Of a stretch of 64,000 nucleotides of DNA, positions 1 through 64,000 are shown piece after piece; within the stretch, counting starts at the first letter, position 1, and each line of letters begins with the position of its first letter. Below the pieces are notes generated by a model that saw only the letters and a list, made by a program, of their open reading frames with translations, ran no database searches and had not been told where the DNA came from. The position numbers were made by a program, and so were the translations under genes. Location of the stretch: contig NZ_CP068047.1 in the NCBI RefSeq assembly GCF_016698645.1, forward strand, positions 1,399,001-1,463,000, read 5' to 3'. The stretch is from Devosia oryziradicis. GTDB lineage: Bacteria > Pseudomonadota > Alphaproteobacteria > Rhizobiales > Devosiaceae.

Positions 1-563
1 TGAAGAACACCCTGGCCATGATCCAGTCGGTGGCACGGCAGACCATTCGCCAGAACCCCGATCCAAAGGACTTCATCGAGGCGTTTTCCGGTCGCCTGCG
101 AACCATTTCGGATGCCCATGTGCTGCTCGCCGACCGAGACTGGTCCGGTGTGCAGCTCTACGAAGTCATTGCTTCCCAGCTGGGTCCCAAGTTCAAGACC
201 AATCCCGACAGGGCAGAGGTGCGCGGTGATGATGTTACCCTGCCGGCCGATCATGCCCTGGGCCTCGGACTGATCCTGCACGAGTTGACGACCAATGCGC
301 ACCGTCACGGCGCCTGGTCGGGCCCGACGGGTACCGTCAACATAGATTGGCAGATCAAGCCTGAGCCAACGCGCGGCCTAGCGCTGACGTGGCGGGAAAG
401 CGGGGGGCCGACAGTATCGGCCCCTGCTGAATATGGCCTTGGTGCCAAGTTGATCGAGCGTAGCCTCGCCAAGGTACTCGACAGCGAGGTGGCGCTGAGT
501 TTTGAACCATCGGGCGTAGTTGCCCGGGTCTGGATGCCGCTGCCGGCGGAGGACGCCGCCTGA
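1..563 (+). CDS. HWE-family sensor histidine kinase, C-terminal part (5' end outside window)
   Basis: Partial gene; the reading frame is already open at base 3 and ends at TGA 561-563. The visible part starts in the dimerisation/phosphoacceptor region just after the expected His (KNTLAMIQSVARQT) and continues into the ATPase domain. The N-box reads HELTTNAHRHGA (about bases 279-314), a WRE tripeptide of the HWE family lies near base 390, and a glycine box GLGAKLIERSLA follows. It would autophosphorylate and pass phosphate to a response regulator. HWE kinases in this group often feed the PhyR/EcfG general stress response, which fits the EcfG-type promoters just downstream. The sensor domain is not visible, so the signal is unknown. 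Confidence 0.85.
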   Translation, partial: KNTLAMIQSVARQTIRQNPDPKDFIEAFSGRLRTISDAHVLLADRDWSGVQLYEVIASQLGPKFKTNPDRAEVRGDDVTLPADHALGLGLILHELTTNAHRHGAWSGPTGTVNIDWQIKPEPTRGLALTWRESGGPTVSAPAEYGLGAKLIERSLAKVLDSEVALSFEPSGVVARVWMPLPAEDAA

Positions 564-566
564 CGG

Positions 567-1004
567 CTAGTCCCCCTTCGGCTCGTTCTGCTTGCGCATC
601 AGGAAATACGCGCCGATCGCGGCTGCGGGCAGGGCGATGGCCCGACCCATGGGCGACTTCAGCACAACAGGCAGGGCGGTCAGCGCCGCCGTGGTGACGA
701 AGGCGCTGGTCTCGGTGGACTTGCGCTTTTCCGCTGCCTGGCGCCGATTTCGGTTTTCCCCGATGCGCGTGCCCAGATACACGGCAAGGGCCAGCACGAT
801 AAAAGCACCGGCCAGGATCAGCGCCGCATAGATACCGCCATAGCGGTCGGCAAGGGCCAGAAATCCCGCGACGATCAGGAACACCACACCAACCAGCGCA
901 AGGCCGAACATCACCACATTGACGATGATGGTGTTGCGGACCCGGGCGGTGATGGATTCGACCTCTATGCCGAGCAAGGCGGCAAGCGGAACGAGCAGAT
1001 GCAT
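567..1004 (-). CDS. holin-superfamily-III-like small membrane protein
   Basis: 145 aa. An N-terminal hydrophobic hairpin (about residues 28-50 and 58-80) is followed by a basic stretch (RIGENRNRRQAAEKRK) and a second weakly hydrophobic segment near residues 105-135. This resembles the chromosomal 'putative holin superfamily III' proteins (Phage_holin_3_6 type), which in alphaproteobacteria usually sit beside DUF883 genes and are not part of a prophage. It follows the DUF883 gene after a 2-base gap, so the two are probably co-transcribed and coupled; there is no clear ribosome binding site of its own. The role is unknown; an envelope stress function is inferred from the neighbours. Confidence 0.65.
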   Translation of the reverse strand: MHLLVPLAALLGIEVESITARVRNTIIVNVVMFGLALVGVVFLIVAGFLALADRYGGIYAALILAGAFIVLALAVYLGTRIGENRNRRQAAEKRKSTETSAFVTTAALTALPVVLKSPMGRAIALPAAAIGAYFLMRKQNEPKGD

Positions 1005-1006
1005 GG

Positions 1007-1384
1007 TTAGTGCCGGGACAGCAGGGCGAGAATGAAGCCGATGCCCAGGGCGCTGGCGACGGCGGTCAAAGGTTTTTCGCGGATGGTGTCCTTGATCTGC
1101 TGCTCAAGGGCGCTGGCCTGCTCCTGGACGTCCTCAACGACGTGCTGGCCCTGGCGCTGGAGATGGCGCGCTTCGCTCTTGGCGACATCGCGGACTTCGT
1201 TGACCTTTTCATTGCTCAGGCGGGCAAGCGTGGATGCAATGGCCTTGATGTCATCCTGCAGCTGGGCAACCTGATCCTCGAGCCGCGCTTCGCGCGCGCT
1301 GGTCGTGGCTGCCCCGGCACGGTTGCCGGTGGTTCGAGCCGATCGCGTGGTGCGGCCGGGGGCCATGTCGGGGGTGTTCGCCAT
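1007..1384 (-). CDS. DUF883 (ElaB/YqjD-like) membrane-anchored protein
   Basis: 125 aa from ATG 1384. This start has an AGGAG six bases upstream; the frame stays open further upstream but runs through the promoter. There is a Ser/Thr/Arg-rich N terminus, then a long amphipathic helix (about residues 32-100, many Glu/Lys/Gln), and a C-terminal anchor of the form KPLTAVASALGIGFILALLSRH-type at the very end. That tail (Pro, Gly-rich helix, terminal Arg-His) is typical of ElaB/YqjD/DUF883 proteins, which in E. coli are inner-membrane proteins that bind ribosomes in stationary phase. It sits first in an operon with the holin-like gene behind an EcfG-type promoter. Confidence 0.8.
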   Translation of the reverse strand: MANTPDMAPGRTTRSARTTGNRAGAATTSAREARLEDQVAQLQDDIKAIASTLARLSNEKVNEVRDVAKSEARHLQRQGQHVVEDVQEQASALEQQIKDTIREKPLTAVASALGIGFILALLSRH

Positions 1385-1412
1385 TTGACGCTCCTGTCGT
1401 AGTTTGTGGTTC

Positions 1413-1437
1413 AACGTGCGGAAAACCCTGCGGTTCC
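1413..1437 (-). promoter_or_regulatory. EcfG-type (general stress) promoter for the DUF883 gene
   Basis: On the minus strand GGAAC (1437-1433) is followed after exactly 16 bases by CGTT (1416-1413). This matches the alphaproteobacterial EcfG sigma consensus GGAAC-N16/17-CGTT. Transcription would start near 1406, giving a short leader that carries the AGGAG before ATG 1384. Confidence 0.7.
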
Positions 1438-1585
1438 AGCGCGGTACAAAGAAGACACCCCGAGGCACGCTGGGTGCATCGGGGTGGCTAAGGGGCGGGC
1501 GAAAGGGGGGCAGCTTTCAGCCCGCGGGCGCCTCTCACTGTGTGAGAACCGGAAACCGGCTGCGCCTGTTATCGTTTTGGGAGTG

Positions 1586-1744
1586 CTAGATGCGTCCCAT
1601 CAGAACCAGGATGAGGACGACAACCAGGACAACACCCAGGATGCCGGACGGGAAGTAGCCGAAGCCGCGCGAGTAGCCCCAGTTGGGAAGCGCGCCGATC
1701 AGCAGCAGAATGAGGATAATGATGAGGATTGTTCCCAGACCCAT
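1586..1744 (-). CDS. DUF3309 small membrane protein
   Basis: 52 aa, ATG at 1744, TAG at 1586-1588, with AAGGAG eight bases before the ATG. The sequence begins MGLGTILIIILILLLIGALP, continues with a NWGYSRGFGYFPSG hinge and ends in a second hydrophobic run closing with MGRI. The two-helix layout with the P-x-W-x-Y-S-R-G-x-G-Y-x-P-S-G hinge is diagnostic of the DUF3309 family, common in rhizobia and relatives. Function is unknown; members are often stress-induced. It lies 45 bases downstream of the 54-aa gene and is probably transcribed with it from the EcfG-type promoter at 2000-2025. Confidence 0.88.
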   Translation of the reverse strand: MGLGTILIIILILLLIGALPNWGYSRGFGYFPSGILGVVLVVVLILVLMGRI

Positions 1745-1789
1745 GGTCGGTCTCCTTGGTTATTATTCTTGTGACGCTTTGGTGCCGGG

Positions 1790-1954
1790 CTAGAGTATGG
1801 CCAGCATCAGGGCGGCGGCGGTGATCAGGATAAACATTGCCGGTGCGAGAGCTTTGAACACGTCGGCATAATGGGTTTCCCCGTCATAGCCTTCGGCCCA
1901 TACCGTCGCGGTGCGGCTGGCGTTCTCGAGCGCCTTGATTTCCATGTGAGTCAC
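1790..1954 (-). CDS. small single-pass membrane protein, hypothetical
   Basis: 54 aa starting at GTG 1954, chosen because GGGGAGG lies five bases upstream; an in-frame ATG at 1945 gives 51 aa but lies too far from that site. The N-terminal half is polar (MEIKALENASRTATVWAEGY) and the C-terminal 20 residues form one membrane segment (APAMFILITAAALMLAIL). I do not recognise the family. An EcfG-type promoter starts about 46 bases upstream and the DUF3309 gene follows, so a stress-related envelope role is inferred. Confidence 0.6.
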   Translation of the reverse strand: MTHMEIKALENASRTATVWAEGYDGETHYADVFKALAPAMFILITAAALMLAIL

Positions 1955-1999
1955 GCCTGCCTCCCCATTGATCGCCACGCAGTGTTGCGCTGCCCCATG

Positions 2000-2025
2000 A
2001 ACGGAGCGGGGTCGGCTTTGGTTCC
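2000..2025 (-). promoter_or_regulatory. EcfG-type promoter for the 54-aa gene and DUF3309
   Basis: On the minus strand GGAAC (2025-2021), 17-base spacer, CGTT (2003-2000). This fits GGAAC-N16/17-CGTT. It lies at the right distance upstream of GTG 1954 and is the second such promoter within 600 bases. Confidence 0.6.
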
Positions 2026-2054
2026 GTGCCGGCAATTGAAACAATTGAATGGGG

Positions 2055-2933
2055 TTATTCGACCCGAACCACGTCCACCGACTGCCTGGTCTCGTGCGAG
2101 CCATGGGTCTTGAGCACGCCAACGATAGGCGAGATGTCGGCATAGTCCCGGCCATGGCCGATCGAGATATGATCGGGTCCGGCGATCATGGCATTGGTGG
2201 GGTCGAATTCCATCCAGCCAACATGCTGACCGCACCAGGCGCGCACCCAGGCATGCATGGCGTCGGCGCCCTCCAGTCGCGGCTTTCCAGGCGGGGGATT
2301 GGTGCGGAGAAAACCAGATACGTAGCCGGCTGGGATGCCCAGGCCGCGCAGGCCGGCAATCATCACATGGGCGAAATCCTGGCACACCCCCTTGCGCAGG
2401 GCAAAGGCCTCGGCGGGCTTGGTTTCAACGTCCGTCGCCTTGGGGTCGTAGGCAAAGTTGCGGTGGATGGCCATGCACAGTGCGAGCGCCGCGGTCATCA
2501 CCGAGGGCATTTCGGCCGTAACCTGCTCGGCATATTCGGTAATGGCGGGCACCAGTTGTACGCGCGGCGAGGCGGCCAGGAAATGGTGCGGGCTGTCGGG
2601 CTGAACCGACCAGTACCGGGCGATCTCCTGCTGCAGGCCGGCGCGCGATGGCGACAGGTCCGCGGGCGGATGAAGATCTTCGACCTGGACGCGCGCGGTC
2701 AACCGGATGGACAGGTGGTCATGCGGTGCCAGATAGGTGAGCCGCGTGACCGAATTGCCGAAGAAATCGGTGAAGCTGCTTTCGCGCTGGGGCCGCGGTT
2801 CAAAGGATAGCCCGGCGGCGACGACACGCTGGACGCCGGGGACCGTGGCCGGCGCCACACGGATAAGATGGCGACCGCCGTGGACGATGGCGTCGTAGTC
2901 GTAGTGCAGTTCGAGGCGGACATCGTAGAGCAT
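2055..2933 (-). CDS. transglutaminase-like cysteine protease family protein
   Basis: 292 aa. An N-terminal beta domain of the bacterial transglutaminase type (about residues 1-90) precedes a transglutaminase core with the full triad: Cys184 in KGVCQDFAHV, His227 in AMHAWV and Asp244 in MEFDPTN. Such proteins act as cysteine peptidases or amide-bond transferases; no signal peptide is visible, so a cytoplasmic location is inferred. It is the last gene of a three-gene minus-strand operon and begins 5 bases after the ATP-grasp/alpha-E gene ends. Its partners (ATP-grasp ligase, alpha-E, DUF2126) form a conserved set predicted by comparative genomics to make and trim a peptide modification. The substrate is unknown. 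Confidence 0.9.
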   Translation of the reverse strand: MLYDVRLELHYDYDAIVHGGRHLIRVAPATVPGVQRVVAAGLSFEPRPQRESSFTDFFGNSVTRLTYLAPHDHLSIRLTARVQVEDLHPPADLSPSRAGLQQEIARYWSVQPDSPHHFLAASPRVQLVPAITEYAEQVTAEMPSVMTAALALCMAIHRNFAYDPKATDVETKPAEAFALRKGVCQDFAHVMIAGLRGLGIPAGYVSGFLRTNPPPGKPRLEGADAMHAWVRAWCGQHVGWMEFDPTNAMIAGPDHISIGHGRDYADISPIVGVLKTHGSHETRQSVDVVRVE

Positions 2934-2938
2934 GACGG

Positions 2939-5347
2939 CTACACGAAATAGGCCGCGGCTACGAGGCCAGCCAGCATGCCGGTATCGGCGGCCAGCTTGT
3001 CCAGGCGCTTTGGAGTCATGTCGGCGGCAACCGCGATGCGGAGGTCGGTTTCGATCTGCAGCGCGGCCTTCGCGACAGGGGACATGATGCCGTCGTCAAT
3101 CCCGCCCGGCAGCATTTCGATCTGCGTGCGGAGCTCGGTGACCTGGAACTGTACCGAGCGCGGATTGAGCGGGTCCAGGACCAGGAGGTCCGTGGCGCTC
3201 TGCGTGCCGGCGGTCACCGAATAGCGGCGGCGGTGTGACATCACGCTGTCGCCGATTTCGAGCAGCATTTCCAGTGAGCCGTCAGGTGCGTCCTTGTCGG
3301 TCAGGTGGCTGACGATGCGCGCGGTCTGTATGGCGCGTTCGAGCCGGCGGCCGAGTTCGAGGAAGCGCCAGCCGGCGAAGCGGTACATGTTTTCGTGCAC
3401 GAGACCCGAGAAACCGGCCAGCTTGCGCAGCAGCACGGTCATGGCACGCGTGGCGTCGTCACCCGGCTTGATGCGGGTGGCAAAGCGCTGGGCTGTCTTC
3501 TGCAGATCGTTTAGCGCCAGCCAGCCGTCGGGCGAGAAGCGATCCCGGATCTGTCCGGCGCTGTGCACCGCGCTGTCGATCGAGGCGAGCAGGCCCTGGG
3601 GCATGGCTTCGCTGGCATCGACATCGATCGTTTCGAGGAAATCGGCGCAATGCGTGAGGATGGGCAGGTCGGCCTTGCTCAACTCGGCGAGGCGGGCGTT
3701 GTATGCGCGCAGGATGCGGACCTGGGCCTCGCAGCGCTCGGCATAGCGACCCAGCCAGATCAGATTGTCGGCGGCGCGGCTCGGCAGGCTGCCGGGGGCA
3801 TTGCGGACCAGCTTCTGTCCATCCTGCGGCAGCAGCGAAACCCGCTCAACCGGCTTGGATGACAATACCCAGACGTCGGCCGCCTGGCCGCCGCGCTGCA
3901 TCGAGATGGCCGAGGCATCGTTGGTCGAGCCGACGCGGGCGAAGCCGCCGGGCATGATGGTCCAGCCCTGCGCCGTGCGCGCCGCATAGACGCGCAGCGT
4001 GATGGGCCGCGGCTGCAGCTTGCCATCGACATAAACCGGCGCGGTCGAGAGCTGCACCGGCTCCTGGCCCACATAGTCGGCGCCACCGGCGCGGATGCGC
4101 TCGATCAACATCGCCTTCTGTTCCGGCGGTATTGTCGAGCCCAGTGCGGTGCCGCGCAGGTCATCGAAGGGCAGGGTGGTCGCAAAGGCGGGACCGATCA
4201 GCATGTCATCAAAATTGTCGAGGACGTGCTGCTGTTCGCGCGGCTGGCCGCACCACCAGGTGGCAATCTCGGGCAGCAGGAGGTCCTCACCCAGCAGCTT
4301 CTGCGCCAGGCGCGGGACGAAGGCGGCAAGGGCACGGGTTTCGAGGAAACCGGTGCCAAGCGCGTTGATCATGGAGATAGAGCCGTTGCGCAGGGCCTCC
4401 ACCATGCCCGGCGTGCCGATACGGCTGTCGTAGCGCAGCTCGAGCGGATCGACGAAGCTGGCGTCGACACGGCGCCACAGCGCGCTGACCGGCTTGAGGC
4501 CGGCCACGGTGCGCACCATGACCTTGCCGTCCTCGACGATCAGGTCATCGCCTTCGAGCAGCATCAGGCCCAGGTAGCGGGCGATATAGGCGTGTTCGAA
4601 ATAGGTTTCGTTGAGCTGGCCCGGCGTCAGGATACCCACCGGGCCGCCGTCGCGCTCGGCGCCCGCGAACAGCGTATCGCGAAAGCCGCGGAAGAAACCG
4701 GCCAGCCGGTGCACATTCATGTCCGCATAGATGTCGGAGAGGGCGCGGGTGGTGGCGACGCGGTTTTCCAGGGCAAAGCCGGCACCTGATGGTGCCTGCG
4801 CGCGGTCACCCAGCACCCACCATGCGCCATCAGGCCCGCGGCCCAGTTCGAATGCGCAGAAATGCAGGTGGTGATTGCTTGCCGGCTTGACCCCGACCAG
4901 CGGGCGCAGGAACTCGCCATTGCGGGCCACCAGTTCCGGCGGCAGCAGGCCCTGCTGCACCAGGGTATTATCGCCATAGACGTCGGCGATGACGGTTTCG
5001 AGCAATTCGGCGCGCTGGATCAGGCCGGCGCTGATGCGTGACCAGTCGGCCTCGTCGATCAGCAGGGGGACATGGGCCAGCGGCCAATCACGCTCCTTGC
5101 CCTCGGCGCCATCATACTTGCGATAGAAGACGCCGGCGTCGCGAAGATACTGGTCCGCGCGCTCGAAACGGGCGGCCAGCTCGGTCGGCCCGAGCTTGTC
5201 GAAGGCCGACATCAGCTGGGCCCAACCGGGCCGGACATTGCCGTGGGCATCGATCATCTCGTCGGGCACGCCTGGTTGCAGGCGATAGTCGGCGACGATG
5301 CTCGGTCCGGCCGGAGGCGTGTCCCGCGTCTTTTGATTCCGTGTCAT
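2939..5347 (-). CDS. circularly permuted ATP-grasp / alpha-E domain fusion protein
   Basis: 802 aa. Residues about 20-490 match the circularly permuted ATP-grasp type 2 family (motifs such as GVFYRKYDG, RPLVGVKP, GFLETRALAAF, ATWWCGQPREQQHVL, YVGQEPVQLSTAP). Residues about 500-800 are the helical alpha-E (DUF403) domain (ADNLIWLGRYAERCEAQVR, ending TGMLAGLVAAAYFV). In many bacteria these are two adjacent genes; here they are fused. The ATP-grasp part should activate a carboxylate and form an amide bond, as predicted for this family of amidoligases; the alpha-E partner has no known activity. It starts 3 bases after the DUF2126 gene, implying tight co-translation. Confidence 0.9.
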   Translation of the reverse strand: MTRNQKTRDTPPAGPSIVADYRLQPGVPDEMIDAHGNVRPGWAQLMSAFDKLGPTELAARFERADQYLRDAGVFYRKYDGAEGKERDWPLAHVPLLIDEADWSRISAGLIQRAELLETVIADVYGDNTLVQQGLLPPELVARNGEFLRPLVGVKPASNHHLHFCAFELGRGPDGAWWVLGDRAQAPSGAGFALENRVATTRALSDIYADMNVHRLAGFFRGFRDTLFAGAERDGGPVGILTPGQLNETYFEHAYIARYLGLMLLEGDDLIVEDGKVMVRTVAGLKPVSALWRRVDASFVDPLELRYDSRIGTPGMVEALRNGSISMINALGTGFLETRALAAFVPRLAQKLLGEDLLLPEIATWWCGQPREQQHVLDNFDDMLIGPAFATTLPFDDLRGTALGSTIPPEQKAMLIERIRAGGADYVGQEPVQLSTAPVYVDGKLQPRPITLRVYAARTAQGWTIMPGGFARVGSTNDASAISMQRGGQAADVWVLSSKPVERVSLLPQDGQKLVRNAPGSLPSRAADNLIWLGRYAERCEAQVRILRAYNARLAELSKADLPILTHCADFLETIDVDASEAMPQGLLASIDSAVHSAGQIRDRFSPDGWLALNDLQKTAQRFATRIKPGDDATRAMTVLLRKLAGFSGLVHENMYRFAGWRFLELGRRLERAIQTARIVSHLTDKDAPDGSLEMLLEIGDSVMSHRRRYSVTAGTQSATDLLVLDPLNPRSVQFQVTELRTQIEMLPGGIDDGIMSPVAKAALQIETDLRIAVAADMTPKRLDKLAADTGMLAGLVAAAYFV

Positions 5348-5350
5348 CGG

Positions 5351-8300
5351 CTACCAGAAGCGCGGGGGCCGGCGCAGGTCAAGCGTCAGCGGGAATTCGT
5401 CCGCAGGCTTTTCCGAGCGCAGTTCGTAGCCGCCAGCCGTGTAGTTTTGCGGGATGAAGCGCGCGAGGCGGCGGGCTTCGGCCTCGTTGCCGTTGACGGG
5501 GAAGGTGTCGTAGCTGCGGCCACCCGGATGGGCGACATGGTAGACGCAGCCACCTACCGGGCGCTGGGTCCAAGTGTCATAGATGTCGAAGACCAGGGGG
5601 GTGTTGACCGGCAGCACGGGGTGGAGACCCGAGGCGGGCTGCCAGGCCTTGTAGCGAACGCCGGCGACGGAAGTGCCCTTGGTATCGGTCGGCCGCAATG
5701 GCACCGGGCGCTGGTTGCAGGTAACGGCATAGCGCTCGGGGTTGAGCCCTTCGAGCTTGACCTGCAGGCGTTCGACCGAGCTGTCGACGAAGCGCACCGT
5801 GCCGCCGATGGCGCCCTGTTCGCCCATGACATGCCAGGGTTCGAGGGCTTGCCGCAGTTCGAGATGAACGCCTTCATATTCGACCTCGCCGCAGAAGGGG
5901 AAGCGGAATTCGAGCTGGGCGGCGAACCAGGCCGGGTCAAGCCTGAAACCGTGCCGATCGAGATCGGCGAGGACGTCGAGGAAGTCCTGCCACACGTAGT
6001 GGGGGAGCATGAGCCGATCATGCAGCGTGGTGCCCCAACGGGCAAAGCTGCCATCGGCCGGGTCGGTCCAGTAGCGGGCGATCAGCGCGCGGATCAGCAC
6101 CTGCTGAGCCAGCGACATGCGGGCATTGGGCGGCATCTCGAAGCCGCGGAATTCAACCAGACCCAGGCGGCCGGTGGGGCCGTCGGGGGAATAGAGTTTG
6201 TCGATGCAGATTTCCGAGCGATGCGTGTTGCCCGTGACGTCGACAAGGAGGTTGCGGAACAGTCGATCGACCAGCCAAGGCGGCGGCGCCGGCTCACCCG
6301 ATGCAGGGTGGGGCACCTGTGCCATGGCGATTTCGAGTTCGTATAGGCTGTCGTGGCGGGCCTCGTCGAAGCGCGGCGCCTGGCTGGTCGGGCCGATGAA
6401 CAGCCCCGAGAACAGGTAGCTCATCGCCGGGTGCCGCTGCCAATGCAGCACCAGCGACTTGAGCAGGTCAGGCCGGCGCAGGAATGGGCTGTCATGCGGG
6501 GTGGCGCCGCCGACGACCACATGATTGCCGCCGCCGGTGCCAGTATGGCGGCCATCGATCATGAACTTGTCGGCGCCCAGGCGCGACTGGCGGGCCTCTT
6601 CGTAGATGGCCGAGGTGGTGGCGACGCAATCATCCCAGCTCGACGCCGGATGAATATTGACCTCGATGACACCAGGATCGGGCGCGACGCGGATGACGTT
6701 GAGGCGCGGATCGTGCGGCGGCGCATAGCCTTCCAGATGCACCGGCTGGCCGATCTCCCGGGCCGCGGCCTCGGTGGCGGCGACGAGTTCCAGATAGTCC
6801 TCGAGCTTTTCAACCGGCGGCAGGAAGACGCAAAGCCTGTGATCGCGGATTTCGGCGGTGACTGCGGTCCGCACCTGGCCCTCGATCTCGCTGATCTGCT
6901 GCTCGACCCGCTCCTGCTGTTCGGTGGCGGCAGTGAAATCGGCTGCGAGCTGAGCGCGCGGATCGGCCTTGGGGCGCGCCAGGATTTCGGCCGGATCGGG
7001 GAGGTCGCCGCGCGGCGCGCCGGGGTCCTGCGGCACGACATGGGGATAGCTGGTGGGGCTCAGATGCTTGAGGGAGGCCAGGGGCAGGCGGTAGCCGGCC
7101 GGGCTGTCGCCGGGGGCGAGGAAGAGCTTGCCGCGGCGTGTCTTCCACTTTTCGGTGAGCCATGGGCTCGAGGCCACGGCGTTCCAGCGCTGCACCGGCA
7201 GCACATAGCCGGTGGGATTGTTGAGGCCGCGCTCGAATACCCTGGCGATGCGCGAGCGGGCCTCGGGATCGGCGAGTTCGGAATTGGCCGGATCGACGTT
7301 ATCGGGCAGCCTGGCTTCCTTGAGCAGCCACTCGCCGGGGTCTTCATAGGCCTCGGCAATGGTCTCGCCGGTGAGACCGAGATTGTGCGCAAAAGCTGCC
7401 AGAAATCTTGCAGCATGCTCGTGCGTTGCTGATGTTTTGATGCCCTCGCGGGCGATGAGGCTTTCGTCGGTCCAGACCGGCTTGCCGTCGAGACGCCAAT
7501 AGAGCGAGAAGGTCCAGCGTGGCAGGGTTTCCCCCGGATACCACTTGCCCTGGCCATAATGCAGCATGCCATTGGGCGCAAAACGGTCGCGCAACCGGCG
7601 GATCAGGTCGTCGGCCAGCCTGCGCTTGGTCGGGCCCACGGCGCCGGTATTCCACTCGTCGGATTCAAAATCATCGATGGAAACGAAGGTCGGCTCGCCG
7701 CCCATGGTCAGGCGGACGTCGTTGTCCGCCAATATCTTGTCGACCTGCTTGCCAAGGGCATCGAGCTCGTTCCAGCTCTCGTCCGAGAAGGGCTTGGTGA
7801 TGCGCGGGTGCTCGGCGACGCGGGTGACGCGCATGTCGAAGGCGAAATCGACCTCGGCATAGGAAGCGAAGCCCGAAATCGGCGCGGCGTTGCGGTAATG
7901 TGGCGTCGCGGCCAGGGGAACGTGGCTCTCGCCGGTCAGCAGACCCGATGTGGGGTCGAGCCCTACCCAGCCGGCGCCGGGGAGATAGACTTCGCACCAG
8001 GCATGGAGGTCTGTGAAATCGTGGTCGGTGCCGGCGGGGCCGTCGAGCGAAACCAGATCGGGCTTGAGCTGGATGAGGTAGCCGGAAACGAAGCGGGCGG
8101 CAAAACCGAGGTTGCGCAGTGCCTGCACCAGCAACCAACTGGAATCGCGGCAGCTGCCCCTGGCGTTGCCCAGCGTTTCCTCGGGCGTCCAGACGCCGGT
8201 TTCCATGCGCACGATATAGGCGATGTGCTTTTGGATGGAGGCGTTGAGGCCGGTGACGAAGTTCACCGTGTTCTGCGGCGACTTATCGATGCCCGCCAGG

Positions 8301-8689
8301 AACTGCTGCAGCAGGGGACCGGCCGGTTCGGGCTGCATGTAGATCGATAGATCGTCGCGGATATCCTCTGGATACTGGAACGGCCAGATCTCGGCGCTCT
8401 CTTCGACGAAGAAGTCGAACGGGTTGTAGACCGTCATGTCGGCGACGAGGTCGACTTCGATCTTGAGCTCGGTCACCGGCTCGGGGAAGACGAAACGGGT
8501 GAGGAAGTTGCCGTAGGGATCCTGCTGCACATTGACGAAGTGCAGCTCCGGAGAGACCTTGAGCGAATAGCTCAGCACCTTGGTCTTGGAGTGCGGTGCC
8601 GGCTGCAAACGGATGATCTGCGGCTGGAGGATGACCGGGCGGTCATACTTATAGTGCGTCAGGTGATAGACGGCGGCTTTGATCGACAT
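5351..8689 (-). CDS. transglutaminase-DUF2126 large protein
   Basis: 1112 aa. Residues 1-90 form the bacterial transglutaminase N-terminal domain and about 150-260 the transglutaminase core, with Cys180 (GSCRDSSW), His229 ([12 protein letters not shown]) and Asp245 (GLDPTSG). From about residue 300 to the end is DUF2126, including [32 protein letters not shown] and [15 protein letters not shown] motifs; DUF2126 carries glutamine-synthetase-like amidoligase features in published comparative analyses. One protein therefore combines a predicted peptide-bond cutter and a predicted ligase. It is first in the operon with the ATP-grasp/alpha-E fusion and the second transglutaminase. The start ATG 8689 lacks a strong ribosome binding site, but its N terminus matches the family's usual beginning. 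Confidence 0.92.
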
Positions 8690-8786
8690 GCGTTCAGGTC
8701 GCTCGCTTCAGGCCACGAATTTGACTTCCCGGCAAGGAGCTTAGCGGGGATTGCCTGGTGGGGCTAGGCGGATGGTGCCCTGGCAC

Positions 8787-10373
8787 CTATGCCATCGCGT
8801 CGATGGCCTGCCGCTGGCGGAGCATTTCGAGGAAGATGCGGTAGTCCCTGTCGAACTGCGGGCGGGCGGCCGGATCGGGGGCGCGCTCGCGGCCGCCTTG
8901 CTGCATGGCGATGCAGGCCGCATCGAGGCCAGGATAGAGGCCGGCGGCGGTGGCCGCGACCATGGCCATGCCCAGCAGCGTTGCGTCGCGGGCCGAGGAC
9001 TCCACCACGGTGCAGCCCGTGGCATCGGCATAAAGCTCCATCAGCACGGCGTTCTTGGTGTGGCCACCGGTCACGTGGAGCGTGTCGATGGCGTAGCCGC
9101 GGGTGTTGAGGGTTTCGAGGATGTGGCGGACGCCCAGGGCGATGGAAACGGCGGTGCGCCAATAAAGGCGGCAGAGCGAGTCGAAATCACTGTCGAGTGT
9201 GAGGCCGGAGATGACGCCGAGGGCGAAGGGGTCGCCAAGGGGCGAGCGGTTGCCGTGGAAGTCGGGCAGGACGTGCAGGCGCTCGGCCAGGGCCAGCCCC
9301 TCCTGAGCGCGCAGTTCCATGATGCGGGCGGCGATGGCGTGGTGGCGTTCGGGCGTCGGCTCGCCGCCCGCGCCGTGCCAGCGGATGATGTGGTCGAGCA
9401 GGGCACCAGTGGCGGACTGGCCGCCTTCGTTGAGCCAGACGCCGGGCAGGACGGCGCCGAAGTAGGGTCCCCAGACGCCTGATGTCGGGCGGGCCTCGGC
9501 CGACAGCGCCATGACGCAGCTCGAGGTGCCGGCGATCAGCGCCAGGTGCCGGTCGATGGTATCGACATCGTGCGTGAATGCGCCGAGCACCCCCAGTGCG
9601 CCGGCATGGGCATCGATAAGACCGGCGCCGACGCGGCAGGCGGTGGTGAGGCCCAGATCGGCGGCTGCGGCCGGGGTAAGGGGGCCGAGATCGGTGCCCA
9701 CCGGGCTGGCCTGTTCGGGAAGGGATGCCTTGTCGAGCAGGTCGTCCAGACCCACACTGGCCAGGAAATCAGGCTGCCAGCCCGCTTCGGTGTGGGCGAG
9801 ATAAGTCCATTTGCAGGTGAGGGTCGACTGGCTGCGAGCGAGCGAGCCCGTGGCTTTCCAGGACAGGAAATCGGCCAGGTCGAACATCATGCCGGCGCGC
9901 TGCCAGCTCGCCGGCATATGGCGCTTGAGCCACATGAGCTTGGGCACTTCCATTTCCGGTGACATGACACCGCCGGCATAGTCGAGCACGAGGTGCCCGG
10001 TGGCGGTGCATTCTTCAGCTTCATCGAGCGCGCGGTGGTCCAGCCAGACTACGGTATCCCAATTGTCCGCGCCATTGGTCGAGACCGTGACCGGCCTGCC
10101 GTTGCCGTCGCGAACGACAAGGGAGCAGGTAGCGTCGAAACTGAGGCCGACCACATGGCTTGGGTCGGCACCGGCCTTGGTCATCGCTTCGCGCACGGCA
10201 GCGCAGACGGCATACCAGATCTGCTCGCTGTCATGCTCGGCATGATTGGCGTCGGTGCGGTTCATGGCGATGGGATGTTCGGCGCGGCCGGCCAGCGCGC
10301 CCTGCGCGGTCAGCACGCCGGCCCGGGCACTCCCCGTGCCAACGTCAACTGCCACCAGGAGGCTTTGCGTCAA
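8787..10373 (-). CDS. FGGY-family carbohydrate kinase (D-ribulokinase-like)
   Basis: 528 aa, starting at TTG 10373 with AGAAGAAGG about nine bases upstream; no ATG fits the FGGY N terminus. The phosphate motif DVGTGSARAG is at residues 10-19. GLSFDATCSLVV is typical of the D-ribulokinase/YpCarbK branch, and the C-terminal VTGGHTKNAVLMELYADATG completes the actin-like ATPase fold. The length fits the family (about 520-550). It phosphorylates a ketose, probably D-ribulose or D-xylulose, made by the polyol dehydrogenase encoded upstream. It is last in the polyol operon, 200 bases after the dehydrogenase with a REP-like palindrome between, so expression may be lower. Substrate is inferred. Confidence 0.85.
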   Translation of the reverse strand: MTQSLLVAVDVGTGSARAGVLTAQGALAGRAEHPIAMNRTDANHAEHDSEQIWYAVCAAVREAMTKAGADPSHVVGLSFDATCSLVVRDGNGRPVTVSTNGADNWDTVVWLDHRALDEAEECTATGHLVLDYAGGVMSPEMEVPKLMWLKRHMPASWQRAGMMFDLADFLSWKATGSLARSQSTLTCKWTYLAHTEAGWQPDFLASVGLDDLLDKASLPEQASPVGTDLGPLTPAAAADLGLTTACRVGAGLIDAHAGALGVLGAFTHDVDTIDRHLALIAGTSSCVMALSAEARPTSGVWGPYFGAVLPGVWLNEGGQSATGALLDHIIRWHGAGGEPTPERHHAIAARIMELRAQEGLALAERLHVLPDFHGNRSPLGDPFALGVISGLTLDSDFDSLCRLYWRTAVSIALGVRHILETLNTRGYAIDTLHVTGGHTKNAVLMELYADATGCTVVESSARDATLLGMAMVAATAAGLYPGLDAACIAMQQGGRERAPDPAARPQFDRDYRIFLEMLRQRQAIDAMA

Positions 10374-10461
10374 GGATCGGCGCCTTCTTCTCGGTTAGGG
10401 CGCGAAAGTAGCGGAAGGATCGGGGGGAGGCTAGGGGGGCGACCGGCGTGGCACGAAGCGC

Positions 10462-10531
10462 GGTGTCATTCCATGCTCCAAGTCATTGGAGAAATTCGGA
10501 CACGGATTCCGGCCTTCGCCGGGATGACACC
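10462..10531. repeat. REP-like intergenic inverted repeat
   Basis: GGTGTCATTCC (10462-10472) and GGGATGACACC (10521-10531) are inverted copies with one mismatch, enclosing a smaller palindrome around TTCCGGCCTTCGCCGG. A related GTGTCATCCC...GGGGTGACAC element lies at 31326-31351. This is typical of dispersed extragenic palindromes. Confidence 0.7.
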
Positions 10532-10572
10532 GCGCATGACAGGGCTCAATGGCCCGATAAAGTGAAGAAGGC

Positions 10573-12045
10573 CTAAAGCCGATCTGCCAGGTATCGCTCC
10601 AATGTCGCCTTGGTGCCGACGCTCCAGAGCGTGGTCAGGGCGTGACCGAAGGCAGCGACGAAGGACTGGCTGCGGCCGAGATCGCCGTAGATGTCGGTCA
10701 TGGCAAGCCAGGCCTTCGGATCATCCTTGGCCAGCCGTGCCTGGCGGGTCAGGCGGTTCCAGCTTGGGTCGTTGGGTTCGATGACGGCACCTGAATCCGA
10801 TGTGCCATAGCAGTAGCGACACCAGAGTGCGGAAACGAGCGCCAGACCAATGACGGACTGTCCGGCAGCAACCCGGTCGACTGCCGACGGAACAATGAAT
10901 TTCGGTTGCCGGTTCGAGCCGTCAAGCGCCAGGCGGCGCACGGTATCGCCGATCTTTGGATTGGCGAAACGGCGCTGGCAGAGCGCGAAATAGTCGTGAA
11001 GGTCCGTATCGGGCACGGGCGGGACGACGGGGATGATCTCGTCGTTCTCGACCTTGGCGAGGAACGCCGCGATCAGAGGGTGTTCCATTGCCTCGTGGAC
11101 AAAGTGGATATCGAGCAGGCCCGCGGGGTAGGCAATGGTGGCGTGGCCGCCATTGAGGATGCGGATCTTCATGTGCTCATAGGGCGCGACGTCGCTGACG
11201 AACTGCACGCCGACCCTTTCCAGCGCTGGCCGGCCGGCGGGGAAGTTGTCCTCGAGCACCCATTGCTTGAAGCTCTCGCAGAAGACGGGCCAGTTATCGT
11301 CTATGCCGAAGTTGTCGGACAGCAGCGCGACCTCGCGCGGAGAGGTGGCGGGGGTGATGCGGTCGACCATGCCATTGGGGAAGGCGACGTTGTCGCGCAC
11401 CCACTGGGCGAGCGCCGGATCGACCAACTTGGCCAGCCCGACCACGGCATTCTGGGTGACATGACCGTTGCCGGGAATGTTGTCGCAGCTCATTACAGTG
11501 AAGGGCTGAATGCCGGCATTGCGACGGCGGATCAGACCGGCGAGGATGAGGCCGAAGGCGGTCCTGGGTTCTGCCATGCTGGCGGCGTCGAAGGCGATGT
11601 CGGGATGGTTGGGATCGAACTTCTGGCTGGCCGGGTCGATATAGTAGCCGCCCTCGGTGATCGTCAGCGACACGATGCGAATGGCCGGATCGGCGAGGCG
11701 GGCAATGACGGCGGCGCTGTCGCCCGGCTTGATATAGTCGATCATGGCGCCGGTGATGCGAGCACTGCTGCTATCGGCTTCCTGCTCGACGACGGTGGTC
11801 AGCCAATCCTGTGATTTCAGTTTCTGCCGCATGGCCTCGTCGGCATCGCGAACGCCAGCACCGACCAGGGCCCAATCATGGCTGGAACCCAGCGCGAACA
11901 GGTCGTCGAGATAGACGGCCTGGTGAGCGCGATGGAAGTTGCCGACGCCGAAATGGACGATGCCGGCCGTGAGGGAGGCTCGGTCATAGGCTGGGAGGGC
12001 GGCGGTGGTGATCCGGGGCAGGGTGGCGGCGGAGAGTTTGGTCAT
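10573..12045 (-). CDS. mannitol dehydrogenase family protein (polyol 2-dehydrogenase)
   Basis: 490 aa from ATG 12045 (AAGGA nine bases upstream). It belongs to the long-chain polyol dehydrogenases: the N-terminal nucleotide motif is GVGNFHRAHQ (about 33-42) and the catalytic signature K-x-R-x-L-N-x-x-H is at 293-301 (KIRILNGGH), followed by the C-terminal substrate domain. The reaction is oxidation of mannitol, arabitol or a related polyol to the 2-ketose with NAD(P). It follows the ABC ATPase in the operon, giving an uptake-oxidise-phosphorylate route with the FGGY kinase. Family members differ in polyol preference, so the exact substrate cannot be read from sequence. Confidence 0.9.
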   Translation of the reverse strand: MTKLSAATLPRITTAALPAYDRASLTAGIVHFGVGNFHRAHQAVYLDDLFALGSSHDWALVGAGVRDADEAMRQKLKSQDWLTTVVEQEADSSSARITGAMIDYIKPGDSAAVIARLADPAIRIVSLTITEGGYYIDPASQKFDPNHPDIAFDAASMAEPRTAFGLILAGLIRRRNAGIQPFTVMSCDNIPGNGHVTQNAVVGLAKLVDPALAQWVRDNVAFPNGMVDRITPATSPREVALLSDNFGIDDNWPVFCESFKQWVLEDNFPAGRPALERVGVQFVSDVAPYEHMKIRILNGGHATIAYPAGLLDIHFVHEAMEHPLIAAFLAKVENDEIIPVVPPVPDTDLHDYFALCQRRFANPKIGDTVRRLALDGSNRQPKFIVPSAVDRVAAGQSVIGLALVSALWCRYCYGTSDSGAVIEPNDPSWNRLTRQARLAKDDPKAWLAMTDIYGDLGRSQSFVAAFGHALTTLWSVGTKATLERYLADRL

Positions 12046-12068
12046 TGGATATAGTCCTTCACGCGCTC

Positions 12069-12163
12069 CCATGAGACCTCATGGTGAGCTTGTCGAACCA
12101 CGAGGTCGGGTCCGCTGAAACTGTGTGCCACGACCTCGTCCTTCGACAGGCTCAGAATGAGGT
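12069..12163. repeat. REP-like inverted repeat between polyol ATPase and dehydrogenase genes
   Basis: Two 33-base arms (12076-12108 and 12131-12163) are inverted copies with five mismatches. Arm 1 contains CTTGTCGAACCACGAGGT and arm 2 the 'cctcgtccttcgacaggctc' type core. Arm 1 is preceded by the palindrome CCATGAGACCTCATGG (12069-12084), whose reverse complement recurs at 14963-14978 in the same operon. Confidence 0.75.
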
Positions 12164-12180
12164 CTACGGACACCGCCTCC

Positions 12181-13185
<1,005 letters not shown>

Positions 13186-13202
13186 TTTTCAGTAGTCCCT
13201 TG

Positions 13203-14033
13203 TTACTTCACAGCGCCGAAGGTGAGGCCGCGGACGAGTTGTTTCTGGCTGAACCAGCCCATGAGCAGGATCGGCGCGATGGCGAGCAAGGATGCGGCCG
13301 AGAGCTTGGCGAGGAACAGGCCCTGCGGGCTTGAGAAGCTGGAGATGAAGGCAGTGAGCGTGCCGGCGCGGCCCGAGGTCAGCGTGATGGTCCAGAAGGC
13401 TTCGTTCCAGGCCAGGATCACGTTGAGCAGCAGCGTCGAGGCGATACCGGGCACCGCCATGGGCACGAGGACGTGGGTGATCTCGTTCCAGAGCTCGGCG
13501 CCATCCATGCGCGCGGCTTCGAGGATATCGACGGGTATTTCCTTGAAGTAGGTGTAGAGCATCCAGATGATGATCGGCAGGTTGATCAGGGTCATGATCA
13601 GCGTCAGGCCATGCACGGTATCGAGCAGGCGCAGGTCGCGGAAGATCAGGTAGATCGGGATCAGGACGCCGACGGCGGGCATCATCTTGGTGGAGAGCAT
13701 CCACATCAGGATGTCCTTGGTCTTCTTGGACGGCGCGAAGGCCATGGACCAGGCCGCCGGGATGCCGATGACCAGGCCCAGCAGGGTCGAGCCGACCGAG
13801 ACCAGGATCGAATTGGTGGCGTGCTTGAAGTAGTCCGAGCGATCCTGAACGGCGGCGAAGTTTTCCAGCGTGAAGTTCTGCGGAAAGAAGGTGGGGGTCG
13901 CGGCGATGGCTTCCGCCTCGGTCTTGAAGGCGGTCAGCAGCACCCAGAGGATGGGTGAGAACAGCAGCAGGGCGACGGCCCAGGCGAGGATGGTGAAGCC
14001 GATGCGGGTTTCAACGGGGACATTGCGGGCCAT
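13203..14033 (-). CDS. polyol ABC transporter permease (SmoG/MtlG type)
   Basis: 276 aa, six predicted membrane segments. It carries the EAA loop typical of binding-protein-dependent permeases (EAARMDGAELWNEITHVLVP, about residues 165-184) that docks on the ATPase. The N terminus ETRIGFTILAWAVALLLFSPILW fits the MalG-like second permease. AGGGAGAA precedes the ATG. It is encoded between its partner permease and the ATPase, 12 bases after the former. It forms half of the inner-membrane channel for a sugar alcohol. Confidence 0.92.
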   Translation of the reverse strand: MARNVPVETRIGFTILAWAVALLLFSPILWVLLTAFKTEAEAIAATPTFFPQNFTLENFAAVQDRSDYFKHATNSILVSVGSTLLGLVIGIPAAWSMAFAPSKKTKDILMWMLSTKMMPAVGVLIPIYLIFRDLRLLDTVHGLTLIMTLINLPIIIWMLYTYFKEIPVDILEAARMDGAELWNEITHVLVPMAVPGIASTLLLNVILAWNEAFWTITLTSGRAGTLTAFISSFSSPQGLFLAKLSAASLLAIAPILLMGWFSQKQLVRGLTFGAVK

Positions 14034-14045
14034 GGTGGTTCTCCC

Positions 14046-14918
14046 TCACGCGTCCAGGTTCTTGCCGACGGCGCGCATCAGGAAGAAGGCGACGATGTTG
14101 GCGAGGATGACAGCCACCACGCCCCCGGCTGACCCCGCGCCGATGTCGTTGGACAGGATGCCGGTGCGGAAGACCAGGAAGGCGATGTTGGTGGACGCAT
14201 AGCCCGGGCCGCCGCCTGTGGTGACGCGGATCTCGGCGAAGATGCCGAGCAGGAAGATGGTCTGGATCAGGATCACGATGGTGATCGAGCGGGCCATGTG
14301 CGGCAGGATGATGTAGCGGAAGCGGTTGATGGCGTTGGCGCCATCCATCTCGGCGGCCTCGCGCTGCTCTTCGGAGAGCGACTGCAAGGCGGTGAGCAGG
14401 ATCAGCGTCGCAAAGGGCAGCCACTGCCAGGCGACGATGACGATGACGGAAAACAGCGGATACTGGTTGAACCAGTCGACCGGCTGCAGGCCGAAGAATT
14501 TCCACAGATGCCCGAGCATGCCATAGCCGGGATGCATGAAGCCGTTCTTCCAGATCAGCGCCGCGACGGGCGGCATGACAAAGAAGGGCGAGATGACGAT
14601 GATGCGGAGGATCCCCTGGCCCCAGATGGGCTGATCGAGCAGCAGGGCCAGGAACGTGCCGCCGATGACGGTGATGAGCAGGACGCCGCCGACCAGGATC
14701 AGGGTGTTGACCAGTGACTGGGTGAAGCTGGGATCGCCGATGACGTAGAGGTAGTTCGCCCAGCCGGCAAAGCCGGTCATCATCGGGTTGATCAGGCTGT
14801 AGTTCTGGAACGAGAACCACAGGGTCATGACCAGGGGCACGATCATCCAGATCAGCAGGACGATCACCGATGGCGCCATCATGATGCGGGCGAGGGTGCG
14901 GGTCTGTGCGGTGGCCAT
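14046..14918 (-). CDS. polyol ABC transporter permease (SmoF/MtlF type)
   Basis: 290 aa from ATG 14918, which has GAGGA four bases upstream; the frame is open further up but starts inside the intergenic palindromes. Six membrane helices with the MalF-like first permease pattern (APSVIVLLIWMIVPLVMTLW near the N terminus) and an EAA loop REAAEMDGANAINRFRYIIL. It pairs with the permease encoded next. It is separated from the binding-protein gene by 131 bases containing two hairpins, a common arrangement that lets the binding protein be made in excess. Confidence 0.92.
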   Translation of the reverse strand: MATAQTRTLARIMMAPSVIVLLIWMIVPLVMTLWFSFQNYSLINPMMTGFAGWANYLYVIGDPSFTQSLVNTLILVGGVLLITVIGGTFLALLLDQPIWGQGILRIIVISPFFVMPPVAALIWKNGFMHPGYGMLGHLWKFFGLQPVDWFNQYPLFSVIVIVAWQWLPFATLILLTALQSLSEEQREAAEMDGANAINRFRYIILPHMARSITIVILIQTIFLLGIFAEIRVTTGGGPGYASTNIAFLVFRTGILSNDIGAGSAGGVVAVILANIVAFFLMRAVGKNLDA

Positions 14919-14962
14919 AGTGTCCTCAACCGGGCGGGGGCGGCAATCTACCAGCAGGCTCG

Positions 14963-14978
14963 CCATGAGGTCTCATGG
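14963..14978. repeat. palindrome shared with 12069-12084
   Basis: CCATGAGGTCTCATGG here is the reverse complement of CCATGAGACCTCATGG at 12069-12084. Eight-base arms extend to GCCATGAG/CTCATGGC. Both copies lie in intergenic gaps of the polyol operon. Confidence 0.7.
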
Positions 14979-14994
14979 CTGGTCTGGCTTGGAG

Positions 14995-15030
14995 CCGCCC
15001 GGTCGCCAGAGGGGACCGTTGACCGGGCGG
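14995..15030 (-). terminator. GC-rich hairpin after the polyol binding-protein gene
   Basis: CCGCCCGGTC (14995-15004) pairs perfectly with GACCGGGCGG (15021-15030) across a 16-base loop. There is no clear U-tract, so it is more likely a partial attenuator or 3'-end stabiliser of the binding-protein mRNA than a full stop. Confidence 0.5.
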
Positions 15031-15049
15031 GGTCGTCGTCGGGAGGAGA

Positions 15050-16360
15050 CTACTTGATATAGCCGGCGCGGGTCATGTCGCGCAGGGTGGCTTCCTGGGC
15101 CTGGGCCAGGGCGTCGTCGGCCGACATCTGGCCGGCCAGAGCCGCCGAGAAAAGCTGGCCCACATTGGTGGCGATGCCGGCAAATTCGGGGATGGCGACG
15201 AACTGGACGCCGACATAGGGCACCGGATCGACGGTCGGATGGGTCGGGTCGGCGGCGTAGATGGAGCCCAGGGTCATGTCGGCGAAGGGCGCGGCGGCCT
15301 TGTATTCGGCATTCTCATAGAGCGAGATGCGGGTGCCGGGGGGAACGTTGGCCCAGCCATCCTGTGCAGCGACCATTTCAAGATAGGCCTTGTCGGTAGC
15401 CCACTTGATGAACTGGGCAGCCGCGTCCTGCTGCTGGGAACCCTTAGGGATGGCCAGCGACCACGCCCAGAGCCAGTTGCCGCGCTTGCCCAGGCCGTTG
15501 TCGGGCGCCAGAGCAAAGCCGACCTTGTCGGCGACGGTGGAGTCATCGGGATTGGTGACGAAGGAAGCGGCGACGGTGGCGTCGATCCACATGCCGCACT
15601 TGCCCTGCTGGAACAGGGTCAGGTTTTCGTTGAAGCCGTTGGACGAGGCACCGGCGGGACCGGCATCGGCCATCAGTGACAGGTAGGTGTGGAGCGTCGA
15701 CTTCCACTGCTCGCTGTCGAACTGGGGCTTCCAGTTCTCATCGAACCAGCGGGCACCGAAGGAATTGGACATGGCGGTGAGGAAGGCCATGTTCTCGCCC
15801 CAGCCGGCCTTGCCGCGCAGGCAGATGCCGTTGATGTCGTTGGCGCGATCAGTCATGGCGCGGGCAGCCTGACCGATGAACTCCCAGGTCGGGGCCTCCG
15901 GCATTTCGAGGCCCGCTTTTTCCATCAGGTCCGTGCGGTACATGATGAAGGAGCTCTCGCCGTAGAAGGGCGCTGCATAGAGTTTGCCATCGACGCTGAG
16001 ACCATCACGGATCGGCGGCAGCAGGTCGTCGACGGCGTAGTCGGCGTCGTTGGTAAGCGCATCGAGCGGCACCAGCCAGCCCTGCTTGGCCCAAATCGGA
16101 ACTTCGTAAGTGCCGATTGTCATCACGTCATACTGGCCGCCATTGGTGGCTATGTCGGTGGTGACGTTCTGGCGCAGGGTATTTTCTTCCAGCACGACCC
16201 AGTTGAGCTCGATGCCGGTCGCTTCGGTGAATGCCGAGGACAGGCCCTGCATGCGGATCATGTCGCCATTGTTGACGGTGGCGATGGTGAGCGTCTGCGC
16301 CGAAGCGGATGCCGCCAGCGCAAGGGTGAACGCGCCCACGAGAATGGGTGTCAGTTTCAT
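15050..16360 (-). CDS. polyol ABC transporter substrate-binding protein (SmoE/MtlE type)
   Basis: 436 aa from ATG 16360 (GGGAGGA four bases upstream). A signal peptide ends near residue 22 (ALAASASA-QT). The mature protein matches CUT1 family 1 binding proteins for mannitol/sorbitol: it starts LTIATVNNGDMIRMQGLS and contains KAGWGENMAFLTAMSNSFGARWFDENW and GNWLWAWSLAIPKGS-like blocks. It captures a sugar alcohol in the periplasm for the two permeases. It is the first transporter gene of the operon, 156 bases downstream of the SorC-type regulator on the same strand. Confidence 0.92.
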   Translation of the reverse strand: MKLTPILVGAFTLALAASASAQTLTIATVNNGDMIRMQGLSSAFTEATGIELNWVVLEENTLRQNVTTDIATNGGQYDVMTIGTYEVPIWAKQGWLVPLDALTNDADYAVDDLLPPIRDGLSVDGKLYAAPFYGESSFIMYRTDLMEKAGLEMPEAPTWEFIGQAARAMTDRANDINGICLRGKAGWGENMAFLTAMSNSFGARWFDENWKPQFDSEQWKSTLHTYLSLMADAGPAGASSNGFNENLTLFQQGKCGMWIDATVAASFVTNPDDSTVADKVGFALAPDNGLGKRGNWLWAWSLAIPKGSQQQDAAAQFIKWATDKAYLEMVAAQDGWANVPPGTRISLYENAEYKAAAPFADMTLGSIYAADPTHPTVDPVPYVGVQFVAIPEFAGIATNVGQLFSAALAGQMSADDALAQAQEATLRDMTRAGYIK

Positions 16361-16516
16361 ATATTCCTCCCAGTAGCCGAAACGGGCATTTGTTCCGGCG
16401 ATGGGCAAATACTCACAATTCGCGCGGCAGAGTCAAGCGTGCTATGCGCTCACCGCAGGACGTCCGGCGCAGGGAAAACGATTTCGATGTGTCGATTATG
16501 TAGTTAAATCAATGGA

Positions 16517-17476
16517 CTAGGCGACCTGCAGCAAACCTTCTGCGGTACGTTCGTCAGTGATGAGGCCGTTGACCAAGCGGCGGTTGAGCGTGGCTCGAAT
16601 GCCGGGCAATTTTCTCTTGCCCATGGCGATTGCCACGACGAGCGCGCTCTCGCGCGATGGAATCGGCGCGGAGGCGACGCGTTCGTTGGTCAGGCCCTCG
16701 ATCATCTTGCCCTCGGCATCGAAGCTCCAACCGCAGATTTCGCCAACGGCGCCGGCTTTCTGCAGGGCCTTGAGCTCGGCGTCGGTGATGAAGCCGTCCA
16801 AATAGAGGGGAGCATCGGGCCCGATATCGCCGACCCCGACGAAGGTGACGTCGGCCTGCGCGGTGAGCGTCAACGTCTCGCGGATCATCGGCTGGGCATG
16901 CAGCAGCTCGCGCTCCCTGGCGGAGGAAGCGATGACCGGGAGCGGCATGGGGAAGCTGCGCGCCTTCACCGTATCGGCGATGTTGAAGATCACGTTGTAA
17001 TACGCGGCCGACCCGTCGGGCGCGATATTGCCGGTCAGGGACACGACCTTGTGGTGCGGACAGGTCATGGGCGTGAGCTGCTCCACGGCGGCCTTGAGCG
17101 TGCGGCCCGTACCGACGGCCATCACGATGGGGTCGGTACGCTTGAGCCAGCGTTCGATTTCGGCGGCCGTCGCTTCGGCGACCCCGATCGTCGTGGACTC
17201 GCTGGCAGGATCGGAGGGCACGACCTCCACAAGATCCAGGGCGAAGCGCGACCGCAGGCGGCTGGCCAGATCCATGCAGCGCCCGATGGGGTGATCGAGC
17301 CTGACCTTGATCAGGCCCTCGCTAACCGACAGCGACACCAGTCGCTGGGCGGACTGGCGCGAAATGCCAAGCTTGGCGGCGATCTCTTCCTGGGTGTTGC
17401 CGGCCACATAGTAGAGCCAGCCGGCGCGGGCGGCGTCATCCAACCTGTTCATCGAACCATCGATTCTCTGCGCCAT
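16517..17476 (-). CDS. SorC/DeoR-type sugar-binding transcriptional regulator
   Basis: 319 aa. N-terminal helix-turn-helix (about 25-52: NTQEEIAAKLGISRQSAQRLV) and a C-terminal SorC sugar-phosphate-binding domain, with GTGRTLKAAVEQL (about 121-133) and GVGDIGPDAPLYLDGF. Such regulators sense the phosphorylated sugar of their operon. It is encoded immediately upstream of the polyol transporter on the same strand, so it probably controls that operon; the 156-base gap at 16361-16516 must hold the promoter, though I see no convincing operator there. AGGGA lies six bases before the ATG. Confidence 0.88.
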   Translation of the reverse strand: MAQRIDGSMNRLDDAARAGWLYYVAGNTQEEIAAKLGISRQSAQRLVSLSVSEGLIKVRLDHPIGRCMDLASRLRSRFALDLVEVVPSDPASESTTIGVAEATAAEIERWLKRTDPIVMAVGTGRTLKAAVEQLTPMTCPHHKVVSLTGNIAPDGSAAYYNVIFNIADTVKARSFPMPLPVIASSARERELLHAQPMIRETLTLTAQADVTFVGVGDIGPDAPLYLDGFITDAELKALQKAGAVGEICGWSFDAEGKMIEGLTNERVASAPIPSRESALVVAIAMGKRKLPGIRATLNRRLVNGLITDERTAEGLLQVA

Positions 17477-17549
17477 GCGCCGTCCCTGCGGTTGGGCGGA
17501 TTATTCCGCCATGCCGGGCGCGGTCGCAAGGCGTTTTCTCGATTCGGTG

Positions 17550-18326
17550 CTATGCGGCAGGTGGGGCCGGGTTGCGCGCGAGCTGGCTGAGGGCCACGCG
17601 GATGTCGCGCTCGGTATCCTTGAGGTGGACCCGCATCGCCTCCGCGGCGGCGCGGCCATTGCCGGCCTTGATGCAGTCGACGATGCGCTGGTGCGCGGCA
17701 ATGGTGTCCAGCATGGTATGGCCGCGTTGCTCGTGACCGCGGCGGCTGATGAAGAAGCCCTCGCGCAACGGCTGCGCCATGGCTTCGAAGAGAAAGCCCA
17801 GCACCCGGTTACCGCTGGCCAGCGCCACGGCTTCGTGGAAGCCGACGTCGTGGGTGTGAAATTCCAGCTCCTGCTCGGGGCTCATGTTGATGCCGCCGGG
17901 TCCAACCGTATCGCGCATACCCTGCAGCTCGCTCTCGATGGCCGCAATGCCGGCACGCGTCGCCCGCTTGGCGGCTAGGGTGGCGGACTGCACTTCAAGC
18001 GAAAGGCGGACGTCCACCAGATCGAACAGGCCTTTGGGGTCGTAGCGGATGATGGAGGTGAGGAAGTCGCCGAAAGCGGCGCCATCGGGCTCGCGCACCA
18101 CGGCCTTGCGGCCGCGGGCGATGACCAGGAGGCCGCGGCCCTCGAGCAGCTTGACGGCCTCGCGGATGGTCAGGCGGCTGACGTCGTAGCGCGCCGCCAG
18201 TTCCGCCTCGCTCGGCAGGGTGGAGCCGGGCGCCAGTTCGCTCAGGATGAGCTGCGCCAAGGCATCTGCCACCGTCTGGGCGGCCGTCGCATGATCCGGG
18301 CGAAAGCGCTCGTCGGATAGGGTCAC
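17550..18326 (-). CDS. GntR/FadR-family transcriptional regulator
   Basis: 258 aa starting at GTG 18326, preceded by GGAGG at four bases. The winged helix-turn-helix is at about 14-80 (LILSELAPGSTLPSEAELAARYDVSRLTIREAVKLLEGRGLL) and the C-terminal FCD effector domain at about 95-245, with metal-binding-type His residues (EFHTHDVGFHEAV). A perfect palindrome, AAGGTATCAGATACCTT, lies 10-26 bases upstream of the start, indicating autoregulation. It stands divergent from chvE-gguAB, and the half-site recurs before chvE, so control of that sugar operon is inferred. Confidence 0.9.
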   Translation of the reverse strand: MTLSDERFRPDHATAAQTVADALAQLILSELAPGSTLPSEAELAARYDVSRLTIREAVKLLEGRGLLVIARGRKAVVREPDGAAFGDFLTSIIRYDPKGLFDLVDVRLSLEVQSATLAAKRATRAGIAAIESELQGMRDTVGPGGINMSPEQELEFHTHDVGFHEAVALASGNRVLGFLFEAMAQPLREGFFISRRGHEQRGHTMLDTIAAHQRIVDCIKAGNGRAAAEAMRVHLKDTERDIRVALSQLARNPAPPAA

Positions 18327-18335
18327 GAATCCTCC

Positions 18336-18352
18336 AAGGTATCAGATACCTT
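18336..18352. promoter_or_regulatory. GntR-type operator, site 1
   Basis: Perfect 17-base palindrome AAGGTATCAGATACCTT (8-base arms, single central base) just upstream of the GTG of the GntR gene. Placement over the regulator's own promoter/leader suggests autorepression. Confidence 0.65.
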
Positions 18353-18507
18353 TGTCGTTCCCGCGACGCTTTGCGCTCTTTCCGGGTACGTACCTGAACA
18401 GGTCATGACATCTTAACGGTGCGAATGGCACGCCGCAACCACCGTAAAACATGGGTTACCGTTAATATTCGGTGATCGAAAAAATTCGTGAGGCGCGGGA
18501 ATCCGGC

Positions 18508-18530
18508 TTTACACTGGTATCTGATTATCC
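18508..18530 (+). promoter_or_regulatory. candidate chvE promoter element with GntR half-site (site 2)
   Basis: TTTACA (18508-18513) could be a -35 box. It is followed at once by TGGTATCTGATTATCC, where GGTATCTGAT (18516-18525) is identical to one strand of site 1. The second arm is imperfect. The operator would overlap the promoter spacer. Confidence 0.4.
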
Positions 18531-18749
18531 TAGTTTCCGGCCCGTGGGCTTGGGAGGGCCCGGGCGGCAACCGCCGCCACGCAGGAGGACCTTCATGCAC
18601 GATAGACTGGCAGCACGCCCGCGGGTGTCGCCTCAGTTTTCGGTCGCTCGCGATTCCCATCTCGATGTGACGCATGCATCGTCCAAGGCCTTTCCCCTGA
18701 CGACCATCCAAAAAGCTTCTGAACTCGAAATACAAAAGGGAGTCGAGAC

Positions 18750-19826
18750 GTGAAGATTATCAAGACGCTTGCCACCGTGCTGGCCGTCGGCGCCATGGCG
18801 CTGACCGCTTCCACCGCGGTCTTCGCACAGGACAAGGGCGCCATCGGCATTGCCATGCCGACCCAGTCCTCGCTGCGCTGGATCTCGGACGGCAACGAAC
18901 TCAAGACCGCACTGGAAGCCAAGGGCTATTCCGTCGACCTGCAGTACGCAGAAGACGACATCCCGAACCAGCTGGCCCAGATCGAAAACATGGTCACCAA
19001 GGGCGTCAAGGCTCTCGTGATCGCTTCGATCGACGGCACCACGCTGAGCGCCGTGCTGCAGCAGGCTGCCGATGCCGGCATCAAGGTCATCGCTTATGAC
19101 CGCCTGATCCGCGACAGCGCCAATGTCGACTACTACACCACCTTCGACAACTTCCAGGTGGGCGTGCTCCAGGCCAACTCGCTGGTCAAGGGCCTCAAGG
19201 AACGCTTCCCCGACACCAAGCCGTGGAACGTTGAACTGTTCGGCGGTTCGCCGGACGACAACAACGCCTTCTTCTTCTATGATGGCGCCATGTCCGTCCT
19301 GCAGCCGATGATCGACTCGGGCGACATCGTCGTGAAGTCGGGCCAGCAGGGCATGGAAACCGTTGGTACCCTCCGTTGGGACGGCGCGGTTGCCCAGGCT
19401 CGCATGGACAACATCCTGTCGGCCAACTACTCGGACGGCTCGATCGTCAATGGCGTTCTGGCTCCCTATGACGGCCTGTCTCGCGGCATCATCTCGTCGC
19501 TGCGCGGCGTGGGCTACGGCTCGGGCGACCTGCAGTGGCCCGTGATCACCGGCCAGGACGCGGAAGCTCCGTCGGTCAAGGCGATCATCGCCGGCGAGCA
19601 GTACTCCACCGTCTACAAGGACACCCGTGAACTGGCCAAGGTCACCGCTGACCTGGTCGACACCGTTGTCTCGGGCGGTACGCCGGAAGGCCTCGACACC
19701 ACCACCTATGACAATGGCGTCAAGGTCGTGCCGTCGATCCTGCTGACCCCGCATGACGTTGACCTGACCAACTACCAGGCTCTGGTCGTTGACTCGGGCT
19801 ACATCAAGCCGGAAGACCTGCAGTAA
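18750..19826 (+). CDS. chvE: multiple sugar-binding periplasmic protein ChvE
   Basis: 358 aa starting at GTG 18750 with AAGGGAG eight bases upstream. The signal peptide ends near residue 26 (ASTAVFA-QD). The mature protein is a ribose/xylose-type (CUT2) binding protein with ChvE hallmarks: [60 protein letters not shown] and [19 protein letters not shown]. It binds glucose, galactose, arabinose and similar aldoses and delivers them to GguAB. In Agrobacterium ChvE also signals to VirA; nothing here suggests that role. A strong hairpin follows before gguA. Confidence 0.95.
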
Positions 19827-19846
19827 GCATCGGCTTCAAGCCAATG

Positions 19847-19873
19847 GGGCCCCGCGGCGACGCGGGGCCCTTT
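19847..19873 (+). terminator. hairpin between chvE and gguA
   Basis: GGGCCCCGC (19847-19855) pairs perfectly with GCGGGGCCC (19862-19870), followed by TTT. The short U-run suggests partial termination or mRNA stabilisation that keeps chvE expression above gguAB. Confidence 0.75.
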
Positions 19874-19932
19874 CCCGTCACCGGGCCCAGGCGCTAGAAT
19901 GCGACGCCCGCGTGCACACGAGAAAGCGACGA

Positions 19933-21465
19933 ATGAGCAATACCATTCTGGAGATGCGCGGCATCACCAAGACCTTCCCCGGCGTCAAGGCGCTGCAGGA
20001 CGTCAACCTCGACGTCCGGGAGGCCGAAATCCACGCCATCGTGGGTGAGAACGGCGCGGGCAAATCCACCCTGATGAAGGTGCTCAGCGGGGTTTATCCC
20101 GCCGGCAGCTATGACGGCCAGATCATCTACAAGGGCGAAGAGCAGCACTTCAAATCCATTCGCGACAGCGAACACAAGGGCATCGTCATCATCCACCAGG
20201 AGCTGGCGCTGGTGCCGCTGCTGTCGATCGCCGAGAATATCTTCCTGGGCAACGAACAGGCTGCGGCCGGCGTGATCGACTGGGACGAGACCCGTGACGG
20301 CGCGCGCAAGCTGCTCGGCATGGTCGGCCTCAATGAAGATCCCGACACGCTGATCACCAATATCGGCGTGGGCAAGCAGCAGCTGGTGGAAATCGCCAAG
20401 GCGCTGAGCAAGGAAGTGCGGCTGCTGATCCTGGACGAACCGACCGCGTCGCTGTCGGAAAAGGACAGCGCGGCCCTGCTCGACCTGCTCATGGAATTTC
20501 GCAAGCAGGGCATTACCTCGATCCTGATCAGTCACAAGCTCAACGAAGTCAGCAAGGTGGCCGACCGCATCACCGTGATCCGCGACGGCCGGACCATCGA
20601 GACGATGAACAAGCAGGACATTACCGAGGACCGGATCATCACCTCGATGGTGGGCCGCTCGCTCGAGGACCGCTATCCCAGTCGCGTCCCGAACATCGGC
20701 GAGGTGATCCTGGAGGTGAAGGACTGGTCGGTCTATCACCCGCAGCATCGCGAACGGCAGGTGATCAAGAATATCAGCCTCCATATCCGCAAGGGTGAGG
20801 TGGTTGGCATTGCTGGCCTGATGGGGTCGGGCCGCACCGAATTTGCCATGAGCCTGTTCGGCAAATCCTATGGCCAGAAGATCAGCGGCCAGGTGTTCCT
20901 CAACGGTAAGCAGATCGACCCGTCCACGGTGGGCAAGGCGGTCCAGCACGGCATCGCCTACGCCACCGAGGACCGCAAGACCTATGGCCTCAACCTGATC
21001 GACCACATCAAGCACAACACCACGCTGGCGAACCTGCCCGGGGTTTCGCGCCTGGGTGTCATCGACGACCTGGCCGAACTCGATGCGGCCAACGACTACC
21101 GCAAGAGAACCAATATTCGCTCCTCGAGCGTCTACCAGGTCACCGGCAATCTCAGCGGCGGCAACCAGCAGAAGGTCGTGCTCAGCAAGTGGCTGTTCGC
21201 TAATCCGGACGTCCTGATCCTGGACGAGCCCACCCGCGGCATCGACGTGGGTGCGAAATACGAAATCTACACCATCATCAACCAACTGGCGGCGCAGGGT
21301 AAGGCAATCCTGGTCATCTCCTCGGAGATGCCCGAACTGCTTGGCATTACCGACCGCCTCTATGTAATGAACGAAGGCCGTATCGTTGGCGAAATGCCGA
21401 CCAGCGATGCCAGCCAGGAAAAGATCATGCGCGCGATCGTCCGCGCCGAAGGGAAGGCATCATGA
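19933..21465 (+). CDS. gguA: sugar ABC transporter ATP-binding protein GguA (MmsA)
   Basis: 510 aa from ATG 19933; the frame is open upstream, but that stretch covers the chvE terminator. It has two fused ABC domains, as usual for CUT2 importers. The first has Walker [10 protein letters not shown] at 38-46 and the helical signature area [14 protein letters not shown]. The second has the degenerate GLMGSGRTE motif and [15 protein letters not shown] with [11 protein letters not shown]. It energises uptake of sugars bound by ChvE. Its stop overlaps the gguB start by four bases (ATGA), so translation is coupled. The ribosome binding site is weak (GAGAAAG). Confidence 0.95.
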
Positions 21466-22745
21466 CCACCGAAACCGCCCAGCCGGGCACCACTCCTGCC
21501 GGCGAGCCGGTCAAGGTCCAGGAACTTTCCGTCTGGAGCGCGCTCCAGGCCAATCTGCGCGATTACGGCCTGTTGCTCGCGCTGATCCTGATCATGCTGT
21601 TCTTCCAGTATTTCACGGCCGGCGTGCTGTTCAAGCCGGTGAACCTGACCAACATCATCCTGCAGAACAGCTACATCATCGTGATGGCGCTGGGCATGCT
21701 GCTGATCATCGTGGCAGGCCATATCGACCTTTCGGTGGGCTCGGTCTCCGGCTTCGTGGGCGCCCTGGCGGCCATGCTGATGGTGGGCTGGAACCTGCCG
21801 CCCAGCCTTGAATTCCTGGCCAACCCCTTCGTCGCCGGTGCGATCTGCCTGGTCGTAGGCGGGGTGATCGGCGCGGCGCAAGGCTATCTGATCGCCTATC
21901 ACAAGATCCCCAGCTTCATCGTGACCCTGGCGGGCATGCTGATCTTCAAGGGCTTGTCCCTGGCGATCCTGGCCGGAAAGTCTGTGGGCCCGTTCCCTGC
22001 CGAATTCCAGCTGCTCTCGGCAGGCTTCATTCCCGACGTGGTCGGGCCGACCACCCTGGTGGCAGCCAGCGAAGGTGTGCAGCCCGTAGTGCTGCACACC
22101 ACGACCATGGTCATTGCCATCGTGGCCATTGTCGCCATGATCTTCTTCGCCCTGCGTGGCCGTGCCCGCCGCAAGGCGCGCGGCTATGAGAGCGAACCGT
22201 TCGGCCTGTTCGTGGTCAAGAACCTGGTCATTGCGGCCCTGGTGCTGTTCTTTGCCTATATGCTTGCCTCTTATCGCGGCCTGCCCAACGTGCTGGTGGT
22301 GATGGGCATCCTGATTGCGCTTTTCGTATTCATCACCAAGCGGATGACCTTCGGCCGCCGCATCTATGCACTGGGCGGCAACCTCAAGGCCGCGGCGCTG
22401 TCGGGTATCAAGACCGAACGGCTGACCTTCTACGTCTTCGCCATCATGGGCGTGCTGGCGGCGCTGGCCGGCATGATCTATGCGGCCCGCCTCAACTCGG
22501 CGACGCCTAAGGCCGGGCAGGGCCTCGAGCTCGACGTGATCGCGGCCGTGTTCATCGGCGGCGCCTCGGCGCTGGGTGGCGTGGGCCAGGTGGCCGGCGC
22601 CGTGATCGGCGCCTTCATCATGGGCGTGATGAACAACGGCATGTCCATCATGGGCGTCAACATCGACTGGCAGCAGATGATCAAGGGCGTCGTGCTGCTG
22701 GCCGCCGTGTTCTTCGACCTCTACAACAAGAACCGTTCGGCCTAA
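21462..22745 (+). CDS. gguB: sugar ABC transporter permease GguB (MmsB)
   Basis: 427 aa, about ten membrane helices, longer than RbsC (about 320 aa) as is typical for XylH/GguB. Diagnostic blocks are [20 protein letters not shown] near residue 75, [33 protein letters not shown] and [20 protein letters not shown]. It forms the channel for ChvE-delivered sugars. A long loop rich in charged residues (about 225-245, [16 protein letters not shown]) is a normal family feature. The operon ends right after it in a strong terminator. Confidence 0.95.
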
Positions 22746-22766
22746 GCCGGCCGGGATGAATGACGA

Positions 22767-22793
22767 GGCCGCCGGGGTGACCCGGCGGCCTTT
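22767..22793 (+). terminator. rho-independent terminator of the chvE operon
   Basis: Perfect 10-bp stem GGCCGCCGGG (22767-22776) / CCCGGCGGCC (22781-22790) with loop GTGA and TTT tail, 22 bases after the gguB stop. Confidence 0.85.
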
Positions 22794-22869
22794 GCCTTGG
22801 GACAGGCGCAGTTCAGGTTGCATTCAGCAGCGCCGCGCTAGTGCCCCGGCAAACGGAGCCAGCGCGCAG

Positions 22870-23463
22870 ATGCGAAACAGTTTTGCCTTCATAACAGTGC
22901 CTGTTCTTTTCGCCCTGGCCGCACAGGCGGGGGAGCTGCCGCAGGAGCCGATCGTCGAGCTGCTCGTGCGCGGCGAGAGCGCACCGGTCGATGTCGGCAG
23001 CGACTACCTGTTCGGCCTGCCCGAGATTGCCCTGGCGGATCAGGCCGCCTCGGCAGGCGGGATGGTGCGCAACGAGGGCAAGGGGGACTTCAGATCTTCG
23101 TGCGTTAGCGACGGCCATCGAACCGTCTGGTTTCTCAGCGATGCGTCCAGCTACGAGGGCGAGCCTTACCTGACGGCCATCGTGGTTTCCGCCATCCCGC
23201 CGGCCAGCGACACCTGCCAGGCCACGGCCGGGATCGAGGACGTGCCAGCCGATACGCAACTGCCTGGCATCGGGGCACCGCAAGCCGACATCGAAGCGCG
23301 CTTCGGGCCGCTGGAATTGAGCGAAGCGGGGCTTGTCGCCTTCCGCAGCCATGACGTGCTTGGCGATGGCGCGGATAGCTGGGAACTGGTCAAGACGGTG
23401 ACCTATCACCTGGAAGATGGCGTCGTGGATGCGGTGGCCTATGAGCAGGTAACGATCCACTGA
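22870..23463 (+). CDS. secreted hypothetical protein
   Basis: 197 aa from ATG 22870, chosen because it begins a clean signal peptide (MRNSFAFITVPVLFALAAQAG, cleavage after AQA). The upstream part of the frame overlaps the terminator. The mature protein is acidic, with two Cys (in SSCVSDG and SDTCQAT) that could form a disulfide. I recognise no family. A repeated idea of alternating polar strands suggests a small beta-rich periplasmic protein. It stands alone between the gguB terminator and the MraY-like gene. Confidence 0.6.
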   Translation: MRNSFAFITVPVLFALAAQAGELPQEPIVELLVRGESAPVDVGSDYLFGLPEIALADQAASAGGMVRNEGKGDFRSSCVSDGHRTVWFLSDASSYEGEPYLTAIVVSAIPPASDTCQATAGIEDVPADTQLPGIGAPQADIEARFGPLELSEAGLVAFRSHDVLGDGADSWELVKTVTYHLEDGVVDAVAYEQVTIH

Positions 23464-23557
23464 CATCGACGATGGGCTGGCTCGGCAAAGGTAAGGCTGG
23501 CGCGGCAGTCGCGACTCACTGAAGTCTAAGGGGCGGTCACCTGGCGATTGGCGAGCG

Positions 23558-24607
23558 ATGCTAACTTTCCTGTCCGATTTGATTTCGCCCTATTGGGGGC
23601 CGGCGCGGCTTTTTGCCTTCTATCCGGTGCTGGCAACCGTTGGCGCGCTGCTGTCGGCCCTGCTGTCGCTGCTGGTGCTGCCCCGGGTTTGGCATGTGCT
23701 GACGACCGACAAGGGCCGGGCGCATGCCGTCAAGGCAGAAGAAAGCGTGGGCAAGCCGGTGGGCGTCGGCATCTTCATCGTGCTGATCACGGTGGGCGTG
23801 CTGCTGATCTGCCTGCCCTATGATCCCCGCCTCTATTTCTGCCTCGGCGCGATGCTGATCGCGTCCTGTGTCGGCTATCTGGACGACAGCAAGCCGGGCG
23901 GGCTCAGCGAGCTGACGCTAGGCCTTACGGACCTGGCGATCTCGCTGTTCGTCTGCGTGGTGTTGATGAATGGTGAAAACACCCACGTCTGGCTGCCTTT
24001 CACCTCCGCGCAACTGACGCTGCCCTGGTGGGGCGGCGTGCTGCTCTACACGCCGGTCATGTGGCTGTGCATCAATGCGGTCAACTGCAACGACGGCGTC
24101 GATGGCGTGTCGGGTACGCTGTCATCGTTCACCATCTGCGTGCTGGGCCTGATCCTCTATTTCGTTGTCGGCGATGTCGCCAATGCACGATACCTGCTGA
24201 TCCCCTACAATCCCGACGCGGTGAGCTGGGCGCTGGCGGCGGCGGTGTTCTGCGGCGCCATCCTGGGCTATCTCTGGCACAATGCTCCACCCAGCGCGGC
24301 GCTGATGGGGGATGCCGGATCTCGCCCGATCGGGCTGTTCGTGGGCATGTGCGTGGTGGTTACCGGCAATCCGACCATGGTCTTCTTTGTCGGCGCGCTG
24401 CTGCTCTTCAATGGCGCGACGGGCCTGGCCAAGGTTGCCCTGATGCGGCTGTTCGGCTGGCGCATTCTCAGTTCGATCCGCTTTCCGTTCCACGACCATG
24501 TGCGCAAGAACCTCAACTGGTCGAACTCCCAGGTGCTCCTGCGCTTCCTGCTTATTCACGTGGCAAGCATCTGGGTGCTGGTGATCCTGCTGATCAAGGT
24601 CCGGTAG
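23558..24607 (+). CDS. MraY-like phospho-sugar transferase, orphan
   Basis: 349 aa, about ten membrane helices. It has all polyprenyl-phosphate N-acetylhexosamine-1-phosphate transferase motifs. A VGYLDDSK block stands for the MraY Asp pair (GFxDDY), and NAVNCNDGVDGVSG for NAVNLTDGLDGLA. ALMGDAGSRPIG stands for FMGDVGSLALG. PFHDHVRKN replaces the MraY-specific APIHHHYE loop, and the C terminus LIKVR resembles E. coli MraY. The GxPxMGG motif is altered (GKPVGVG). It should transfer a phospho-sugar to a lipid carrier. It is not in a cell-division cluster, so it is probably a paralogue or specialised enzyme, not the housekeeping MraY. Confidence 0.8.
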   Translation: MLTFLSDLISPYWGPARLFAFYPVLATVGALLSALLSLLVLPRVWHVLTTDKGRAHAVKAEESVGKPVGVGIFIVLITVGVLLICLPYDPRLYFCLGAMLIASCVGYLDDSKPGGLSELTLGLTDLAISLFVCVVLMNGENTHVWLPFTSAQLTLPWWGGVLLYTPVMWLCINAVNCNDGVDGVSGTLSSFTICVLGLILYFVVGDVANARYLLIPYNPDAVSWALAAAVFCGAILGYLWHNAPPSAALMGDAGSRPIGLFVGMCVVVTGNPTMVFFVGALLLFNGATGLAKVALMRLFGWRILSSIRFPFHDHVRKNLNWSNSQVLLRFLLIHVASIWVLVILLIKVR

Positions 24608-24631
24608 CTAAGGGCGACCCGTGGGGGACCG

Positions 24632-25465
24632 TCAGGTCTCGACGTCGGCATCCTTGCGGGCGCCCCATTCGGCCCACGATCCATCATAGACCGCCACCTT
24701 GCCAGCCCCGGCCAGTTCGGCGGCGAGCGCGAGGGTGGCAGCGGTGATGCCGGAGCCGCAGGAGGTGATGAGGGGTTTGCCCAGATCGATGCCGCGATCG
24801 GCGAACAGCTGGGCGAGCTCGGCCGGCGAGCGCATCTGTCCGTTGTCGGTGAGCAGGCTTACCGGAAGGCTGGCACTGTTGGGGATGTGACCGCCGCGCA
24901 GGCCGGGGCGGGGTTCGGGAACCTCGGCGTGGAAACGCGGAGCCGGACGGGCATCGGCGATCTGGGCGACGCCGTCACGACTGCGATCCCGCACCTGCTC
25001 GAAACTGGCAACGCGATTTGGATCGAAGCTGGTGTGAAAAACCTGGCGTGGCCGGGTGACCAGACCGGTTTCCGTGGCGCGGCGTTCGGCGCGCCACTTG
25101 GGCCCGCCGCCGGCGAGAATGCGAACGTCGTGCGCACCCATGGTGCGGAACGTCCACCAGACGCGGGGGGCGGAGAAGAGGCCGAGTTCGTCATAGACGA
25201 CGATGGTCATGCGCTCCGAAATCCCCAGGGCACCGACCATGCGGGCGAAGTCGTTGGGGGCGGGCAGCATATGCGGCAGGTCGGTGGACGTATCGGCGAC
25301 GCCATCGATGTCGAAGAAAACGGCGCCGGGGATATGGCCCGCAAGATATTCGGCCTGGGCGTTGCGGGCTGCGTTGGGCATGTGCCAGCTGCCATCGAGC
25401 ACGACGAGGTTCGGGTCGCTCAGATGGGTGGCCAGCCAGTCGGTCGAGACGAAGGGGGATTCCAT
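24632..25465 (-). CDS. 3-mercaptopyruvate/thiosulfate sulfurtransferase (SseA-like)
   Basis: 277 aa from ATG 25465 (AAGGAG eleven bases upstream). Two rhodanese domains: an inactive N-terminal one (VVLDGSWHMP, GHIPGAVFFDID, VYDELGLFSAPR) and a C-terminal one with catalytic Cys236 in the loop CGSGIT. That Cys-Gly-Ser/Ala-Gly-Ile/Val-Thr loop favours 3-mercaptopyruvate over thiosulfate. Cytoplasmic. It follows the ABC ATPase on the same strand after 106 bases and might be its last operon gene, but no functional link is evident. Confidence 0.88.
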   Translation of the reverse strand: MESPFVSTDWLATHLSDPNLVVLDGSWHMPNAARNAQAEYLAGHIPGAVFFDIDGVADTSTDLPHMLPAPNDFARMVGALGISERMTIVVYDELGLFSAPRVWWTFRTMGAHDVRILAGGGPKWRAERRATETGLVTRPRQVFHTSFDPNRVASFEQVRDRSRDGVAQIADARPAPRFHAEVPEPRPGLRGGHIPNSASLPVSLLTDNGQMRSPAELAQLFADRGIDLGKPLITSCGSGITAATLALAAELAGAGKVAVYDGSWAEWGARKDADVET

Positions 25466-25571
25466 TCTGGTGTCGACTCCTTCGATACCGACCAGTGGTA
25501 CCGCCCTCCCAACCCCAACCGCAAGAGCGAAAGGCACGGGTCCAGCGATGGCGCCGCCGGCACGGGTATCG

Positions 25572-26630
25572 CTAGAGCACCAGGAGGTCCTTGCTGGCGA
25601 GGCTGACGGTGACGGGTTCCCCGCGACTGGGCGGGGCGGTGCGCTGGTCGTTGAACGTGTCGAGACTGAGGATGTTCCGTCCCAGATTGACGCGCAGGCG
25701 GATCACCGAGCCTAGGAAGGTTACATCGGCAATGGTGCCAGTGAGCGTGATGTCGTTGCCCTCGCGCGCGCCGACGGAGAGCACTTCGGGGCGCAGCGTG
25801 AGCGAGATGGGTGCGCCCGCGGCCGCCGTCGGGGGCAGGGTGGGTACGGCGACGGTCTGGCCATCGATGTCGACGCGGCCAGTGGCGGGATCGACGATCG
25901 TCGCCTCGATGGTGTTGAGGTGGCCGACGAAGGTGGCGACGAAGCGGGTGGCGGGCTTGTTGTAGATCTCGTAAGGGGCGCCCAGCTGCTCGATATTGCC
26001 CGCATGCATCACCACGATGCGGTCGGAGATCGAGAGCGCCTCCTCCTGATCGTGGGTGACGAAGACGGTGGTGATGCTCAGGTCGAGCTGGATGGCGCGG
26101 ATTTCCTCGCGCAAGCTGACGCGGATCTTGGCGTCGAGGGCCGAGAGCGGCTCGTCGAGCAGCAGCATTCGCGGGCGCGGGGCGATGGCACGGGCCAGAG
26201 CGACGCGCTGCTGCTGGCCGCCGGACATTTCGTAAGGGTAGCGCTTTTCGTAGCCGGGCAGGCCGATCAGCTTGAGCATTTCGTCGACGCGGGCGCGGCG
26301 CTCCTCGGCCCCCATACCCGCGATCTTGAGGCCGAAGCCGATATTGTCGCCGACATTGAGATTGGGGAACAGCGCATAGGCCTGGAATACCATGCCGAGC
26401 TGGCGCCGGTTGGGCTTGAGGCCCGTTATGTCCTGGCCGTCGACCTTGATGGAGCCCGAGGTGGGGTTCTCGAAGCCGGCGATCATGCGCAGGATCGTGG
26501 TCTTGCCGCAGCCCGAAGGGCCCAGCAGCGAGATGAACTCACCCTTGTCGAAGGCGAAGCTGACGCCCTTGACCACCGTCGTGGTGCCGAAAGTCTTGGT
26601 GAGGTTCTGGACGTCGAGAAAGGCTGCCAT
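25572..26630 (-). CDS. ABC transporter ATP-binding protein (PotA/FbpC/PhnT type)
   Basis: 352 aa from ATG 26630; no strong ribosome binding site, so coupling to the permease gene 10 bases upstream is likely. Walker A GPSGCGKTT at 37-45, signature MSGGQ at 135-139, LLLDEPLSALDAKIR Walker B region, VTHDQEEAL switch and a TOBE domain after residue 235. The GKTT form and this sequence type belong to importers of polyamines, ferric iron or aminoethylphosphonate. It works with the two permeases and binding protein encoded upstream. Confidence 0.88.
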   Translation of the reverse strand: MAAFLDVQNLTKTFGTTTVVKGVSFAFDKGEFISLLGPSGCGKTTILRMIAGFENPTSGSIKVDGQDITGLKPNRRQLGMVFQAYALFPNLNVGDNIGFGLKIAGMGAEERRARVDEMLKLIGLPGYEKRYPYEMSGGQQQRVALARAIAPRPRMLLLDEPLSALDAKIRVSLREEIRAIQLDLSITTVFVTHDQEEALSISDRIVVMHAGNIEQLGAPYEIYNKPATRFVATFVGHLNTIEATIVDPATGRVDIDGQTVAVPTLPPTAAAGAPISLTLRPEVLSVGAREGNDITLTGTIADVTFLGSVIRLRVNLGRNILSLDTFNDQRTAPPSRGEPVTVSLASKDLLVL

Positions 26631-26640
26631 GGGTGAGGGC

Positions 26641-27432
26641 TCAGTCGGTTCTGGCGGAGGTGCGGGGAGCGAAGCGGCCAAGCACGTTGATCATGCCCAT
26701 GGCACCCCAGGTGATGATGAAGGAAATGACGGCCAGGGCGGCCGGCTCGTAGGCGCGGTTGGCGCCGATATTCTGCAGATATGGGCCGAAGGCAGGCCGG
26801 TTGAGCAGGCTGGCAATGGTGAACTCGCCGATGACGATGGCGAAGGTGAGGAAGGCGCCCGAGAGGACCGCCACCAGAATGTTGGGCAGAATGATGCGAG
26901 CGATGATTTGCGCGGTGTTGGCACCGGCGATCTGGGCCGCCTCGGTCAGGGTCTGCACGTCGATGGTGCGCATGCCGGTATCGACGGCACGGTACATGTA
27001 GGGCAGCGCCAGGGTGACATAACCGCAGACCAGCAGGATATCGGTGCCGATGGCGCTGCCGGTGAAGGGCACGATCGAGGACGAGTTGTAGAGCCGGATA
27101 TAGCCATAGACCAGGATGATGGCCGGGATGATCAGCGGCAGCAGGGTGACGAATTCGACGAAGGGGCGCAGCTTGGGCAGGCGCAGGCGGACGAAATAGA
27201 CGGCTGGAACCACGACCAGGATGCCGACGATGATGGCGAAGATGCCGATGACGGCCGAGTAGCTGAACGTGCGCTGGAAATTGGGATCGGAGAAGACCGA
27301 CGCATAGCTGTCGAAGCTGTAGTAGCCGCGACGCATCTTGAGCGAGAACTCGAAGGTGGCGACCAGCGGGACCAGGAAATAAGCGAGGCCGACAAGGAAG
27401 ACGAGCCAGGCCCAGAAGCGCGACTGCTTCAT
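26641..27432 (-). CDS. ABC transporter permease (PotC/PhnV-like)
   Basis: 263 aa from ATG 27432, which overlaps the previous gene's stop by four bases. Six membrane helices and an EAA loop TEAAQIAGANTAQIIARIILP. The N terminus MKQSRFWAWLVFLVGLAYFL is a first membrane segment. As the second permease it pairs with the 290-aa permease, making a heterodimeric channel of the iron/polyamine/phosphonate class. The frame is open for another 106 codons upstream, but that stretch is out-of-frame shadow of the preceding permease gene. Confidence 0.88.
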   Translation of the reverse strand: MKQSRFWAWLVFLVGLAYFLVPLVATFEFSLKMRRGYYSFDSYASVFSDPNFQRTFSYSAVIGIFAIIVGILVVVPAVYFVRLRLPKLRPFVEFVTLLPLIIPAIILVYGYIRLYNSSSIVPFTGSAIGTDILLVCGYVTLALPYMYRAVDTGMRTIDVQTLTEAAQIAGANTAQIIARIILPNILVAVLSGAFLTFAIVIGEFTIASLLNRPAFGPYLQNIGANRAYEPAALAVISFIITWGAMGMINVLGRFAPRTSARTD

Positions 27433-28301
27433 TTCATCCACCTCTCGGCACGCGCGGAAATGACCAGATAGATGATGTTGGCGCAGGCGGTGATGAGGAT
27501 CATGCCCAGCGCGAGCGCAGCGCCCAAGCCCGGATTTTGCAGGGCGTCGCCGCGGATCTGCGCGTAGAGGAGGATGGGGACGATGTTGAGCGAGGAGCCC
27601 GTCAGCGCATAGGCGGTGGCGATGGCGCCGAAGGCATTGGCGAAGAGCAGGCTCAGCGTGCCCAGGAAGCTCGGCCACAGGATGGGCATGCCGACATAGC
27701 GCCAGAACTGCCACGGACTGGCGCCCAGGATTTGGGCGGCCTCGCTCCATTCCTTCTTCAGCCCATCAATGGCCGGCGCGATGATCAGGATCATCAGCGG
27801 AATCTGGAAATAGAGATAGGTGATCGTCAGGCCCCAGAAGCTGAGGAGGTTGAAGCCGGACTTGTAGAGGTCGATGCCAATGGTCTTGAGGACGATGGTG
27901 ACCAGGCCCAGGCGGCCCAATGTGGCGATGAAGGCGAAGGCCAGCGGTACGCCGGCGAAGTTGGAGGCGACGCCGGAAAAGGTCATCACGGCCGAACGCA
28001 GCCCGGCGGGAAGGCGGCCGCGGATGATGGCCAGCGCGATGGCCAGGCCGATCAGGGCGCCCAGGATGGCGGACGCCCCGGAGATGCGGATCGAAATCCA
28101 GTAAGCGGCCATGATGCTGTCGGTGAACAGCGCCGTGATGTTGTCGAAGGTGAACTGGCCGTCACGGCCGACAAAGGCCGCGCCGATCAGGTAGAGCGTG
28201 GGCAGGATGAGGAACATCACCGCGAAGATGAGGAAAGGCGCTACGCCCAGCCACTCGAACGAGAGGCGGCGGCGTGAAGGTGATGCGGTTACGTCGGCCA
28301 T
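27429..28301 (-). CDS. ABC transporter permease (PotB/PhnU-like)
   Basis: 290 aa from ATG 28301; an in-frame ATG at 28322 is possible and neither has a strong ribosome binding site. Six membrane helices, and an EAA loop SEAAQILGASPWQFWRYVGMP near residue 188. It is the first permease of the importer. The 217 bases separating it from the binding-protein gene contain two GC-rich palindromes, so it is probably expressed below the binding protein. Confidence 0.87.
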   Translation of the reverse strand: MADVTASPSRRRLSFEWLGVAPFLIFAVMFLILPTLYLIGAAFVGRDGQFTFDNITALFTDSIMAAYWISIRISGASAILGALIGLAIALAIIRGRLPAGLRSAVMTFSGVASNFAGVPLAFAFIATLGRLGLVTIVLKTIGIDLYKSGFNLLSFWGLTITYLYFQIPLMILIIAPAIDGLKKEWSEAAQILGASPWQFWRYVGMPILWPSFLGTLSLLFANAFGAIATAYALTGSSLNIVPILLYAQIRGDALQNPGLGAALALGMILITACANIIYLVISARAERWMK

Positions 28302-28347
28302 CGTGAACCCGTGGAGCCCCATATTTTGCCGCTTGCTCGATGCAGCA

Positions 28348-28484
28348 CCTCCCCCTTGATGGGGAGGATGGAGGGGGTGGAGTCGCAAGCATTGAGTATG
28401 CGGACCCATACCCCCACCCTGCTCGATATACGGACTTAGCTGGCGCTAAGTCCTATCTCGCTTCCCTCCCCTCAAGGGGGAGGG
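28348..28484. repeat. pair of CTCCCC/GGGGAG palindromes
   Basis: Element 1: CCTCCCC (28348-28354) / GGGGAGG (28361-28367). Element 2: CCCTCCCC (28464-28471) / GGGGAGGG (28477-28484). A similar CTCCCC-GTGA-GGGAG element is at 50763-50783. They look like a dispersed palindrome family that may also act as processing or attenuation hairpins in this operon. Confidence 0.6.
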
Positions 28485-28518
28485 TGGACCCGGTGGTTGG
28501 GTCCAATCGAGAGAGGTC

Positions 28519-29625
28519 TTACTCGACGTTGGCGCCGACGACGGCGTCCCACTGGCCGGTGATGGTGGCCTTGGCAGCGTTCTGCTGGTCGATGCTCGGG
28601 AAGACGGCAGCCTCATAGGCGGCGGCCGGCGGGAGAGCGTCGAGCAGTTCCTGCGGGATCTTGCCGTTGGCAGCCAGGTCGTTGAAGCGGATCGGGTGGC
28701 AATAGCCCTTCAGCCAACCAAGCTGACCTTCGTCGGAATAGAGATATTCCATCCAAAGCTTGGCAGCGTTGGGGTGGGGTGCGTAGGCCGAGATGGCCTG
28801 GATGTAGACGCCGGCGACAACGCCGGTGGCGGGGACCACGATCTCGGTTTCCGGGTTGCCGGCGAAGCCATCACGGAAGGAGAGCAGATTGTAGTCCCAG
28901 GCGAGCAGGATCGGCGTCGTGCCCTGGGCGACCGAGGCAGCCTTGCCGATGACCGGGACGAAGTTACCGGCAGCATTGAGGTCGGCGAAGAACTTGAGGC
29001 CGGCATCGGCAGCGCCTTCGTCGGCACCGGTCGAGGAGAGACCGGCGGCATAGACGGCCTGGATGGCCTGGTTGGAGGCGCGCGGATCACCGGCGAGGCC
29101 GACGCTGGCGCTATATTCTGGCTTGAGCAGGTCAGCCCAGTCGGCGGGAACGGTGGATACCAGATCCTTGTTCACCAGCATGGCCATCACGCCGTAGTAG
29201 TCGCCGTACCAGTAGCCCTCTTCATCCTTGGCCTCGGCGGGGATGGAGTCCCAGGTCGCGACCTTGTAGGGCTGGATCAGGCCTTCGGCCTTGGCCGAAG
29301 GGCCGAAGCTGAGGCCGACGTCGATCACGTCGGGGGCCTGCGGGCCGGTATTGCCCTTGTTGGCCTTGATGGCTTCGATCTCGTCGGCCGAGCCGGCATC
29401 GGGGTTGAGTTCGTTGACGGTGATGCCCGGATACTTGGCCTTGAAGCCTTCGATCACGTCGCCATAGCCGCACCAGGAGTGGGGCAGGGCGATGGTGGTG
29501 AGCTGGCCTTCGGCCTTGGCGGCTTCGTAGAGCGCGTCAATGTCGGTCTGGGCGAAAGCGGGGGCAGAAACGGCGAGGACGGCAAGCACCGAGACGGATG
29601 CGCCGAGGGTTTTCTTGATGGACAT
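28519..29625 (-). CDS. ABC transporter substrate-binding protein (COG1840-like)
   Basis: 368 aa. The signal peptide ends near residue 25 (VSAPAFA-QT) and AGGGAG lies seven bases before the ATG. The mature protein resembles the AfuA/PotD-type binding proteins: EAAKAEGQLTTIALPHSWCG, ETRANKG-like linker, DVIDVGLSFGPSAKAEGLI and LLAWDYNLLSFRDG. Ligands of this group include ferric iron, putrescine, thiamine and 2-aminoethylphosphonate, and the sequence does not settle which. A 10-base direct repeat sits about 200 bases upstream. Two Cys in the mature part (SWCGYG and KGYCHPI) are unusual enough to note. Confidence 0.85.
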   Translation of the reverse strand: MSIKKTLGASVSVLAVLAVSAPAFAQTDIDALYEAAKAEGQLTTIALPHSWCGYGDVIEGFKAKYPGITVNELNPDAGSADEIEAIKANKGNTGPQAPDVIDVGLSFGPSAKAEGLIQPYKVATWDSIPAEAKDEEGYWYGDYYGVMAMLVNKDLVSTVPADWADLLKPEYSASVGLAGDPRASNQAIQAVYAAGLSSTGADEGAADAGLKFFADLNAAGNFVPVIGKAASVAQGTTPILLAWDYNLLSFRDGFAGNPETEIVVPATGVVAGVYIQAISAYAPHPNAAKLWMEYLYSDEGQLGWLKGYCHPIRFNDLAANGKIPQELLDALPPAAAYEAAVFPSIDQQNAAKATITGQWDAVVGANVE

Positions 29626-29822
29626 GTTCAGTCTCCCTGAAGGTCGTTCGTGATCGCCCGTTGGGGGACGATCCGGCGAACTCGGGAGGCCTGTAGTGTG
29701 GTGGTATGACAGCGCGATGACGGGTTCAGGAGGCGTAGATGACGGCCGACCCGCGGCCGATAACGCCGCTATTCAACCGTTTGCGTGAAATCCCCGTCCA
29801 AGCCCGAGCCTCCCAGCTGCAA

Positions 29823-29848
29823 TTGTGACAGTGCCCGTTTGTGACAGT
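29823..29848. promoter_or_regulatory. direct repeat TTGTGACAGT, candidate operator
   Basis: TTGTGACAGT at 29823-29832 and 29839-29848, a 16-base period. A third copy lies at 45874-45883 upstream of the 5'-nucleotidase. On the minus strand it reads ACTGTCACAA, close to a PhoB half-site, but the spacing is not the standard 11 bases. Confidence 0.4.
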
Positions 29849-29950
29849 TTCGTCCAGATGGTCAAAAATTTTCGACCGCGGTGGAAAAGGGCAAGCAACG
29901 GAAAGCATTGGCCTATTGGCCGGTGGAAGGAAATCGGGGCCTGCCAGTAG

Positions 29951-29967
29951 TTTAGACTTTTTCTAAA
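29951..29967. promoter_or_regulatory. Irr box (iron control element) of the imelysin operon
   Basis: TTTAGACTTTTTCTAAA matches the ICE consensus TTTAGAA-N3-TTCTAAA in arms and 17-base length (6-5-6). The inverted repeat extends to 9-base arms, TAGTTTAGA/TCTAAACTA (29948-29970). It lies 71 bases before ATG 30039. Confidence 0.75.
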
Positions 29968-30038
29968 CTATTGAAATTTAATTGCTTTCTGAAGCTGACC
30001 GGCGTACTCCGCTTACAAATTTATCTGGAGGATCGTCG

Positions 30039-31301
30039 ATGATCTCGGTCAAGCGCACCCTGCGCAGCCTCGCCCTTGCCCTGACAATATCGGTTGCGCC
30101 GATGGCCGCGTTCGCGCAGGCGCCGGCCGATCTCGACGTGCTGACCCACTATGCCGACCTGGCGCTGGCCGGTTACGAGGATGCGCTGACGACGGCAAAG
30201 GCACTGGACGCGGCCGTCGACGCGCTGATCGCCAATCCCAGCGAGGCGACCTTGCAGGCGGCCAAGGATGCCTGGAAGGCGGCCCGCATTCCCTACCAGC
30301 AGACCGAGGCCTTCCGCTTCGGCAACCCCATCGTCGACGAATGGGAAGGCCGGGTGAATGCCTGGCCGCTCGACGAGGGCCTGATCGACTATGTCGATGC
30401 CAGCTATGGCACCGAGAGCGACAGCAACGCGCTTTACGTCGCCAATGTCATCGCCAACCCGAAGATCACCATCGACGGCGAGGAGATGGTATTCGACCAG
30501 ATCACCCCGGCCGTGCTGCAGGACCAACTGCAGGAAGCGGCCGGCGTGGAGTCCAATGTCGCCACCGGCTATCATGCCATCGAGTTCCTCCTTTGGGGCC
30601 AGGACCTCAACGGGACGGGGCCGGGTGCAGGGGCACGGCCGTCTACGGACTATTCGACTGCCGAGCATGCCGATCGCCGCGCAGCCTATCTCAAGGCGGC
30701 ATCGAGCCTGCTGGTAAGCGATCTCGGGGAAATGGTTGGCAACTGGACCGCCGATGGCGCTGCCCGCGCGGCGCTGCCGGAACTGGGGATTTCGGCAATC
30801 CTGACCGGCATGGGTTCGCTGAGCTTTGGCGAAGTGGCCGGCGAACGCATGAAGCTGGGTCTGCTGCTGCACGATCCGGAGGAGGAGCACGACTGCTTCT
30901 CGGACAATACGCATGTGTCCCATCTCAACGATGCCATCGGCGTCCAGAATGTCTATCTGGGCAAGTACACCCGGATCGACGGATCGGTGGTGGAAGGGCC
31001 ATCGCTGTCGGACGTGATTGCCGCCAAGGATGCGGCGCTCGACAGCGAGATCAAGGCGCTGCTCGGGGACACGGTCGCCAAGATGAACGTGATGGCCGAT
31101 CGCGCCGAGGCCGGCGAAGCCTATGACCAGCAGATCGGCGAAGGCAATGCCGAGGGGAATGCCGTGGTGCAGGCGGCGATCGACGGGCTGATCGCGCAGA
31201 CGCGCGGCATCGAGCGGGCCGTGGCCCTGCTGGAGCTTGAAGATGCCGTGACGATCGAGGACAGCGACAGCCTCAGCAATCCGGACGCGGTTTTCCAGTA
31301 G
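30039..31301 (+). CDS. imelysin-family iron-regulated protein (IrpA-like)
   Basis: 420 aa from ATG 30039 (GGAGGA six bases upstream). Signal peptide cleaved near residue 26 (MAAFA-QA). Imelysin domain over most of the length, with the metal-binding-type motif GYHAIE at 177-182 followed by FLLWGQDLNG, and a second conserved region HDPEEEHDCFSDNTH near residue 285. Imelysin proteins are periplasmic or membrane-attached and are linked to iron uptake (IrpA, EfeO-related). It is first in a four-gene operon with a di-haem protein, a second imelysin and a DUF1513 protein, with an Irr box upstream. Confidence 0.92.
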   Translation: MISVKRTLRSLALALTISVAPMAAFAQAPADLDVLTHYADLALAGYEDALTTAKALDAAVDALIANPSEATLQAAKDAWKAARIPYQQTEAFRFGNPIVDEWEGRVNAWPLDEGLIDYVDASYGTESDSNALYVANVIANPKITIDGEEMVFDQITPAVLQDQLQEAAGVESNVATGYHAIEFLLWGQDLNGTGPGAGARPSTDYSTAEHADRRAAYLKAASSLLVSDLGEMVGNWTADGAARAALPELGISAILTGMGSLSFGEVAGERMKLGLLLHDPEEEHDCFSDNTHVSHLNDAIGVQNVYLGKYTRIDGSVVEGPSLSDVIAAKDAALDSEIKALLGDTVAKMNVMADRAEAGEAYDQQIGEGNAEGNAVVQAAIDGLIAQTRGIERAVALLELEDAVTIEDSDSLSNPDAVFQ

Positions 31302-31325
31302 GAGCACGCCGCTCCCAACGCGGCA

Positions 31326-31351
31326 GTGTCATCCCGAGCACGGGGTGACAC
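31326..31351. repeat. REP-like palindrome
   Basis: GTGTCATCCC (31326-31335) and GGGGTGACAC (31342-31351), one mismatch, loop GAGCAC. It is the same family as 10462-10531. It lies between the first imelysin and the DUF1111 gene and could reduce read-through. Confidence 0.65.
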
Positions 31352-31394
31352 CGGGTTTGTTGGAAATTCCGGGCCAAGTTGGTAGATCGTCCGC

Positions 31395-32906
31395 ATGAAA
31401 ACTGCTCTCACCCTTGCCCTGATCGCGCTGCTTGCCGGCGGGCTTGCCCTTGCGCAGGATCAGGCGGTGCGCAGCGACCTGACGCCCGAGGACCTGGCGC
31501 GCGTTGCCAGGGTGACTGCACCCACGACCGATTTTTCCAAGCCGGAGAACTTCGAAGCCAAGCCGGCGGGGGCGGGAACGACGACGTTTGCCCCCAATGC
31601 CGATTCCTTCAGTCACTTCCTCGACAATCTGAGCTTCGAGCAGGAAGAACAGTTTAAGCTGGGCAATGCCCTGTTCCGCAAGATCTGGGTTTCGTCGCCC
31701 AGCTCGACCCAGGCCTCGGATGGGCTCGGACCGCTGTTCAATGCGCGCGGCTGCCAGAGCTGCCACCTCAAGGACGGGCGCGGCCATCCCCCGTTCGAGG
31801 GGCAGGCGGAGAATGTGTCGATGTTCCTGCGCCTGTCGGTGCCACCCGAGGCGGACGACAAGCGCGTGGCGCTCGATGGCGTGTTTGCCGGCGAGGTGGG
31901 CGACCCGACCTATGGCACGCAGCTGCAGGATTTTGCGGTGCCGGGGCTCCAGGCCGAGGGGCGGATGGTGATCGACTATGTCGACCTGCCAGTAACGCTT
32001 GGCGATGGCACTACGGTGACACTGCGCGAGCCGCACTATTCGGTGGCGGACCTGGCCTATGGGCCGTTGGCCCACAATGTCATGCTGTCGCCGCGACTGG
32101 CCAACCCGATGATCGGGCTGGGGCTGGTGGAACAGATTCCGACCGAGGATATCCTGGCACTGGCCGACCCTGATGATCGCGATGGCGACGGCATTTCAGG
32201 CCGCCCGAACTGGACGATCGAGCCGGTAAGCCAGAGCGTCATGCTCGGCCGGTTCGGCTGGAAGGCGGGGATGGCCAGCATCCGCAGCCAGTCTGCCGGC
32301 GCATTTGCTGGCGATATCGGCATTGCGACGCCCCTGGTGAACCTGCCGCATGGCGATTGCACGGAACGGCAGACCGAGTGCCTCGCCATGCCAACAGGTG
32401 TGCAGGACCGGCTGGGGCCGAGCGAGGCGCCCGACCCGGTGCTGGACCTCGTGACCTTCTATGCCCAGACCCTGGGCGTGCCGGAGCGGCGCAATGTGGG
32501 CGATGCGGCTGTGCTGCGGGGCAAGGCGGCCTTCTATGGCGCCGGCTGCGCCAGTTGCCATGTGCCCAAGTTCGTCACCAGTCGCGATGCCGAGAACCCG
32601 GCGCACCGGTTCCAGCTGATCTGGCCCTATTCGGATTTCCTGCTGCACGACATGGGAACCGGCCTGGCCGACAATCGGCCGGAGGGGCAGGCGGACGGGC
32701 AGGAATGGCGCACGCCGCCGCTGTGGGGTATCGGCCTCACCGAGACTGTATCGGGCCACACGTTTTTCCTTCATGATGGGCGGGCCCGCAATCTCGTCGA
32801 GGCCATTCTATGGCATGGGGGAGAGGCACAGGCGGCGCGCGACGCATTCGCGCAAATGTCCCAAGCCCAGCGCGATGATGTCGTCGCCTTCCTGGAATCG
32901 CTGTGA
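31395..32906 (+). CDS. di-haem DUF1111 'thiol oxidoreductase' c-type cytochrome
   Basis: 503 aa with signal peptide (GGLALA-QD near residue 20). Two haem-c motifs: C120-x-x-C123-H124 (GCQSCH) and C385-x-x-C388-H389 (GCASCH). A calcium-loop-like DPDDRDGDGISGRPN segment lies near residue 258. The family is called thiol oxidoreductase without biochemical proof; its fold resembles di-haem peroxidases. In the imelysin operon it probably changes the redox state of iron, or hands over electrons, in the periplasm during uptake (inferred). The last codon overlaps the next gene's start (TGATG). Confidence 0.92.
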   Translation: MKTALTLALIALLAGGLALAQDQAVRSDLTPEDLARVARVTAPTTDFSKPENFEAKPAGAGTTTFAPNADSFSHFLDNLSFEQEEQFKLGNALFRKIWVSSPSSTQASDGLGPLFNARGCQSCHLKDGRGHPPFEGQAENVSMFLRLSVPPEADDKRVALDGVFAGEVGDPTYGTQLQDFAVPGLQAEGRMVIDYVDLPVTLGDGTTVTLREPHYSVADLAYGPLAHNVMLSPRLANPMIGLGLVEQIPTEDILALADPDDRDGDGISGRPNWTIEPVSQSVMLGRFGWKAGMASIRSQSAGAFAGDIGIATPLVNLPHGDCTERQTECLAMPTGVQDRLGPSEAPDPVLDLVTFYAQTLGVPERRNVGDAAVLRGKAAFYGAGCASCHVPKFVTSRDAENPAHRFQLIWPYSDFLLHDMGTGLADNRPEGQADGQEWRTPPLWGIGLTETVSGHTFFLHDGRARNLVEAILWHGGEAQAARDAFAQMSQAQRDDVVAFLESL

Positions 32907-33973
32907 TGCGCCTGCTGCTTCTTGTTCTGATGATGGTCTTTGCCGGCCCGGCGCTGGCTCAGACGGCGACGCCGTCGCAGGTGCTCGACGCGGCGGTGAA
33001 CAAGGTCATCCGCCCGGCGGTGGCCGCCTTCAAGACGCGGGCCAGTGGCCTGGAAAGCGCCATGGGCGGGCTGTGCGCAGCGCCCTCGGAGGGCGCGCTG
33101 GCCATTGCCAGGCAGCAATTCGGCCTGGCGGCACAGGCTTATGGCCGGATCGAATTCCTGCGCATCGGGCCGTTGATGGAGGACAACCGTGCCGATCGGC
33201 TGCTGTTCTGGCCCGACCGTCGCGGCATCGGGTTGCGGCAGGTCCAGGCCATCATCGCCGAACAGGATAGCGGCGCCAGCGAGGTGACGCTGCTGCGCCA
33301 GAAGAGCGTGGCCGTGCAGGGGTTCGGGGCATTGGAATATGTGCTGTTTGGCACCGATGCAGAGGGGCTCGCAGCGGCTGGCGCGGAATTCCGTTGCCGG
33401 TACGGCCAGGCAATCGCCGCCAATATCAGTGGGATCGCCGACCAGGTGGCGATGGGCTGGTATCGCTATGACGGCGTTGCGTCGCACCTGACGCGGCCCG
33501 TCCCCGACAATGCCGACTACCGTACCGAGACCGAGGCGCTGGAAGCCCTGGTGGGGCTGGTGGCCCATGGCATCGAGGGCTTGCGCGACACGCGGATCAA
33601 CCCATTTGTCGCCCAGGGCGGCGAGCCGGCCAAGCCCAAGCAGGCGCTGTTCTGGCGCTCCGGCCTGACGATGGCGATGATCGCTGCCGATATCGAGGGC
33701 ATGGAGGCATTGGTAGCCGGATCGGGGATGGCGCGGGCCGTCGGACCCGACGATGCGGGCCTCGACAATTCCATCGCATTCGAATTCCGCAACGCCCATC
33801 GGGCCATCGGGTTGGTGACGCTGCCGGTCGAGCAAGCCGTGGTGGACGAGAAGCAGGCCCATGCGCTCGACTACCTGATTATCGTGACCCAATCGTTGCA
33901 GACAATGATCGGCGAACAGCTGTCGGCGGCGCTGGAACTGTCCGTGGGCTTTTCGTCGCTGGATGGCGACTGA
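32906..33973 (+). CDS. second imelysin-family protein, His of GxHxxE missing
   Basis: 355 aa from ATG 32906, which overlaps the previous stop; a GTG one codon earlier is also possible. Signal peptide MRLLLLVLMMVFAGPALAQ. Imelysin fold recognisable from WPDRRGIGLRQVQ and the conserved block QGFGALEYVLFG. At residues 139-144 the usual GxHxxE reads GFGALE: the Glu stays and the His is Gly. The first imelysin of the operon keeps the His, so the two may divide ligand or partner roles. Periplasmic. Confidence 0.88.
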   Translation: MRLLLLVLMMVFAGPALAQTATPSQVLDAAVNKVIRPAVAAFKTRASGLESAMGGLCAAPSEGALAIARQQFGLAAQAYGRIEFLRIGPLMEDNRADRLLFWPDRRGIGLRQVQAIIAEQDSGASEVTLLRQKSVAVQGFGALEYVLFGTDAEGLAAAGAEFRCRYGQAIAANISGIADQVAMGWYRYDGVASHLTRPVPDNADYRTETEALEALVGLVAHGIEGLRDTRINPFVAQGGEPAKPKQALFWRSGLTMAMIAADIEGMEALVAGSGMARAVGPDDAGLDNSIAFEFRNAHRAIGLVTLPVEQAVVDEKQAHALDYLIIVTQSLQTMIGEQLSAALELSVGFSSLDGD

Positions 33974-33975
33974 CC

Positions 33976-35067
33976 ATGTGGCAGCGACGGGCTTTCCTCA
34001 AGGCGGCCGGGGCGGGCTTTGCCGCGGGCCTGCTGCCACGGCAGGTCGAGGCGCTGGAGCGCAGCGACCTGGTCTTTGCCAGCTCGGTGCAGACGGCCGC
34101 CGGCAGCTATGGCGCGGTGCTGCTGGGCGAGCGCGGCGACGTTATTGCCTCGATCGACCTGCCGGATCGCGGACATGATATCACCATCAGCCGAGAAGCA
34201 GGGCGGGGCGTGGTATTCGCGCGCCAGCCCGGAACGTTTGCGGTGGTGTTCGATCCCCAGGGACGCGCAGCGCCGGTGACGCTCACCAGCGTCGAGGGCC
34301 GGCACTTCTATGGGCATGGCGTGTTCTCGCCCGATGGCCGGCTGCTCTATGCGACCGAGAGCGATTTCGAGGCGGCCCGGGGTGTCGTCGGCATCTACGA
34401 TGCGACGGACGGCTACCGGCGGATCGGGGAATTCCCCACCTTCGGCACCGGCCCGCACGAAATGCTGCTGATGCCCGATGGCGTCACCTTCGTGGTTGCC
34501 AATGGCGGGATCGAAACGCATCCCGATTTCGGGCGGACCGAACTCAACCTCGAAACGATGGACCCTTCGGTGGTGTTCATCGACCGGAGGGACGGCCGGC
34601 TGATCGGGCAGTTGCGGCTCGATGCGGGCCTGCACCAGCTGTCGATCCGCCATATGGCCATCGATGGACGCGGGCGGGTGTGGTTCGGCTGCCAGTACAA
34701 GGGGGCGCCCGCGGACAAGCCCCAACTGGTGGGCTATGCGACCATGGATGGCGAGATCAGGCTGATCGAACTGCCGCCGGGCACGCTGGCCGACCTGCGC
34801 AATTATGTCGGCTCGGTGGCGGTGTCGGCCGATGGGGTGACTGTCGCGGTGTCGTCGCCCGAAGGCGATCTGTTGGTGGCCATCGACGCCGAGGGCAAGC
34901 GGCCTGTTCTGGCCGAAACGCTACGCAATGGCTGTGGCCTGGCGGCCGATGGCATGGGGTTCGTCGCTACAAGTGGCAATGGCGAGATGATCGGCATGGC
35001 GGGCGCAGACCGCGCAGCGCAGAAGTTCGACTTCCTCTTCGACAACCACATCCTTCGCGTGGGTTAG
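33976..35067 (+). CDS. DUF1513 beta-propeller protein with Tat signal
   Basis: 363 aa. The N terminus WQRRAFLKAAGAGFAAGLL is a twin-arginine export signal (RRAFLK). The rest has repeated beta-strand units such as GHGVFSPDGRLLYATE, GPHEMLLMPDGVTFVVANGG and VAVSADGVTVAVSSPEGD, as in DUF1513 seven-bladed propellers. It closes the imelysin-DUF1111-imelysin-DUF1513 operon, a set conserved in alphaproteobacteria and thought to take part in iron acquisition. It starts 2 bases after the preceding stop. Tat export suggests it folds, or acquires a cofactor, in the cytoplasm. Exact activity is unknown. Confidence 0.92.
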   Translation: MWQRRAFLKAAGAGFAAGLLPRQVEALERSDLVFASSVQTAAGSYGAVLLGERGDVIASIDLPDRGHDITISREAGRGVVFARQPGTFAVVFDPQGRAAPVTLTSVEGRHFYGHGVFSPDGRLLYATESDFEAARGVVGIYDATDGYRRIGEFPTFGTGPHEMLLMPDGVTFVVANGGIETHPDFGRTELNLETMDPSVVFIDRRDGRLIGQLRLDAGLHQLSIRHMAIDGRGRVWFGCQYKGAPADKPQLVGYATMDGEIRLIELPPGTLADLRNYVGSVAVSADGVTVAVSSPEGDLLVAIDAEGKRPVLAETLRNGCGLAADGMGFVATSGNGEMIGMAGADRAAQKFDFLFDNHILRVG

Positions 35068-35081
35068 GCGCACGGCGCGCG

Positions 35082-36098
35082 CTATTGCTGCAGCGGCCCC
35101 GAGCTTTGGCGCAGGACCAGCTCCACGGGCCAGAGCTCATGCACGTCCTGCACCGGCTTGCCGCCGAGGATCTGCAGGATCAGCTCGGCAATGCGCATCC
35201 CCGCCTGGCGGATCGACGAGCGGGTCGTGGACATGGTGGGGTACATGTTGTCGGCATTGAGATAGGGGAAGACGTCGTCATGAGCGATCATGGAGACGTC
35301 CTTGCCCAACTCGAGCCCGGCTTGGCGTATGGCGCGAAACACGCCCAGCGCGGTCATCATGGAGCCGGCGAGAAATGCGGTGGGACGCGGCCGCAGTTCG
35401 AGCATAGCCTGGGCCTGGCGGAAGGCGATTTCGTCGGTGAAGATGGAGTTCCCCATCAATGCCGGATCGAAAGCGACGCCGCGCGCGGATAGGGCTGCGA
35501 GGTAACCCAGTTCGCGGTGCTCGGCGAAGGTGCGGCCCTTGAGGCCGTTGAGCAGGGCGATGCGGCGATGGCCGAGATCGAGCAGGTGGCCGGTGGCGCG
35601 CTCGACGGCCCCGGTATTGTCGATGTCCATCCAGGCGACCGGTTCGCCGATATTGGTGCGGCCATGCAGCACGAAGGGGACCTTGAGGTCGAGCAGCAAT
35701 TCGGCACGCTGGTCCCGCAAGGTCGGCGAATGCAGCACCACCGCATCTACCTTCTGGCTCGCGGCGATGCGGCGGTAGGCCGCCAACTCGTCCTCGAGGC
35801 TGTTGACGGTGACAACCAGGATGTCGATCTCCTGAGCACCGACCTGTCCGCCCATGCCGGCGAGGAACTCACTCATATGCGGCCCCAGTTCGTCGGCGCC
35901 GCGCAGGACCAGCCCAACGGCGCCGGAGCGCCCCGTGGCGAGGCGCAGGGCGCTGGCATTGGGACGGTAGCCCAGGCGCGCCGCGGTCTCAGCAACGCGC
36001 AGCCGCGTGGCCTCATTGACTTCGGGATAGCCATTGAGGGCGCGACTGACAGTGGTTTGCGACAGGCCGAGATGCTCAGCCAGATCCTTCAGTCTCAT
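35082..36098 (-). CDS. thuR: LacI-family regulator of the thu operon (ThuR-like)
   Basis: 338 aa from ATG 36098, where the LacI headpiece begins (MRLKDLAEHLGLSQTTVSRALNGYPEVNEATR, residues 1-32). A periplasmic-binding-protein-like effector domain follows. It stands divergent from thuEFGKAB, and two palindromic LacI-type sites lie between. It would repress the operon until a disaccharide binds. Its relatives include AglR and ThuR of Sinorhizobium; ThuR is preferred from the neighbours. It converges with the DUF1513 gene, 14 bases apart. A weak ribosome binding site fits a low-level repressor. Confidence 0.85.
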   Translation of the reverse strand: MRLKDLAEHLGLSQTTVSRALNGYPEVNEATRLRVAETAARLGYRPNASALRLATGRSGAVGLVLRGADELGPHMSEFLAGMGGQVGAQEIDILVVTVNSLEDELAAYRRIAASQKVDAVVLHSPTLRDQRAELLLDLKVPFVLHGRTNIGEPVAWMDIDNTGAVERATGHLLDLGHRRIALLNGLKGRTFAEHRELGYLAALSARGVAFDPALMGNSIFTDEIAFRQAQAMLELRPRPTAFLAGSMMTALGVFRAIRQAGLELGKDVSMIAHDDVFPYLNADNMYPTMSTTRSSIRQAGMRIAELILQILGGKPVQDVHELWPVELVLRQSSGPLQQ

Positions 36099-36224
36099 TG
36101 CTGCAACTGGCCCCCACGGCACGGCACGACGCTGGCATCCTTTCTTGGATAGCCTGGTCTTCCATGCCTTTAGGGCAGGCAGGCCGCCTTGAACAGCGGT
36201 TCCTGCTTCCTCCTCCCGACATCA

Positions 36225-36240
36225 TTCAAAGCGATTTCAA
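36225..36240. promoter_or_regulatory. thuR: ThuR-type operator 1 (imperfect)
   Basis: TTCAAAGCGATTTCAA matches operator 2 at 14 of 16 positions. It lies 127 bases upstream of the thuR ATG. Confidence 0.55.
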
Positions 36241-36440
36241 ATTTTCACGCAAGGGCTGAGTTTGAGGTTGGGAAAATGAGGTGCGTACATCAGCGGAAAT
36301 GGCAGCGTCATGCGCGATTGACGGACCAATCCACGTATAAGTACTTGAAGTGTAACGATAAAATATGTACTGAAGCAAAATTCCTTAAAATTTCGTGATC
36401 GCGGCGCTTGACAGAAATTCAGCGCTCTGGTTCTTTTTCA

Positions 36441-36456
36441 TTCAAAGCGCTTTGAA
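36441..36456. promoter_or_regulatory. thuR: ThuR-type operator 2 (perfect palindrome)
   Basis: TTCAAAGCGCTTTGAA is a perfect 16-base palindrome with the central GC of LacI-family sites. It lies 126 bases before the thuE ATG. Centre-to-centre distance to operator 1 is 216 bases, compatible with looping. Confidence 0.75.
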
Positions 36457-36581
36457 AACGTTGGCGGAACAGCCGCTGAAACGGGCGCTTTTGTGGGAGG
36501 AGAACCGACGGGCCGGCGCCAGATGCGCAGGGCCAGATTGGTGTGCCTCCCTGACAGTTGGTTCATTCGGGAGGAAATCTA

Positions 36582-37850
36582 ATGAAAATCAACAAGCTGC
36601 TCGTTGGTCTGCTGACGAGCGTGACGCTGGTGGCCGGCGCTGCCCAGGCCGCTGAGCTGTCGATCGTTTCGGGTGATACCGGCAACGGCCTCGCATTCCT
36701 GCGCAGCCAGCTGGACAAGTTCGAAGCCGAAACCGGCAATACGGTCACCGTTGTGCCGATGCCGTCGTCGACGTCGGACCAATTCGGCCAGTACAAGCTG
36801 TGGCTGGCAGCCGGCAACACCGACATCGACGTCTACCAGACCGACGTGATCTGGGCTCCCCAGCTGGCGGACCAGTTCCTGGACCTGACCGACGCAGCCA
36901 AGGATGTCGTGGGCAACCACTTCCCCTCGATCATCGAGTCGCAGACGGTTGACGGCAAGCTCGTCGCGCTGCCGGCCTTCACCGACGCTCCCGCCCTGTT
37001 CTACCGCAAGGATCTCCTGGAGAAGTACGGCAAGCCTGTTCCGACCACCTGGGATGAAATGGCCGCCACGGCCAAGGAAATCATGGATGGCGAGCGCGCC
37101 GCCGGCAATGCCGAGATGTGGGGCTTCGTGTTCCAGGGCAACGCCTATGAAGGCCTGACCTGCGATGCCCTCGAATGGGTCAAGTCGAATGGCGGCGGGC
37201 AGATCGTCGAGGCCGACGGCACCATCTCGATCAACAACCCGCAGGCCGCCGCTGCTATCGATCGCGCCGCCACCTGGATCGGCACGATCTCGCCGGAAGG
37301 CAACCTGGCTTACCAGGAAGAAGAAAGCCGTGGCGTCTGGCAGCTGGGCAACTCGGTGTTCATGCGCAACTGGCCTTATGCCTACGCGCTGGGCAACGGC
37401 GACGACTCCGCCGTCAAGGGCAAGTTCGACGTGGCTCCGCTCCCTGCCGGTGACGGCGAAGGCGCCGGCTCGGCGGCAACGCTGGGTGGCTGGAACGTAG
37501 CCGTTTCCAAGTACTCGCCCGATCCGGAAGAAGCGATCAAGCTCGCCCTGTTCCTGAGCTCGCCGGAAGTGCAGAAGGAACGCGCGATCAACCAGTCCAA
37601 CCTGCCCACCATCCCGTCGCTCTACGAAGATGCCGATGTGCTGGCTGCGTCGCCCTTCATGGCGAACTGGAAGGCCATCTTCGAACAGGCCGTGCCGCGT
37701 CCGTCCGCTCCGACCAAGATCAAGTACAACGAAGTGTCTTCGCTGTTCTGGAGCGCCGTGCACAACACCCTCTCGGGTAACGGCACTGCGGCAGAAAACC
37801 TGGAAGGCCTGGAAGCCGACCTGACCGACCTGAAGGGCGACGCCTGGTAA
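36582..37850 (+). CDS. thuE: trehalose/maltose-type ABC substrate-binding protein ThuE
   Basis: 422 aa from ATG 36582 (GGGAGGA six bases upstream). Signal peptide cleaved near residue 23 (AGAAQA-AE). CUT1 binding protein with GLAFLRSQLDKFEAETGNTV, DVYQTDVIWAPQLADQF and PTKIKYNEVSSLFWSAVHNTLSG blocks. In Sinorhizobium ThuE serves trehalose, maltose and sucrose uptake. It is the first gene of thuEFGKAB. A 12-bp hairpin follows it, consistent with higher expression than the membrane genes. Confidence 0.9.
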   Translation: MKINKLLVGLLTSVTLVAGAAQAAELSIVSGDTGNGLAFLRSQLDKFEAETGNTVTVVPMPSSTSDQFGQYKLWLAAGNTDIDVYQTDVIWAPQLADQFLDLTDAAKDVVGNHFPSIIESQTVDGKLVALPAFTDAPALFYRKDLLEKYGKPVPTTWDEMAATAKEIMDGERAAGNAEMWGFVFQGNAYEGLTCDALEWVKSNGGGQIVEADGTISINNPQAAAAIDRAATWIGTISPEGNLAYQEEESRGVWQLGNSVFMRNWPYAYALGNGDDSAVKGKFDVAPLPAGDGEGAGSAATLGGWNVAVSKYSPDPEEAIKLALFLSSPEVQKERAINQSNLPTIPSLYEDADVLAASPFMANWKAIFEQAVPRPSAPTKIKYNEVSSLFWSAVHNTLSGNGTAAENLEGLEADLTDLKGDAW

Positions 37851-37872
37851 GTCCTCCCAGCGCCCAATCCAG

Positions 37873-37904
37873 AGCGGGCGACGGCTAGCCCCGTCGCCCG
37901 CTTT
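37873..37904 (+). terminator. strong hairpin between thuE and thuF
   Basis: AGCGGGCGACGG (37873-37884) pairs perfectly with CCGTCGCCCGCT (37891-37902), loop of six, then TTG. With almost no U-tract it is more likely an attenuator or 3' stabiliser than a complete terminator. Confidence 0.7.
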
Positions 37905-37938
37905 GCGCAATGATGGACAAAACGGGGAGGAGGCCAAA

Positions 37939-38919
37939 ATGGCCACGGATGTGATGGCTGCGCCCGTCGCGGCGACCGGCGGCAAGATCAAATCGGAACT
38001 GATGCAGCAGCGCGTGCGCGCCGCCCGATGGTTCCTGCTGCCCATGCTTATTGCGCTGGCCATCGTGGCCGGCTGGCCGCTCCTCCGATCGATCTATTTC
38101 TCGTTCACCGACGCGTCCCTGAACAACCTGGGCGGCGCCGAGTGGATCGGCTTCGGTAATTACCTGCGCGTACAGGTGCTCGACAGCGGCGCGGTTCGCT
38201 ATCGCGGGCTGCTGGCTGATCCGGCCTGGTGGAATGCGGTGTGGAATACGCTGCGCTTTGCCGTCGTATCGGTGAGCCTGGAGGCCGTGCTCGGCATGCT
38301 GGTCGCGCTGGTCCTCAATGCCGAGTTCAAGGGGCGTGGCATCGTTCGCGCCGCCATTCTCATTCCATGGGCGATCCCGACCATCGTTTCGGCCAAGATG
38401 TGGGCCTGGATGCTGAACGACCAGTTCGGCATCCTCAATGACCTGGGCCTGCGCCTGGGCCTGCTGAGCCAGAAGGTCGCCTGGACCGCCACAGCCGAGA
38501 CAGCGATGCAGGCGGTGCTGATCGTCGATATCTGGAAGACGACACCGTTCATGGCCCTGCTGATCCTGGCGGGCCTGCAGATGGTGCCCAAGGATATCTA
38601 CGAAGCCGCCGAGATCGACGGCGTGCATCCGGTCAAGCAGTTCTTCCGCATCACGCTGCCGCTGGTTCGTCCGGCGCTGATGGTGGCGATCATCTTCCGC
38701 CTGCTCGATGCCCTGCGCATCTTCGACCTGATCTATGTGCTGACGCCCAACAGCGCGGCAACCAAGACCATGAGCGTGCTGGCGCGCGAGAACCTGTTCG
38801 ACTTCGACAAGTTCGCTTACGGCTCGGCCATGTCGACCTTGCTGTTCATGATCATCGCCATCCTGACCATCCTCTATATCTGGCTGGGCAAGGTGCGGTT
38901 CGACGGGGGAGACCGCTGA
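37939..38919 (+). CDS. thuF: trehalose/maltose-type ABC permease ThuF
   Basis: 326 aa from ATG 37939 (GGGGAGGAGG nearby). Six membrane helices, the first at about residues 32-52 (RWFLLPMLIALAIVAGW). EAA loop YEAAEIDGVHPVKQFFRITLP near residue 220. It is a MalF-like permease. The last base of its stop is shared with the thuG start (TGATG). It forms the import channel with ThuG. Confidence 0.93.
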   Translation: MATDVMAAPVAATGGKIKSELMQQRVRAARWFLLPMLIALAIVAGWPLLRSIYFSFTDASLNNLGGAEWIGFGNYLRVQVLDSGAVRYRGLLADPAWWNAVWNTLRFAVVSVSLEAVLGMLVALVLNAEFKGRGIVRAAILIPWAIPTIVSAKMWAWMLNDQFGILNDLGLRLGLLSQKVAWTATAETAMQAVLIVDIWKTTPFMALLILAGLQMVPKDIYEAAEIDGVHPVKQFFRITLPLVRPALMVAIIFRLLDALRIFDLIYVLTPNSAATKTMSVLARENLFDFDKFAYGSAMSTLLFMIIAILTILYIWLGKVRFDGGDR

Positions 38920-39764
38920 TGACCGCGACATTCGATCTCTGGAAACTGGTCAAGACCATACTGTTCTACGCTGCGGTGGTCTTCATCGTCGTGGTCAGCG
39001 TGTTTCCGTTCTACTACGCGATCCTGACCAGCCTCAAATCGGGCACCGACATCTTCCGCGTGACCTACTGGCCGGTATCGCTCAGCCTGGAAAACTACCA
39101 GGCTGTGTTCAGCCAGGGCAGCTTTCCGCGCAACCTGCTGAACTCGATCTTCGTGGCCTCGATCACGGTGATCCTAGCGCTGTTCCTGGCCGTGACAGCG
39201 GCTTTCGCGCTCAGCCGCGTTCGGTTCCGCGGCCGCGGCTTTCTGCTCATGGTGATCCTGGCGGTGTCGATGTTCCCGCAGATCGCCGTGCTGTCGGGGC
39301 TGTTCGAGCTGATCCGGGCGCTGGGCATCTACAACACGCCCTGGGCGCTCATCTTCAGCTACACGATCTTCACCCTGCCGTTCACCGTATGGGTGCTCAC
39401 CACCTTCATGCGTGACCTGCCGGTCGAGATCGAGGAAGCGGCCATCGTCGACGGCGCGACGCCCTGGATCATCATCACGCGGGTCTTCATGCCGCTGATG
39501 TGGCCCGCGCTGGTGACGACGGGGCTGCTGGCTTTCATCGGGGCGTGGAACGAGTTCCTGTTCGCCCTGACCTTCACGTCGTCGAACGACACCCGCACCG
39601 TGCCGGTAGCCATCGCGCTGCTGTCGGGCGGTTCGCAGTATGAAATTCCATGGGGCATCATCATGGCGGCCTCTGTCATCGTGACAGTGCCGCTGGTGGT
39701 GCTGGTGCTGGTGTTCCAGCGCAAGATCGTCAGCGGTCTTACCGCCGGCGGCGTCAAGGGCTAA
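38919..39764 (+). CDS. thuG: trehalose/maltose-type ABC permease ThuG
   Basis: 281 aa, six membrane helices. EAA loop [21 protein letters not shown] near residue 170 and C terminus [16 protein letters not shown], typical of MalG-like permeases. Start ATG 38919 overlaps the thuF stop by one base. It is followed 11 bases later by thuK. Confidence 0.93.
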
Positions 39765-39775
39765 GGGAGAGACAA

Positions 39776-40783
39776 ATGGCAAGCATCGAGCTTCGCAACA
39801 TTCGCAAGGCCTTCGGCGCGGTCGAGGTGATCAAGGGCGTGGACCTGGAAGTCCGCAAGGGCGAGTTCATGGTGTTCGTCGGCCCGTCGGGCTGCGGCAA
39901 GTCCACCCTCTTGCGGCTGATCTCGGGCCTTGAGGATATTACCTCGGGCGAGATGCTGTTCGACGGCAAGGTGGTCAACGCCCTGGCTCCGTCCAAGCGC
40001 GGCATCGCCATGGTGTTCCAGTCCTATGCGCTCTACCCGCACATGACGGTTTACGACAACATGGCGTTCGGGCTGACCCTGGAGAAGGGCCACAGCAAGG
40101 ACGAAATCCGGCAGCGCGTGGAAAAGGCGGCCGACATGCTGCAGATCCGCCAGTATCTGGATCGCCTGCCCAAGCAGCTTTCCGGCGGCCAGCGCCAGCG
40201 CGTGGCAATTGGCCGGGCCATTACGCGGGATCCCAAGGTGTTCCTGTTCGACGAGCCGCTGTCGAACCTGGACGCGGCCCTGCGCGTGGCGACCCGCATC
40301 GAGATCGCCAAGCTGCATGAGAGCATGAACAACGTCACCATGATCTATGTGACGCATGACCAGGTGGAGGCCATGACCCTGGCCGACCGCATCTGCGTGC
40401 TGCGCGACGGGCTGGTGGAGCAGGTGGGCACGCCCATGGAGCTCTACGAGAACCCCAATTCGGTCTTCGTGGCCGGCTTCATCGGTTCGCCCAAGATGAA
40501 TTTCATTTCCGGCGACAAGGCCAAGGCCTACAACGCCCATACGCTGGGCATCCGTGGCGAGCACATCACCATCGTGCCCGACAACGGTACCTGGACGGGC
40601 ACGGTCATCCATACCGAGAACCTGGGCGCCGATTCCTATGTCTATCTGGAGATGGGCACCGAGGAGCCGGTGGTGGTGCGCCTGGATGGCGCTAATTCAT
40701 ACAAGAGCGGCGACACAGTGCATGTCTCGCCGATGCAGGACAGGATTCATCGCTTCGACGCGGCCGGAAAACCGATCCGCTAG
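39776..40783 (+). CDS. thuK: trehalose/maltose-type ABC ATP-binding protein ThuK
   Basis: 335 aa from ATG 39776 with AAGGGAGAG seven bases upstream. Walker [10 protein letters not shown] at 36-44, LSGGQ at 135-139, Walker B FLFDE at 156-160, [11 protein letters not shown] switch, TOBE domain from about 235. It is very similar in layout to the polyol ATPase at 12181-13185, so cross-talk between the two importers is possible. The operon continues to thuA after a 195-base gap that holds no gene. Confidence 0.93.
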
Positions 40784-40978
40784 GCGATCACACTTTTGGT
40801 GGCGGCCACATAGCCGTCACCAAGTTCAACCACAGCGTCATCAACGCGAAAGCGGGAAAACCACTCTTTGGCTGCATGAGCGGCCAGAACGATGGCTTTT
40901 CGCTTGGGCGGAAATGCCGCGGAGACAACAAGGCGGACGGTGCCTCCCCACCGCCGCCTATATCGCAGGAGACTTCCA

Positions 40979-41767
40979 ATGCCTATCCGTACCCTGGTCT
41001 GGGGCGAAAACGTTCACGAACAGAAGAACAAGGTCGTGGCCGAGAACTACCCCAACGGCATGCACAACCAGATCGCCAAGCTGCTGTCGGAAGACAGCAA
41101 TATCTCGGTGAAAACGACGACGCTGCAGGAGCCCGAGCACGGCTGCACCCAGGAAGCCCTGGCCAATACGGACGTACTGGTCTGGTGGGGCCACGCCGCC
41201 CATGACAAGGTTGACGACGCCGTCGTCAAGCGCGTCATGGAACATGTCTGGCAGGGCATGGGCCTGATCGTGCTCCATTCGGGTCACCATTCCAAGGTGT
41301 TCAAGGGCCTGATGGGCACCCCGGCAAACCTGCACTGGCGTGAAGCCGGCGAGCGCGAACGTCTGTGGGTCGTCAATCCCGGCCACCCGATCGCCCGCGG
41401 CCTGCCACCCTATTTCGAGCTCGAATACGAAGAAATGTATGGCGAGCCCTTCAGCGTGCCGGAGCCGCTGGAAACCGTGTTCGTCTCATGGTTCCAGGGC
41501 GGTGAAGTGTTCCGGTCGGGCCTGACCTATCGTCGCGGCGCCGGCAACATCTTTTACTTCCGTCCGGGCCACGAAACCTATCCGACCTATCACGATGCCA
41601 ATGTGGGCCAGGTGCTGCGCAACGCGGTCAACTGGGCCTATGACGGCAACCGCCATGCGCACCTGATGAAGGCGCCGAACACGCCGGTGGGCGAGGCGAT
41701 CGAAAAGATCGAGGAGCGGGGCGCCAAGCTCAGCGCCAGCGACCATGCCGGTGAAGTGAAGAAGTAA
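40979..41767 (+). CDS. thuA: trehalose utilisation protein ThuA
   Basis: 262 aa from ATG 40979 (AGGAGA six bases upstream). A ThuA-like glutamine-amidotransferase-type fold with [12 protein letters not shown] at the N terminus, [32 protein letters not shown] and [14 protein letters not shown]. In Sinorhizobium, ThuA with ThuB allows growth on trehalose through a 3-keto-disaccharide route. Cytoplasmic. Encoded between thuK and thuB. A large REP-like inverted repeat separates it from thuB. Confidence 0.93.
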
Positions 41768-41783
41768 ACCCCTAGCCCCTCCT

Positions 41784-41863
41784 CGTCATTGCCGGGCTTG
41801 TCCCGGCAATCCAGGGGGCCGGTAACACGGTGGTGGATCGCCGGGACAAGCCCGGCGATGACG
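41784..41863. repeat. REP-like inverted repeat between thuA and thuB
   Basis: Two 30-base arms (41784-41813 and 41834-41863) are inverted copies with two mismatches. Each arm is itself a hairpin (GCCGGGCTTGTCCCGGC core). This is the common alphaproteobacterial 'cgtcattgccgggcttgtcccggc' element. Confidence 0.85.
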
Positions 41864-41947
41864 ATAGGACAGGTATCGCGGGCCGGTTTTGGTCGCGGTG
41901 TTCGGTGAAACTGCTATCGGCCACGGCGTGGCCAAGGATTCTATCAG

Positions 41948-42991
41948 ATGCGTATCCTCATCCTGGGTACCGGCGGCATGGCCAACCAGCATGCCAAGCA
42001 TTTCGCGGCAATCGAGGGCGTGACCCTGGCGGGTGGCGTGGACGTCGATCCTGCGCGCGTCGAGGCATTCAACACCACGCACAATATCGAGCGCGGCTTC
42101 GGTTCGCTGGATGCCGCGCTGGCCTGGGGCGAGTTCGACGCGGTCGCCAATGTGACCCCCGACTCGATCCACCATCCGACCACGATTGCCGCGCTCAAGG
42201 CCGGCAAGCATGTGTTCTGCGAGAAGCCGCTGGCGACAGACCATGCCAAGGCCATGGAGATGACGGAACTGGCCGAGAGCCTCGGGCTGATCAACATGGT
42301 CAACCTCACCTATCGCAATGTCAGCCAACTGCAGAAGGCGCGCGATATCGTGCGGTCCGGCCAGGTCGGCAAGGTCAAGCACTTCGAGGCAAGCTACCTG
42401 CAGAGCTGGCTGGTTTCCAAGGCCTGGGGCGACTGGCGCACCGAGTCACAGTGGTTGTGGCGGCTGAGCAAGAAGCATGGCTCCAACGGCGTGCTTGGCG
42501 ATATCGGTGTCCATATCCTGGACTTCGCCGCCTATGGTGCCGGCAGCGACTTCTCCAAGGTCTTTTGCCGGTTGGAGACGTTCGACAAGGCCGAGAACAA
42601 CCAGATCGGCGAGTATGACCTGGACGCCAATGACAGCTTCGCCATGACGGCGCAGCTCGAAAACGGCGCGCTGGGGGTGATTCATGCCACGCGCTGGGCC
42701 ACGGGCCACTTCAACGAACTTCGGCTCCGCATCTATGGGGAACTCGGTTCGGTCGAAATCCAGCATCGGCACGACTGGAGTAAGCTGTTCACCTGCCTGG
42801 GGCCCGATGCCGAAACCGGGACCTGGACCGAAGTGGCGGTCGATCCGGTGCCGACGAACTACATGCGGTTCGTCGAGGCTTTCCGCGCTGGCAAGAATCT
42901 GGAACCCAGCTTCCGCCATGCCACCAACATCCAGAAGGTGCTGGACCTAGCGACGGTTACCGATCGCGATCGGACCGAGCACAGGGTCTGA
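41948..42991 (+). CDS. thuB: Gfo/Idh/MocA-family dehydrogenase ThuB
   Basis: 347 aa (AAGGA nine bases before the ATG). N-terminal Rossmann fold with LILGTGGMANQHAKHF and the family motif CEKPLATDHAKAMEM (about residues 95-110), then an alpha/beta substrate domain with GDIGVHILDFAAYG. With ThuA it handles trehalose, probably oxidising the sugar at C3 with NAD(P). It is last in thuEFGKAB and followed by a clear terminator. Confidence 0.93.
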   Translation: MRILILGTGGMANQHAKHFAAIEGVTLAGGVDVDPARVEAFNTTHNIERGFGSLDAALAWGEFDAVANVTPDSIHHPTTIAALKAGKHVFCEKPLATDHAKAMEMTELAESLGLINMVNLTYRNVSQLQKARDIVRSGQVGKVKHFEASYLQSWLVSKAWGDWRTESQWLWRLSKKHGSNGVLGDIGVHILDFAAYGAGSDFSKVFCRLETFDKAENNQIGEYDLDANDSFAMTAQLENGALGVIHATRWATGHFNELRLRIYGELGSVEIQHRHDWSKLFTCLGPDAETGTWTEVAVDPVPTNYMRFVEAFRAGKNLEPSFRHATNIQKVLDLATVTDRDRTEHRV

Positions 42992-43006
42992 TCCGGTCAG
43001 ACGATG

Positions 43007-43034
43007 AAAGGCCCGCGGTGAAGCGGGCCTTTTT
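43007..43034 (+). terminator. terminator of the thu operon
   Basis: AAAGGCCCGC (43007-43016) / GCGGGCCTTT (43023-43032), loop GGTGAA, followed by TT; the T-run spans 43030-43034. Confidence 0.88.
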
Positions 43035-43088
43035 GTTTGCGCCGGCCCTGGACATGGCGGGCCATGGCCTTGGGGCGATCAAATGAAA

Positions 43089-43110
43089 ACCCCGGCCGGG
43101 CGGCCGGGGT
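43089..43110 (-). terminator. terminator of the 169-aa periplasmic protein gene
   Basis: ACCCCGGCC (43089-43097) / GGCCGGGGT (43102-43110). Read on the minus strand the stem is followed by TTTTCATTT. It lies 20 bases after the gene's stop. Confidence 0.8.
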
Positions 43111-43130
43111 CATCTTCGCCTGAGCGATGG

Positions 43131-43640
43131 TTAGGCGCGATCGTCCACATAGACGATGACAGAGCCATCGGCATTGCTCTTGACCGCCACCACGTCGGCG
43201 CTTGTGTGGCCTTCGGCCTCCAGCTTGGCCTTGATGGCGGCGTTGCCGTCGATGTTGGTGTGCAGCGTCGTCATGCCATCGGCATTGGCGGTTAGCGCCT
43301 CATCCAGCGCAGCGGCCTCGTTTGCGGCATTGCCCTGGAGCGAGGACAGCAGCACGATGGTGATGTTGGCCTCTTCGGTGACGGTGGTCAGATCGACGTC
43401 GGCCGAGCCCTTGATGGACGAAACGACCGAGCCATAGGTGTTGTCGGACATGCCACCTGCATTGGCGTTGGCATTTGCCTTGGCGTTGGCATCGACACCC
43501 GCCGCGGCGTCGACAGCGGGGGTGTCAACCGTAACGCCCGCACCGGTATCGACCTGCACGCCAGCATCCTGCGCCAGGACCGGCAGGGCGCTGGCGCTCA
43601 GCAGTGCGGCGATGGTGGTCGCGATGATGGTCTTCTTCAT
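43131..43640 (-). CDS. secreted low-complexity protein, hypothetical
   Basis: 169 aa from ATG 43640 (GAGGAG eight bases upstream). Signal peptide cleaved near residue 23 (ALPVLA-QD). The mature N terminus is an Ala/Asn/Asp/Val-rich segment (about 24-62, including DANAKANANANAGG). A folded-looking part follows, with a conserved-type C terminus containing NADGSVIVYVDDRA. It carries no Cys and is acidic. I know of similar unnamed secreted proteins in rhizobial genomes but no function. It has its own terminator, so it is probably monocistronic. Confidence 0.75.
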   Translation of the reverse strand: MKKTIIATTIAALLSASALPVLAQDAGVQVDTGAGVTVDTPAVDAAAGVDANAKANANANAGGMSDNTYGSVVSSIKGSADVDLTTVTEEANITIVLLSSLQGNAANEAAALDEALTANADGMTTLHTNIDGNAAIKAKLEAEGHTSADVVAVKSNADGSVIVYVDDRA

Positions 43641-43849
43641 TTGGAACTCCTCAGTGGGATTATGCCCCCCACTTGAACAGCGCCTCAACGGACCGACCGG
43701 TCATCCGTTGCACAAAAACTGATCACAATCGGTGCAACTTCCTCCGGGTCGCGCGTAGCGTTTGCTGGTCACGGGGCCTGGACCTCGGGGTCTTGCAACC
43801 GGGGCTCGCGGTTCCGACTTATTGCTGCAAGGCTGACAAGGAGCGTCAA

Positions 43850-44098
43850 ATGGGTATTATCTGGGCCATCATCATCGGCTTCCTCGCCGGCCTCATCGCC
43901 AAGTGGATTACGCCAGGCGACAAGAAGCCTGCCGGCTTCATCCTCACCACAGTGCTGGGCATCGTCGGCTCAGTCCTGGCGACATGGCTGGGCCAGGCCA
44001 TCGGCTGGTACGGCCCGGGCGACGGGGCCAACTTCATCGGCGCCATCGTTGGCGCGGTCATCATCCTGCTGGCGTGGCGTCAGCTGGCGCGCGGGTGA
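43850..44098 (+). CDS. GlsB/YeaQ/YmgE family stress membrane protein
   Basis: 82 aa from ATG 43850 (AAGGAG seven bases upstream). Three hydrophobic segments with the Gly-rich family pattern: IIWAIIIGFLAGLIAKWITPG, GFILTTVLGIVGSVLATWLG and GANFIGAIVGAVIILLAWRQL. Family members are small inner-membrane proteins induced by general stress (YeaQ, YmgE) or associated with transglycosylases (GlsB). I found no EcfG-type promoter upstream. It converges on the 5'-nucleotidase gene with a shared terminator between. Confidence 0.9.
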   Translation: MGIIWAIIIGFLAGLIAKWITPGDKKPAGFILTTVLGIVGSVLATWLGQAIGWYGPGDGANFIGAIVGAVIILLAWRQLARG

Positions 44099-44120
44099 TC
44101 CGCGCTCGACACAAAAGAAA

Positions 44121-44143
44121 AAGGGCGCCCAATGGGCGCCCTT
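44121..44143. terminator. bidirectional terminator
   Basis: AAGGGCGCCC (44121-44130) / GGGCGCCCTT (44134-44143), loop AAT, with A-run before and T-rich stretch after. It serves both the GlsB-type gene (plus) and the 5'-nucleotidase gene (minus). Confidence 0.85.
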
Positions 44144-44164
44144 CGTATTTTCGGCAACCGGCGA

Positions 44165-45766
44165 TCACTTGATCGCGGTGATGCGGCCGTCGGTATAGGG
44201 CGTGTATTCACCGCCCAGCTTGGCGATGTACTGCTCCACGACCTGGTCGAGCGGCGGTCCGAAGTCATAGGCATTATCGCCCTCGGCGAAGGTGCCGTAA
44301 CCGTCGCCACCGGTGCGCAGATAGTCATGGGTAACGATGGTATAGGTGGCGGCCTCGTCGATCGGCACGAACTCCTCGCCCTTTTTGACCAGCACGTCGC
44401 TGACGCGCTCGCCCACCGGCTTGCTGATGTCGAACGAGAATTTCAGCCCGGCAACCTGCGGGAAGCGGCCGGCGCCGTTCTCGATATCGCTCACTCCGTT
44501 TTCCAGGGCATCGATGATGTCCGCGCCAGACAGATCGACGGTGGCCAGGGTGTTGGAGAAGGGCAGTACCGTGATGATATCGCCCTTGGTGATCTCACCG
44601 GCATCGATGGATGCGCGCAGCCCGCCACCGCTGATATAGGCGATGGTGATGCCCTGCTCGGCGACGCTGTCGAGCATGGCATCGGTCACCAGATTGCCCA
44701 TCTGGCATTCGACGGCCCGGCAGGATTCGCGCGCGCCGTCGATCGGTCCGGTTGTGGTACCGATCACCACGTTCATGGCTTCCTTGATCGGCGCCGCGAG
44801 GGCCGCGAGCTGACCTTTGAAGTCCTCGTCGCCGGTCACTGACGCGTCGATCAGGAAGGGTTCGCCTTCGGCCTTGGTCACGACGCCATTGTCGTCCCAG
44901 GTGATGGCGATATCGCCCAGATACTTGCCGTACTGGTTGGCCTGCACCACCGGCACTTCCACGCCATCGGGATTCTTGACCATGGTGGGGTAGGGGCCGA
45001 CGGCGCCTTCCATCGATCCGAGCAGGGAGTGGCTGTGGCCGCCGACAATCACGTCGACCAGAGGCACATCCGCGGCAAGCTGCAGATCGACCGTGTAGCC
45101 GATGTGGCTGAGCAGGATGATCTTCTTGACCCCTGCCGCGTCCAGCGCCGCCGCGGTGGACCGCACATATTCAAAGACGTCGTTGAACTCGATATTAGGG
45201 CCGGGCGAGGCGATATCGGGCGTGTCCTCCGTGGTCGCGCCGATGATGCCGACCTTCTCGCCGCCGATATCGAGCACGATCGAGCCTTCGATCTTGCCGG
45301 CGAGGCTGGGATCCTTGGAGACGTCGAAATTGCCACCAATGATTGGGAATTCGGCGGCTTCGATGAATTTGAGGAATTCTTCCGGGCCATCGTCGAATTC
45401 GTGGTTGCCGGTCGCGACCACGTCGAAGCCCATCTGGTTGAAGAAGTCCGAAACGACCTTGGACTTGTAAGTGGTGTAGTAGAGCGAACCCTGGAAGTTG
45501 TCGCCAGCCGACAGGAGCAGGGAGTTCTGCCCGTCATACTTGGCGCGGGTATCGTCGATGATGGTCTTGAGGCGGGCTATGCCGCCAAAGCACTCCCCCG
45601 CAGCGTCCGTCTCCGCATCGCAATCGGAATTGCTGCCCGTGATGGGGTCGAAGCGGGAGTGGAAATCGTTGATGTGCAGGATGTTGAGCGTGAAATCCGC
45701 GTAAGCCACGCCAGAAAAACCGGCGCAGAGGGTGAGCGCCGTGGCGCCGAGGAGCAATCGTTTCAT
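44165..45766 (-). CDS. periplasmic 5'-nucleotidase / 2',3'-cyclic phosphodiesterase (UshA-like)
   Basis: 533 aa from ATG 45766. Signal peptide cleaved near residue 23 (GVAYA-DF). An N-terminal metallophosphatase domain has the metal-ligand motifs NDFHSRF, GDNFQGS, GNHEFDDG and GGHSH. The C-terminal 5'-nucleotidase domain (about 340-533) has GGGLRASIDAGEIT and THDYLRTGGDGY. It dephosphorylates nucleotides in the periplasm to salvage phosphate and nucleosides. Two Cys pairs (SNSDCD/GECFGG and ESCRAVECQ) may be disulfides. A TTGTGACAGT motif lies about 110 bases upstream. Confidence 0.93.
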   Translation of the reverse strand: MKRLLLGATALTLCAGFSGVAYADFTLNILHINDFHSRFDPITGSNSDCDAETDAAGECFGGIARLKTIIDDTRAKYDGQNSLLLSAGDNFQGSLYYTTYKSKVVSDFFNQMGFDVVATGNHEFDDGPEEFLKFIEAAEFPIIGGNFDVSKDPSLAGKIEGSIVLDIGGEKVGIIGATTEDTPDIASPGPNIEFNDVFEYVRSTAAALDAAGVKKIILLSHIGYTVDLQLAADVPLVDVIVGGHSHSLLGSMEGAVGPYPTMVKNPDGVEVPVVQANQYGKYLGDIAITWDDNGVVTKAEGEPFLIDASVTGDEDFKGQLAALAAPIKEAMNVVIGTTTGPIDGARESCRAVECQMGNLVTDAMLDSVAEQGITIAYISGGGLRASIDAGEITKGDIITVLPFSNTLATVDLSGADIIDALENGVSDIENGAGRFPQVAGLKFSFDISKPVGERVSDVLVKKGEEFVPIDEAATYTIVTHDYLRTGGDGYGTFAEGDNAYDFGPPLDQVVEQYIAKLGGEYTPYTDGRITAIK

Positions 45767-46070
45767 CCCTGTATCCCTTTGTTTGCTTTGGCAGTCCGGG
45801 CTTTTGCGGACATTGGGCTCGACATGTGCGGTCCCGCGCATCGGCCAGGCAATGGGACGAGTTAACCAGTCTTTTGTGACAGTGAAAAGTGGACCTGTTG
45901 GTCAAATCTCTCGCGGTCATGTGGCGTTCATGACGCGTATGCAGGAATGGGGCTTCAATATCGGTCAACCATGCCGCAAGAACATCAGCGTGCGGCGGGA
46001 CAGATAAACCGGCGGGAAAGGCAGGGACGCTAGTCTGGTGCCGGACTCGAAAGACCAGAAGGACCAGCCG
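45767..46070. other. 304-base divergent intergenic region
   Basis: Between the 5'-nucleotidase and GtrA-family genes. It contains one TTGTGACAGT (45874-45883) seen also at 29823 and 29839. No gene or clear promoter is otherwise visible. Confidence 0.55.
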
Positions 46071-46529
46071 ATGAGTGCAGCCTTGCAGAGCCTGATGCGC
46101 GACATGCCTTCGCAGTCGCGCGCGCCGCTATTGGACGGGCTGATCGGCTTCCTGGCGATCGGCGCTGCGGGCGCGGGCGCCTTCGTGGTGTTGTCGACAG
46201 CGGTGATCTGGCTCAATACCGGCATTGCCGAATGGCTCACCAACGCAGCCTGCTATGCCGCACTGATCGTGCCGGTTTACGTGCTGCACCGACGCTATTC
46301 GTTCAATTCGGACGCTCCGCATAGCCAGGCGCTGCCGCGCTACATGGCGGTTCAGTTCATGGCGCTCGTGCTGGCGGCGCTGTTTTCCTTCATCGTGCAT
46401 GGCGTGCTGGCCCTGCCCACGGTATTTGCCTCTATCGTGGTCATCGCCTTGACCTCGGGGGTCAATTTCATGGTGCTACGCAGCTGGGCCTTTGCCCGCG
46501 CACATTGGGGCGTTGCCGTACCGGCGTGA
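46071..46529 (+). CDS. GtrA family membrane protein
   Basis: 152 aa from ATG 46071 (AAGGA eight bases upstream). Four membrane helices, with the GtrA pattern LIGFLAIGAAGAGAFVVLS, then VLHRRYSFNSDAPH between helices 2 and 3, and SGVNFMVLRSWAFAR at the end. GtrA proteins are thought to flip polyprenyl-linked sugars or modify cell-surface glycans. No glycosyltransferase is adjacent. It stands alone between the divergent nucleotidase gene and the ThuA-like gene. Confidence 0.85.
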   Translation: MSAALQSLMRDMPSQSRAPLLDGLIGFLAIGAAGAGAFVVLSTAVIWLNTGIAEWLTNAACYAALIVPVYVLHRRYSFNSDAPHSQALPRYMAVQFMALVLAALFSFIVHGVLALPTVFASIVVIALTSGVNFMVLRSWAFARAHWGVAVPA

Positions 46530-46595
46530 TTGCCGGGGTTTCTTTAGCAGTTTCGTCAGGTATTCTCCGCGCCGTTGATTTGCGGAGTTGGCGGC

Positions 46596-47243
46596 ATGAA
46601 GAGCGCTCTAATCGTTTATGGCGGGTGGTCCGGGCATGATCCGGAGGAATGCGCCGCCATCTATCGGCGATGGCTGCACGAGGACGGGTTTTCCGTGCGC
46701 ATGGCGACGGAAACCAGCGCGTTTGCCGATCCGTCCATTCATGAGCTGAGCCTGATCATCCCCATCTTCACGATGAGCAAGATCGAGAAGGAAGAGGTCG
46801 AGAACCTCACCAAGGCGGTCGAAGGCGGGGTAGGGCTGGCCGGTCACCATGGCGGCATGAGCGATGCCTTCCGCGAGGCGGTGGACTACCAGTTCATGGT
46901 GGGCGGGCAGTGGGTGGCCCATCCCGGCAATATCATCGACTACACGGTGGACGTGGCCGACCCGCTGGACCCCATCATGGCCGGGATCAAGTCATTCCCC
47001 TACACGTCCGAGCAATATTACATGCATGTGGACCCCTCCAACCACGTGCTGGCGACCACGACCTTCACGGGCGATCACGCGCCTTGGATCTCGGGCGTGA
47101 AGATGCCGGTGGCGTGGAAGCGCATGCACGGCAAGGGCCGGGTGTTCCACTCGACGCTGGGCCACCAGGCCAAGGAATTTGACGTGCTGGAGATGGCGAC
47201 GATCATGCGGCGGGGGATAAACTGGGCGGCGCGGGAGGAGTAG
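46596..47243 (+). CDS. ThuA-like domain protein
   Basis: 215 aa from ATG 46596. It begins [20 protein letters not shown] and has the ThuA/glutamine-amidotransferase-like blocks [17 protein letters not shown] and [18 protein letters not shown]. Only distantly similar to the operon ThuA at 40979-41767. Such stand-alone ThuA-like proteins often go with secreted-sugar or 3-ketoglycoside metabolism. No sugar genes are adjacent, so function is uncertain. It converges on nrsF with about 30 bases between and no clear terminator. Confidence 0.85.
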
Positions 47244-47276
47244 GCGGCGAGGGCTGGGTGGGTAACGTGTTAGCGC

Positions 47277-47915
47277 TTACCAGCGCAGCAAAAACCGGCC
47301 CAGCACCGCTCCGATCACGCCGACGATGACGATCCCCAGCGTGTACCACAGCGCCAGGAACATCATGCCCGTTTCTGCGCAGGCGAAGGAATAGACCCAG
47401 GCGCCGGCGCCGCCGGCCATGATACCGGCGGCGAAGCCGGCAAGGGTTGGGCTGCGCGGGGCGAGACGGCGCAGGGCAAGGATGGCACCGAACAGGATGG
47501 GCAGGCCCAGCACCACGATGCGCCAGGGGCAGACCATCGAGGTGCCGCCGACAATGAGCGGCATCACGTCGTCCGGTTCGGCGCGGACCAGCTGGTAGAA
47601 CGCCAGGATCACCAGCAAGGCGAGCAGCGCCGAAGCGATATACCAGGGCCAGCGTGTGCGGCCATCGGGACGAGCCAGGGCCAGCGTGGCGACGCCACCG
47701 AGCAGGGCCACCGACAGCGTATAGGTGAACTTGGTCCAGAAGTTCATGGTGGCCATGGCGCTGTCCATGTCCGGACGCATGCCCAGCCACATGTTCATGG
47801 CGACGATGGCGACGACCGTGCTGAGCAGGGTGGCACCCACCAGCAGCCGTGCCATGGCCATGCGGCGCACCGGCTTGAGATCGGTCGAAAGGCGGGCGAT
47901 GAGGTCGTCGGTCAT
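47277..47915 (-). CDS. nrsF: NrsF (DUF1109) anti-sigma-F factor
   Basis: 212 aa with six predicted membrane helices (starting near residues 23, 59, 88, 132, 158 and 184), the hallmark of DUF1109/NrsF. Its ATG overlaps the sigF stop by four bases, so it is translationally coupled to its cognate sigma factor. Cys129 (SMVCPW) and Cys179 (SFACAET) are 50 residues apart. In Caulobacter NrsF two conserved cysteines (recalled as 131 and 181) are needed for the response to oxidising or metal stress, so these are the likely sensor residues. It holds SigF at the inner membrane until thiol-reactive stress. Confidence 0.92.
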   Translation of the reverse strand: MTDDLIARLSTDLKPVRRMAMARLLVGATLLSTVVAIVAMNMWLGMRPDMDSAMATMNFWTKFTYTLSVALLGGVATLALARPDGRTRWPWYIASALLALLVILAFYQLVRAEPDDVMPLIVGGTSMVCPWRIVVLGLPILFGAILALRRLAPRSPTLAGFAAGIMAGGAGAWVYSFACAETGMMFLALWYTLGIVIVGVIGAVLGRFLLRW

Positions 47916-48463
47916 TTCGAGCCCCCCGCGAAACGCGCGGCGAGCGCCTTGAGGCCGCGGTGAATGGAGACCTTCGCGGCTGTTTCGGAGATGCCGTGGG
48001 CTGCGGCGGCCTCGGCGACGGAAGCGCCATCGACCTTGGTGCGGCGGATTAGATCGCCGGTGCGGGCGGGAACGGCGTCAAGCACGACGTCGAGATCGCG
48101 GCGCGCCAAGGCGTCGGCGTTGTCGTCATGGGCGAAGATGGGGGCATCGTCCTCAAGCGGGACGGTGAGGCGGATGGACTGGCGGCGCACGTGGTCGACG
48201 AACTTATGGTGCGCGACCGCGTGCAGCCAGGCCGTGAATGGCCGGTTGCGGTCATAGGTCATGCGCCTTGTGTGAACTGCCAGCAGGGTCTCCTGCACGA
48301 GATCCTCCGCGTGCGATGCAAAGGCAGGGGTGAGCCGCCGGGTAAAATACGGACGCAGGTGACGGCCGAGTTCTGACAGCAGCGTGCGATAGGCCGCAGC
48401 ATCGCCGTCGAGCGAGGCGAGCATCAAATCCCGCAATCGCATCTCGGTCGGATCAGTCTGCAT
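47912..48463 (-). CDS. sigF: SigF-type ECF sigma factor
   Basis: 183 aa from ATG 48463; a later ATG at 48442 (176 aa, MRLRDLMLASLDG) is equally plausible. The in-frame ATG at 48487 is excluded because it falls inside the promoter spacer. Region 2 spans about 15-85 (AEDLVQETLLAVHTRRMTYD, FTAWLHAVAHHKFVDHVRR) and region 4 about 125-175 (VAEAAAAHGISETAAKVSIHRGLKAL). With NrsF it forms the oxidative/metal stress unit known from Caulobacter and Azospira. It is autoregulated from an exact GTAACC-N16-CGAA promoter, whose start point would leave almost no 5' leader for the 48463 start. Confidence 0.92.
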   Translation of the reverse strand: MQTDPTEMRLRDLMLASLDGDAAAYRTLLSELGRHLRPYFTRRLTPAFASHAEDLVQETLLAVHTRRMTYDRNRPFTAWLHAVAHHKFVDHVRRQSIRLTVPLEDDAPIFAHDDNADALARRDLDVVLDAVPARTGDLIRRTKVDGASVAEAAAAHGISETAAKVSIHRGLKALAARFAGGSK

Positions 48464-48473
48464 TATCCATCCA

Positions 48474-48499
48474 TTCGTGGCAGCCATCAGGATGGTTAC
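48474..48499 (-). promoter_or_regulatory. sigF: SigF-dependent promoter of sigF-nrsF
   Basis: On the minus strand GTAACC (48499-48494), 16 bases, CGAA (48477-48474). This is an exact match to the Caulobacter sigma-F consensus GTAACC-N16-CGAA and implies autoregulation. Confidence 0.85.
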
Positions 48500-48553
48500 A
48501 CGCTGCCACCGAGAGAGGGAATGACGAAGTGACGATCACGTCGTCGTGAACAG

Positions 48554-48579
48554 GTAACCGAGTTGGCTGCCTGGTCGAA
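48554..48579 (+). promoter_or_regulatory. SigF-dependent promoter of the methionine-rich protein operon
   Basis: GTAACC (48554-48559), 16-base spacer, CGAA (48576-48579). It is the mirror image of the sigF promoter, 55 bases away, and lies 54 bases before ATG 48634. Confidence 0.85.
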
Positions 48580-48633
48580 TGGGGTGGCATGATCGCCTGC
48601 CACTGGGGCGGGATCGATCCAGGGAGACCCTTC

Positions 48634-49032
48634 ATGTTCAGTACCCTTCGCGGCCTGTCGCTGGCCGCCACCCTTGCGCTCGCCTTCTCGACCGTTCCCG
48701 CAGCATTCGCCGAGGACGCCATGGCAACCGATGCGATGGCCACCGATGCGATGGCGCCGGCGATGACGCCGCTCACTGACGATGAGTTCAAGCTCTGCAT
48801 GGAGCAGGCCGGCGCCATCACCTTTCCGGCAGCGCAGTATGCAGCCACTTCGGCCTGTCATGGCCTCCATGCGGGCATGGATGTGATGGGGGCGATCGAC
48901 CGGGCGATGGCGCCCGCCGATGCAATGGCGCCCGCCGATGCCATGGCCCCAGCCGATGCGATGGCGCCGGACGCAATGGCTCCCGCCGATGCCATGGCTC
49001 CTGCCGACGCGATGGCACCCGCCACCAAATAA
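48634..49032 (+). CDS. methionine-rich periplasmic repeat protein (MrpX-like)
   Basis: 132 aa from ATG 48634 (GGGAG seven bases upstream). Signal peptide cleaved near residue 26 (PAAFA-ED). The mature 106 residues contain 14 Met. Two Met-rich parts, AMATDAMATDAMAPAM (29-44) and seven AMAPAD-type repeats (91-130), flank a short non-repetitive segment with Cys55 and Cys75 and Met56. Controlled by SigF and followed by cytochrome b and Mo-oxidoreductase genes. By analogy with MrpX of Azospira, its methionines would be oxidised by hypochlorite or similar and be repaired enzymatically. The repeat sequence itself is unlike any I can name, so homology is by role only. Confidence 0.75.
   Translation: MFSTLRGLSLAATLALAFSTVPAAFAEDAMATDAMATDAMAPAMTPLTDDEFKLCMEQAGAITFPAAQYAATSACHGLHAGMDVMGAIDRAMAPADAMAPADAMAPADAMAPDAMAPADAMAPADAMAPATK
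48904..49023 (+). repeat. tandem 18-base repeat encoding AMAPAD units
   Basis: About seven imperfect 18-base units of the type GCGATGGCGCCCGCCGAT (one unit is 15 bases). Third positions vary between units, so the protein repeat is better conserved than the DNA. Copy number could change by slippage. Confidence 0.85.
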
Positions 49033-49116
49033 ATTTCCGTGCTATGCATCATTTGTCCCGCGCAGCTCCGTTACTGCCAGCGCGGGGCAGGTGGCCTCGA
49101 TGCTCAAGGGGATGGA

Positions 49117-49968
49117 ATGAGCGAAGCCAATGAACTGCCGCCCGGCAAGGGCCCGCTGATCTATCGCCAGTCGATCTGGACGCGCGTGACCCACTGGACC
49201 TGGGCGATCTGCCTGTTTTTCCTGCTGCTGACGGGTCTGCAAATCTTCAATGCCCACCCGGCCCTTTACATTGGGCAGCAATCCGGCTTCGAATTCGAGA
49301 ACGCCATCCTCGAGATCGGCGCTGTTAATACCGATGCCGGTCCGCGCGGTCAGACCACCATATTCGGCAACAGTTTCGACAGCACGGCGCTTGGGCTGGG
49401 GCTCAGCGGTACGCCGGAGCGGCCGACCTTTACCGCCTTCCCCGGATCGGTGACCATCCCCGGCTACCGCGACCTCGGCACCGGCCGGGTGGTGCATTTC
49501 TTCTTCGGCTGGATATTCGTGGCCACGATCATGATCTGGTTTGTCGCCAGCTTCATCAACGGGCACATCCGCCGGGACATCGTGCCCCGGCCGTCGGACA
49601 TTGCCGGCGTGCCCAGGGACATCGCCGACCACGCCACGCTACGCTTCCACCATGGCCGGAGCTATGGTCCGCTGCAGAAGCTGGCCTATTTCGGGGTGTT
49701 CTTCATTCTCTTCCCGCTGATCGTGCTGACGGGGCTGACCATGAGCCCTGGCATGGACGCGGCCTGGCCGTGGCTGCTCGACCTTTTCGGCGGGCGGCAG
49801 ACGGCGCGGACCATTCATTTCATCACCATGGCGCTACTGTTGGGCTTTTTCCTCATTCACATCATCATGGTGTTGGCCGCAGGGCCGATCAACGAACTGC
49901 GCTCGATGATCACGGGCTGGTATCGCGCCAGCCCCGGCACGCCCACCGCCGAAGGAGACAGACCATGA
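49117..49968 (+). CDS. cytochrome b561-type membrane subunit for the Mo-oxidoreductase
   Basis: 283 aa from ATG 49117 (AAGGGGATGGA just upstream). Four main membrane helices: about residues 25-45 (HWTWAICLFFLLLTGLQIF), 130-152, 190-212 and 232-252. His residues suitable for haem b are in THWTW, VVHFFFGW, TLRFHHGRS and IHFITMALLLGFFLIHIIMV. A periplasmic loop of about 80 residues separates helices 1 and 2. It would carry electrons from quinol to the molybdopterin enzyme, as YedZ/MsrQ does for YedY/MsrP, although it is a b561-type protein, not a YedZ homologue. ATGA overlap with the next gene. Confidence 0.85.
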   Translation: MSEANELPPGKGPLIYRQSIWTRVTHWTWAICLFFLLLTGLQIFNAHPALYIGQQSGFEFENAILEIGAVNTDAGPRGQTTIFGNSFDSTALGLGLSGTPERPTFTAFPGSVTIPGYRDLGTGRVVHFFFGWIFVATIMIWFVASFINGHIRRDIVPRPSDIAGVPRDIADHATLRFHHGRSYGPLQKLAYFGVFFILFPLIVLTGLTMSPGMDAAWPWLLDLFGGRQTARTIHFITMALLLGFFLIHIIMVLAAGPINELRSMITGWYRASPGTPTAEGDRP

Positions 49969-50753
49969 GCCGGCTCATCACCCGCCGCAATTTCCTGCGC
50001 AGTTCCGCAGTGGCCGGTTCGGGGCTGATCCTGGCCGGTTGCGACCAGTTCAACTTCCTGGGCGACAAGACCAACTCGGTCCGCCACGTGATGGAACAGG
50101 CCAATGTGCTGACCTACAACGTGCAGCGCACGCTGATCGGCGACCAGGTGCTGGCCCGCGAGTATTCGGCCAGCGAAATCCGCCAGGGGCAACGGCCGAA
50201 CGGGTCCACCGACCCATCGACGCCGGAATACATGTTCCTCAAGATGCAGAATTTCGAGCCGTATCGCCTGACCATCAAGGGGATGGTCGAGCGCGAAGTG
50301 AGCTTCTCGCTGGCCGAGCTGCGCAATATGCCCATGCGCAGCCAGATCACCCGGCACGACTGCGTCGAGGGCTGGAGCTGCATCGCCAAGTGGACCGGCA
50401 CGCCACTGGGACCGGTGCTCGATATGGCGGGCGTAAAGCCGCAGGCCAGGTTCTGCGTCTATCACTGCTACGACAATATCCAGCGGACGCTGTCGGGCGA
50501 CATTCTCTACTACGAGAGCAGCGACCTGGTGGATGCCTACCATCCGCAGACGATCCTCAGCTACGGGCTCAACGACCAGGTGCTGCCGGTCAGCAATGGC
50601 GCCCCGATCCGCCTGCGGATCGAGCGGGCGCTGGGCTACAAGCAGCCGAAATATCTCCACACGATCGAGCTGGTCGACGACCTGACGCCGTTCGGCAAGG
50701 GCAAGGGCGGCTATTGGCCGGACCAGGGGTATGATTGGTATGGGGGGATTTGA
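49965..50753 (+). CDS. YedY-like molybdopterin oxidoreductase, Tat lipoprotein
   Basis: 262 aa. The N terminus TRRNFLRSSAVAGSGLILAGC has both a twin-arginine motif (RRNFLR) and a lipobox (LAGC, Cys about 25), so it should be exported folded and anchored to a membrane. Sulfite-oxidase-type molybdopterin domain with the Mo-ligating Cys in RHDCVEGWSCIAKW, matching RCVEAWS of MsrP, and LPVSNGAPIRLRIE matching LPPQNGAPVRL. It lacks part of the MsrP C terminus, so it is shorter than MsrP (about 330 aa). Probable role: reduce methionine sulfoxide in the Met-rich protein or other envelope proteins (inferred from context). Confidence 0.85.
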   Translation: MSRLITRRNFLRSSAVAGSGLILAGCDQFNFLGDKTNSVRHVMEQANVLTYNVQRTLIGDQVLAREYSASEIRQGQRPNGSTDPSTPEYMFLKMQNFEPYRLTIKGMVEREVSFSLAELRNMPMRSQITRHDCVEGWSCIAKWTGTPLGPVLDMAGVKPQARFCVYHCYDNIQRTLSGDILYYESSDLVDAYHPQTILSYGLNDQVLPVSNGAPIRLRIERALGYKQPKYLHTIELVDDLTPFGKGKGGYWPDQGYDWYGGI

Positions 50754-51132
50754 GCATTCGACCTTCTCCCCGTGAGGGAGAGGTAGCGCGCAACCCGGCC
50801 ATGCAGCGCGCCGCCCCGAATTTCCTTGCTATTTCAGGCGCCATCACCCATATCAGCCCCATCGTCACCGGCGCATGGACCTTTGTTGGATCCGCTGGCG
50901 CTAGAAATTTGGTGACGGACTTCTCTTCTTATCCCCTGCGGTGAGCGGCGAAGTCAGCCCGGAAACTACCCTGTTCGGCAGGATGTCCGGGTTCGAGCCA
51001 GCACCCGCGCGATATCTCCCTTATCGCCCGATTGCACCTGTTGATCCGCCGTTCCCCAGGGAATGGCGATTTGCGCGCTGCACTGTTCTGCGCGCTCGCA
51101 AGCGCCCTATCGGCGCAGAAAGACGTGTACAC
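50754..51132. other. 379-base intergenic/leader region before the DEAD-box gene
   Basis: It holds one CTCCCC-type palindrome (50763-50783). The rest is probably promoter and a long 5' leader of the helicase gene; the helicase frame is open back to 50941 without helicase-like sequence. No separate gene is supported. Confidence 0.55.
50763..50783. repeat. CTCCCC-type palindrome
   Basis: TCTCCC (50765-50770) / GGGAGA (50776-50781) with loop CGTGA, extendable to CTTCTCCC/GGGAGAGG with one wobble pair. It may double as the terminator of the SigF operon. Confidence 0.6.
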
Positions 51133-52653
51133 TTGAACGACTTTATTTCCCTCGGCCTGCCGACCATTCTCACCGACAGCCTGACTGCCGGCGGCTTCAC
51201 CGAGCCCACCAAGATCCAGGCCCAGGCCATTCCCAAGCTCCTCGAGGGCCGGGACATGATGGGCATCGCCCAGACGGGTTCGGGCAAGACGGCTGCCTTC
51301 GGCTTGCCGATCCTTGCCGGCATCCTGACCCTCAATGGCCGCCCGCGGCCGCTGACCACCCGTGCGCTGATCCTGGCGCCGACCCGCGAGCTGGCGGTGC
51401 AGATCGACGAGAACCTGCGCAAGTTTGCCGGCTCCAAGATGAAACTCGATACCGTGCTGCTGCTGGGCGGCGTGTCGCGCTACCACCAGGTCAAGCGCCT
51501 CGAGCGCGGCGTCGACATCACCGTCGCTACCCCGGGTCGCCTGAAGGACCTGATGGACGACGGCAAGATCCGCCTCAACGAAACCCGCTGGCTGGTCCTG
51601 GACGAAGCTGACCGGATGCTCGACATGGGCTTCATTGCCCCGGTGCGCCACATCGTCAAGGCGATCGGCATCAAGCGCCATACGATGATGTTCTCGGCCA
51701 CCATGGCCCCTGATGTCGCCGACCTCGCCAAGAGCCTGCTGCAGGATCCGGTGCGCGTGGATGCTTCGGTTGCCGGTTCCACCGTGGTCAAGATCGACCA
51801 GCGCGTCATCCTCTCGGGCGCCAAGGCCAAGCGCGGCGTGCTCAACGAACTGCTGGCCAGCACCGAAGAGAATATGGAACGCGTGATCATCTTCTCGCGT
51901 ACCAAGCATGGTGCCGACCGTGTCGCCAAGAATCTGGAGATCGACGGCCACAAGGCTGCTGCCATCCATGGCAACAAGAGCCAGAATGCGCGCCAGGCGG
52001 CCCTCAAGGGCTTTGCCACCGGCGACGTGCGGATCCTCGTCGCCACCGATATCGCGGCGCGTGGCATCGACGTGCCGGGCATCACCCATGTGGTGAACTA
52101 TGAACTGCCCGACGATCCGGAGAACTATGTCCACCGCATCGGCCGCACCGGCCGCAACGGCGCATCCGGCACGGCGATTACCCTGTGCGATGGCACCGAG
52201 CGCGGCAAGCTGCGCGACGTGGAACGCCTGATCCGCCGTACGTTGCCGGTCTCTGGTGACCTCCATACCGGCAACGACACCGGCGTCGTCGAGGCGCCGC
52301 GTTCGGCCTACAAGAAGCCTTCGGGCGGTCGTCCGGGCCCGCGCTCGGCCAAGAACCCGCGCAAGGACCAGACCGACCGCCGCTCGCCGGCCGAGCGTCG
52401 ACCGTTCGCCGAATTCGCCAAGGAAGTCGGGAGCAAGAGCCAGCCGCATCACCAGCCGTCCGATACGCCGCGCAGCCGCCCGGCTGCGGAGGGCGTTCGT
52501 GGCCGGCCCGATGCGCCGCGCACCCGTCCGGTCGAGGGCAAGCCTGTGGCTGCCAAGCCCGCTGCCGGCAAGCAACGCTGGGGCAAGGCGCAGAAGGATG
52601 CGGTGCGCAGCGGCGGCCGGTCCAATGCCGATCGCCAGCGCGGCCGTGCATAA
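51133..52653 (+). CDS. DEAD-box ATP-dependent RNA helicase (RhlE-like)
   Basis: 506 aa if translation starts at TTG 51133, where the typical helicase N terminus (NDFISLGLPTIL) begins. The frame is open to 50941, but that part looks non-coding. All motifs are present: Q-motif GFTEPTKIQAQAIP, I AQTGSGKT, Ia PTRELA, Ib TPGRL, II DEAD, III SAT, V ARGIDVPG, VI HRIGRTGR. The C-terminal 130 residues are basic and Pro/Arg-rich (PKNPRKDQTDRRSPAERR), as in RhlE tails that bind RNA. It remodels RNA during ribosome assembly or cold adaptation. Ends in a strong terminator. Confidence 0.92.
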   Translation: MNDFISLGLPTILTDSLTAGGFTEPTKIQAQAIPKLLEGRDMMGIAQTGSGKTAAFGLPILAGILTLNGRPRPLTTRALILAPTRELAVQIDENLRKFAGSKMKLDTVLLLGGVSRYHQVKRLERGVDITVATPGRLKDLMDDGKIRLNETRWLVLDEADRMLDMGFIAPVRHIVKAIGIKRHTMMFSATMAPDVADLAKSLLQDPVRVDASVAGSTVVKIDQRVILSGAKAKRGVLNELLASTEENMERVIIFSRTKHGADRVAKNLEIDGHKAAAIHGNKSQNARQAALKGFATGDVRILVATDIAARGIDVPGITHVVNYELPDDPENYVHRIGRTGRNGASGTAITLCDGTERGKLRDVERLIRRTLPVSGDLHTGNDTGVVEAPRSAYKKPSGGRPGPRSAKNPRKDQTDRRSPAERRPFAEFAKEVGSKSQPHHQPSDTPRSRPAAEGVRGRPDAPRTRPVEGKPVAAKPAAGKQRWGKAQKDAVRSGGRSNADRQRGRA

Positions 52654-52680
52654 CTGTCCGCGAGGAATCGATATATGAAG

Positions 52681-52706
52681 AGGGCGGCCCCGGTGGCCGC
52701 CCTTTT
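52681..52706 (+). terminator. terminator of the helicase gene
   Basis: AGGGCGGCC (52681-52689) / GGCCGCCCT (52695-52703), loop CCGGT, followed by TTT. It lies between the helicase and the reductase gene, so the latter needs its own promoter or read-through. Confidence 0.85.
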
Positions 52707-52719
52707 GTTTGGAGCTGCC

Positions 52720-53607
52720 ATGACCTCTATCGCCATCATCGGACCCGGCGCGATCGGCGGCACGGTCGCGGCCTGGCTGGCGCAGGACTCCGATTTTGCG
52801 ATCACGCTCTGCGCTCGCACGCCGCTGGAGGATCTGAGGGTGGAAACGCCCGGCCGGGTTCTCACCGCAAAGCCGAAGGTATTGACCGATCCGGCCGGTG
52901 CCGAGCCGGTCGACTGGGTGCTGGTGGCGACCAAGGCCTATGATGTGGAGTCAACCAGGCCCTGGCTCGATCGGCTGGTGGTGCAGGGGACGCGGGTCGG
53001 CATTATCCAGAACGGCGTCGAGCAGGTGCGGCTGTTCCAGCACCTGGTGCCGCCCGAGCGGCTTGTGCCGGTCATCATCAACCTGCCAGCGGTGCGCAGC
53101 GCGCCGGGCCGGATCGTGCAGAGCCGGCAGGGGTTCATCTGGGTTCCGGCGGGAGACAATGGCGACGCGCTGGTGGCGCTTTTCGCGCATACCGGGATCG
53201 AGGCGGTGGCCGATCCCGATTTCATCTCGCGTGCCTGGATCAAGCTATGCGGCAATTGCGGGGCCATCGTTCCGTCGCTGACATTGCGGGCAACGGGGCC
53301 GGTCTGGAGCGCGGAGCTCGAGGCCATTGTGCGTGCACTAGCCGAGGAATGCGCCGCCGTGGGCCGTGCGGAGGGTGCCACCATCCCGCAATCGGTTATC
53401 GATGGCGTGGTCGACAATGCCCGGACCTCGCCCGAAGGCTCGGTGGCCGGTTCGCTGCATGCCGACCGGCTTGCCGGCCACCCGATGGAGGTCGATGCGC
53501 GCAATGGCGTCATCGTGCGGCTGGGCGAAAAGCATGGGATACCTACGCCGGTCAATCGCATGCTGGTGACGTTGCTGGCAGCGTCGGGAAGTCCGTGGCT
53601 GCAGTGA
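52720..53607 (+). CDS. 2-dehydropantoate 2-reductase family protein
   Basis: 295 aa from ATG 52720 (TGGAG five bases upstream). N-terminal Rossmann motif GPGAIGGTVAAWLA (about 8-21), KAYDVESTRPWL and QNGVEQV of the ApbA/PanE family, and a C-terminal helical domain with AWIKLCGNCGAI and PEGSVAGSLHADRLAGHPMEVDARNG. The catalytic Lys (AWIKL) and Glu (MEVDARNG) pattern is retained. It would reduce ketopantoate to pantoate with NADPH in CoA synthesis, but several PanE paralogues act on other 2-keto acids and no pantothenate genes are nearby. Confidence 0.82.
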   Translation: MTSIAIIGPGAIGGTVAAWLAQDSDFAITLCARTPLEDLRVETPGRVLTAKPKVLTDPAGAEPVDWVLVATKAYDVESTRPWLDRLVVQGTRVGIIQNGVEQVRLFQHLVPPERLVPVIINLPAVRSAPGRIVQSRQGFIWVPAGDNGDALVALFAHTGIEAVADPDFISRAWIKLCGNCGAIVPSLTLRATGPVWSAELEAIVRALAEECAAVGRAEGATIPQSVIDGVVDNARTSPEGSVAGSLHADRLAGHPMEVDARNGVIVRLGEKHGIPTPVNRMLVTLLAASGSPWLQ

Positions 53608-53617
53608 GGGAAGCGCG

Positions 53618-55030
53618 TTACGCCACCGACGCCAGATACAGGATGTCTCGCGTAGCCGTTCCTCTAGCCGAGGCCGGAGCGAGGCGTTCGAGGAAGCTCT
53701 TCGACCAATCCTCCACATTGTGGTTGCGGGCGGCGGCCATCAGGCCCTGCCAGCGGGCGATGCGTTCGTCGCGCGGCATGTCGAGAGCCATGCGCAGGGC
53801 TTCGGCGGTTTCGTCGGTGTCGAAGGGATTGACCAGGATGGCATCTTCAAAGATCTCCGCCGCACCGGCGAAACGGGAGAGGACCAACACGCCCGGATCC
53901 TCCGGGTCCTGCGCGCCCACATACTCGTGGGCGACGAGGTTCATGCCGTCGCGCAGCGGCGTCACCAGGCCGACCCGGGCCAGGCGATAGAGGCCAGCGA
54001 GGCTTGGCTGGCCATAGGCGCGCTTCACATAGGTCAGAGGCTGCCAGTCGGGCTCGGCGAACCGTCCCATCACCCGGCCGCAGATGGCGTCGAGCGCGTC
54101 GCTGGTGGCCTGGTATTCCTTGATCGTGTCGCGGGAGGGTGGCGCGACCTGCAGCATGTGGACCTGGCGGCGGAAGCGCGGGTCGTTGGCCAGGAGCTTC
54201 TCGTAGGCTTCCACACGCTGCGGCAGGCCCTTGGAATAGTCGAGCCGGTCCACTCCAAGGATGAGTTGCTGGCCATGGAGCGCGAGCTCCATGCGCTTGA
54301 CCATCTTGTTGGCCGCTGGGCTGGTCGCCAGCCGCGCGAAGGCATCGGGGTCCGAGCCGATGGGGAAAGCGTCGACCTCGGTGCGGCCGAAGTCGATCGC
54401 CTGGAGCGGCGAGCCTGATAAGGTCGCGGGCGCCTGATGCTCGGCAAATTCGGTGAATGCAGCGACGTCCCTCAGGGCCTGCATGCCGACCAGGTCGTAG
54501 CGCGAGAGGTCGCGCATGAGCTCTTGGTGGTGCGGAATGGCGTAGAGGGCATCGGAGGTGGGGAACGGAATATGCAGGTAGAAGCCGATGCGGTTCCGTG
54601 CGCCCAGGTTGCGCAGTTCGCTGGCGAGCGGGATCAGGTGATAGTCATGAACCCAGATGATGTCGTCCGCTTTCAACAGCGGCAGCAAGGCATGGGCGAA
54701 CTGCTGGTTGACCCGGCGATAGCCCTCGTACCAATGCGCCTCGATGGTGGCGAGGTCGAGCCGCAGGTGGAAGCTGGGCCATAGAATGGAGTTGGAGAAG
54801 CCGGCATAATAGGCGTGGTGGTCATCGCGCGTCAGGTCGATCTGAGCCACAGAAAGCCCGTCGATGTCCTCGAAGCGGACGTCTGTCGCTGGGGTGTCGA
54901 CCAGCTTGCCGGACCAGCCGAACCAGAAGCCTTCCCGCTCGGCCAGGGTTTTGCGGAGCGCGACCGCAAGGCCACCGGCCGCCGGACCCTTGCCCGGCGT
55001 TCGGTTGGAAACGACGATAATACGGCTCAT
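53618..55030 (-). CDS. otsA: trehalose-6-phosphate synthase OtsA
   Basis: 470 aa, the usual length. GT20 hallmarks: VVSNRTP and AAGGLAVAL at the N terminus (UDP-glucose loop), FLWPSFH-type block, DIIWVHDYHLIPLA, GVDRLDYSKGLPQRVEAYEKLL and VTPLRDGMNLVAHEYVGAQ. It joins UDP-glucose and glucose-6-phosphate into trehalose-6-phosphate in the cytoplasm. Encoded 22 bases downstream of otsB, so the two form an otsBA operon for osmo- or stress protection. The convergent reductase gene ends 10 bases away. Confidence 0.95.
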   Translation of the reverse strand: MSRIIVVSNRTPGKGPAAGGLAVALRKTLAEREGFWFGWSGKLVDTPATDVRFEDIDGLSVAQIDLTRDDHHAYYAGFSNSILWPSFHLRLDLATIEAHWYEGYRRVNQQFAHALLPLLKADDIIWVHDYHLIPLASELRNLGARNRIGFYLHIPFPTSDALYAIPHHQELMRDLSRYDLVGMQALRDVAAFTEFAEHQAPATLSGSPLQAIDFGRTEVDAFPIGSDPDAFARLATSPAANKMVKRMELALHGQQLILGVDRLDYSKGLPQRVEAYEKLLANDPRFRRQVHMLQVAPPSRDTIKEYQATSDALDAICGRVMGRFAEPDWQPLTYVKRAYGQPSLAGLYRLARVGLVTPLRDGMNLVAHEYVGAQDPEDPGVLVLSRFAGAAEIFEDAILVNPFDTDETAEALRMALDMPRDERIARWQGLMAAARNHNVEDWSKSFLERLAPASARGTATRDILYLASVA

Positions 55031-55052
55031 GAAATGCCCCAGTTCAGTCCAG

Positions 55053-55826
55053 TCAGTGCATTAGCGCCACTTCGCGATCACGCGCGGCGATATCGCCCAG
55101 CCCCTGAATCAGCGCATGCACTGAGGCGACATTAGCGATGCGCATGCGCGCGGCCGTGTCGCCTTCGCCCAGCTTGATGCCGACGCCACCCAGGTCCTGG
55201 GCGGCGATGAAGGCGTCTTCATCGGTCGTGTCGTCGCCGATGAAAATGGGGGTACGGCCTAGGAAGGGCTCCTCGCGCATGAAAGCGCGCAGCGCCTCAC
55301 CCTTGCTGGCGGCACGTGGCCGGGCCTCGAGGACCATCTTGCCAGGGACCAGGGTGAAGTCAGTGACGGCGTGAACCGCTTCTTCCATGGCGATGCGAAC
55401 AGCGGTTTCCAGCTCGGGCGCCTGGCGGAAATGCAGCGCTACCGCGCCTTCCTTGTTTTCGAGAAGAAGGGAGGGGTTTGCCTGAACAAGTGGCGAAACA
55501 GCGTGAGCAATTTCCTCGGCGGCAAGGACGATAGCCGGATCGACGGTTTCGACGACGCCGTCGGCACGGCGGCGTTGGGTACCGTGGGCACCGGCAATAG
55601 GCAGGTGGAGGGGCGCCAGATAGCGGTCGATATCGGCGATTTCCCTGCCCGTCAGAACGGCAAAGGCACTGTCGAGTTCGCGCACCGCGCGCTCGAGCTG
55701 CTGAGCCAAGGTGTCGGGCACCTCAACGGCGTCGGGCGTTTCGGCGATCTCGACAAGCGTGCCATCGAAATCGGTGAAGATCGCCAGTTGGGGAATTGCA
55801 TGGGGGGTAACCGCATCGATCGACAT
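55053..55826 (-). CDS. otsB: trehalose-6-phosphate phosphatase OtsB
   Basis: 257 aa from ATG 55826 (GGAAGG seven bases upstream). HAD-superfamily motifs: I FTDFDGTL (nucleophile Asp), II VLTGRE, III around ARPRAASKGEAL and IV GDDTTDEDAF. It removes phosphate from trehalose-6-phosphate to give trehalose. First gene of otsBA. A near-consensus EcfG-type promoter lies about 35 bases upstream, consistent with stress induction of trehalose synthesis known in rhizobia. Confidence 0.94.
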   Translation of the reverse strand: MSIDAVTPHAIPQLAIFTDFDGTLVEIAETPDAVEVPDTLAQQLERAVRELDSAFAVLTGREIADIDRYLAPLHLPIAGAHGTQRRRADGVVETVDPAIVLAAEEIAHAVSPLVQANPSLLLENKEGAVALHFRQAPELETAVRIAMEEAVHAVTDFTLVPGKMVLEARPRAASKGEALRAFMREEPFLGRTPIFIGDDTTDEDAFIAAQDLGGVGIKLGEGDTAARMRIANVASVHALIQGLGDIAARDREVALMH

Positions 55827-55859
55827 CACTGAGCCTTCCGCGAGATGATCCAGATGGGC

Positions 55860-55884
55860 AACGCGCGGTGCGGATTTTGGTTCG
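55860..55884 (-). promoter_or_regulatory. otsB: possible EcfG-type promoter of otsBA (near consensus)
   Basis: On the minus strand CGAAC (55884-55880), 16 bases, CGTT (55863-55860). One mismatch in the -35 box against GGAAC-N16-CGTT; position relative to ATG 55826 is right. Confidence 0.4.
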
Positions 55885-56025
55885 CCGAAACATGGCAGGC
55901 ATGCGGCAACCGACATTCTGAACGGCAGATTAATGGGGCATTGGTCTGCGGTTCAAAGCGGGTTGATTAGAGGAGCGCATCGCTGACGAAGCCATGACGG
56001 CCAAGCCAGCCCAAGCGTCAACGCC

Positions 56026-56160
56026 ATGTCCGGAATATCCAAGATGACCCAGCTTCTGCTCACCGCCCTGTTTGCCCTGGCAATCAGCTTCCTGACCTTC
56101 GCCGCCTCGTTCGCCGATGTGCCGCGCAGCGAAGTGCTGACGATCCAGACCCACGAATAG
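56026..56160 (+). CDS. possible 44-aa membrane or secreted peptide
   Basis: An open frame from ATG 56026 (or ATG 56044, 38 aa) to TAG 56158-56160. It has one hydrophobic segment (QLLLTALFALAISFLTFAA) and a short polar tail (DVPRSEVLTIQTHE). Composition is that of a real membrane segment and the stop abuts the convergent META gene, but no strong ribosome binding site precedes either ATG. Confidence 0.4.
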   Translation: MSGISKMTQLLLTALFALAISFLTFAASFADVPRSEVLTIQTHE

Positions 56161-56167
56161 ACCAGAC

Positions 56168-56935
56168 TCAGGGCGTGCGAACGAGCCCTGCAAGGGGGAT
56201 GCCGGCCGCATCGAACAGCTTGAGGGCGTCGCCCATCAATTCGTAACCGACCGTAGCGTCCAGGGCGGCAAAGAAACGCGCCTCCTGTGCCATGACGGCG
56301 GGATCGCAGGCCATGCGCGTGCCGGCGATCGGACCGAAGGTCAGCGGCGGCGTCTCGAAGCTGGCTTCGGTGAAGTAGTTGTTGCAGCCCCCATTGCCAC
56401 CGGCCCGGTGATCGGCCGCAATCGACAGGGTCACGTTGGTCTGTGGCAGCACGGGTTCACCGCCGATGCTGGTGACGGTCCAGAGGACATCGAGCAGCGG
56501 ATTGGGCGTGTCCACGGGGGGCAGAATCTGCTCGGGTGGGTCGTGCGGCGGAGGTGGGGAAAACTGCACCTCGATCACGTTGCCTGCCGGCTCGTCGCGG
56601 TCGACAACCGCCGGCTGCGCACTGCGGAAGATGACATACCCAGCGCTCCAGATTTCGGCGACGAGGCCATACTGGCCATCGGCATCGATCACGTCGCTGC
56701 GGACGTTGAGCGTGAACTGGATCGGCGATCCGGCCTTGTTGCCCAGATCGGCATGAGCGGAGGCAATATGCTGCTGGGCGGGCAGGCCCACCAGGGTGAC
56801 CGTTAGGGCCGCGTCCGATGGCAGCACCATGCGCTCGCGAAAGGTCACCAGGCCGGAAAAGGTGACGTCCTCGGCCATGGCCGGCGCGGCCAGAGCAAAT
56901 GCAAGCAGGGCGACGAGAATGCGGACCAGCCTCAT
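56168..56935 (-). CDS. YbaY-like plus META-domain secreted protein
   Basis: 255 aa from ATG 56935 (GGAGG five bases upstream). Signal peptide cleaved near residue 21 (AAPAMA-ED). The first half (about 22-130) resembles the YbaY/YscW-type lipoprotein domain (TFRERMVLPSDAALTVTLVG). A Pro-rich linker (SPPPPHDPPEQILPP) leads to a META/HslJ domain (about 145-255: LLDVLWTVTSIGG, GGNGGCNNYF, GPIAGTRMACDP). META proteins are envelope proteins linked to heat or antibiotic stress. The conserved Cys pair (GGCNNY, RMACDP) is present. Function unknown. Confidence 0.82.
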   Translation of the reverse strand: MRLVRILVALLAFALAAPAMAEDVTFSGLVTFRERMVLPSDAALTVTLVGLPAQQHIASAHADLGNKAGSPIQFTLNVRSDVIDADGQYGLVAEIWSAGYVIFRSAQPAVVDRDEPAGNVIEVQFSPPPPHDPPEQILPPVDTPNPLLDVLWTVTSIGGEPVLPQTNVTLSIAADHRAGGNGGCNNYFTEASFETPPLTFGPIAGTRMACDPAVMAQEARFFAALDATVGYELMGDALKLFDAAGIPLAGLVRTP

Positions 56936-57005
56936 GGCGACCTCCGTTTTGCCGAGCATAGCGCAGCGGGGTGACAGTTGCGAGGCCGTGGCCGGGACGC
57001 AGTGA

Positions 57006-57494
57006 CTAGCGGGTTATCGTCCAGGGTTCGGCGAAGTGATGCTCCTGGAGGTTGTTGCCCTCGCCACCGCGGTCGACGACGAGATATTCGCTTGCAACAT
57101 CGAGCGGGGTCAGCACGCCATGCCAGGTGTTCATGGCGATGTTGACGCCCTGACCCGGGGCGGGCTGGAAGGCGCGGAGCCGAACCGGCGTGCCGGCCTC
57201 GTCTTCGGCAGTGATGACCAGCCAGGGATTGGCAGACAGCGGGTAGAACGCCTGGCTGCCGAGCGGATGGCGTTCGACCAGCCTGAGGCTCAGCGGCAAA
57301 GCATAGGGTTCGCCCCGGAAGATGGAAATCAGTGGGCGGGCATGGACACCACCCAGTTCGACCCGCGCCAGGTCGTGGTAGCGCTCGGTCATGCCATTGT
57401 TGATGGGATAGTGGTGCGCGCCCGCAGTCTCGATGACCTGGCCGAACGGCGCGAAGGCCGCCGATGTCAGCGGCTCGACCACGATCGTGCCCAT
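57006..57494 (-). CDS. allA: ureidoglycolate lyase AllA
   Basis: 162 aa. Cupin-like fold with family blocks FAPFGQVIETAGAHHYPINNG, SIFRGEPYALPL, ERHPLGSQAFYPL and NTWHGVLTPL. It splits ureidoglycolate into glyoxylate and urea, the last step of allantoin breakdown. Starts 2 bases after allE. The His and Glu pattern of the active site (ERHPLGSQ, WHGVL) is intact. Confidence 0.9.
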   Translation of the reverse strand: MGTIVVEPLTSAAFAPFGQVIETAGAHHYPINNGMTERYHDLARVELGGVHARPLISIFRGEPYALPLSLRLVERHPLGSQAFYPLSANPWLVITAEDEAGTPVRLRAFQPAPGQGVNIAMNTWHGVLTPLDVASEYLVVDRGGEGNNLQEHHFAEPWTITR

Positions 57495-57496
57495 GA

Positions 57497-58318
57497 CTAG
57501 AGGTCCAGCTTCATGTGGCGGTTAACGTCCTTGTACAGGAGGTAGCGGAACCGGCTCGGGCCGGCGTAGCAGGCCTGGGGACAGTAGGCGCGCAGCCACA
57601 TGAAGTCGCCGGCCTCGACTTCGACCCAATCCCGATTGAGGCGATAGACGGCCTTGCCTTCGAGGACGTAGAGGCCGTGCTCCATGACATGGGTTTCCTC
57701 GAAGGGAATGACCGCACCGGGTTCGAGCGTGACGATGTTCACATGCATGTCGTGGCGCAAATCGGTGGGATCGACGAAGCGGGTCGTGCCCCAGGTATTG
57801 TTGGTGCCGGGCATCCAGATGATGGGTTCATCCTGCTCGTTGGCCACGAAGGCGGTCGGTGCCTCGATGCCATCGACCGCTTCGTAGCGCTTGCGCACCC
57901 AGTGGAAGCGGACGGGGAAGCTGCCCTTGTTGGCCAGGCTCCAGGCGCAGCCGGCCGGCAGGAAGGCGTAGCCGCCAGGCTTGAGCAGGTGGGTCTTGCC
58001 TTCGACCGTCAGGCTGGCTTGGCCATCGACGACAAACAGCACCCCTTCGGCCTGCGGATTGGGCTCGGGCCGGGTGCTGCCGCCACCGGGCATCACTTCC
58101 ATGATGTATTGCGAGAACGTCTCGGAGAATCCTGTGAGCGGTCGGGCGATCACCCAGGCCCGGGTCTGGTCCCAGTGCGGCAGGTAGCTGGTAACGATGT
58201 CGCGCATAACCCCGTGCGGGATGAGGGCATAAGCCTCGGTGAAGACGGCACGTCCGGTGTGGAGAGCGGCTTGTGGGGGCAGGCCCGCTGCTGGCGAGGC
58301 GTAGGTGGTATCGGCCAT
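57497..58318 (-). CDS. allE: (S)-ureidoglycine aminohydrolase AllE (cupin)
   Basis: 273 aa with GAGGA five bases before the ATG. Double cupin: first barrel about 60-150 (YIMEVMPGGGSTRPEPNPQAEGVLFVVDGQASLTV), second about 185-265 with metal-ligand type motif EETHVMEHGLYVLEGKAVYRLN and GDFMWLRAYCPQACYAG. It releases ammonia from ureidoglycine to give ureidoglycolate, which AllA then cleaves. Followed directly by allA. The preceding gene on the strand is an unrelated GST, 8 bases upstream. Confidence 0.9.
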   Translation of the reverse strand: MADTTYASPAAGLPPQAALHTGRAVFTEAYALIPHGVMRDIVTSYLPHWDQTRAWVIARPLTGFSETFSQYIMEVMPGGGSTRPEPNPQAEGVLFVVDGQASLTVEGKTHLLKPGGYAFLPAGCAWSLANKGSFPVRFHWVRKRYEAVDGIEAPTAFVANEQDEPIIWMPGTNNTWGTTRFVDPTDLRHDMHVNIVTLEPGAVIPFEETHVMEHGLYVLEGKAVYRLNRDWVEVEAGDFMWLRAYCPQACYAGPSRFRYLLYKDVNRHMKLDL

Positions 58319-58326
58319 GGGATTCC

Positions 58327-59010
58327 TCAGGCGGTCGCACGATAATCGGCGACGATGCGGCCGGCGGCAAGGGCTTCGCGCTCATAGGCCTGCTTGCGCC
58401 AGGTTTCCTTGACGGCGGCCTGGTACCAATCCTGCATGGACGGCAGGTCGAGCAGGCGCTGGGCATAGGCGCGGGCCGGGGCGCTGAGCTTGAGGTCGTA
58501 GCTCTGGATGCGGAAGGCGACGGCGGTGAAGAAGGCGTCGACGGCGCTGAAGCGGCTGCCGGCGAGGAACGGGCCACCGAAGCGGGTCAGGCCCTCGGTC
58601 CAGAGTGCGTCAAGGCGGGCAAGGTCGCTAGCGAGCCCGTCGGGGATGGATGCCAGTTCCACGCGAATGCCGACATTCATGCCGCAGACATTGCGCAGGC
58701 TGCCGAAGCCTGAATGCATCTCGGCTGCTGCCGAGCGGGCGAAGGCGCGGGCAACCTTGTCGGCCGGCCAGACCGTCGGATGGGACTCGGCGAGATATTC
58801 GGTGATGGCGAGTGAGTCCCAGACCACCGTGTCGCCATCGACCAGGCAGGGGAAGCGACCGCTCGGGGAGACATCGCCAAAGGCGAGCGCAGGGCCGTCG
58901 GTGAAGGGGCGGACCTGCTCGTCGAAGGGGATGGTCAGTTCGCGCATCAGCACCCAGGGGCGCAGCGACCAGGACGAGTAGTTCTTGTTGGCGACATAGA
59001 GTGTGTACAT
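58327..59010 (-). CDS. glutathione S-transferase family protein
   Basis: 227 aa from ATG 59010 (GGGAGG four bases upstream). Thioredoxin-like N domain (MYTLYVANKNYSSWSLRPW, with candidate catalytic Ser/Tyr in the YSSWS segment; GRFPCLVDGD; DSLAITEYLAE with the conserved glutathione-binding Ser) and a helical C domain. It resembles the YfcF/maleylacetoacetate-isomerase-like group. It lies 8 bases before allE and 50 bases after the ArsR gene on the same strand, so it may be co-transcribed with either. Substrate unknown. Confidence 0.87.
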   Translation of the reverse strand: MYTLYVANKNYSSWSLRPWVLMRELTIPFDEQVRPFTDGPALAFGDVSPSGRFPCLVDGDTVVWDSLAITEYLAESHPTVWPADKVARAFARSAAAEMHSGFGSLRNVCGMNVGIRVELASIPDGLASDLARLDALWTEGLTRFGGPFLAGSRFSAVDAFFTAVAFRIQSYDLKLSAPARAYAQRLLDLPSMQDWYQAAVKETWRKQAYEREALAAGRIVADYRATA

Positions 59011-59060
59011 GGGCCCTCCCGATGACATCGCGCATAGCGCCTCGGCACGCGGGCCGCAAG

Positions 59061-59390
59061 TCAGGCGGGCGTTTCGACCTGGCTCTTGAGCTTGCTCAGC
59101 ATCGACGTCGCATAGGCGGCGTAAGGGCCGATCCAGCGCTCGTGGATGGCATGGATGGGCAGGGCGTCGAGGTAATTCCAGCGCTCGCGACCGCGCCGCT
59201 CGGCCACGACCAGACCAGCCTCTTCGAGCACGCCCAGATGCTGCATCACCGTGCAGCGGTCCAACTCCGGCATCAGGTCGCACAGCATGCCGGTGGTGCG
59301 CGGCTCGAGCTTCAGCAGATCGACGATCCGCCGCCGCGAGCGGTGGCCCAGAGCCTTGAAAATCAGGTCGTTTTCGTCTTCGGTTGACAT
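59061..59390 (-). CDS. ArsR-family winged-helix regulator
   Basis: 109 aa. Winged helix from about residue 8 to 90 (IFKALGHRSRRRIVDLLKLEP, TTGMLCDLMPELDRCTVMQHLGVLEEAGLV, wing RRGRERWNYLD). No metal-binding Cys cluster, so it belongs to the non-metal branch usually encoded next to SRPBCC/AHSA1 genes, as here on the opposite strand. A perfect 8-4-8 palindrome overlaps the ATG, indicating autoregulation. No ribosome binding site precedes the start, so the mRNA may be leaderless. Confidence 0.88.
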   Translation of the reverse strand: MSTEDENDLIFKALGHRSRRRIVDLLKLEPRTTGMLCDLMPELDRCTVMQHLGVLEEAGLVVAERRGRERWNYLDALPIHAIHERWIGPYAAYATSMLSKLKSQVETPA

Positions 59391-59408
59391 GTTATATTTT
59401 TATAACAT
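59389..59408. promoter_or_regulatory. ArsR-type operator
   Basis: ATGTTATATTTTTATAACAT: 8-base arms, TTTT centre, overlapping the first two bases of the ArsR start codon and lying 86 bases before the divergent SRPBCC gene. Confidence 0.7.
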
Positions 59409-59493
59409 ATGTTGCCCCAGGTCAAGCGGGAGGTGGGTCTCCCTGCGGATTTTTTGGTGATTTTCGAGGGAACGGCGCGGGCCGGCAGAGCAA

Positions 59494-59934
59494 ATGAATC
59501 AGAATGATTACACGTCGCATTTCGTGGTGAAGTCCGATCCGGCAGCGGTCTATGCCGCCATCGTCGCGGTGCGCGATTGGTGGGGTGGCGAAATCGAGGG
59601 CGACGCCGATCGGATCGGTGGAGAGTTTACGTACCGTTTCAAGGACCTGCATGCCTCGCGTCAGCGGGTGACCGAACTGATGCCAGGCCGCAAGGTTGCC
59701 TGGCACGTGGTGGATGGGGCGATCAACTTCGTGGCCGACCCTTCAGAATGGACCGGCACCGACATCGTCTTCGACATCACGCCGGTTGCCGGCGGGACGG
59801 AAGTGCGCATTACCCATGTCGGCCTTGTGCCGCAGAAGGAATGCTTCGAGGACTGTTCGCAGGGCTGGAACTACTATTTCGGCGGCAGTCTCAAGTCGTT
59901 CATTGAGACGAGCGCGGTCAAGCAGGCGAGTTGA
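59494..59934 (+). CDS. SRPBCC/AHSA1 domain protein
   Basis: 146 aa. START-like lipid/ligand-binding fold of the AHSA1 type: begins TSHFVVKSDPAAVYAAI, contains VRDWWGGEIEGDADRIGGEFTYRF and ITPVAGGTEVRITHVGLVPQKECFEDCSQGWNYYFG. Such proteins bind small hydrophobic ligands; no enzyme activity is known. It is divergent from the ArsR gene and overlaps nothing; the next SRPBCC gene starts 11 bases after its stop, so the two form an operon probably controlled by that ArsR protein. Confidence 0.88.
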   Translation: MNQNDYTSHFVVKSDPAAVYAAIVAVRDWWGGEIEGDADRIGGEFTYRFKDLHASRQRVTELMPGRKVAWHVVDGAINFVADPSEWTGTDIVFDITPVAGGTEVRITHVGLVPQKECFEDCSQGWNYYFGGSLKSFIETSAVKQAS

Positions 59935-59945
59935 AGGAGGACAGA

Positions 59946-60437
59946 ATGCGAGCAGTAGAAAGCCGCGGTGCCCGGCAGGCACCGGAGTTTCGGGTGTCGG
60001 GCCGGATCAGCAAGCCGGTGCACGAGGTCTTCGAGGCCGTGGTCGATCCCAAGCAGCTTAGTGGCTATTTCACCACCGGCGGGGCGAAGGGTCGGCTGGA
60101 GACTGGGGCGACCGTGACCTGGGATTTCCATGATTTCCCCGGCGCGTTTCCGGTGCATGTCATCGAGGTGGTGCCGGACCGAAAGGTCGTGCTGCATTGG
60201 GGCGCCGCCGACGGTACGCCCGACCAGGGTGGCGCTTATGACACCACGGTCACCATGACCTTCGAGGCTCTCGAAGATGGCCGCACCTTGGTGACCATCG
60301 CCGAGACCGGCTGGCGCGACACCCAGGCCGCGCGGAAAGCCGCCTTCGGCAATTGCGAGGGCTGGACCGGCATGCTCTGCGCGCTCAAGGTCTATATCGA
60401 GCACGGCATCAACCTGCGCGAGGGATTCTACAAGTAG
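59946..60437 (+). CDS. SRPBCC/AHSA1 domain protein
   Basis: 163 aa from ATG 59946, with GGAGG five bases upstream; an earlier in-frame start overlapping the previous gene is less likely. AHSA1-type fold: FRVSGRISKPVHEVFEAVVDPKQLSGYFTTGGAKGRL and MTFEALEDGRTLVTIAETGWRDTQAARKAAFGNCEGWTGMLCALKVYIEHG. Clearly related to the preceding protein. Ligand unknown. Second gene of the ArsR-linked pair. Confidence 0.88.
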   Translation: MRAVESRGARQAPEFRVSGRISKPVHEVFEAVVDPKQLSGYFTTGGAKGRLETGATVTWDFHDFPGAFPVHVIEVVPDRKVVLHWGAADGTPDQGGAYDTTVTMTFEALEDGRTLVTIAETGWRDTQAARKAAFGNCEGWTGMLCALKVYIEHGINLREGFYK

Positions 60438-60560
60438 GGCACTGCGCGCGCCGGACAGAGCTTCACCGGCGTTGACCCCACCAGGCTCCCTGGGAGCTAC
60501 TGCATGGTAACACCTTGTTAGGGTTACTCTTTCTTCAAACTTTGGCGCGATGCTGGGGGT

Positions 60561-60707
60561 ATGGATCAGTCCAATACCCATAATGGCGTCGCGCCCCAGG
60601 CCTGGCTACAGCACCACTTGCCGTGGCTGAGCCTGTTCGCCCTGATGCTGGGCCTGTTCCGGGATGGTACCGCAATCGGCTTCGACCCGGATGCGATGAA
60701 CGGCTAG
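60561..60707 (+). CDS. possible 48-aa small protein
   Basis: ATG 60561 to TAG 60705-60707, preceded by GGGGGT. It encodes MDQSNTHNGVAPQAWLQHHL, a short hydrophobic stretch (LSLFALMLGLF) and DGTAIGFDPDAMNG. It fills the gap between the second SRPBCC gene and the convergent puuE-uraD fusion. Family not recognised; it may be chance. Confidence 0.3.
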   Translation: MDQSNTHNGVAPQAWLQHHLPWLSLFALMLGLFRDGTAIGFDPDAMNG

Positions 60708-60711
60708 GGCC

Positions 60712-62127
60712 TCACGGCAAAGCCGCCTGTAACCTCAGCAGCGCGATCCGCTCCACTTGCGCGCAGGCCGTGGCAAATTCTGTCTCCGCGCTGTTGTTGA
60801 TGCGCTGCTCGAAGGCGGCGAGGATCGAGGCCTTGGTGTTGTCGCGCACGGCGATGATGAAGGGGAAGCCGAATTTCTCGACATAGTGTTCGTTGAGTTC
60901 GGTGAAGCGCGCGCGCTCGCCGTCCGTAAGCGCGTCGAGCCCGGCCGACGCCTGTTCGGCTGTCGACGCCTCGGTCAGTCGTCTGGCGGCGGCCAGCTTG
61001 CCGGCGAGGTCGGGGTGGGCGCGCAGCACGGCGAGCCGTTCTTCCGGCGTCGCCATGCGGAACTGCGTGCGCAAAGCGAAATGGAGGCCAATGGCGGTAT
61101 CGTTGGCCGGGGCGAGTTCACCGGCCCAGGCACGCTCCGCGATCCAGGGAGAATGCTCGAATATGGAGCCATAGCGAGCAACGAACTCGGCTTGGTCGAG
61201 ATCAGACGGAACCACCTCCGGCGCGACATAGGGATGTTCCCTCGCCCAGTGTTCGGCAATTGCCAGGCGGGTCGGGATCCACACCTTGTCGAAACCCTTG
61301 ATGTAGTCGACGAATTTCTTGAGGGCCTGGTAGCGGCCGGGCTGACCCACCAGCCGGCAGTGGAGGCCGATGGACATCATCTTGGGCGAACCTGCCTTGC
61401 CCTCGGCATAGAGGCAATCGAAGCTGTCCTTGAGAAACTGGAAGTATTCCTCGCCATTGCCGAAGCCCGAAGCGGTGACGAAGCGCATGTCGTTGGCGCT
61501 GAGCGTGTAGGGGATGATCAGCTGGGGCCGGCCCAGATGTACTCGCCAATAGGGCAGATCATCATCATAGGTATCCGAGATATAGGCAAAGCCGCCCTCC
61601 TCGGAAACGAGGTCGACCGTGTTGAGCGAGCAGCGCCCGGTATACCAGCCACGCGGCCGCTCCCCCGTTGCGATGGTGTGTAGCCGGATGGCTTCGGCGA
61701 TCTGTTGCCGCTCGATATCGGGGGGCATGTCCTTGTGTTCGACCCACTTGTAGCCGTGGCTGGCAATCTCCCAGCCGGCCGCCTGCATCGCCGCAAGCTG
61801 CGCCGGGGCACGCATCAGCGCGGTGGCGACTCCATAGATGGTGACGGGCAGCTGCGCCTCGGTGAAAAGCTTGTGCAGCCGCCAGAAGCCGGCGCGCGCA
61901 CCGTATTCGTACATGGATTCGATGTTCCAGTGCCGCAGCCCCGGCCAGGGTACTGCCCCGACCACGTCGGCCAGGAAGGCCTCCGAACCCGCATCGCCAT
62001 GCAGGATATTGTTCTCGCCGCCCTCTTCGTAGTTGAGCACGAACTGCACCGCAACATGGGCGCCGCCAGGCCAGTTGGCATGGGGCGGGTTGGGGCCGTA
62101 GCCGTGCATGTCGCGGGGGTAGCGCAT
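60712..62127 (-). CDS. puuE: allantoinase (PuuE) - OHCU decarboxylase (UraD) fusion
   Basis: 471 aa from ATG 62127 (MRYPRDMHGYGPNPPHANWPGG is the usual PuuE start; AAGAG seven bases upstream). Residues about 1-305 are the polysaccharide-deacetylase-like allantoinase (FVLNYEEGGENNILHGDAGSEAF, GWEIASHGYKW, YISDTYDDDLPYW). Residues about 315-471 are the UraD domain (FEHSPWIAERAW, LRAHPDLAGKLA, TELNEHYVEKFGFPFIIAVR). One protein thus converts OHCU to S-allantoin and opens allantoin to allantoate. Divergent from uraH, which supplies its substrate. Confidence 0.93.
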   Translation of the reverse strand: MRYPRDMHGYGPNPPHANWPGGAHVAVQFVLNYEEGGENNILHGDAGSEAFLADVVGAVPWPGLRHWNIESMYEYGARAGFWRLHKLFTEAQLPVTIYGVATALMRAPAQLAAMQAAGWEIASHGYKWVEHKDMPPDIERQQIAEAIRLHTIATGERPRGWYTGRCSLNTVDLVSEEGGFAYISDTYDDDLPYWRVHLGRPQLIIPYTLSANDMRFVTASGFGNGEEYFQFLKDSFDCLYAEGKAGSPKMMSIGLHCRLVGQPGRYQALKKFVDYIKGFDKVWIPTRLAIAEHWAREHPYVAPEVVPSDLDQAEFVARYGSIFEHSPWIAERAWAGELAPANDTAIGLHFALRTQFRMATPEERLAVLRAHPDLAGKLAAARRLTEASTAEQASAGLDALTDGERARFTELNEHYVEKFGFPFIIAVRDNTKASILAAFEQRINNSAETEFATACAQVERIALLRLQAALP

Positions 62128-62277
62128 CGGTAAGCTCTTGTCTGGTGATACCGGCAGTATGAATTGGGCAGAGCGCAAGCAGATGCTCAAAAATGGACCA
62201 GATGGTAAAAAATGAGCATTGCGCATCGGTCGCGATGCGATAGTCTCGTGCTTCGGGGACGATATACGGAGCAGCAG

Positions 62278-62634
62278 ATGGCGGGTAGTGGACGCCTTAC
62301 GACTCATGTCCTGGATACCATGCACGGCAAGCCGGCGCGGGGCATGCGTCTCGAATTGCTGTTCGTGCATGGTGACCACAATCACCATATCGCCGACAGC
62401 TACACCAATGCCGATGGACGGGTGGATCAGCCGCTGCTGGACGAGGACCAGTTCCAGCATGGCGAGTTCGAGATTCACTTCCATGTCGGGCAGTATTTCG
62501 AACGGCTGGGCGTCGAACTCGAAGCACCATTCCTCGACGTAGTGCCTATCCGCTTCACGATTTCGGAAGACAAGCACTATCACGTGCCGCTGCTGGTCAG
62601 CCCCTTCGCCTATTCCACCTATCGGGGGAGCTAG
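62278..62634 (+). CDS. uraH: 5-hydroxyisourate hydrolase UraH (transthyretin-like)
   Basis: 118 aa from ATG 62278 (GGAG seven bases upstream). HIU hydrolase signatures: LTTHVLDTMHGKPARGM at the N terminus (catalytic His10), HYHVPLLVSPFAYSTYRGS at the C terminus ending in the diagnostic YRGS. It hydrolyses 5-hydroxyisourate to OHCU, the substrate of the UraD domain encoded divergently. xdhA follows after 2 bases. The 150-base gap upstream must carry promoters for both directions. Confidence 0.94.
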   Translation: MAGSGRLTTHVLDTMHGKPARGMRLELLFVHGDHNHHIADSYTNADGRVDQPLLDEDQFQHGEFEIHFHVGQYFERLGVELEAPFLDVVPIRFTISEDKHYHVPLLVSPFAYSTYRGS

Positions 62635-62636
62635 CA

Positions 62637-64000
62637 ATGGTCGAGGTCTCCGGCGCCATCCGCTTCATCCTCAATGACGAGGAAATCAGCCTCAGCGACC
62701 TGAAGCCCGATACGACCCTGCTCGATTGGCTGCGGCTGGAGCGGCGCCTTCGCGGCTCCAAGGAAGGCTGCGCCGAGGGCGATTGCGGCGCCTGCACCGT
62801 GCTGGTCGGGCGGCTGGCCGGGGACGAAATCATCTATGACTCGGTCACGGCCTGCATCCGGTTCGTGGGGAGTCTCCATGGCACCCATGTGGTGACGATC
62901 GAGCATCTGCGCGGCAAGGATGGCGTGCTGCATCCGGTGCAGCAGGCGATGGTCGACTACCATGGCAGCCAGTGCGGTTTCTGCACACCGGGCTTCGTGA
63001 TGAGCCTCTATGGCCTGTGGATGCGCGATCCCGAACCCAGCCAGGCCGCCATCGAGAAGGCGTTGCAGGGTAATCTCTGCCGCTGCACCGGCTATGCACC
63101 GATCATTCGCGCCGGCAAGGCGATTTCGAGCTACGGCCGGCCCGAGGCCGATCCGCTCTGGGCCGAGCGCATCGCGCTCAAGGGCAGGATCAAGGCGATC
63201 AATGATGGCACGCGGGTCGAAATCGGCGAGGGCACCGACCGCATTATCGTGCCGGCGAACCTGGATGATTTTGCCGCGATCTACGAGGCCAATCCTGCCG
63301 CGACCATCGTGAACGGCTCGACCGATGTCGGCTTGTGGGTCACCAAGTTCATGCGGCCCATCGGGCCGGTGATCTTCATCAATCACCTTCAGGAGCTCAA
63401 GCGCATCGCCGAGAACGACAGCGAAGTGCGGTTCTATGCGGGGGTGAGCTATTCGGAGGCGCTGCCTGTCGTTGCGGCCAATTTCCCCGATATGGGCGAA
63501 CTCTGGAACCGCATCGCCGGCGAGCAGATCCGCAACATGGGGACCATAGGCGGCAATATCGCCAACGGTTCGCCGATCGGTGACACGCCGCCGCCGTTCA
63601 TCGCGCTGGGCGCGAAGCTCAGCCTGCGCCGGGGTGAGCACCGCCGCGAGATCAAGCTCGAGGATTACTTCCTCGCCTATGGCAAGCAGGACCGGCAGCC
63701 TGGCGAGTTCGTCGAGAGCGTCACCATCCCGCTCCTGCCCGAAGGCGAGAAATTCGCCGTGTACAAGGTCTCAAAGCGACGCGAGGAAGACATTTCGGCG
63801 TTGTGCGGTGCCTTCCGGATATTCGTCAACGACGGGGGCACGGTCGGCATGGCCCGCATCGCCTTCGGTGGCATGGCAGCCACCCCCAAGCGCGCCAGGG
63901 CGGTCGAGGCGGCGCTGGTGGGCAAGCCGTGGACCCAGGCAACCGTAGACGCGGCAGTTGCTGCCTTTGCCAGTGACTACCAGCCAATCTCCGACATGCG
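62637..64000 (+). CDS. xdhA: xanthine dehydrogenase small subunit XdhA, truncated by window end
   Basis: At least 454 aa; the frame is open at base 64000. N-terminal [2Fe-2S] domain with Cys45, Cys50, Cys53 (GCAEGDCGACTV), a later partner Cys (TACIRF), and the second cluster QCGFCTPGF and NLCRCTGY. A FAD-binding domain begins about residue 195 (NGSTDVGLWVTK, RIAGEQIRNMGTIGGNIANGSPIGDTPPPFIAL). This is the electron-transfer subunit that works with XdhB (expected just outside) to oxidise hypoxanthine and xanthine to urate. Start ATG 62637 follows the uraH stop by two bases. Confidence 0.95.
   Translation, partial: MVEVSGAIRFILNDEEISLSDLKPDTTLLDWLRLERRLRGSKEGCAEGDCGACTVLVGRLAGDEIIYDSVTACIRFVGSLHGTHVVTIEHLRGKDGVLHPVQQAMVDYHGSQCGFCTPGFVMSLYGLWMRDPEPSQAAIEKALQGNLCRCTGYAPIIRAGKAISSYGRPEADPLWAERIALKGRIKAINDGTRVEIGEGTDRIIVPANLDDFAAIYEANPAATIVNGSTDVGLWVTKFMRPIGPVIFINHLQELKRIAENDSEVRFYAGVSYSEALPVVAANFPDMGELWNRIAGEQIRNMGTIGGNIANGSPIGDTPPPFIALGAKLSLRRGEHRREIKLEDYFLAYGKQDRQPGEFVESVTIPLLPEGEKFAVYKVSKRREEDISALCGAFRIFVNDGGTVGMARIAFGGMAATPKRARAVEAALVGKPWTQATVDAAVAAFASDYQPISDM

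Follow-up and report, generated by a model that had tools for sequence, protein, structure and literature searches.

The SigF/NrsF-MrpX-YedYZ system of Azospira suillum was reportedly set out by Melnyk 2015. Exported MsrA and MsrB are encoded in two related perchlorate islands (PMC4623255). In Brucella melitensis, the operon of the BcrS-AbcS/BcrXQP system is inducible by HOCl and contributes to HOCl survival (PMC8315932), and in Bradyrhizobium the sigma factor EcfF controls three methionine sulfoxide (MetSO) reductases, one of which is predicted to be periplasmic (PMC3420878).

Here, we analysed a 64-kb stretch of Devosia oryziradicis DNA (the window), in which a SigF/NrsF pair lies beside the genes of a Met-rich protein, a cytochrome and a molybdoenzyme. 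We propose, with a probability of roughly three in four, that this locus is a SigF/NrsF-controlled system of periplasmic MetSO defence and repair. Systems of this kind are already known, and what seems new is the turnover of their parts between species and the apparent control of extra repair enzymes.

Organisation of the locus and its products

The initial annotation had read a row of five genes (SigF, NrsF, Met-rich protein, cytochrome and molybdoenzyme) in positions 47277-50753, which is confirmed by open reading frames and Pfam matches. The features are the following:

47277..47915, minus strand: nrsF, multi-helix anti-sigma factor, PF06532 (DUF1109), from Pfam and a hydropathy scan
47912..48463, minus strand: sigF, ECF sigma factor of the SigF (ECF16) kind; the open reading frame opens at 48487
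48474..48499, minus strand: SigF-type promoter site of sigF-nrsF, GTAACC-N16-CGAA, predicted from an exact motif match
48554..48579, plus strand: SigF-type promoter site of the Met-rich, cytochrome and molybdoenzyme genes, GTAACC-N16-CGAA, predicted from an exact motif match
48634..49032, plus strand: exported Met-rich protein, 132 aa, with MAPAD-type repeats, from the open reading frame and residue counts
48796..48858, plus strand: C-x19-C helical hairpin core of the Met-rich protein, Cys55 to Cys75, from alignment and structure model
49050..49094, plus strand: intercistronic RNA hairpin between the Met-rich and cytochrome genes, with no T-run, from shuffles and comparative folding
49117..49968, plus strand: b-type cytochrome, PF01292, 283 aa, from Pfam and aligned relatives
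49965..50753, plus strand: short MsrP-like molybdoenzyme, 262 aa, from Pfam, family profiles and alignment

The start of the molybdoenzyme gene overlaps the stop codon of the cytochrome gene (ATGA). No Rfam family matched the locus region at E<=0.1, and a scan of 47200-51100 found no sigma-70-type promoter.

The sigma factor matches PF04542 and PF08281 (Pfam). The probable translation start is 48463 or 48442 rather than the ATG at 48487 that opens the long reading frame, because the -10 element sits downstream of this ATG; the start of Bradyrhizobium ecfF has been re-annotated likewise (PMC3420878). NrsF scores 228.6 bits against PF06532 (cut-off 26.8) and shows, in a simple hydropathy scan, hydrophobic segments that would fit six helices, in agreement with the six-helix anti-sigma factor predicted initially, while staying below the cut-off of the NCBIfam equivalog AntiSigF_NrsF (153.7 bits, cut-off 300). 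Its only cysteines are Cys129 and Cys179, the two positions whose importance has been demonstrated in Bradyrhizobium OsrA (PMC3420878). The features of an ECF16 pair are thereby found together, namely an adjoining DUF1109 anti-sigma factor, Cys129/Cys179, and a predicted GTAACC-N16-CGAA promoter before their own operon.

The Met-rich protein harbours, as first counted, 14 Met in 106 mature residues, following a 26-residue signal peptide whose cut was placed by eye. Together with a pair of reductase type, this exported Met-repeat protein adjoins SigF/NrsF in an MrpX-type layout. It has no Pfam match at E<=0.01 and scores 30.5 bits against TIGR02953 (MXKDX), under the cut-off of 41; it has diverged from MXKDX, with MAPAD repeats devoid of Lys-Asp around a conserved two-cysteine helical hairpin, and tandem DNA repeats lie at 48904-49023 of its gene. 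Both Cys of the core are invariant in a 54-row alignment, and the C-x-C spacing is 19 in 30 of 31 Devosia Met-rich proteins and 13 in the other. The AlphaFold2 model (overall mean pLDDT 63.3) is confident in the helical hairpin only, where residues 51-80 have block-mean pLDDT values of 94, 93 and 90, and searching the PDB by fold with this model returned nothing at E<=0.001, with Saposin A ranking first at E 4.8.

Downstream of the Met-rich gene, the predicted RNA hairpin has a window z of about -2, with 9 of 200 shuffles as good, and across loci z is below -1.5 in 27 of 31 (mean -2.6). Its consensus comprises 6 pairs, each with double changes, at an energy of only -0.1 kcal/mol in a gappy alignment. 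A standard intrinsic terminator at this position is not supported, since the T-run is missing and the scan placed its two terminator-like sites at other positions.

The b-type cytochrome and the molybdopterin enzyme recognised initially match PF01292 (77.7 bits, cut-off 30.1) and PF00174 (101.5 bits, cut-off 24), respectively. His 26, 127, 234 and 248 of the cytochrome are invariant in 9 out of 9 aligned relatives, from which it would be predicted to carry two b hemes and no flavin. The N-terminus of the enzyme displays, by eye, a twin-Arg and a lipobox-like LAGC, and the protein is probably lipid-anchored. Cys133, located in CVEGWS, aligns with E. coli MsrP, as do Glu135 and Asn79, and the Cys, the CVE-WS motif and the Asn are kept. 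With regard to residue roles, the Cys of CVE-WS is presumably the Mo ligand, and the Asn is presumably conserved in MsrP. The score against the MsrP equivalog NF003767 (86.2 bits, below 207) and the identity of only 23% to E. coli MsrP weigh against the repair-locus reading, and the partner belongs to PF01292, not to PF01794 as expected of MsrQ. The AlphaFold2 model of the molybdoenzyme (mean pLDDT 41.5) was left unused.

Distribution of the cytochrome-molybdoenzyme pair

Conserved co-occurrence of the five genes in Devosia, a check put forward with the initial annotation, holds for the cytochrome-molybdoenzyme pair (75 of 75 genomes) and not for SigF-NrsF and the Met-rich bait, which are present or absent. 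The Met-rich gene is found in 36 of 75 genomes at E<=0.001, all 36 having an NrsF match. In 18 of 61 Devosia loci, neither SigF nor the bait is adjacent to the pair (among the genomes termed SigF-, G022 and G024 carry NrsF elsewhere in the genome, and G061, G069 and G055 are incomplete assemblies), and the bait is missing from 12 of 43 SigF+ loci, SigF+ meaning an NrsF match near the pair (in the fragmented assembly of G046, NrsF is on a different contig). Both counts weigh against reading the locus as a repair system. Within Devosia, the pair is a core function, while SigF control and the bait come and go; the tree covers 58 of the 61 loci (G002, G004 and G052, with broken genes, were left out) and four outgroups, which are not monophyletic. 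Because parts are present or absent from species to species, the contribution of the bait and of SigF control to a core reductase can be put to the test.

Outside Devosia, a part of the short-enzyme loci was examined at sequence level. NrsF lies beside the pair in only 2 of 46 other genomes of the order with a short enzyme of at least 195 bits, which again weighs against the repair-locus reading. The Devosia gene order is also present in two other genomes of the order (L092, L093), and the C-x19-C core is common to the Met-rich proteins of L092 and L096, not L093, and, as read by eye, to that of Rhizobium BT03. Three further genera of the family (L112, L113, L117) have thuA immediately upstream of the cytochrome gene and no SigF there, and therefore SigF-NrsF may have joined an existing pair. 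Among 80 named loci, a Met-repeat gene is found near the pair in 53, mostly in Beta- and Gammaproteobacteria and across three proteobacterial classes, and an MsrA gene neighbours it in 11. An Azonexus MAG (order Rhodocyclales, L320) carries nrsF-sigF / cytochrome b - molybdoenzyme - MXKDX; therefore, the YedYZ of perchlorate reducers may itself be of the b561/short type.

We give even odds to the broader proposal that the b561-type cytochrome and the short (about 260 residues) MsrP-like enzyme make up a second class of periplasmic MetSO reductase, quinol-linked, phylogenetically broad, distinct from MsrPQ and working without a flavocytochrome partner, which would be the standard reductase for dedicated Met-repeat baits, with SigF/NrsF and MsrA/MsrB as optional additions. 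At the level of titles and abstracts, the pair was not found in the literature as a MetSO reductase; Melnyk 2015 may contain it. If the repair reading holds, a widespread pair, whose members are called no more than cytochrome b/b6 protein and molybdopterin oxidoreductase in the records seen, acquires a role open to testing, namely the reduction of oxidised Met outside the inner membrane, with a dedicated sacrificial substrate encoded alongside. The molybdoenzyme could also be another member of the sulfite-oxidase family, either a sulfite dehydrogenase or a small-molecule S/N-oxide reductase, merely placed under SigF control, as its 23% identity to MsrP, its b561-type partner unlike MsrQ and the occurrence of the pair in every Devosia genome, including those without adjacent SigF, would allow. 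This is unlikely, since the enzyme remains far under the SorA, SorT and SoxC cut-offs (56/600, 29/570 and 48/420 bits, respectively), keeps the MsrP-type CVE-WS motif, and adjoins Met-repeat proteins and MsrA at the frequencies given above.

Promoter sites and candidate SigF targets

The exact divergent GTAACC-N16-CGAA sites noticed initially are indeed present between the two gene groups, as predicted promoters. In the 64-kb window, the exact motif with a spacer of 16 or 17 has 4 matches versus 0.06 expected, the remaining two (24338-24363 and 35502-35528) being set aside for lying inside genes read by eye as mraY-like and LacI-type. On the sigF side, a site with at most one mismatch is found in 42 of 43 SigF+ Devosia loci. 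On the Met-rich side, or directly before the cytochrome gene where the bait is absent, such a site occurs in 42 of 43 SigF+ loci (23 exact) and in 1 of 18 SigF- loci, with about 0.75 and 0.4, respectively, expected by shuffling.

Genome-wide, the exact motif shows no excess (13 matches versus 16 for the reversed control), which weighs against a regulon, and because of this the regulon claim rests on the position and conservation of the sites. Nine exact matches lie elsewhere in the genome, two of which sit between genes in the right orientation, with a first base 188 bp before an MsrB gene (PF01641, 158.6 bits) and 55 bp before an MsrA gene (PF01625, 192.8 bits); signal sequences seen by eye make both proteins look exported. 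The other seven were discarded, five being inside long open reading frames and two (L135, L138) lacking a convincing target.

Footprint scans of upstream stretches (450 bp in one scan, about 700 bp in the other) revealed an exact site before msrB in 42 of 49 SigF+ versus 0 of 21 SigF- Devosia genomes (Fisher 3e-12, kinship ignored; 70 of 75 genomes scored, leaving out G041, G052, G055, G059 and G072), and before msrA in 16 of 31 versus 0 of 19 (Fisher 9e-5, kinship ignored; 50 of 75 scored). The reversed motif gave 0 in the 60 stretches of the longer scan. Among 7 independent pairs, an average of 6.1 agree with the msrB link and none contradicts it (median p 0.031). For msrA, 3 of 6 independent pairs agree (p 0.25), and among the SigF+ genomes examined about half show the link, two points that weigh against the regulon reading. 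In two other alphaproteobacterial genomes, G580 and G484, msrA-msrB and cytochrome-molybdoenzyme-sigF share a single divergent promoter pair (L266, L267), with nrsF next. From these conserved promoter-like sites, the exported-looking MsrA and MsrB are probable SigF targets, and the absence of msrB sites where SigF is not adjacent provides a clean regulon prediction. Together with the conserved divergent sites, the SigF-linked sites before msrB and msrA support the predicted SigF/NrsF control of the bait and of the reductase with its electron-transfer subunit, as first suggested.

Alternatively, the locus might mainly respond to metal stress (chromate, cadmium, copper), the Cys pair and nearby His of the Met-rich protein chelating metal and the redox pair handling metal damage. 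Caulobacter SigF answers dichromate and cadmium, with a YedY-type gene in its regulon (PMC3511200), and the two invariant Cys of the Met-rich core are accompanied by a C-H..H-like stretch in many rows of the alignment. We nevertheless hold this to be quite improbable, given that conserved SigF-type sites precede MetSO reductases and that the upstream neighbours in the window, among those scanned with Pfam, are of GtrA and ThuA type rather than DUF2282/DUF692 genes like those of Caulobacter. The Sinorhizobium ECF16 system is silent to cadmium and chromate, but also to H2O2, and so does not separate the two readings (PMC6180224).

Proposed function and comparison with known systems

In the SigF/NrsF-controlled defence and repair that we favour, NrsF would hold SigF at the membrane, and an oxidant acting on NrsF, probably sensed through Cys179 by analogy with OsrA, would free it. 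SigF would then drive sigF-nrsF itself, the genes of the Met-rich protein, cytochrome b and molybdoenzyme and, as the conserved promoter-like sites suggest, the distant MsrB and MsrA. The exported Met-rich protein would soak up oxidant as MetSO, the molybdoenzyme would reduce the bait and further periplasmic proteins that have been oxidised, using electrons that the b-type cytochrome relays from the quinol pool, and exported MsrA and MsrB would add thiol-dependent repair. The HOCl-inducible Brucella operon and the MetSO reductases under EcfF in Bradyrhizobium speak for this reading. Further points weigh against it: Brucella mutants do not exhibit raised H2O2 sensitivity (PMC8315932), the Sinorhizobium ECF16 system is silent to H2O2 (PMC6180224), and activity, induction or oxidation data on the Devosia proteins were not found in the literature.

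The initial annotation had seen an independently assembled variant, with bait, cytochrome and reductase all unlike the described system, which the bait without Lys-Asp and below the TIGR02953 cut-off, the Brucella MsrQ/MsrP subunits (PMC9045290) and the thuA-cytochrome order without SigF in three other genera would fit, but this is very improbable in view of the identical gene order in Rhizobium sp. BT03, L092 and L093, of the C-x19-C core shared as described above, and of MXKDX-type genes being found near this pair in three classes of proteobacteria. Two precedents absent from the initial annotation are Brucella bcrXQP (PMC8315932) and the exported msrA/msrB of perchlorate islands (PMC4623255).

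Among known systems, E. coli MsrPQ likewise combines a membrane cytochrome partner with a molybdoenzyme carrying the same catalytic-type Cys and CVE-WS motif; however, MsrP is longer (334 aa) and only 23% identical to the Devosia enzyme, and MsrQ is a flavocytochrome. Bradyrhizobium EcfF-OsrA is an ECF16 pair with the same Cys129/Cys179, whereas its regulon table, as excerpted, names neither a Met-rich bait nor a cytochrome-molybdoenzyme pair, and lists hypothetical proteins too (PMC3420878). Azospira suillum, known here from the descriptions in PMC5748585 and PMC4623255, shares SigF/NrsF, a Met-rich peptide and YedYZ. In Brucella melitensis, an ECF16 sigma factor and its DUF1109 anti-sigma factor stand by a Met-rich MXKDX protein and a reductase pair, with GTAACC..CGAA sites on both sides (PMC8315932), but the subunits, as described in B. 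ovis, are MsrQ (PF01794) and MsrP instead of PF01292 and a short enzyme (PMC9045290), and against Brucella the initial contrast in subunits does hold. On plasmid pRspBT03f of Rhizobium sp. BT03 (NZ_CP125641.1), NrsF-sigma genes diverge from MXKDX - cytochrome b/b6 - molybdoenzyme in the Devosia order, with GTAAC..CGAA-type divergent sites between the two groups; the bait there is a classic MXKDX repeat protein, and the molybdoenzyme is 52.7% identical to that of Devosia.

The locus and its products

The window spans G000:C1:1399001-1463000. The D. oryziradicis genome (3.5 Mb, one contig) contains a single NrsF match, and the gene content and promoter-like sites described around it in the initial annotation were confirmed as beyond chance. 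The following features were retained:

47277-50753: nrsF and sigF (minus strand); Met-rich gene, b-type cytochrome and molybdoenzyme (plus strand); Pfam matches for all except the Met-rich protein
49050-49094: RNA hairpin between the Met-rich and cytochrome genes, with a well-conserved loop, CCGTT(A/G)CT

Two exact GTAACC-N16-CGAA sites point outward from the interval between sigF and the Met-rich gene. The minus-strand one falls within the long sigF reading frame, so that the true start of sigF is probably 48463 or 48442. NrsF carries Cys at 129 and 179 and no others; both are also found in the Bradyrhizobium anti-sigma factor OsrA, where they are functionally important according to PMC3420878.

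The cytochrome and molybdoenzyme genes share an ATGA overlap. Four His of the cytochrome are invariant in 9/9 relatives, and the molybdoenzyme shows, by eye, a LAGC resembling a lipobox as well as a twin-Arg motif. Relative to E. coli MsrP (23% identity), the molybdoenzyme has retained the Cys, the CVE-WS motif and the Asn; it is 93% identical to a Devosia ginsengisoli record, and its top database match (95%) comes from a partial MAG record under the name Asticcacaulis. No second match to it was found in the genome at E<=0.001, and a genuine MsrP would probably have turned up in this search, since E. coli MsrP obtains 60 bits with the same query.

The mature Met-rich protein ("bait") counts 14 Met in 106 residues. 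When the window protein is aligned with 53 of 120 listed relatives, two Cys never vary, and 19 residues separate them in 30 of 31 Devosia proteins. They belong to a helical hairpin whose predicted structure is of high confidence, the remainder being of low confidence; with this conserved two-Cys element, the protein is more than repeats alone. The C-x19-C spacing also occurs in the Met-rich proteins of two other fetched loci (L092 and L096) and, as read by eye, of Rhizobium sp. BT03, and is absent from that of L093. The RNA between the Met-rich and cytochrome genes is more stable than shuffled sequences in most of the 31 loci (mean z -2.6; z < -1.5 in 27 of them). The hairpin consensus comprises six pairs, with double changes in each but a weak consensus energy of only -0.1 kcal/mol from a gappy alignment; the 49050-49094 element has neither a T-run nor an Rfam match. 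It may be a processing or stability element allowing excess production of the bait.

A constant redox pair and an optional bait in Devosia

Matches to the cytochrome and the molybdoenzyme are adjacent in 75/75 Devosia genomes, the pair being split or interrupted in a few (e.g., G002, G004, G052, G061 and G072), and NrsF scores above the cut-off in 53 of the 75. Sixty-one loci were compared, comprising the window and the region in 60 of the remaining 74 genomes: 31 carry SigF-NrsF and the Met-rich gene, 12 SigF-NrsF without it, and 18 the pair alone. The Met-rich gene was found in 36/75 genomes, all with an NrsF match (Met-rich gene against SigF on independent pairs: agreement 5.1/7, median p 0.0625).

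Upstream of the first plus-strand gene, a site no more than one mismatch away from the motif is present in 42 of 43 loci with SigF (23 exact), against 1 of 18 without. In the 12 bait-less SigF loci, it lies directly 5' of the cytochrome in every case; the redox pair therefore constantly accompanies the SigF site, and the bait is an optional extra.

In pair-alone loci, thuA ends 76-190 bp 5' of the cytochrome gene in 17 of 18 (951 bp in genome G007), and it also directly precedes the cytochrome in relatives from three other genera of the family (L112, L113 and L117). This shared adjacency suggests that SigF-NrsF was inserted at the thuA/cytochrome junction. As SigF presence requires at least ten changes on a quick tree, seven of them forced by well-supported branches, later losses are likely, the tree itself not proving the direction of change. 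In one locus (L073, genome G043), the molybdoenzyme and SigF are 96% and 90% identical to those of the window, but NrsF only 47%; its nearest relatives are those of G047 and G038 (62-64%), and the anti-sigma factor alone was possibly recombined or exchanged.

MsrA and MsrB as probable SigF targets

Genome-wide, the exact motif occurs 13 times, compared with 16 for a reversed-pattern control. In view of this lack of excess, the regulon was tested by conservation. The genome has nine exact sites outside the window; two of them fall between genes in the right orientation, 188 bp 5' of an MsrB gene and 55 bp 5' of an MsrA gene, both proteins having signal sequences by eye. Across genomes, these sites are present with SigF and absent without it (Table). 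No reversed-motif match occurred in the 60 upstream stretches checked for it.

Table. Sites upstream of msrB and msrA in genomes with or without an NrsF match near the pair. Fisher p ignores kinship.
Gene; exact site with SigF; exact site without SigF; Fisher p; independent pairs
msrB; 42/49 (one letter changed in four others, no site in three); 0/21 (one loose match); 3e-12; agreement 6.1/7, none opposed, median p 0.031
msrA; 16/31 (one more loose); 0/19; 9e-5; agreement 3/6, p 0.25

Hand-picked loci, not a sample of the 385 class-level genomes from which they come, show related arrangements. In G580 and G484, a single divergent promoter pair separates msrA-msrB from cytochrome-molybdoenzyme-sigF-nrsF; G649 groups the Met-rich gene, the pair and sigF-nrsF; G322 carries a Met-rich gene and sigF-nrsF-msrA, with the pair on a separate contig. 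MsrA and MsrB are probable targets of SigF.

Upstream of the site-bearing msrB are a fasciclin-domain gene and an RskA-type anti-sigma gene (L133, G000:C1:111800-114800); two ECF circuits perhaps adjoin each other here. Another exact site (L138, G000:C1:1561800-1564800) is located immediately 3' of an OsmC-family gene and 5' of an ORF that by eye is ABC-transporter-like, and has no convincing target.

Relationship to known systems

Elsewhere in the order, the pair usually has no adjoining NrsF: of the 46 genomes whose short enzyme scores >=195 bits, 2 have one. A scan of named genomes confirmed 594 stretches. Among the best 80 of these, all with the cytochrome, 53 have a Met-repeat ORF near the pair on the same strand (reversed sequences gave none), mostly in Beta- and Gammaproteobacteria and twice in Alphaproteobacteria (L291 and L308), and 15 have both NrsF and SigF. 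A 6.4-kb mobilizable plasmid of a sewage Klebsiella variicola (L367, NZ_CP151194.1) carries the cytochrome b/b6-molybdoenzyme pair and an MXKDX repeat protein, with otherwise just an IS3 transposase in a gene table that its source gives as incomplete; 58 Escherichia plasmid records contain a relative of the molybdoenzyme at E<=1e-40.

The view of an independently assembled variant was not borne out: the Devosia locus is one member of a gene set that is widespread, and its bait has diverged. Oxidant scavenging and repair, as first proposed, is the best-supported reading, which MsrA and MsrB would probably extend; it would involve oxidant sensing, methionine sulfoxide reductase activity and electron flow from quinol. 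This kind of system is already known, and the broad b561/short-enzyme class merits biochemical attention.

Annotated examples of the set occur in Caballeronia grimmiae and in Rhizobium sp. BT03, where the genes are ordered as in Devosia. In an uncultured Azonexus MAG (Rhodocyclales; L320, 4916-8008), nrsF-sigF diverges from cytochrome b, a short molybdoenzyme and a classic MXKDX protein; the pair is of the b561/short type, and the locus might stand in for the Azospira cluster. A close relative of this MAG's molybdoenzyme occurs in Dechloromonas hortensis. Perchlorate islands join sigF/nrsF, yedYZ and mrpX, with exported msrA/msrB added in two (PMC4623255). The related Brucella system is described in PMC8315932 as HOCl-inducible and aiding survival of HOCl but not of H2O2; its subunits are MsrQ and MsrP (PMC9045290), whereas Devosia has a b561-type cytochrome and the short enzyme instead.
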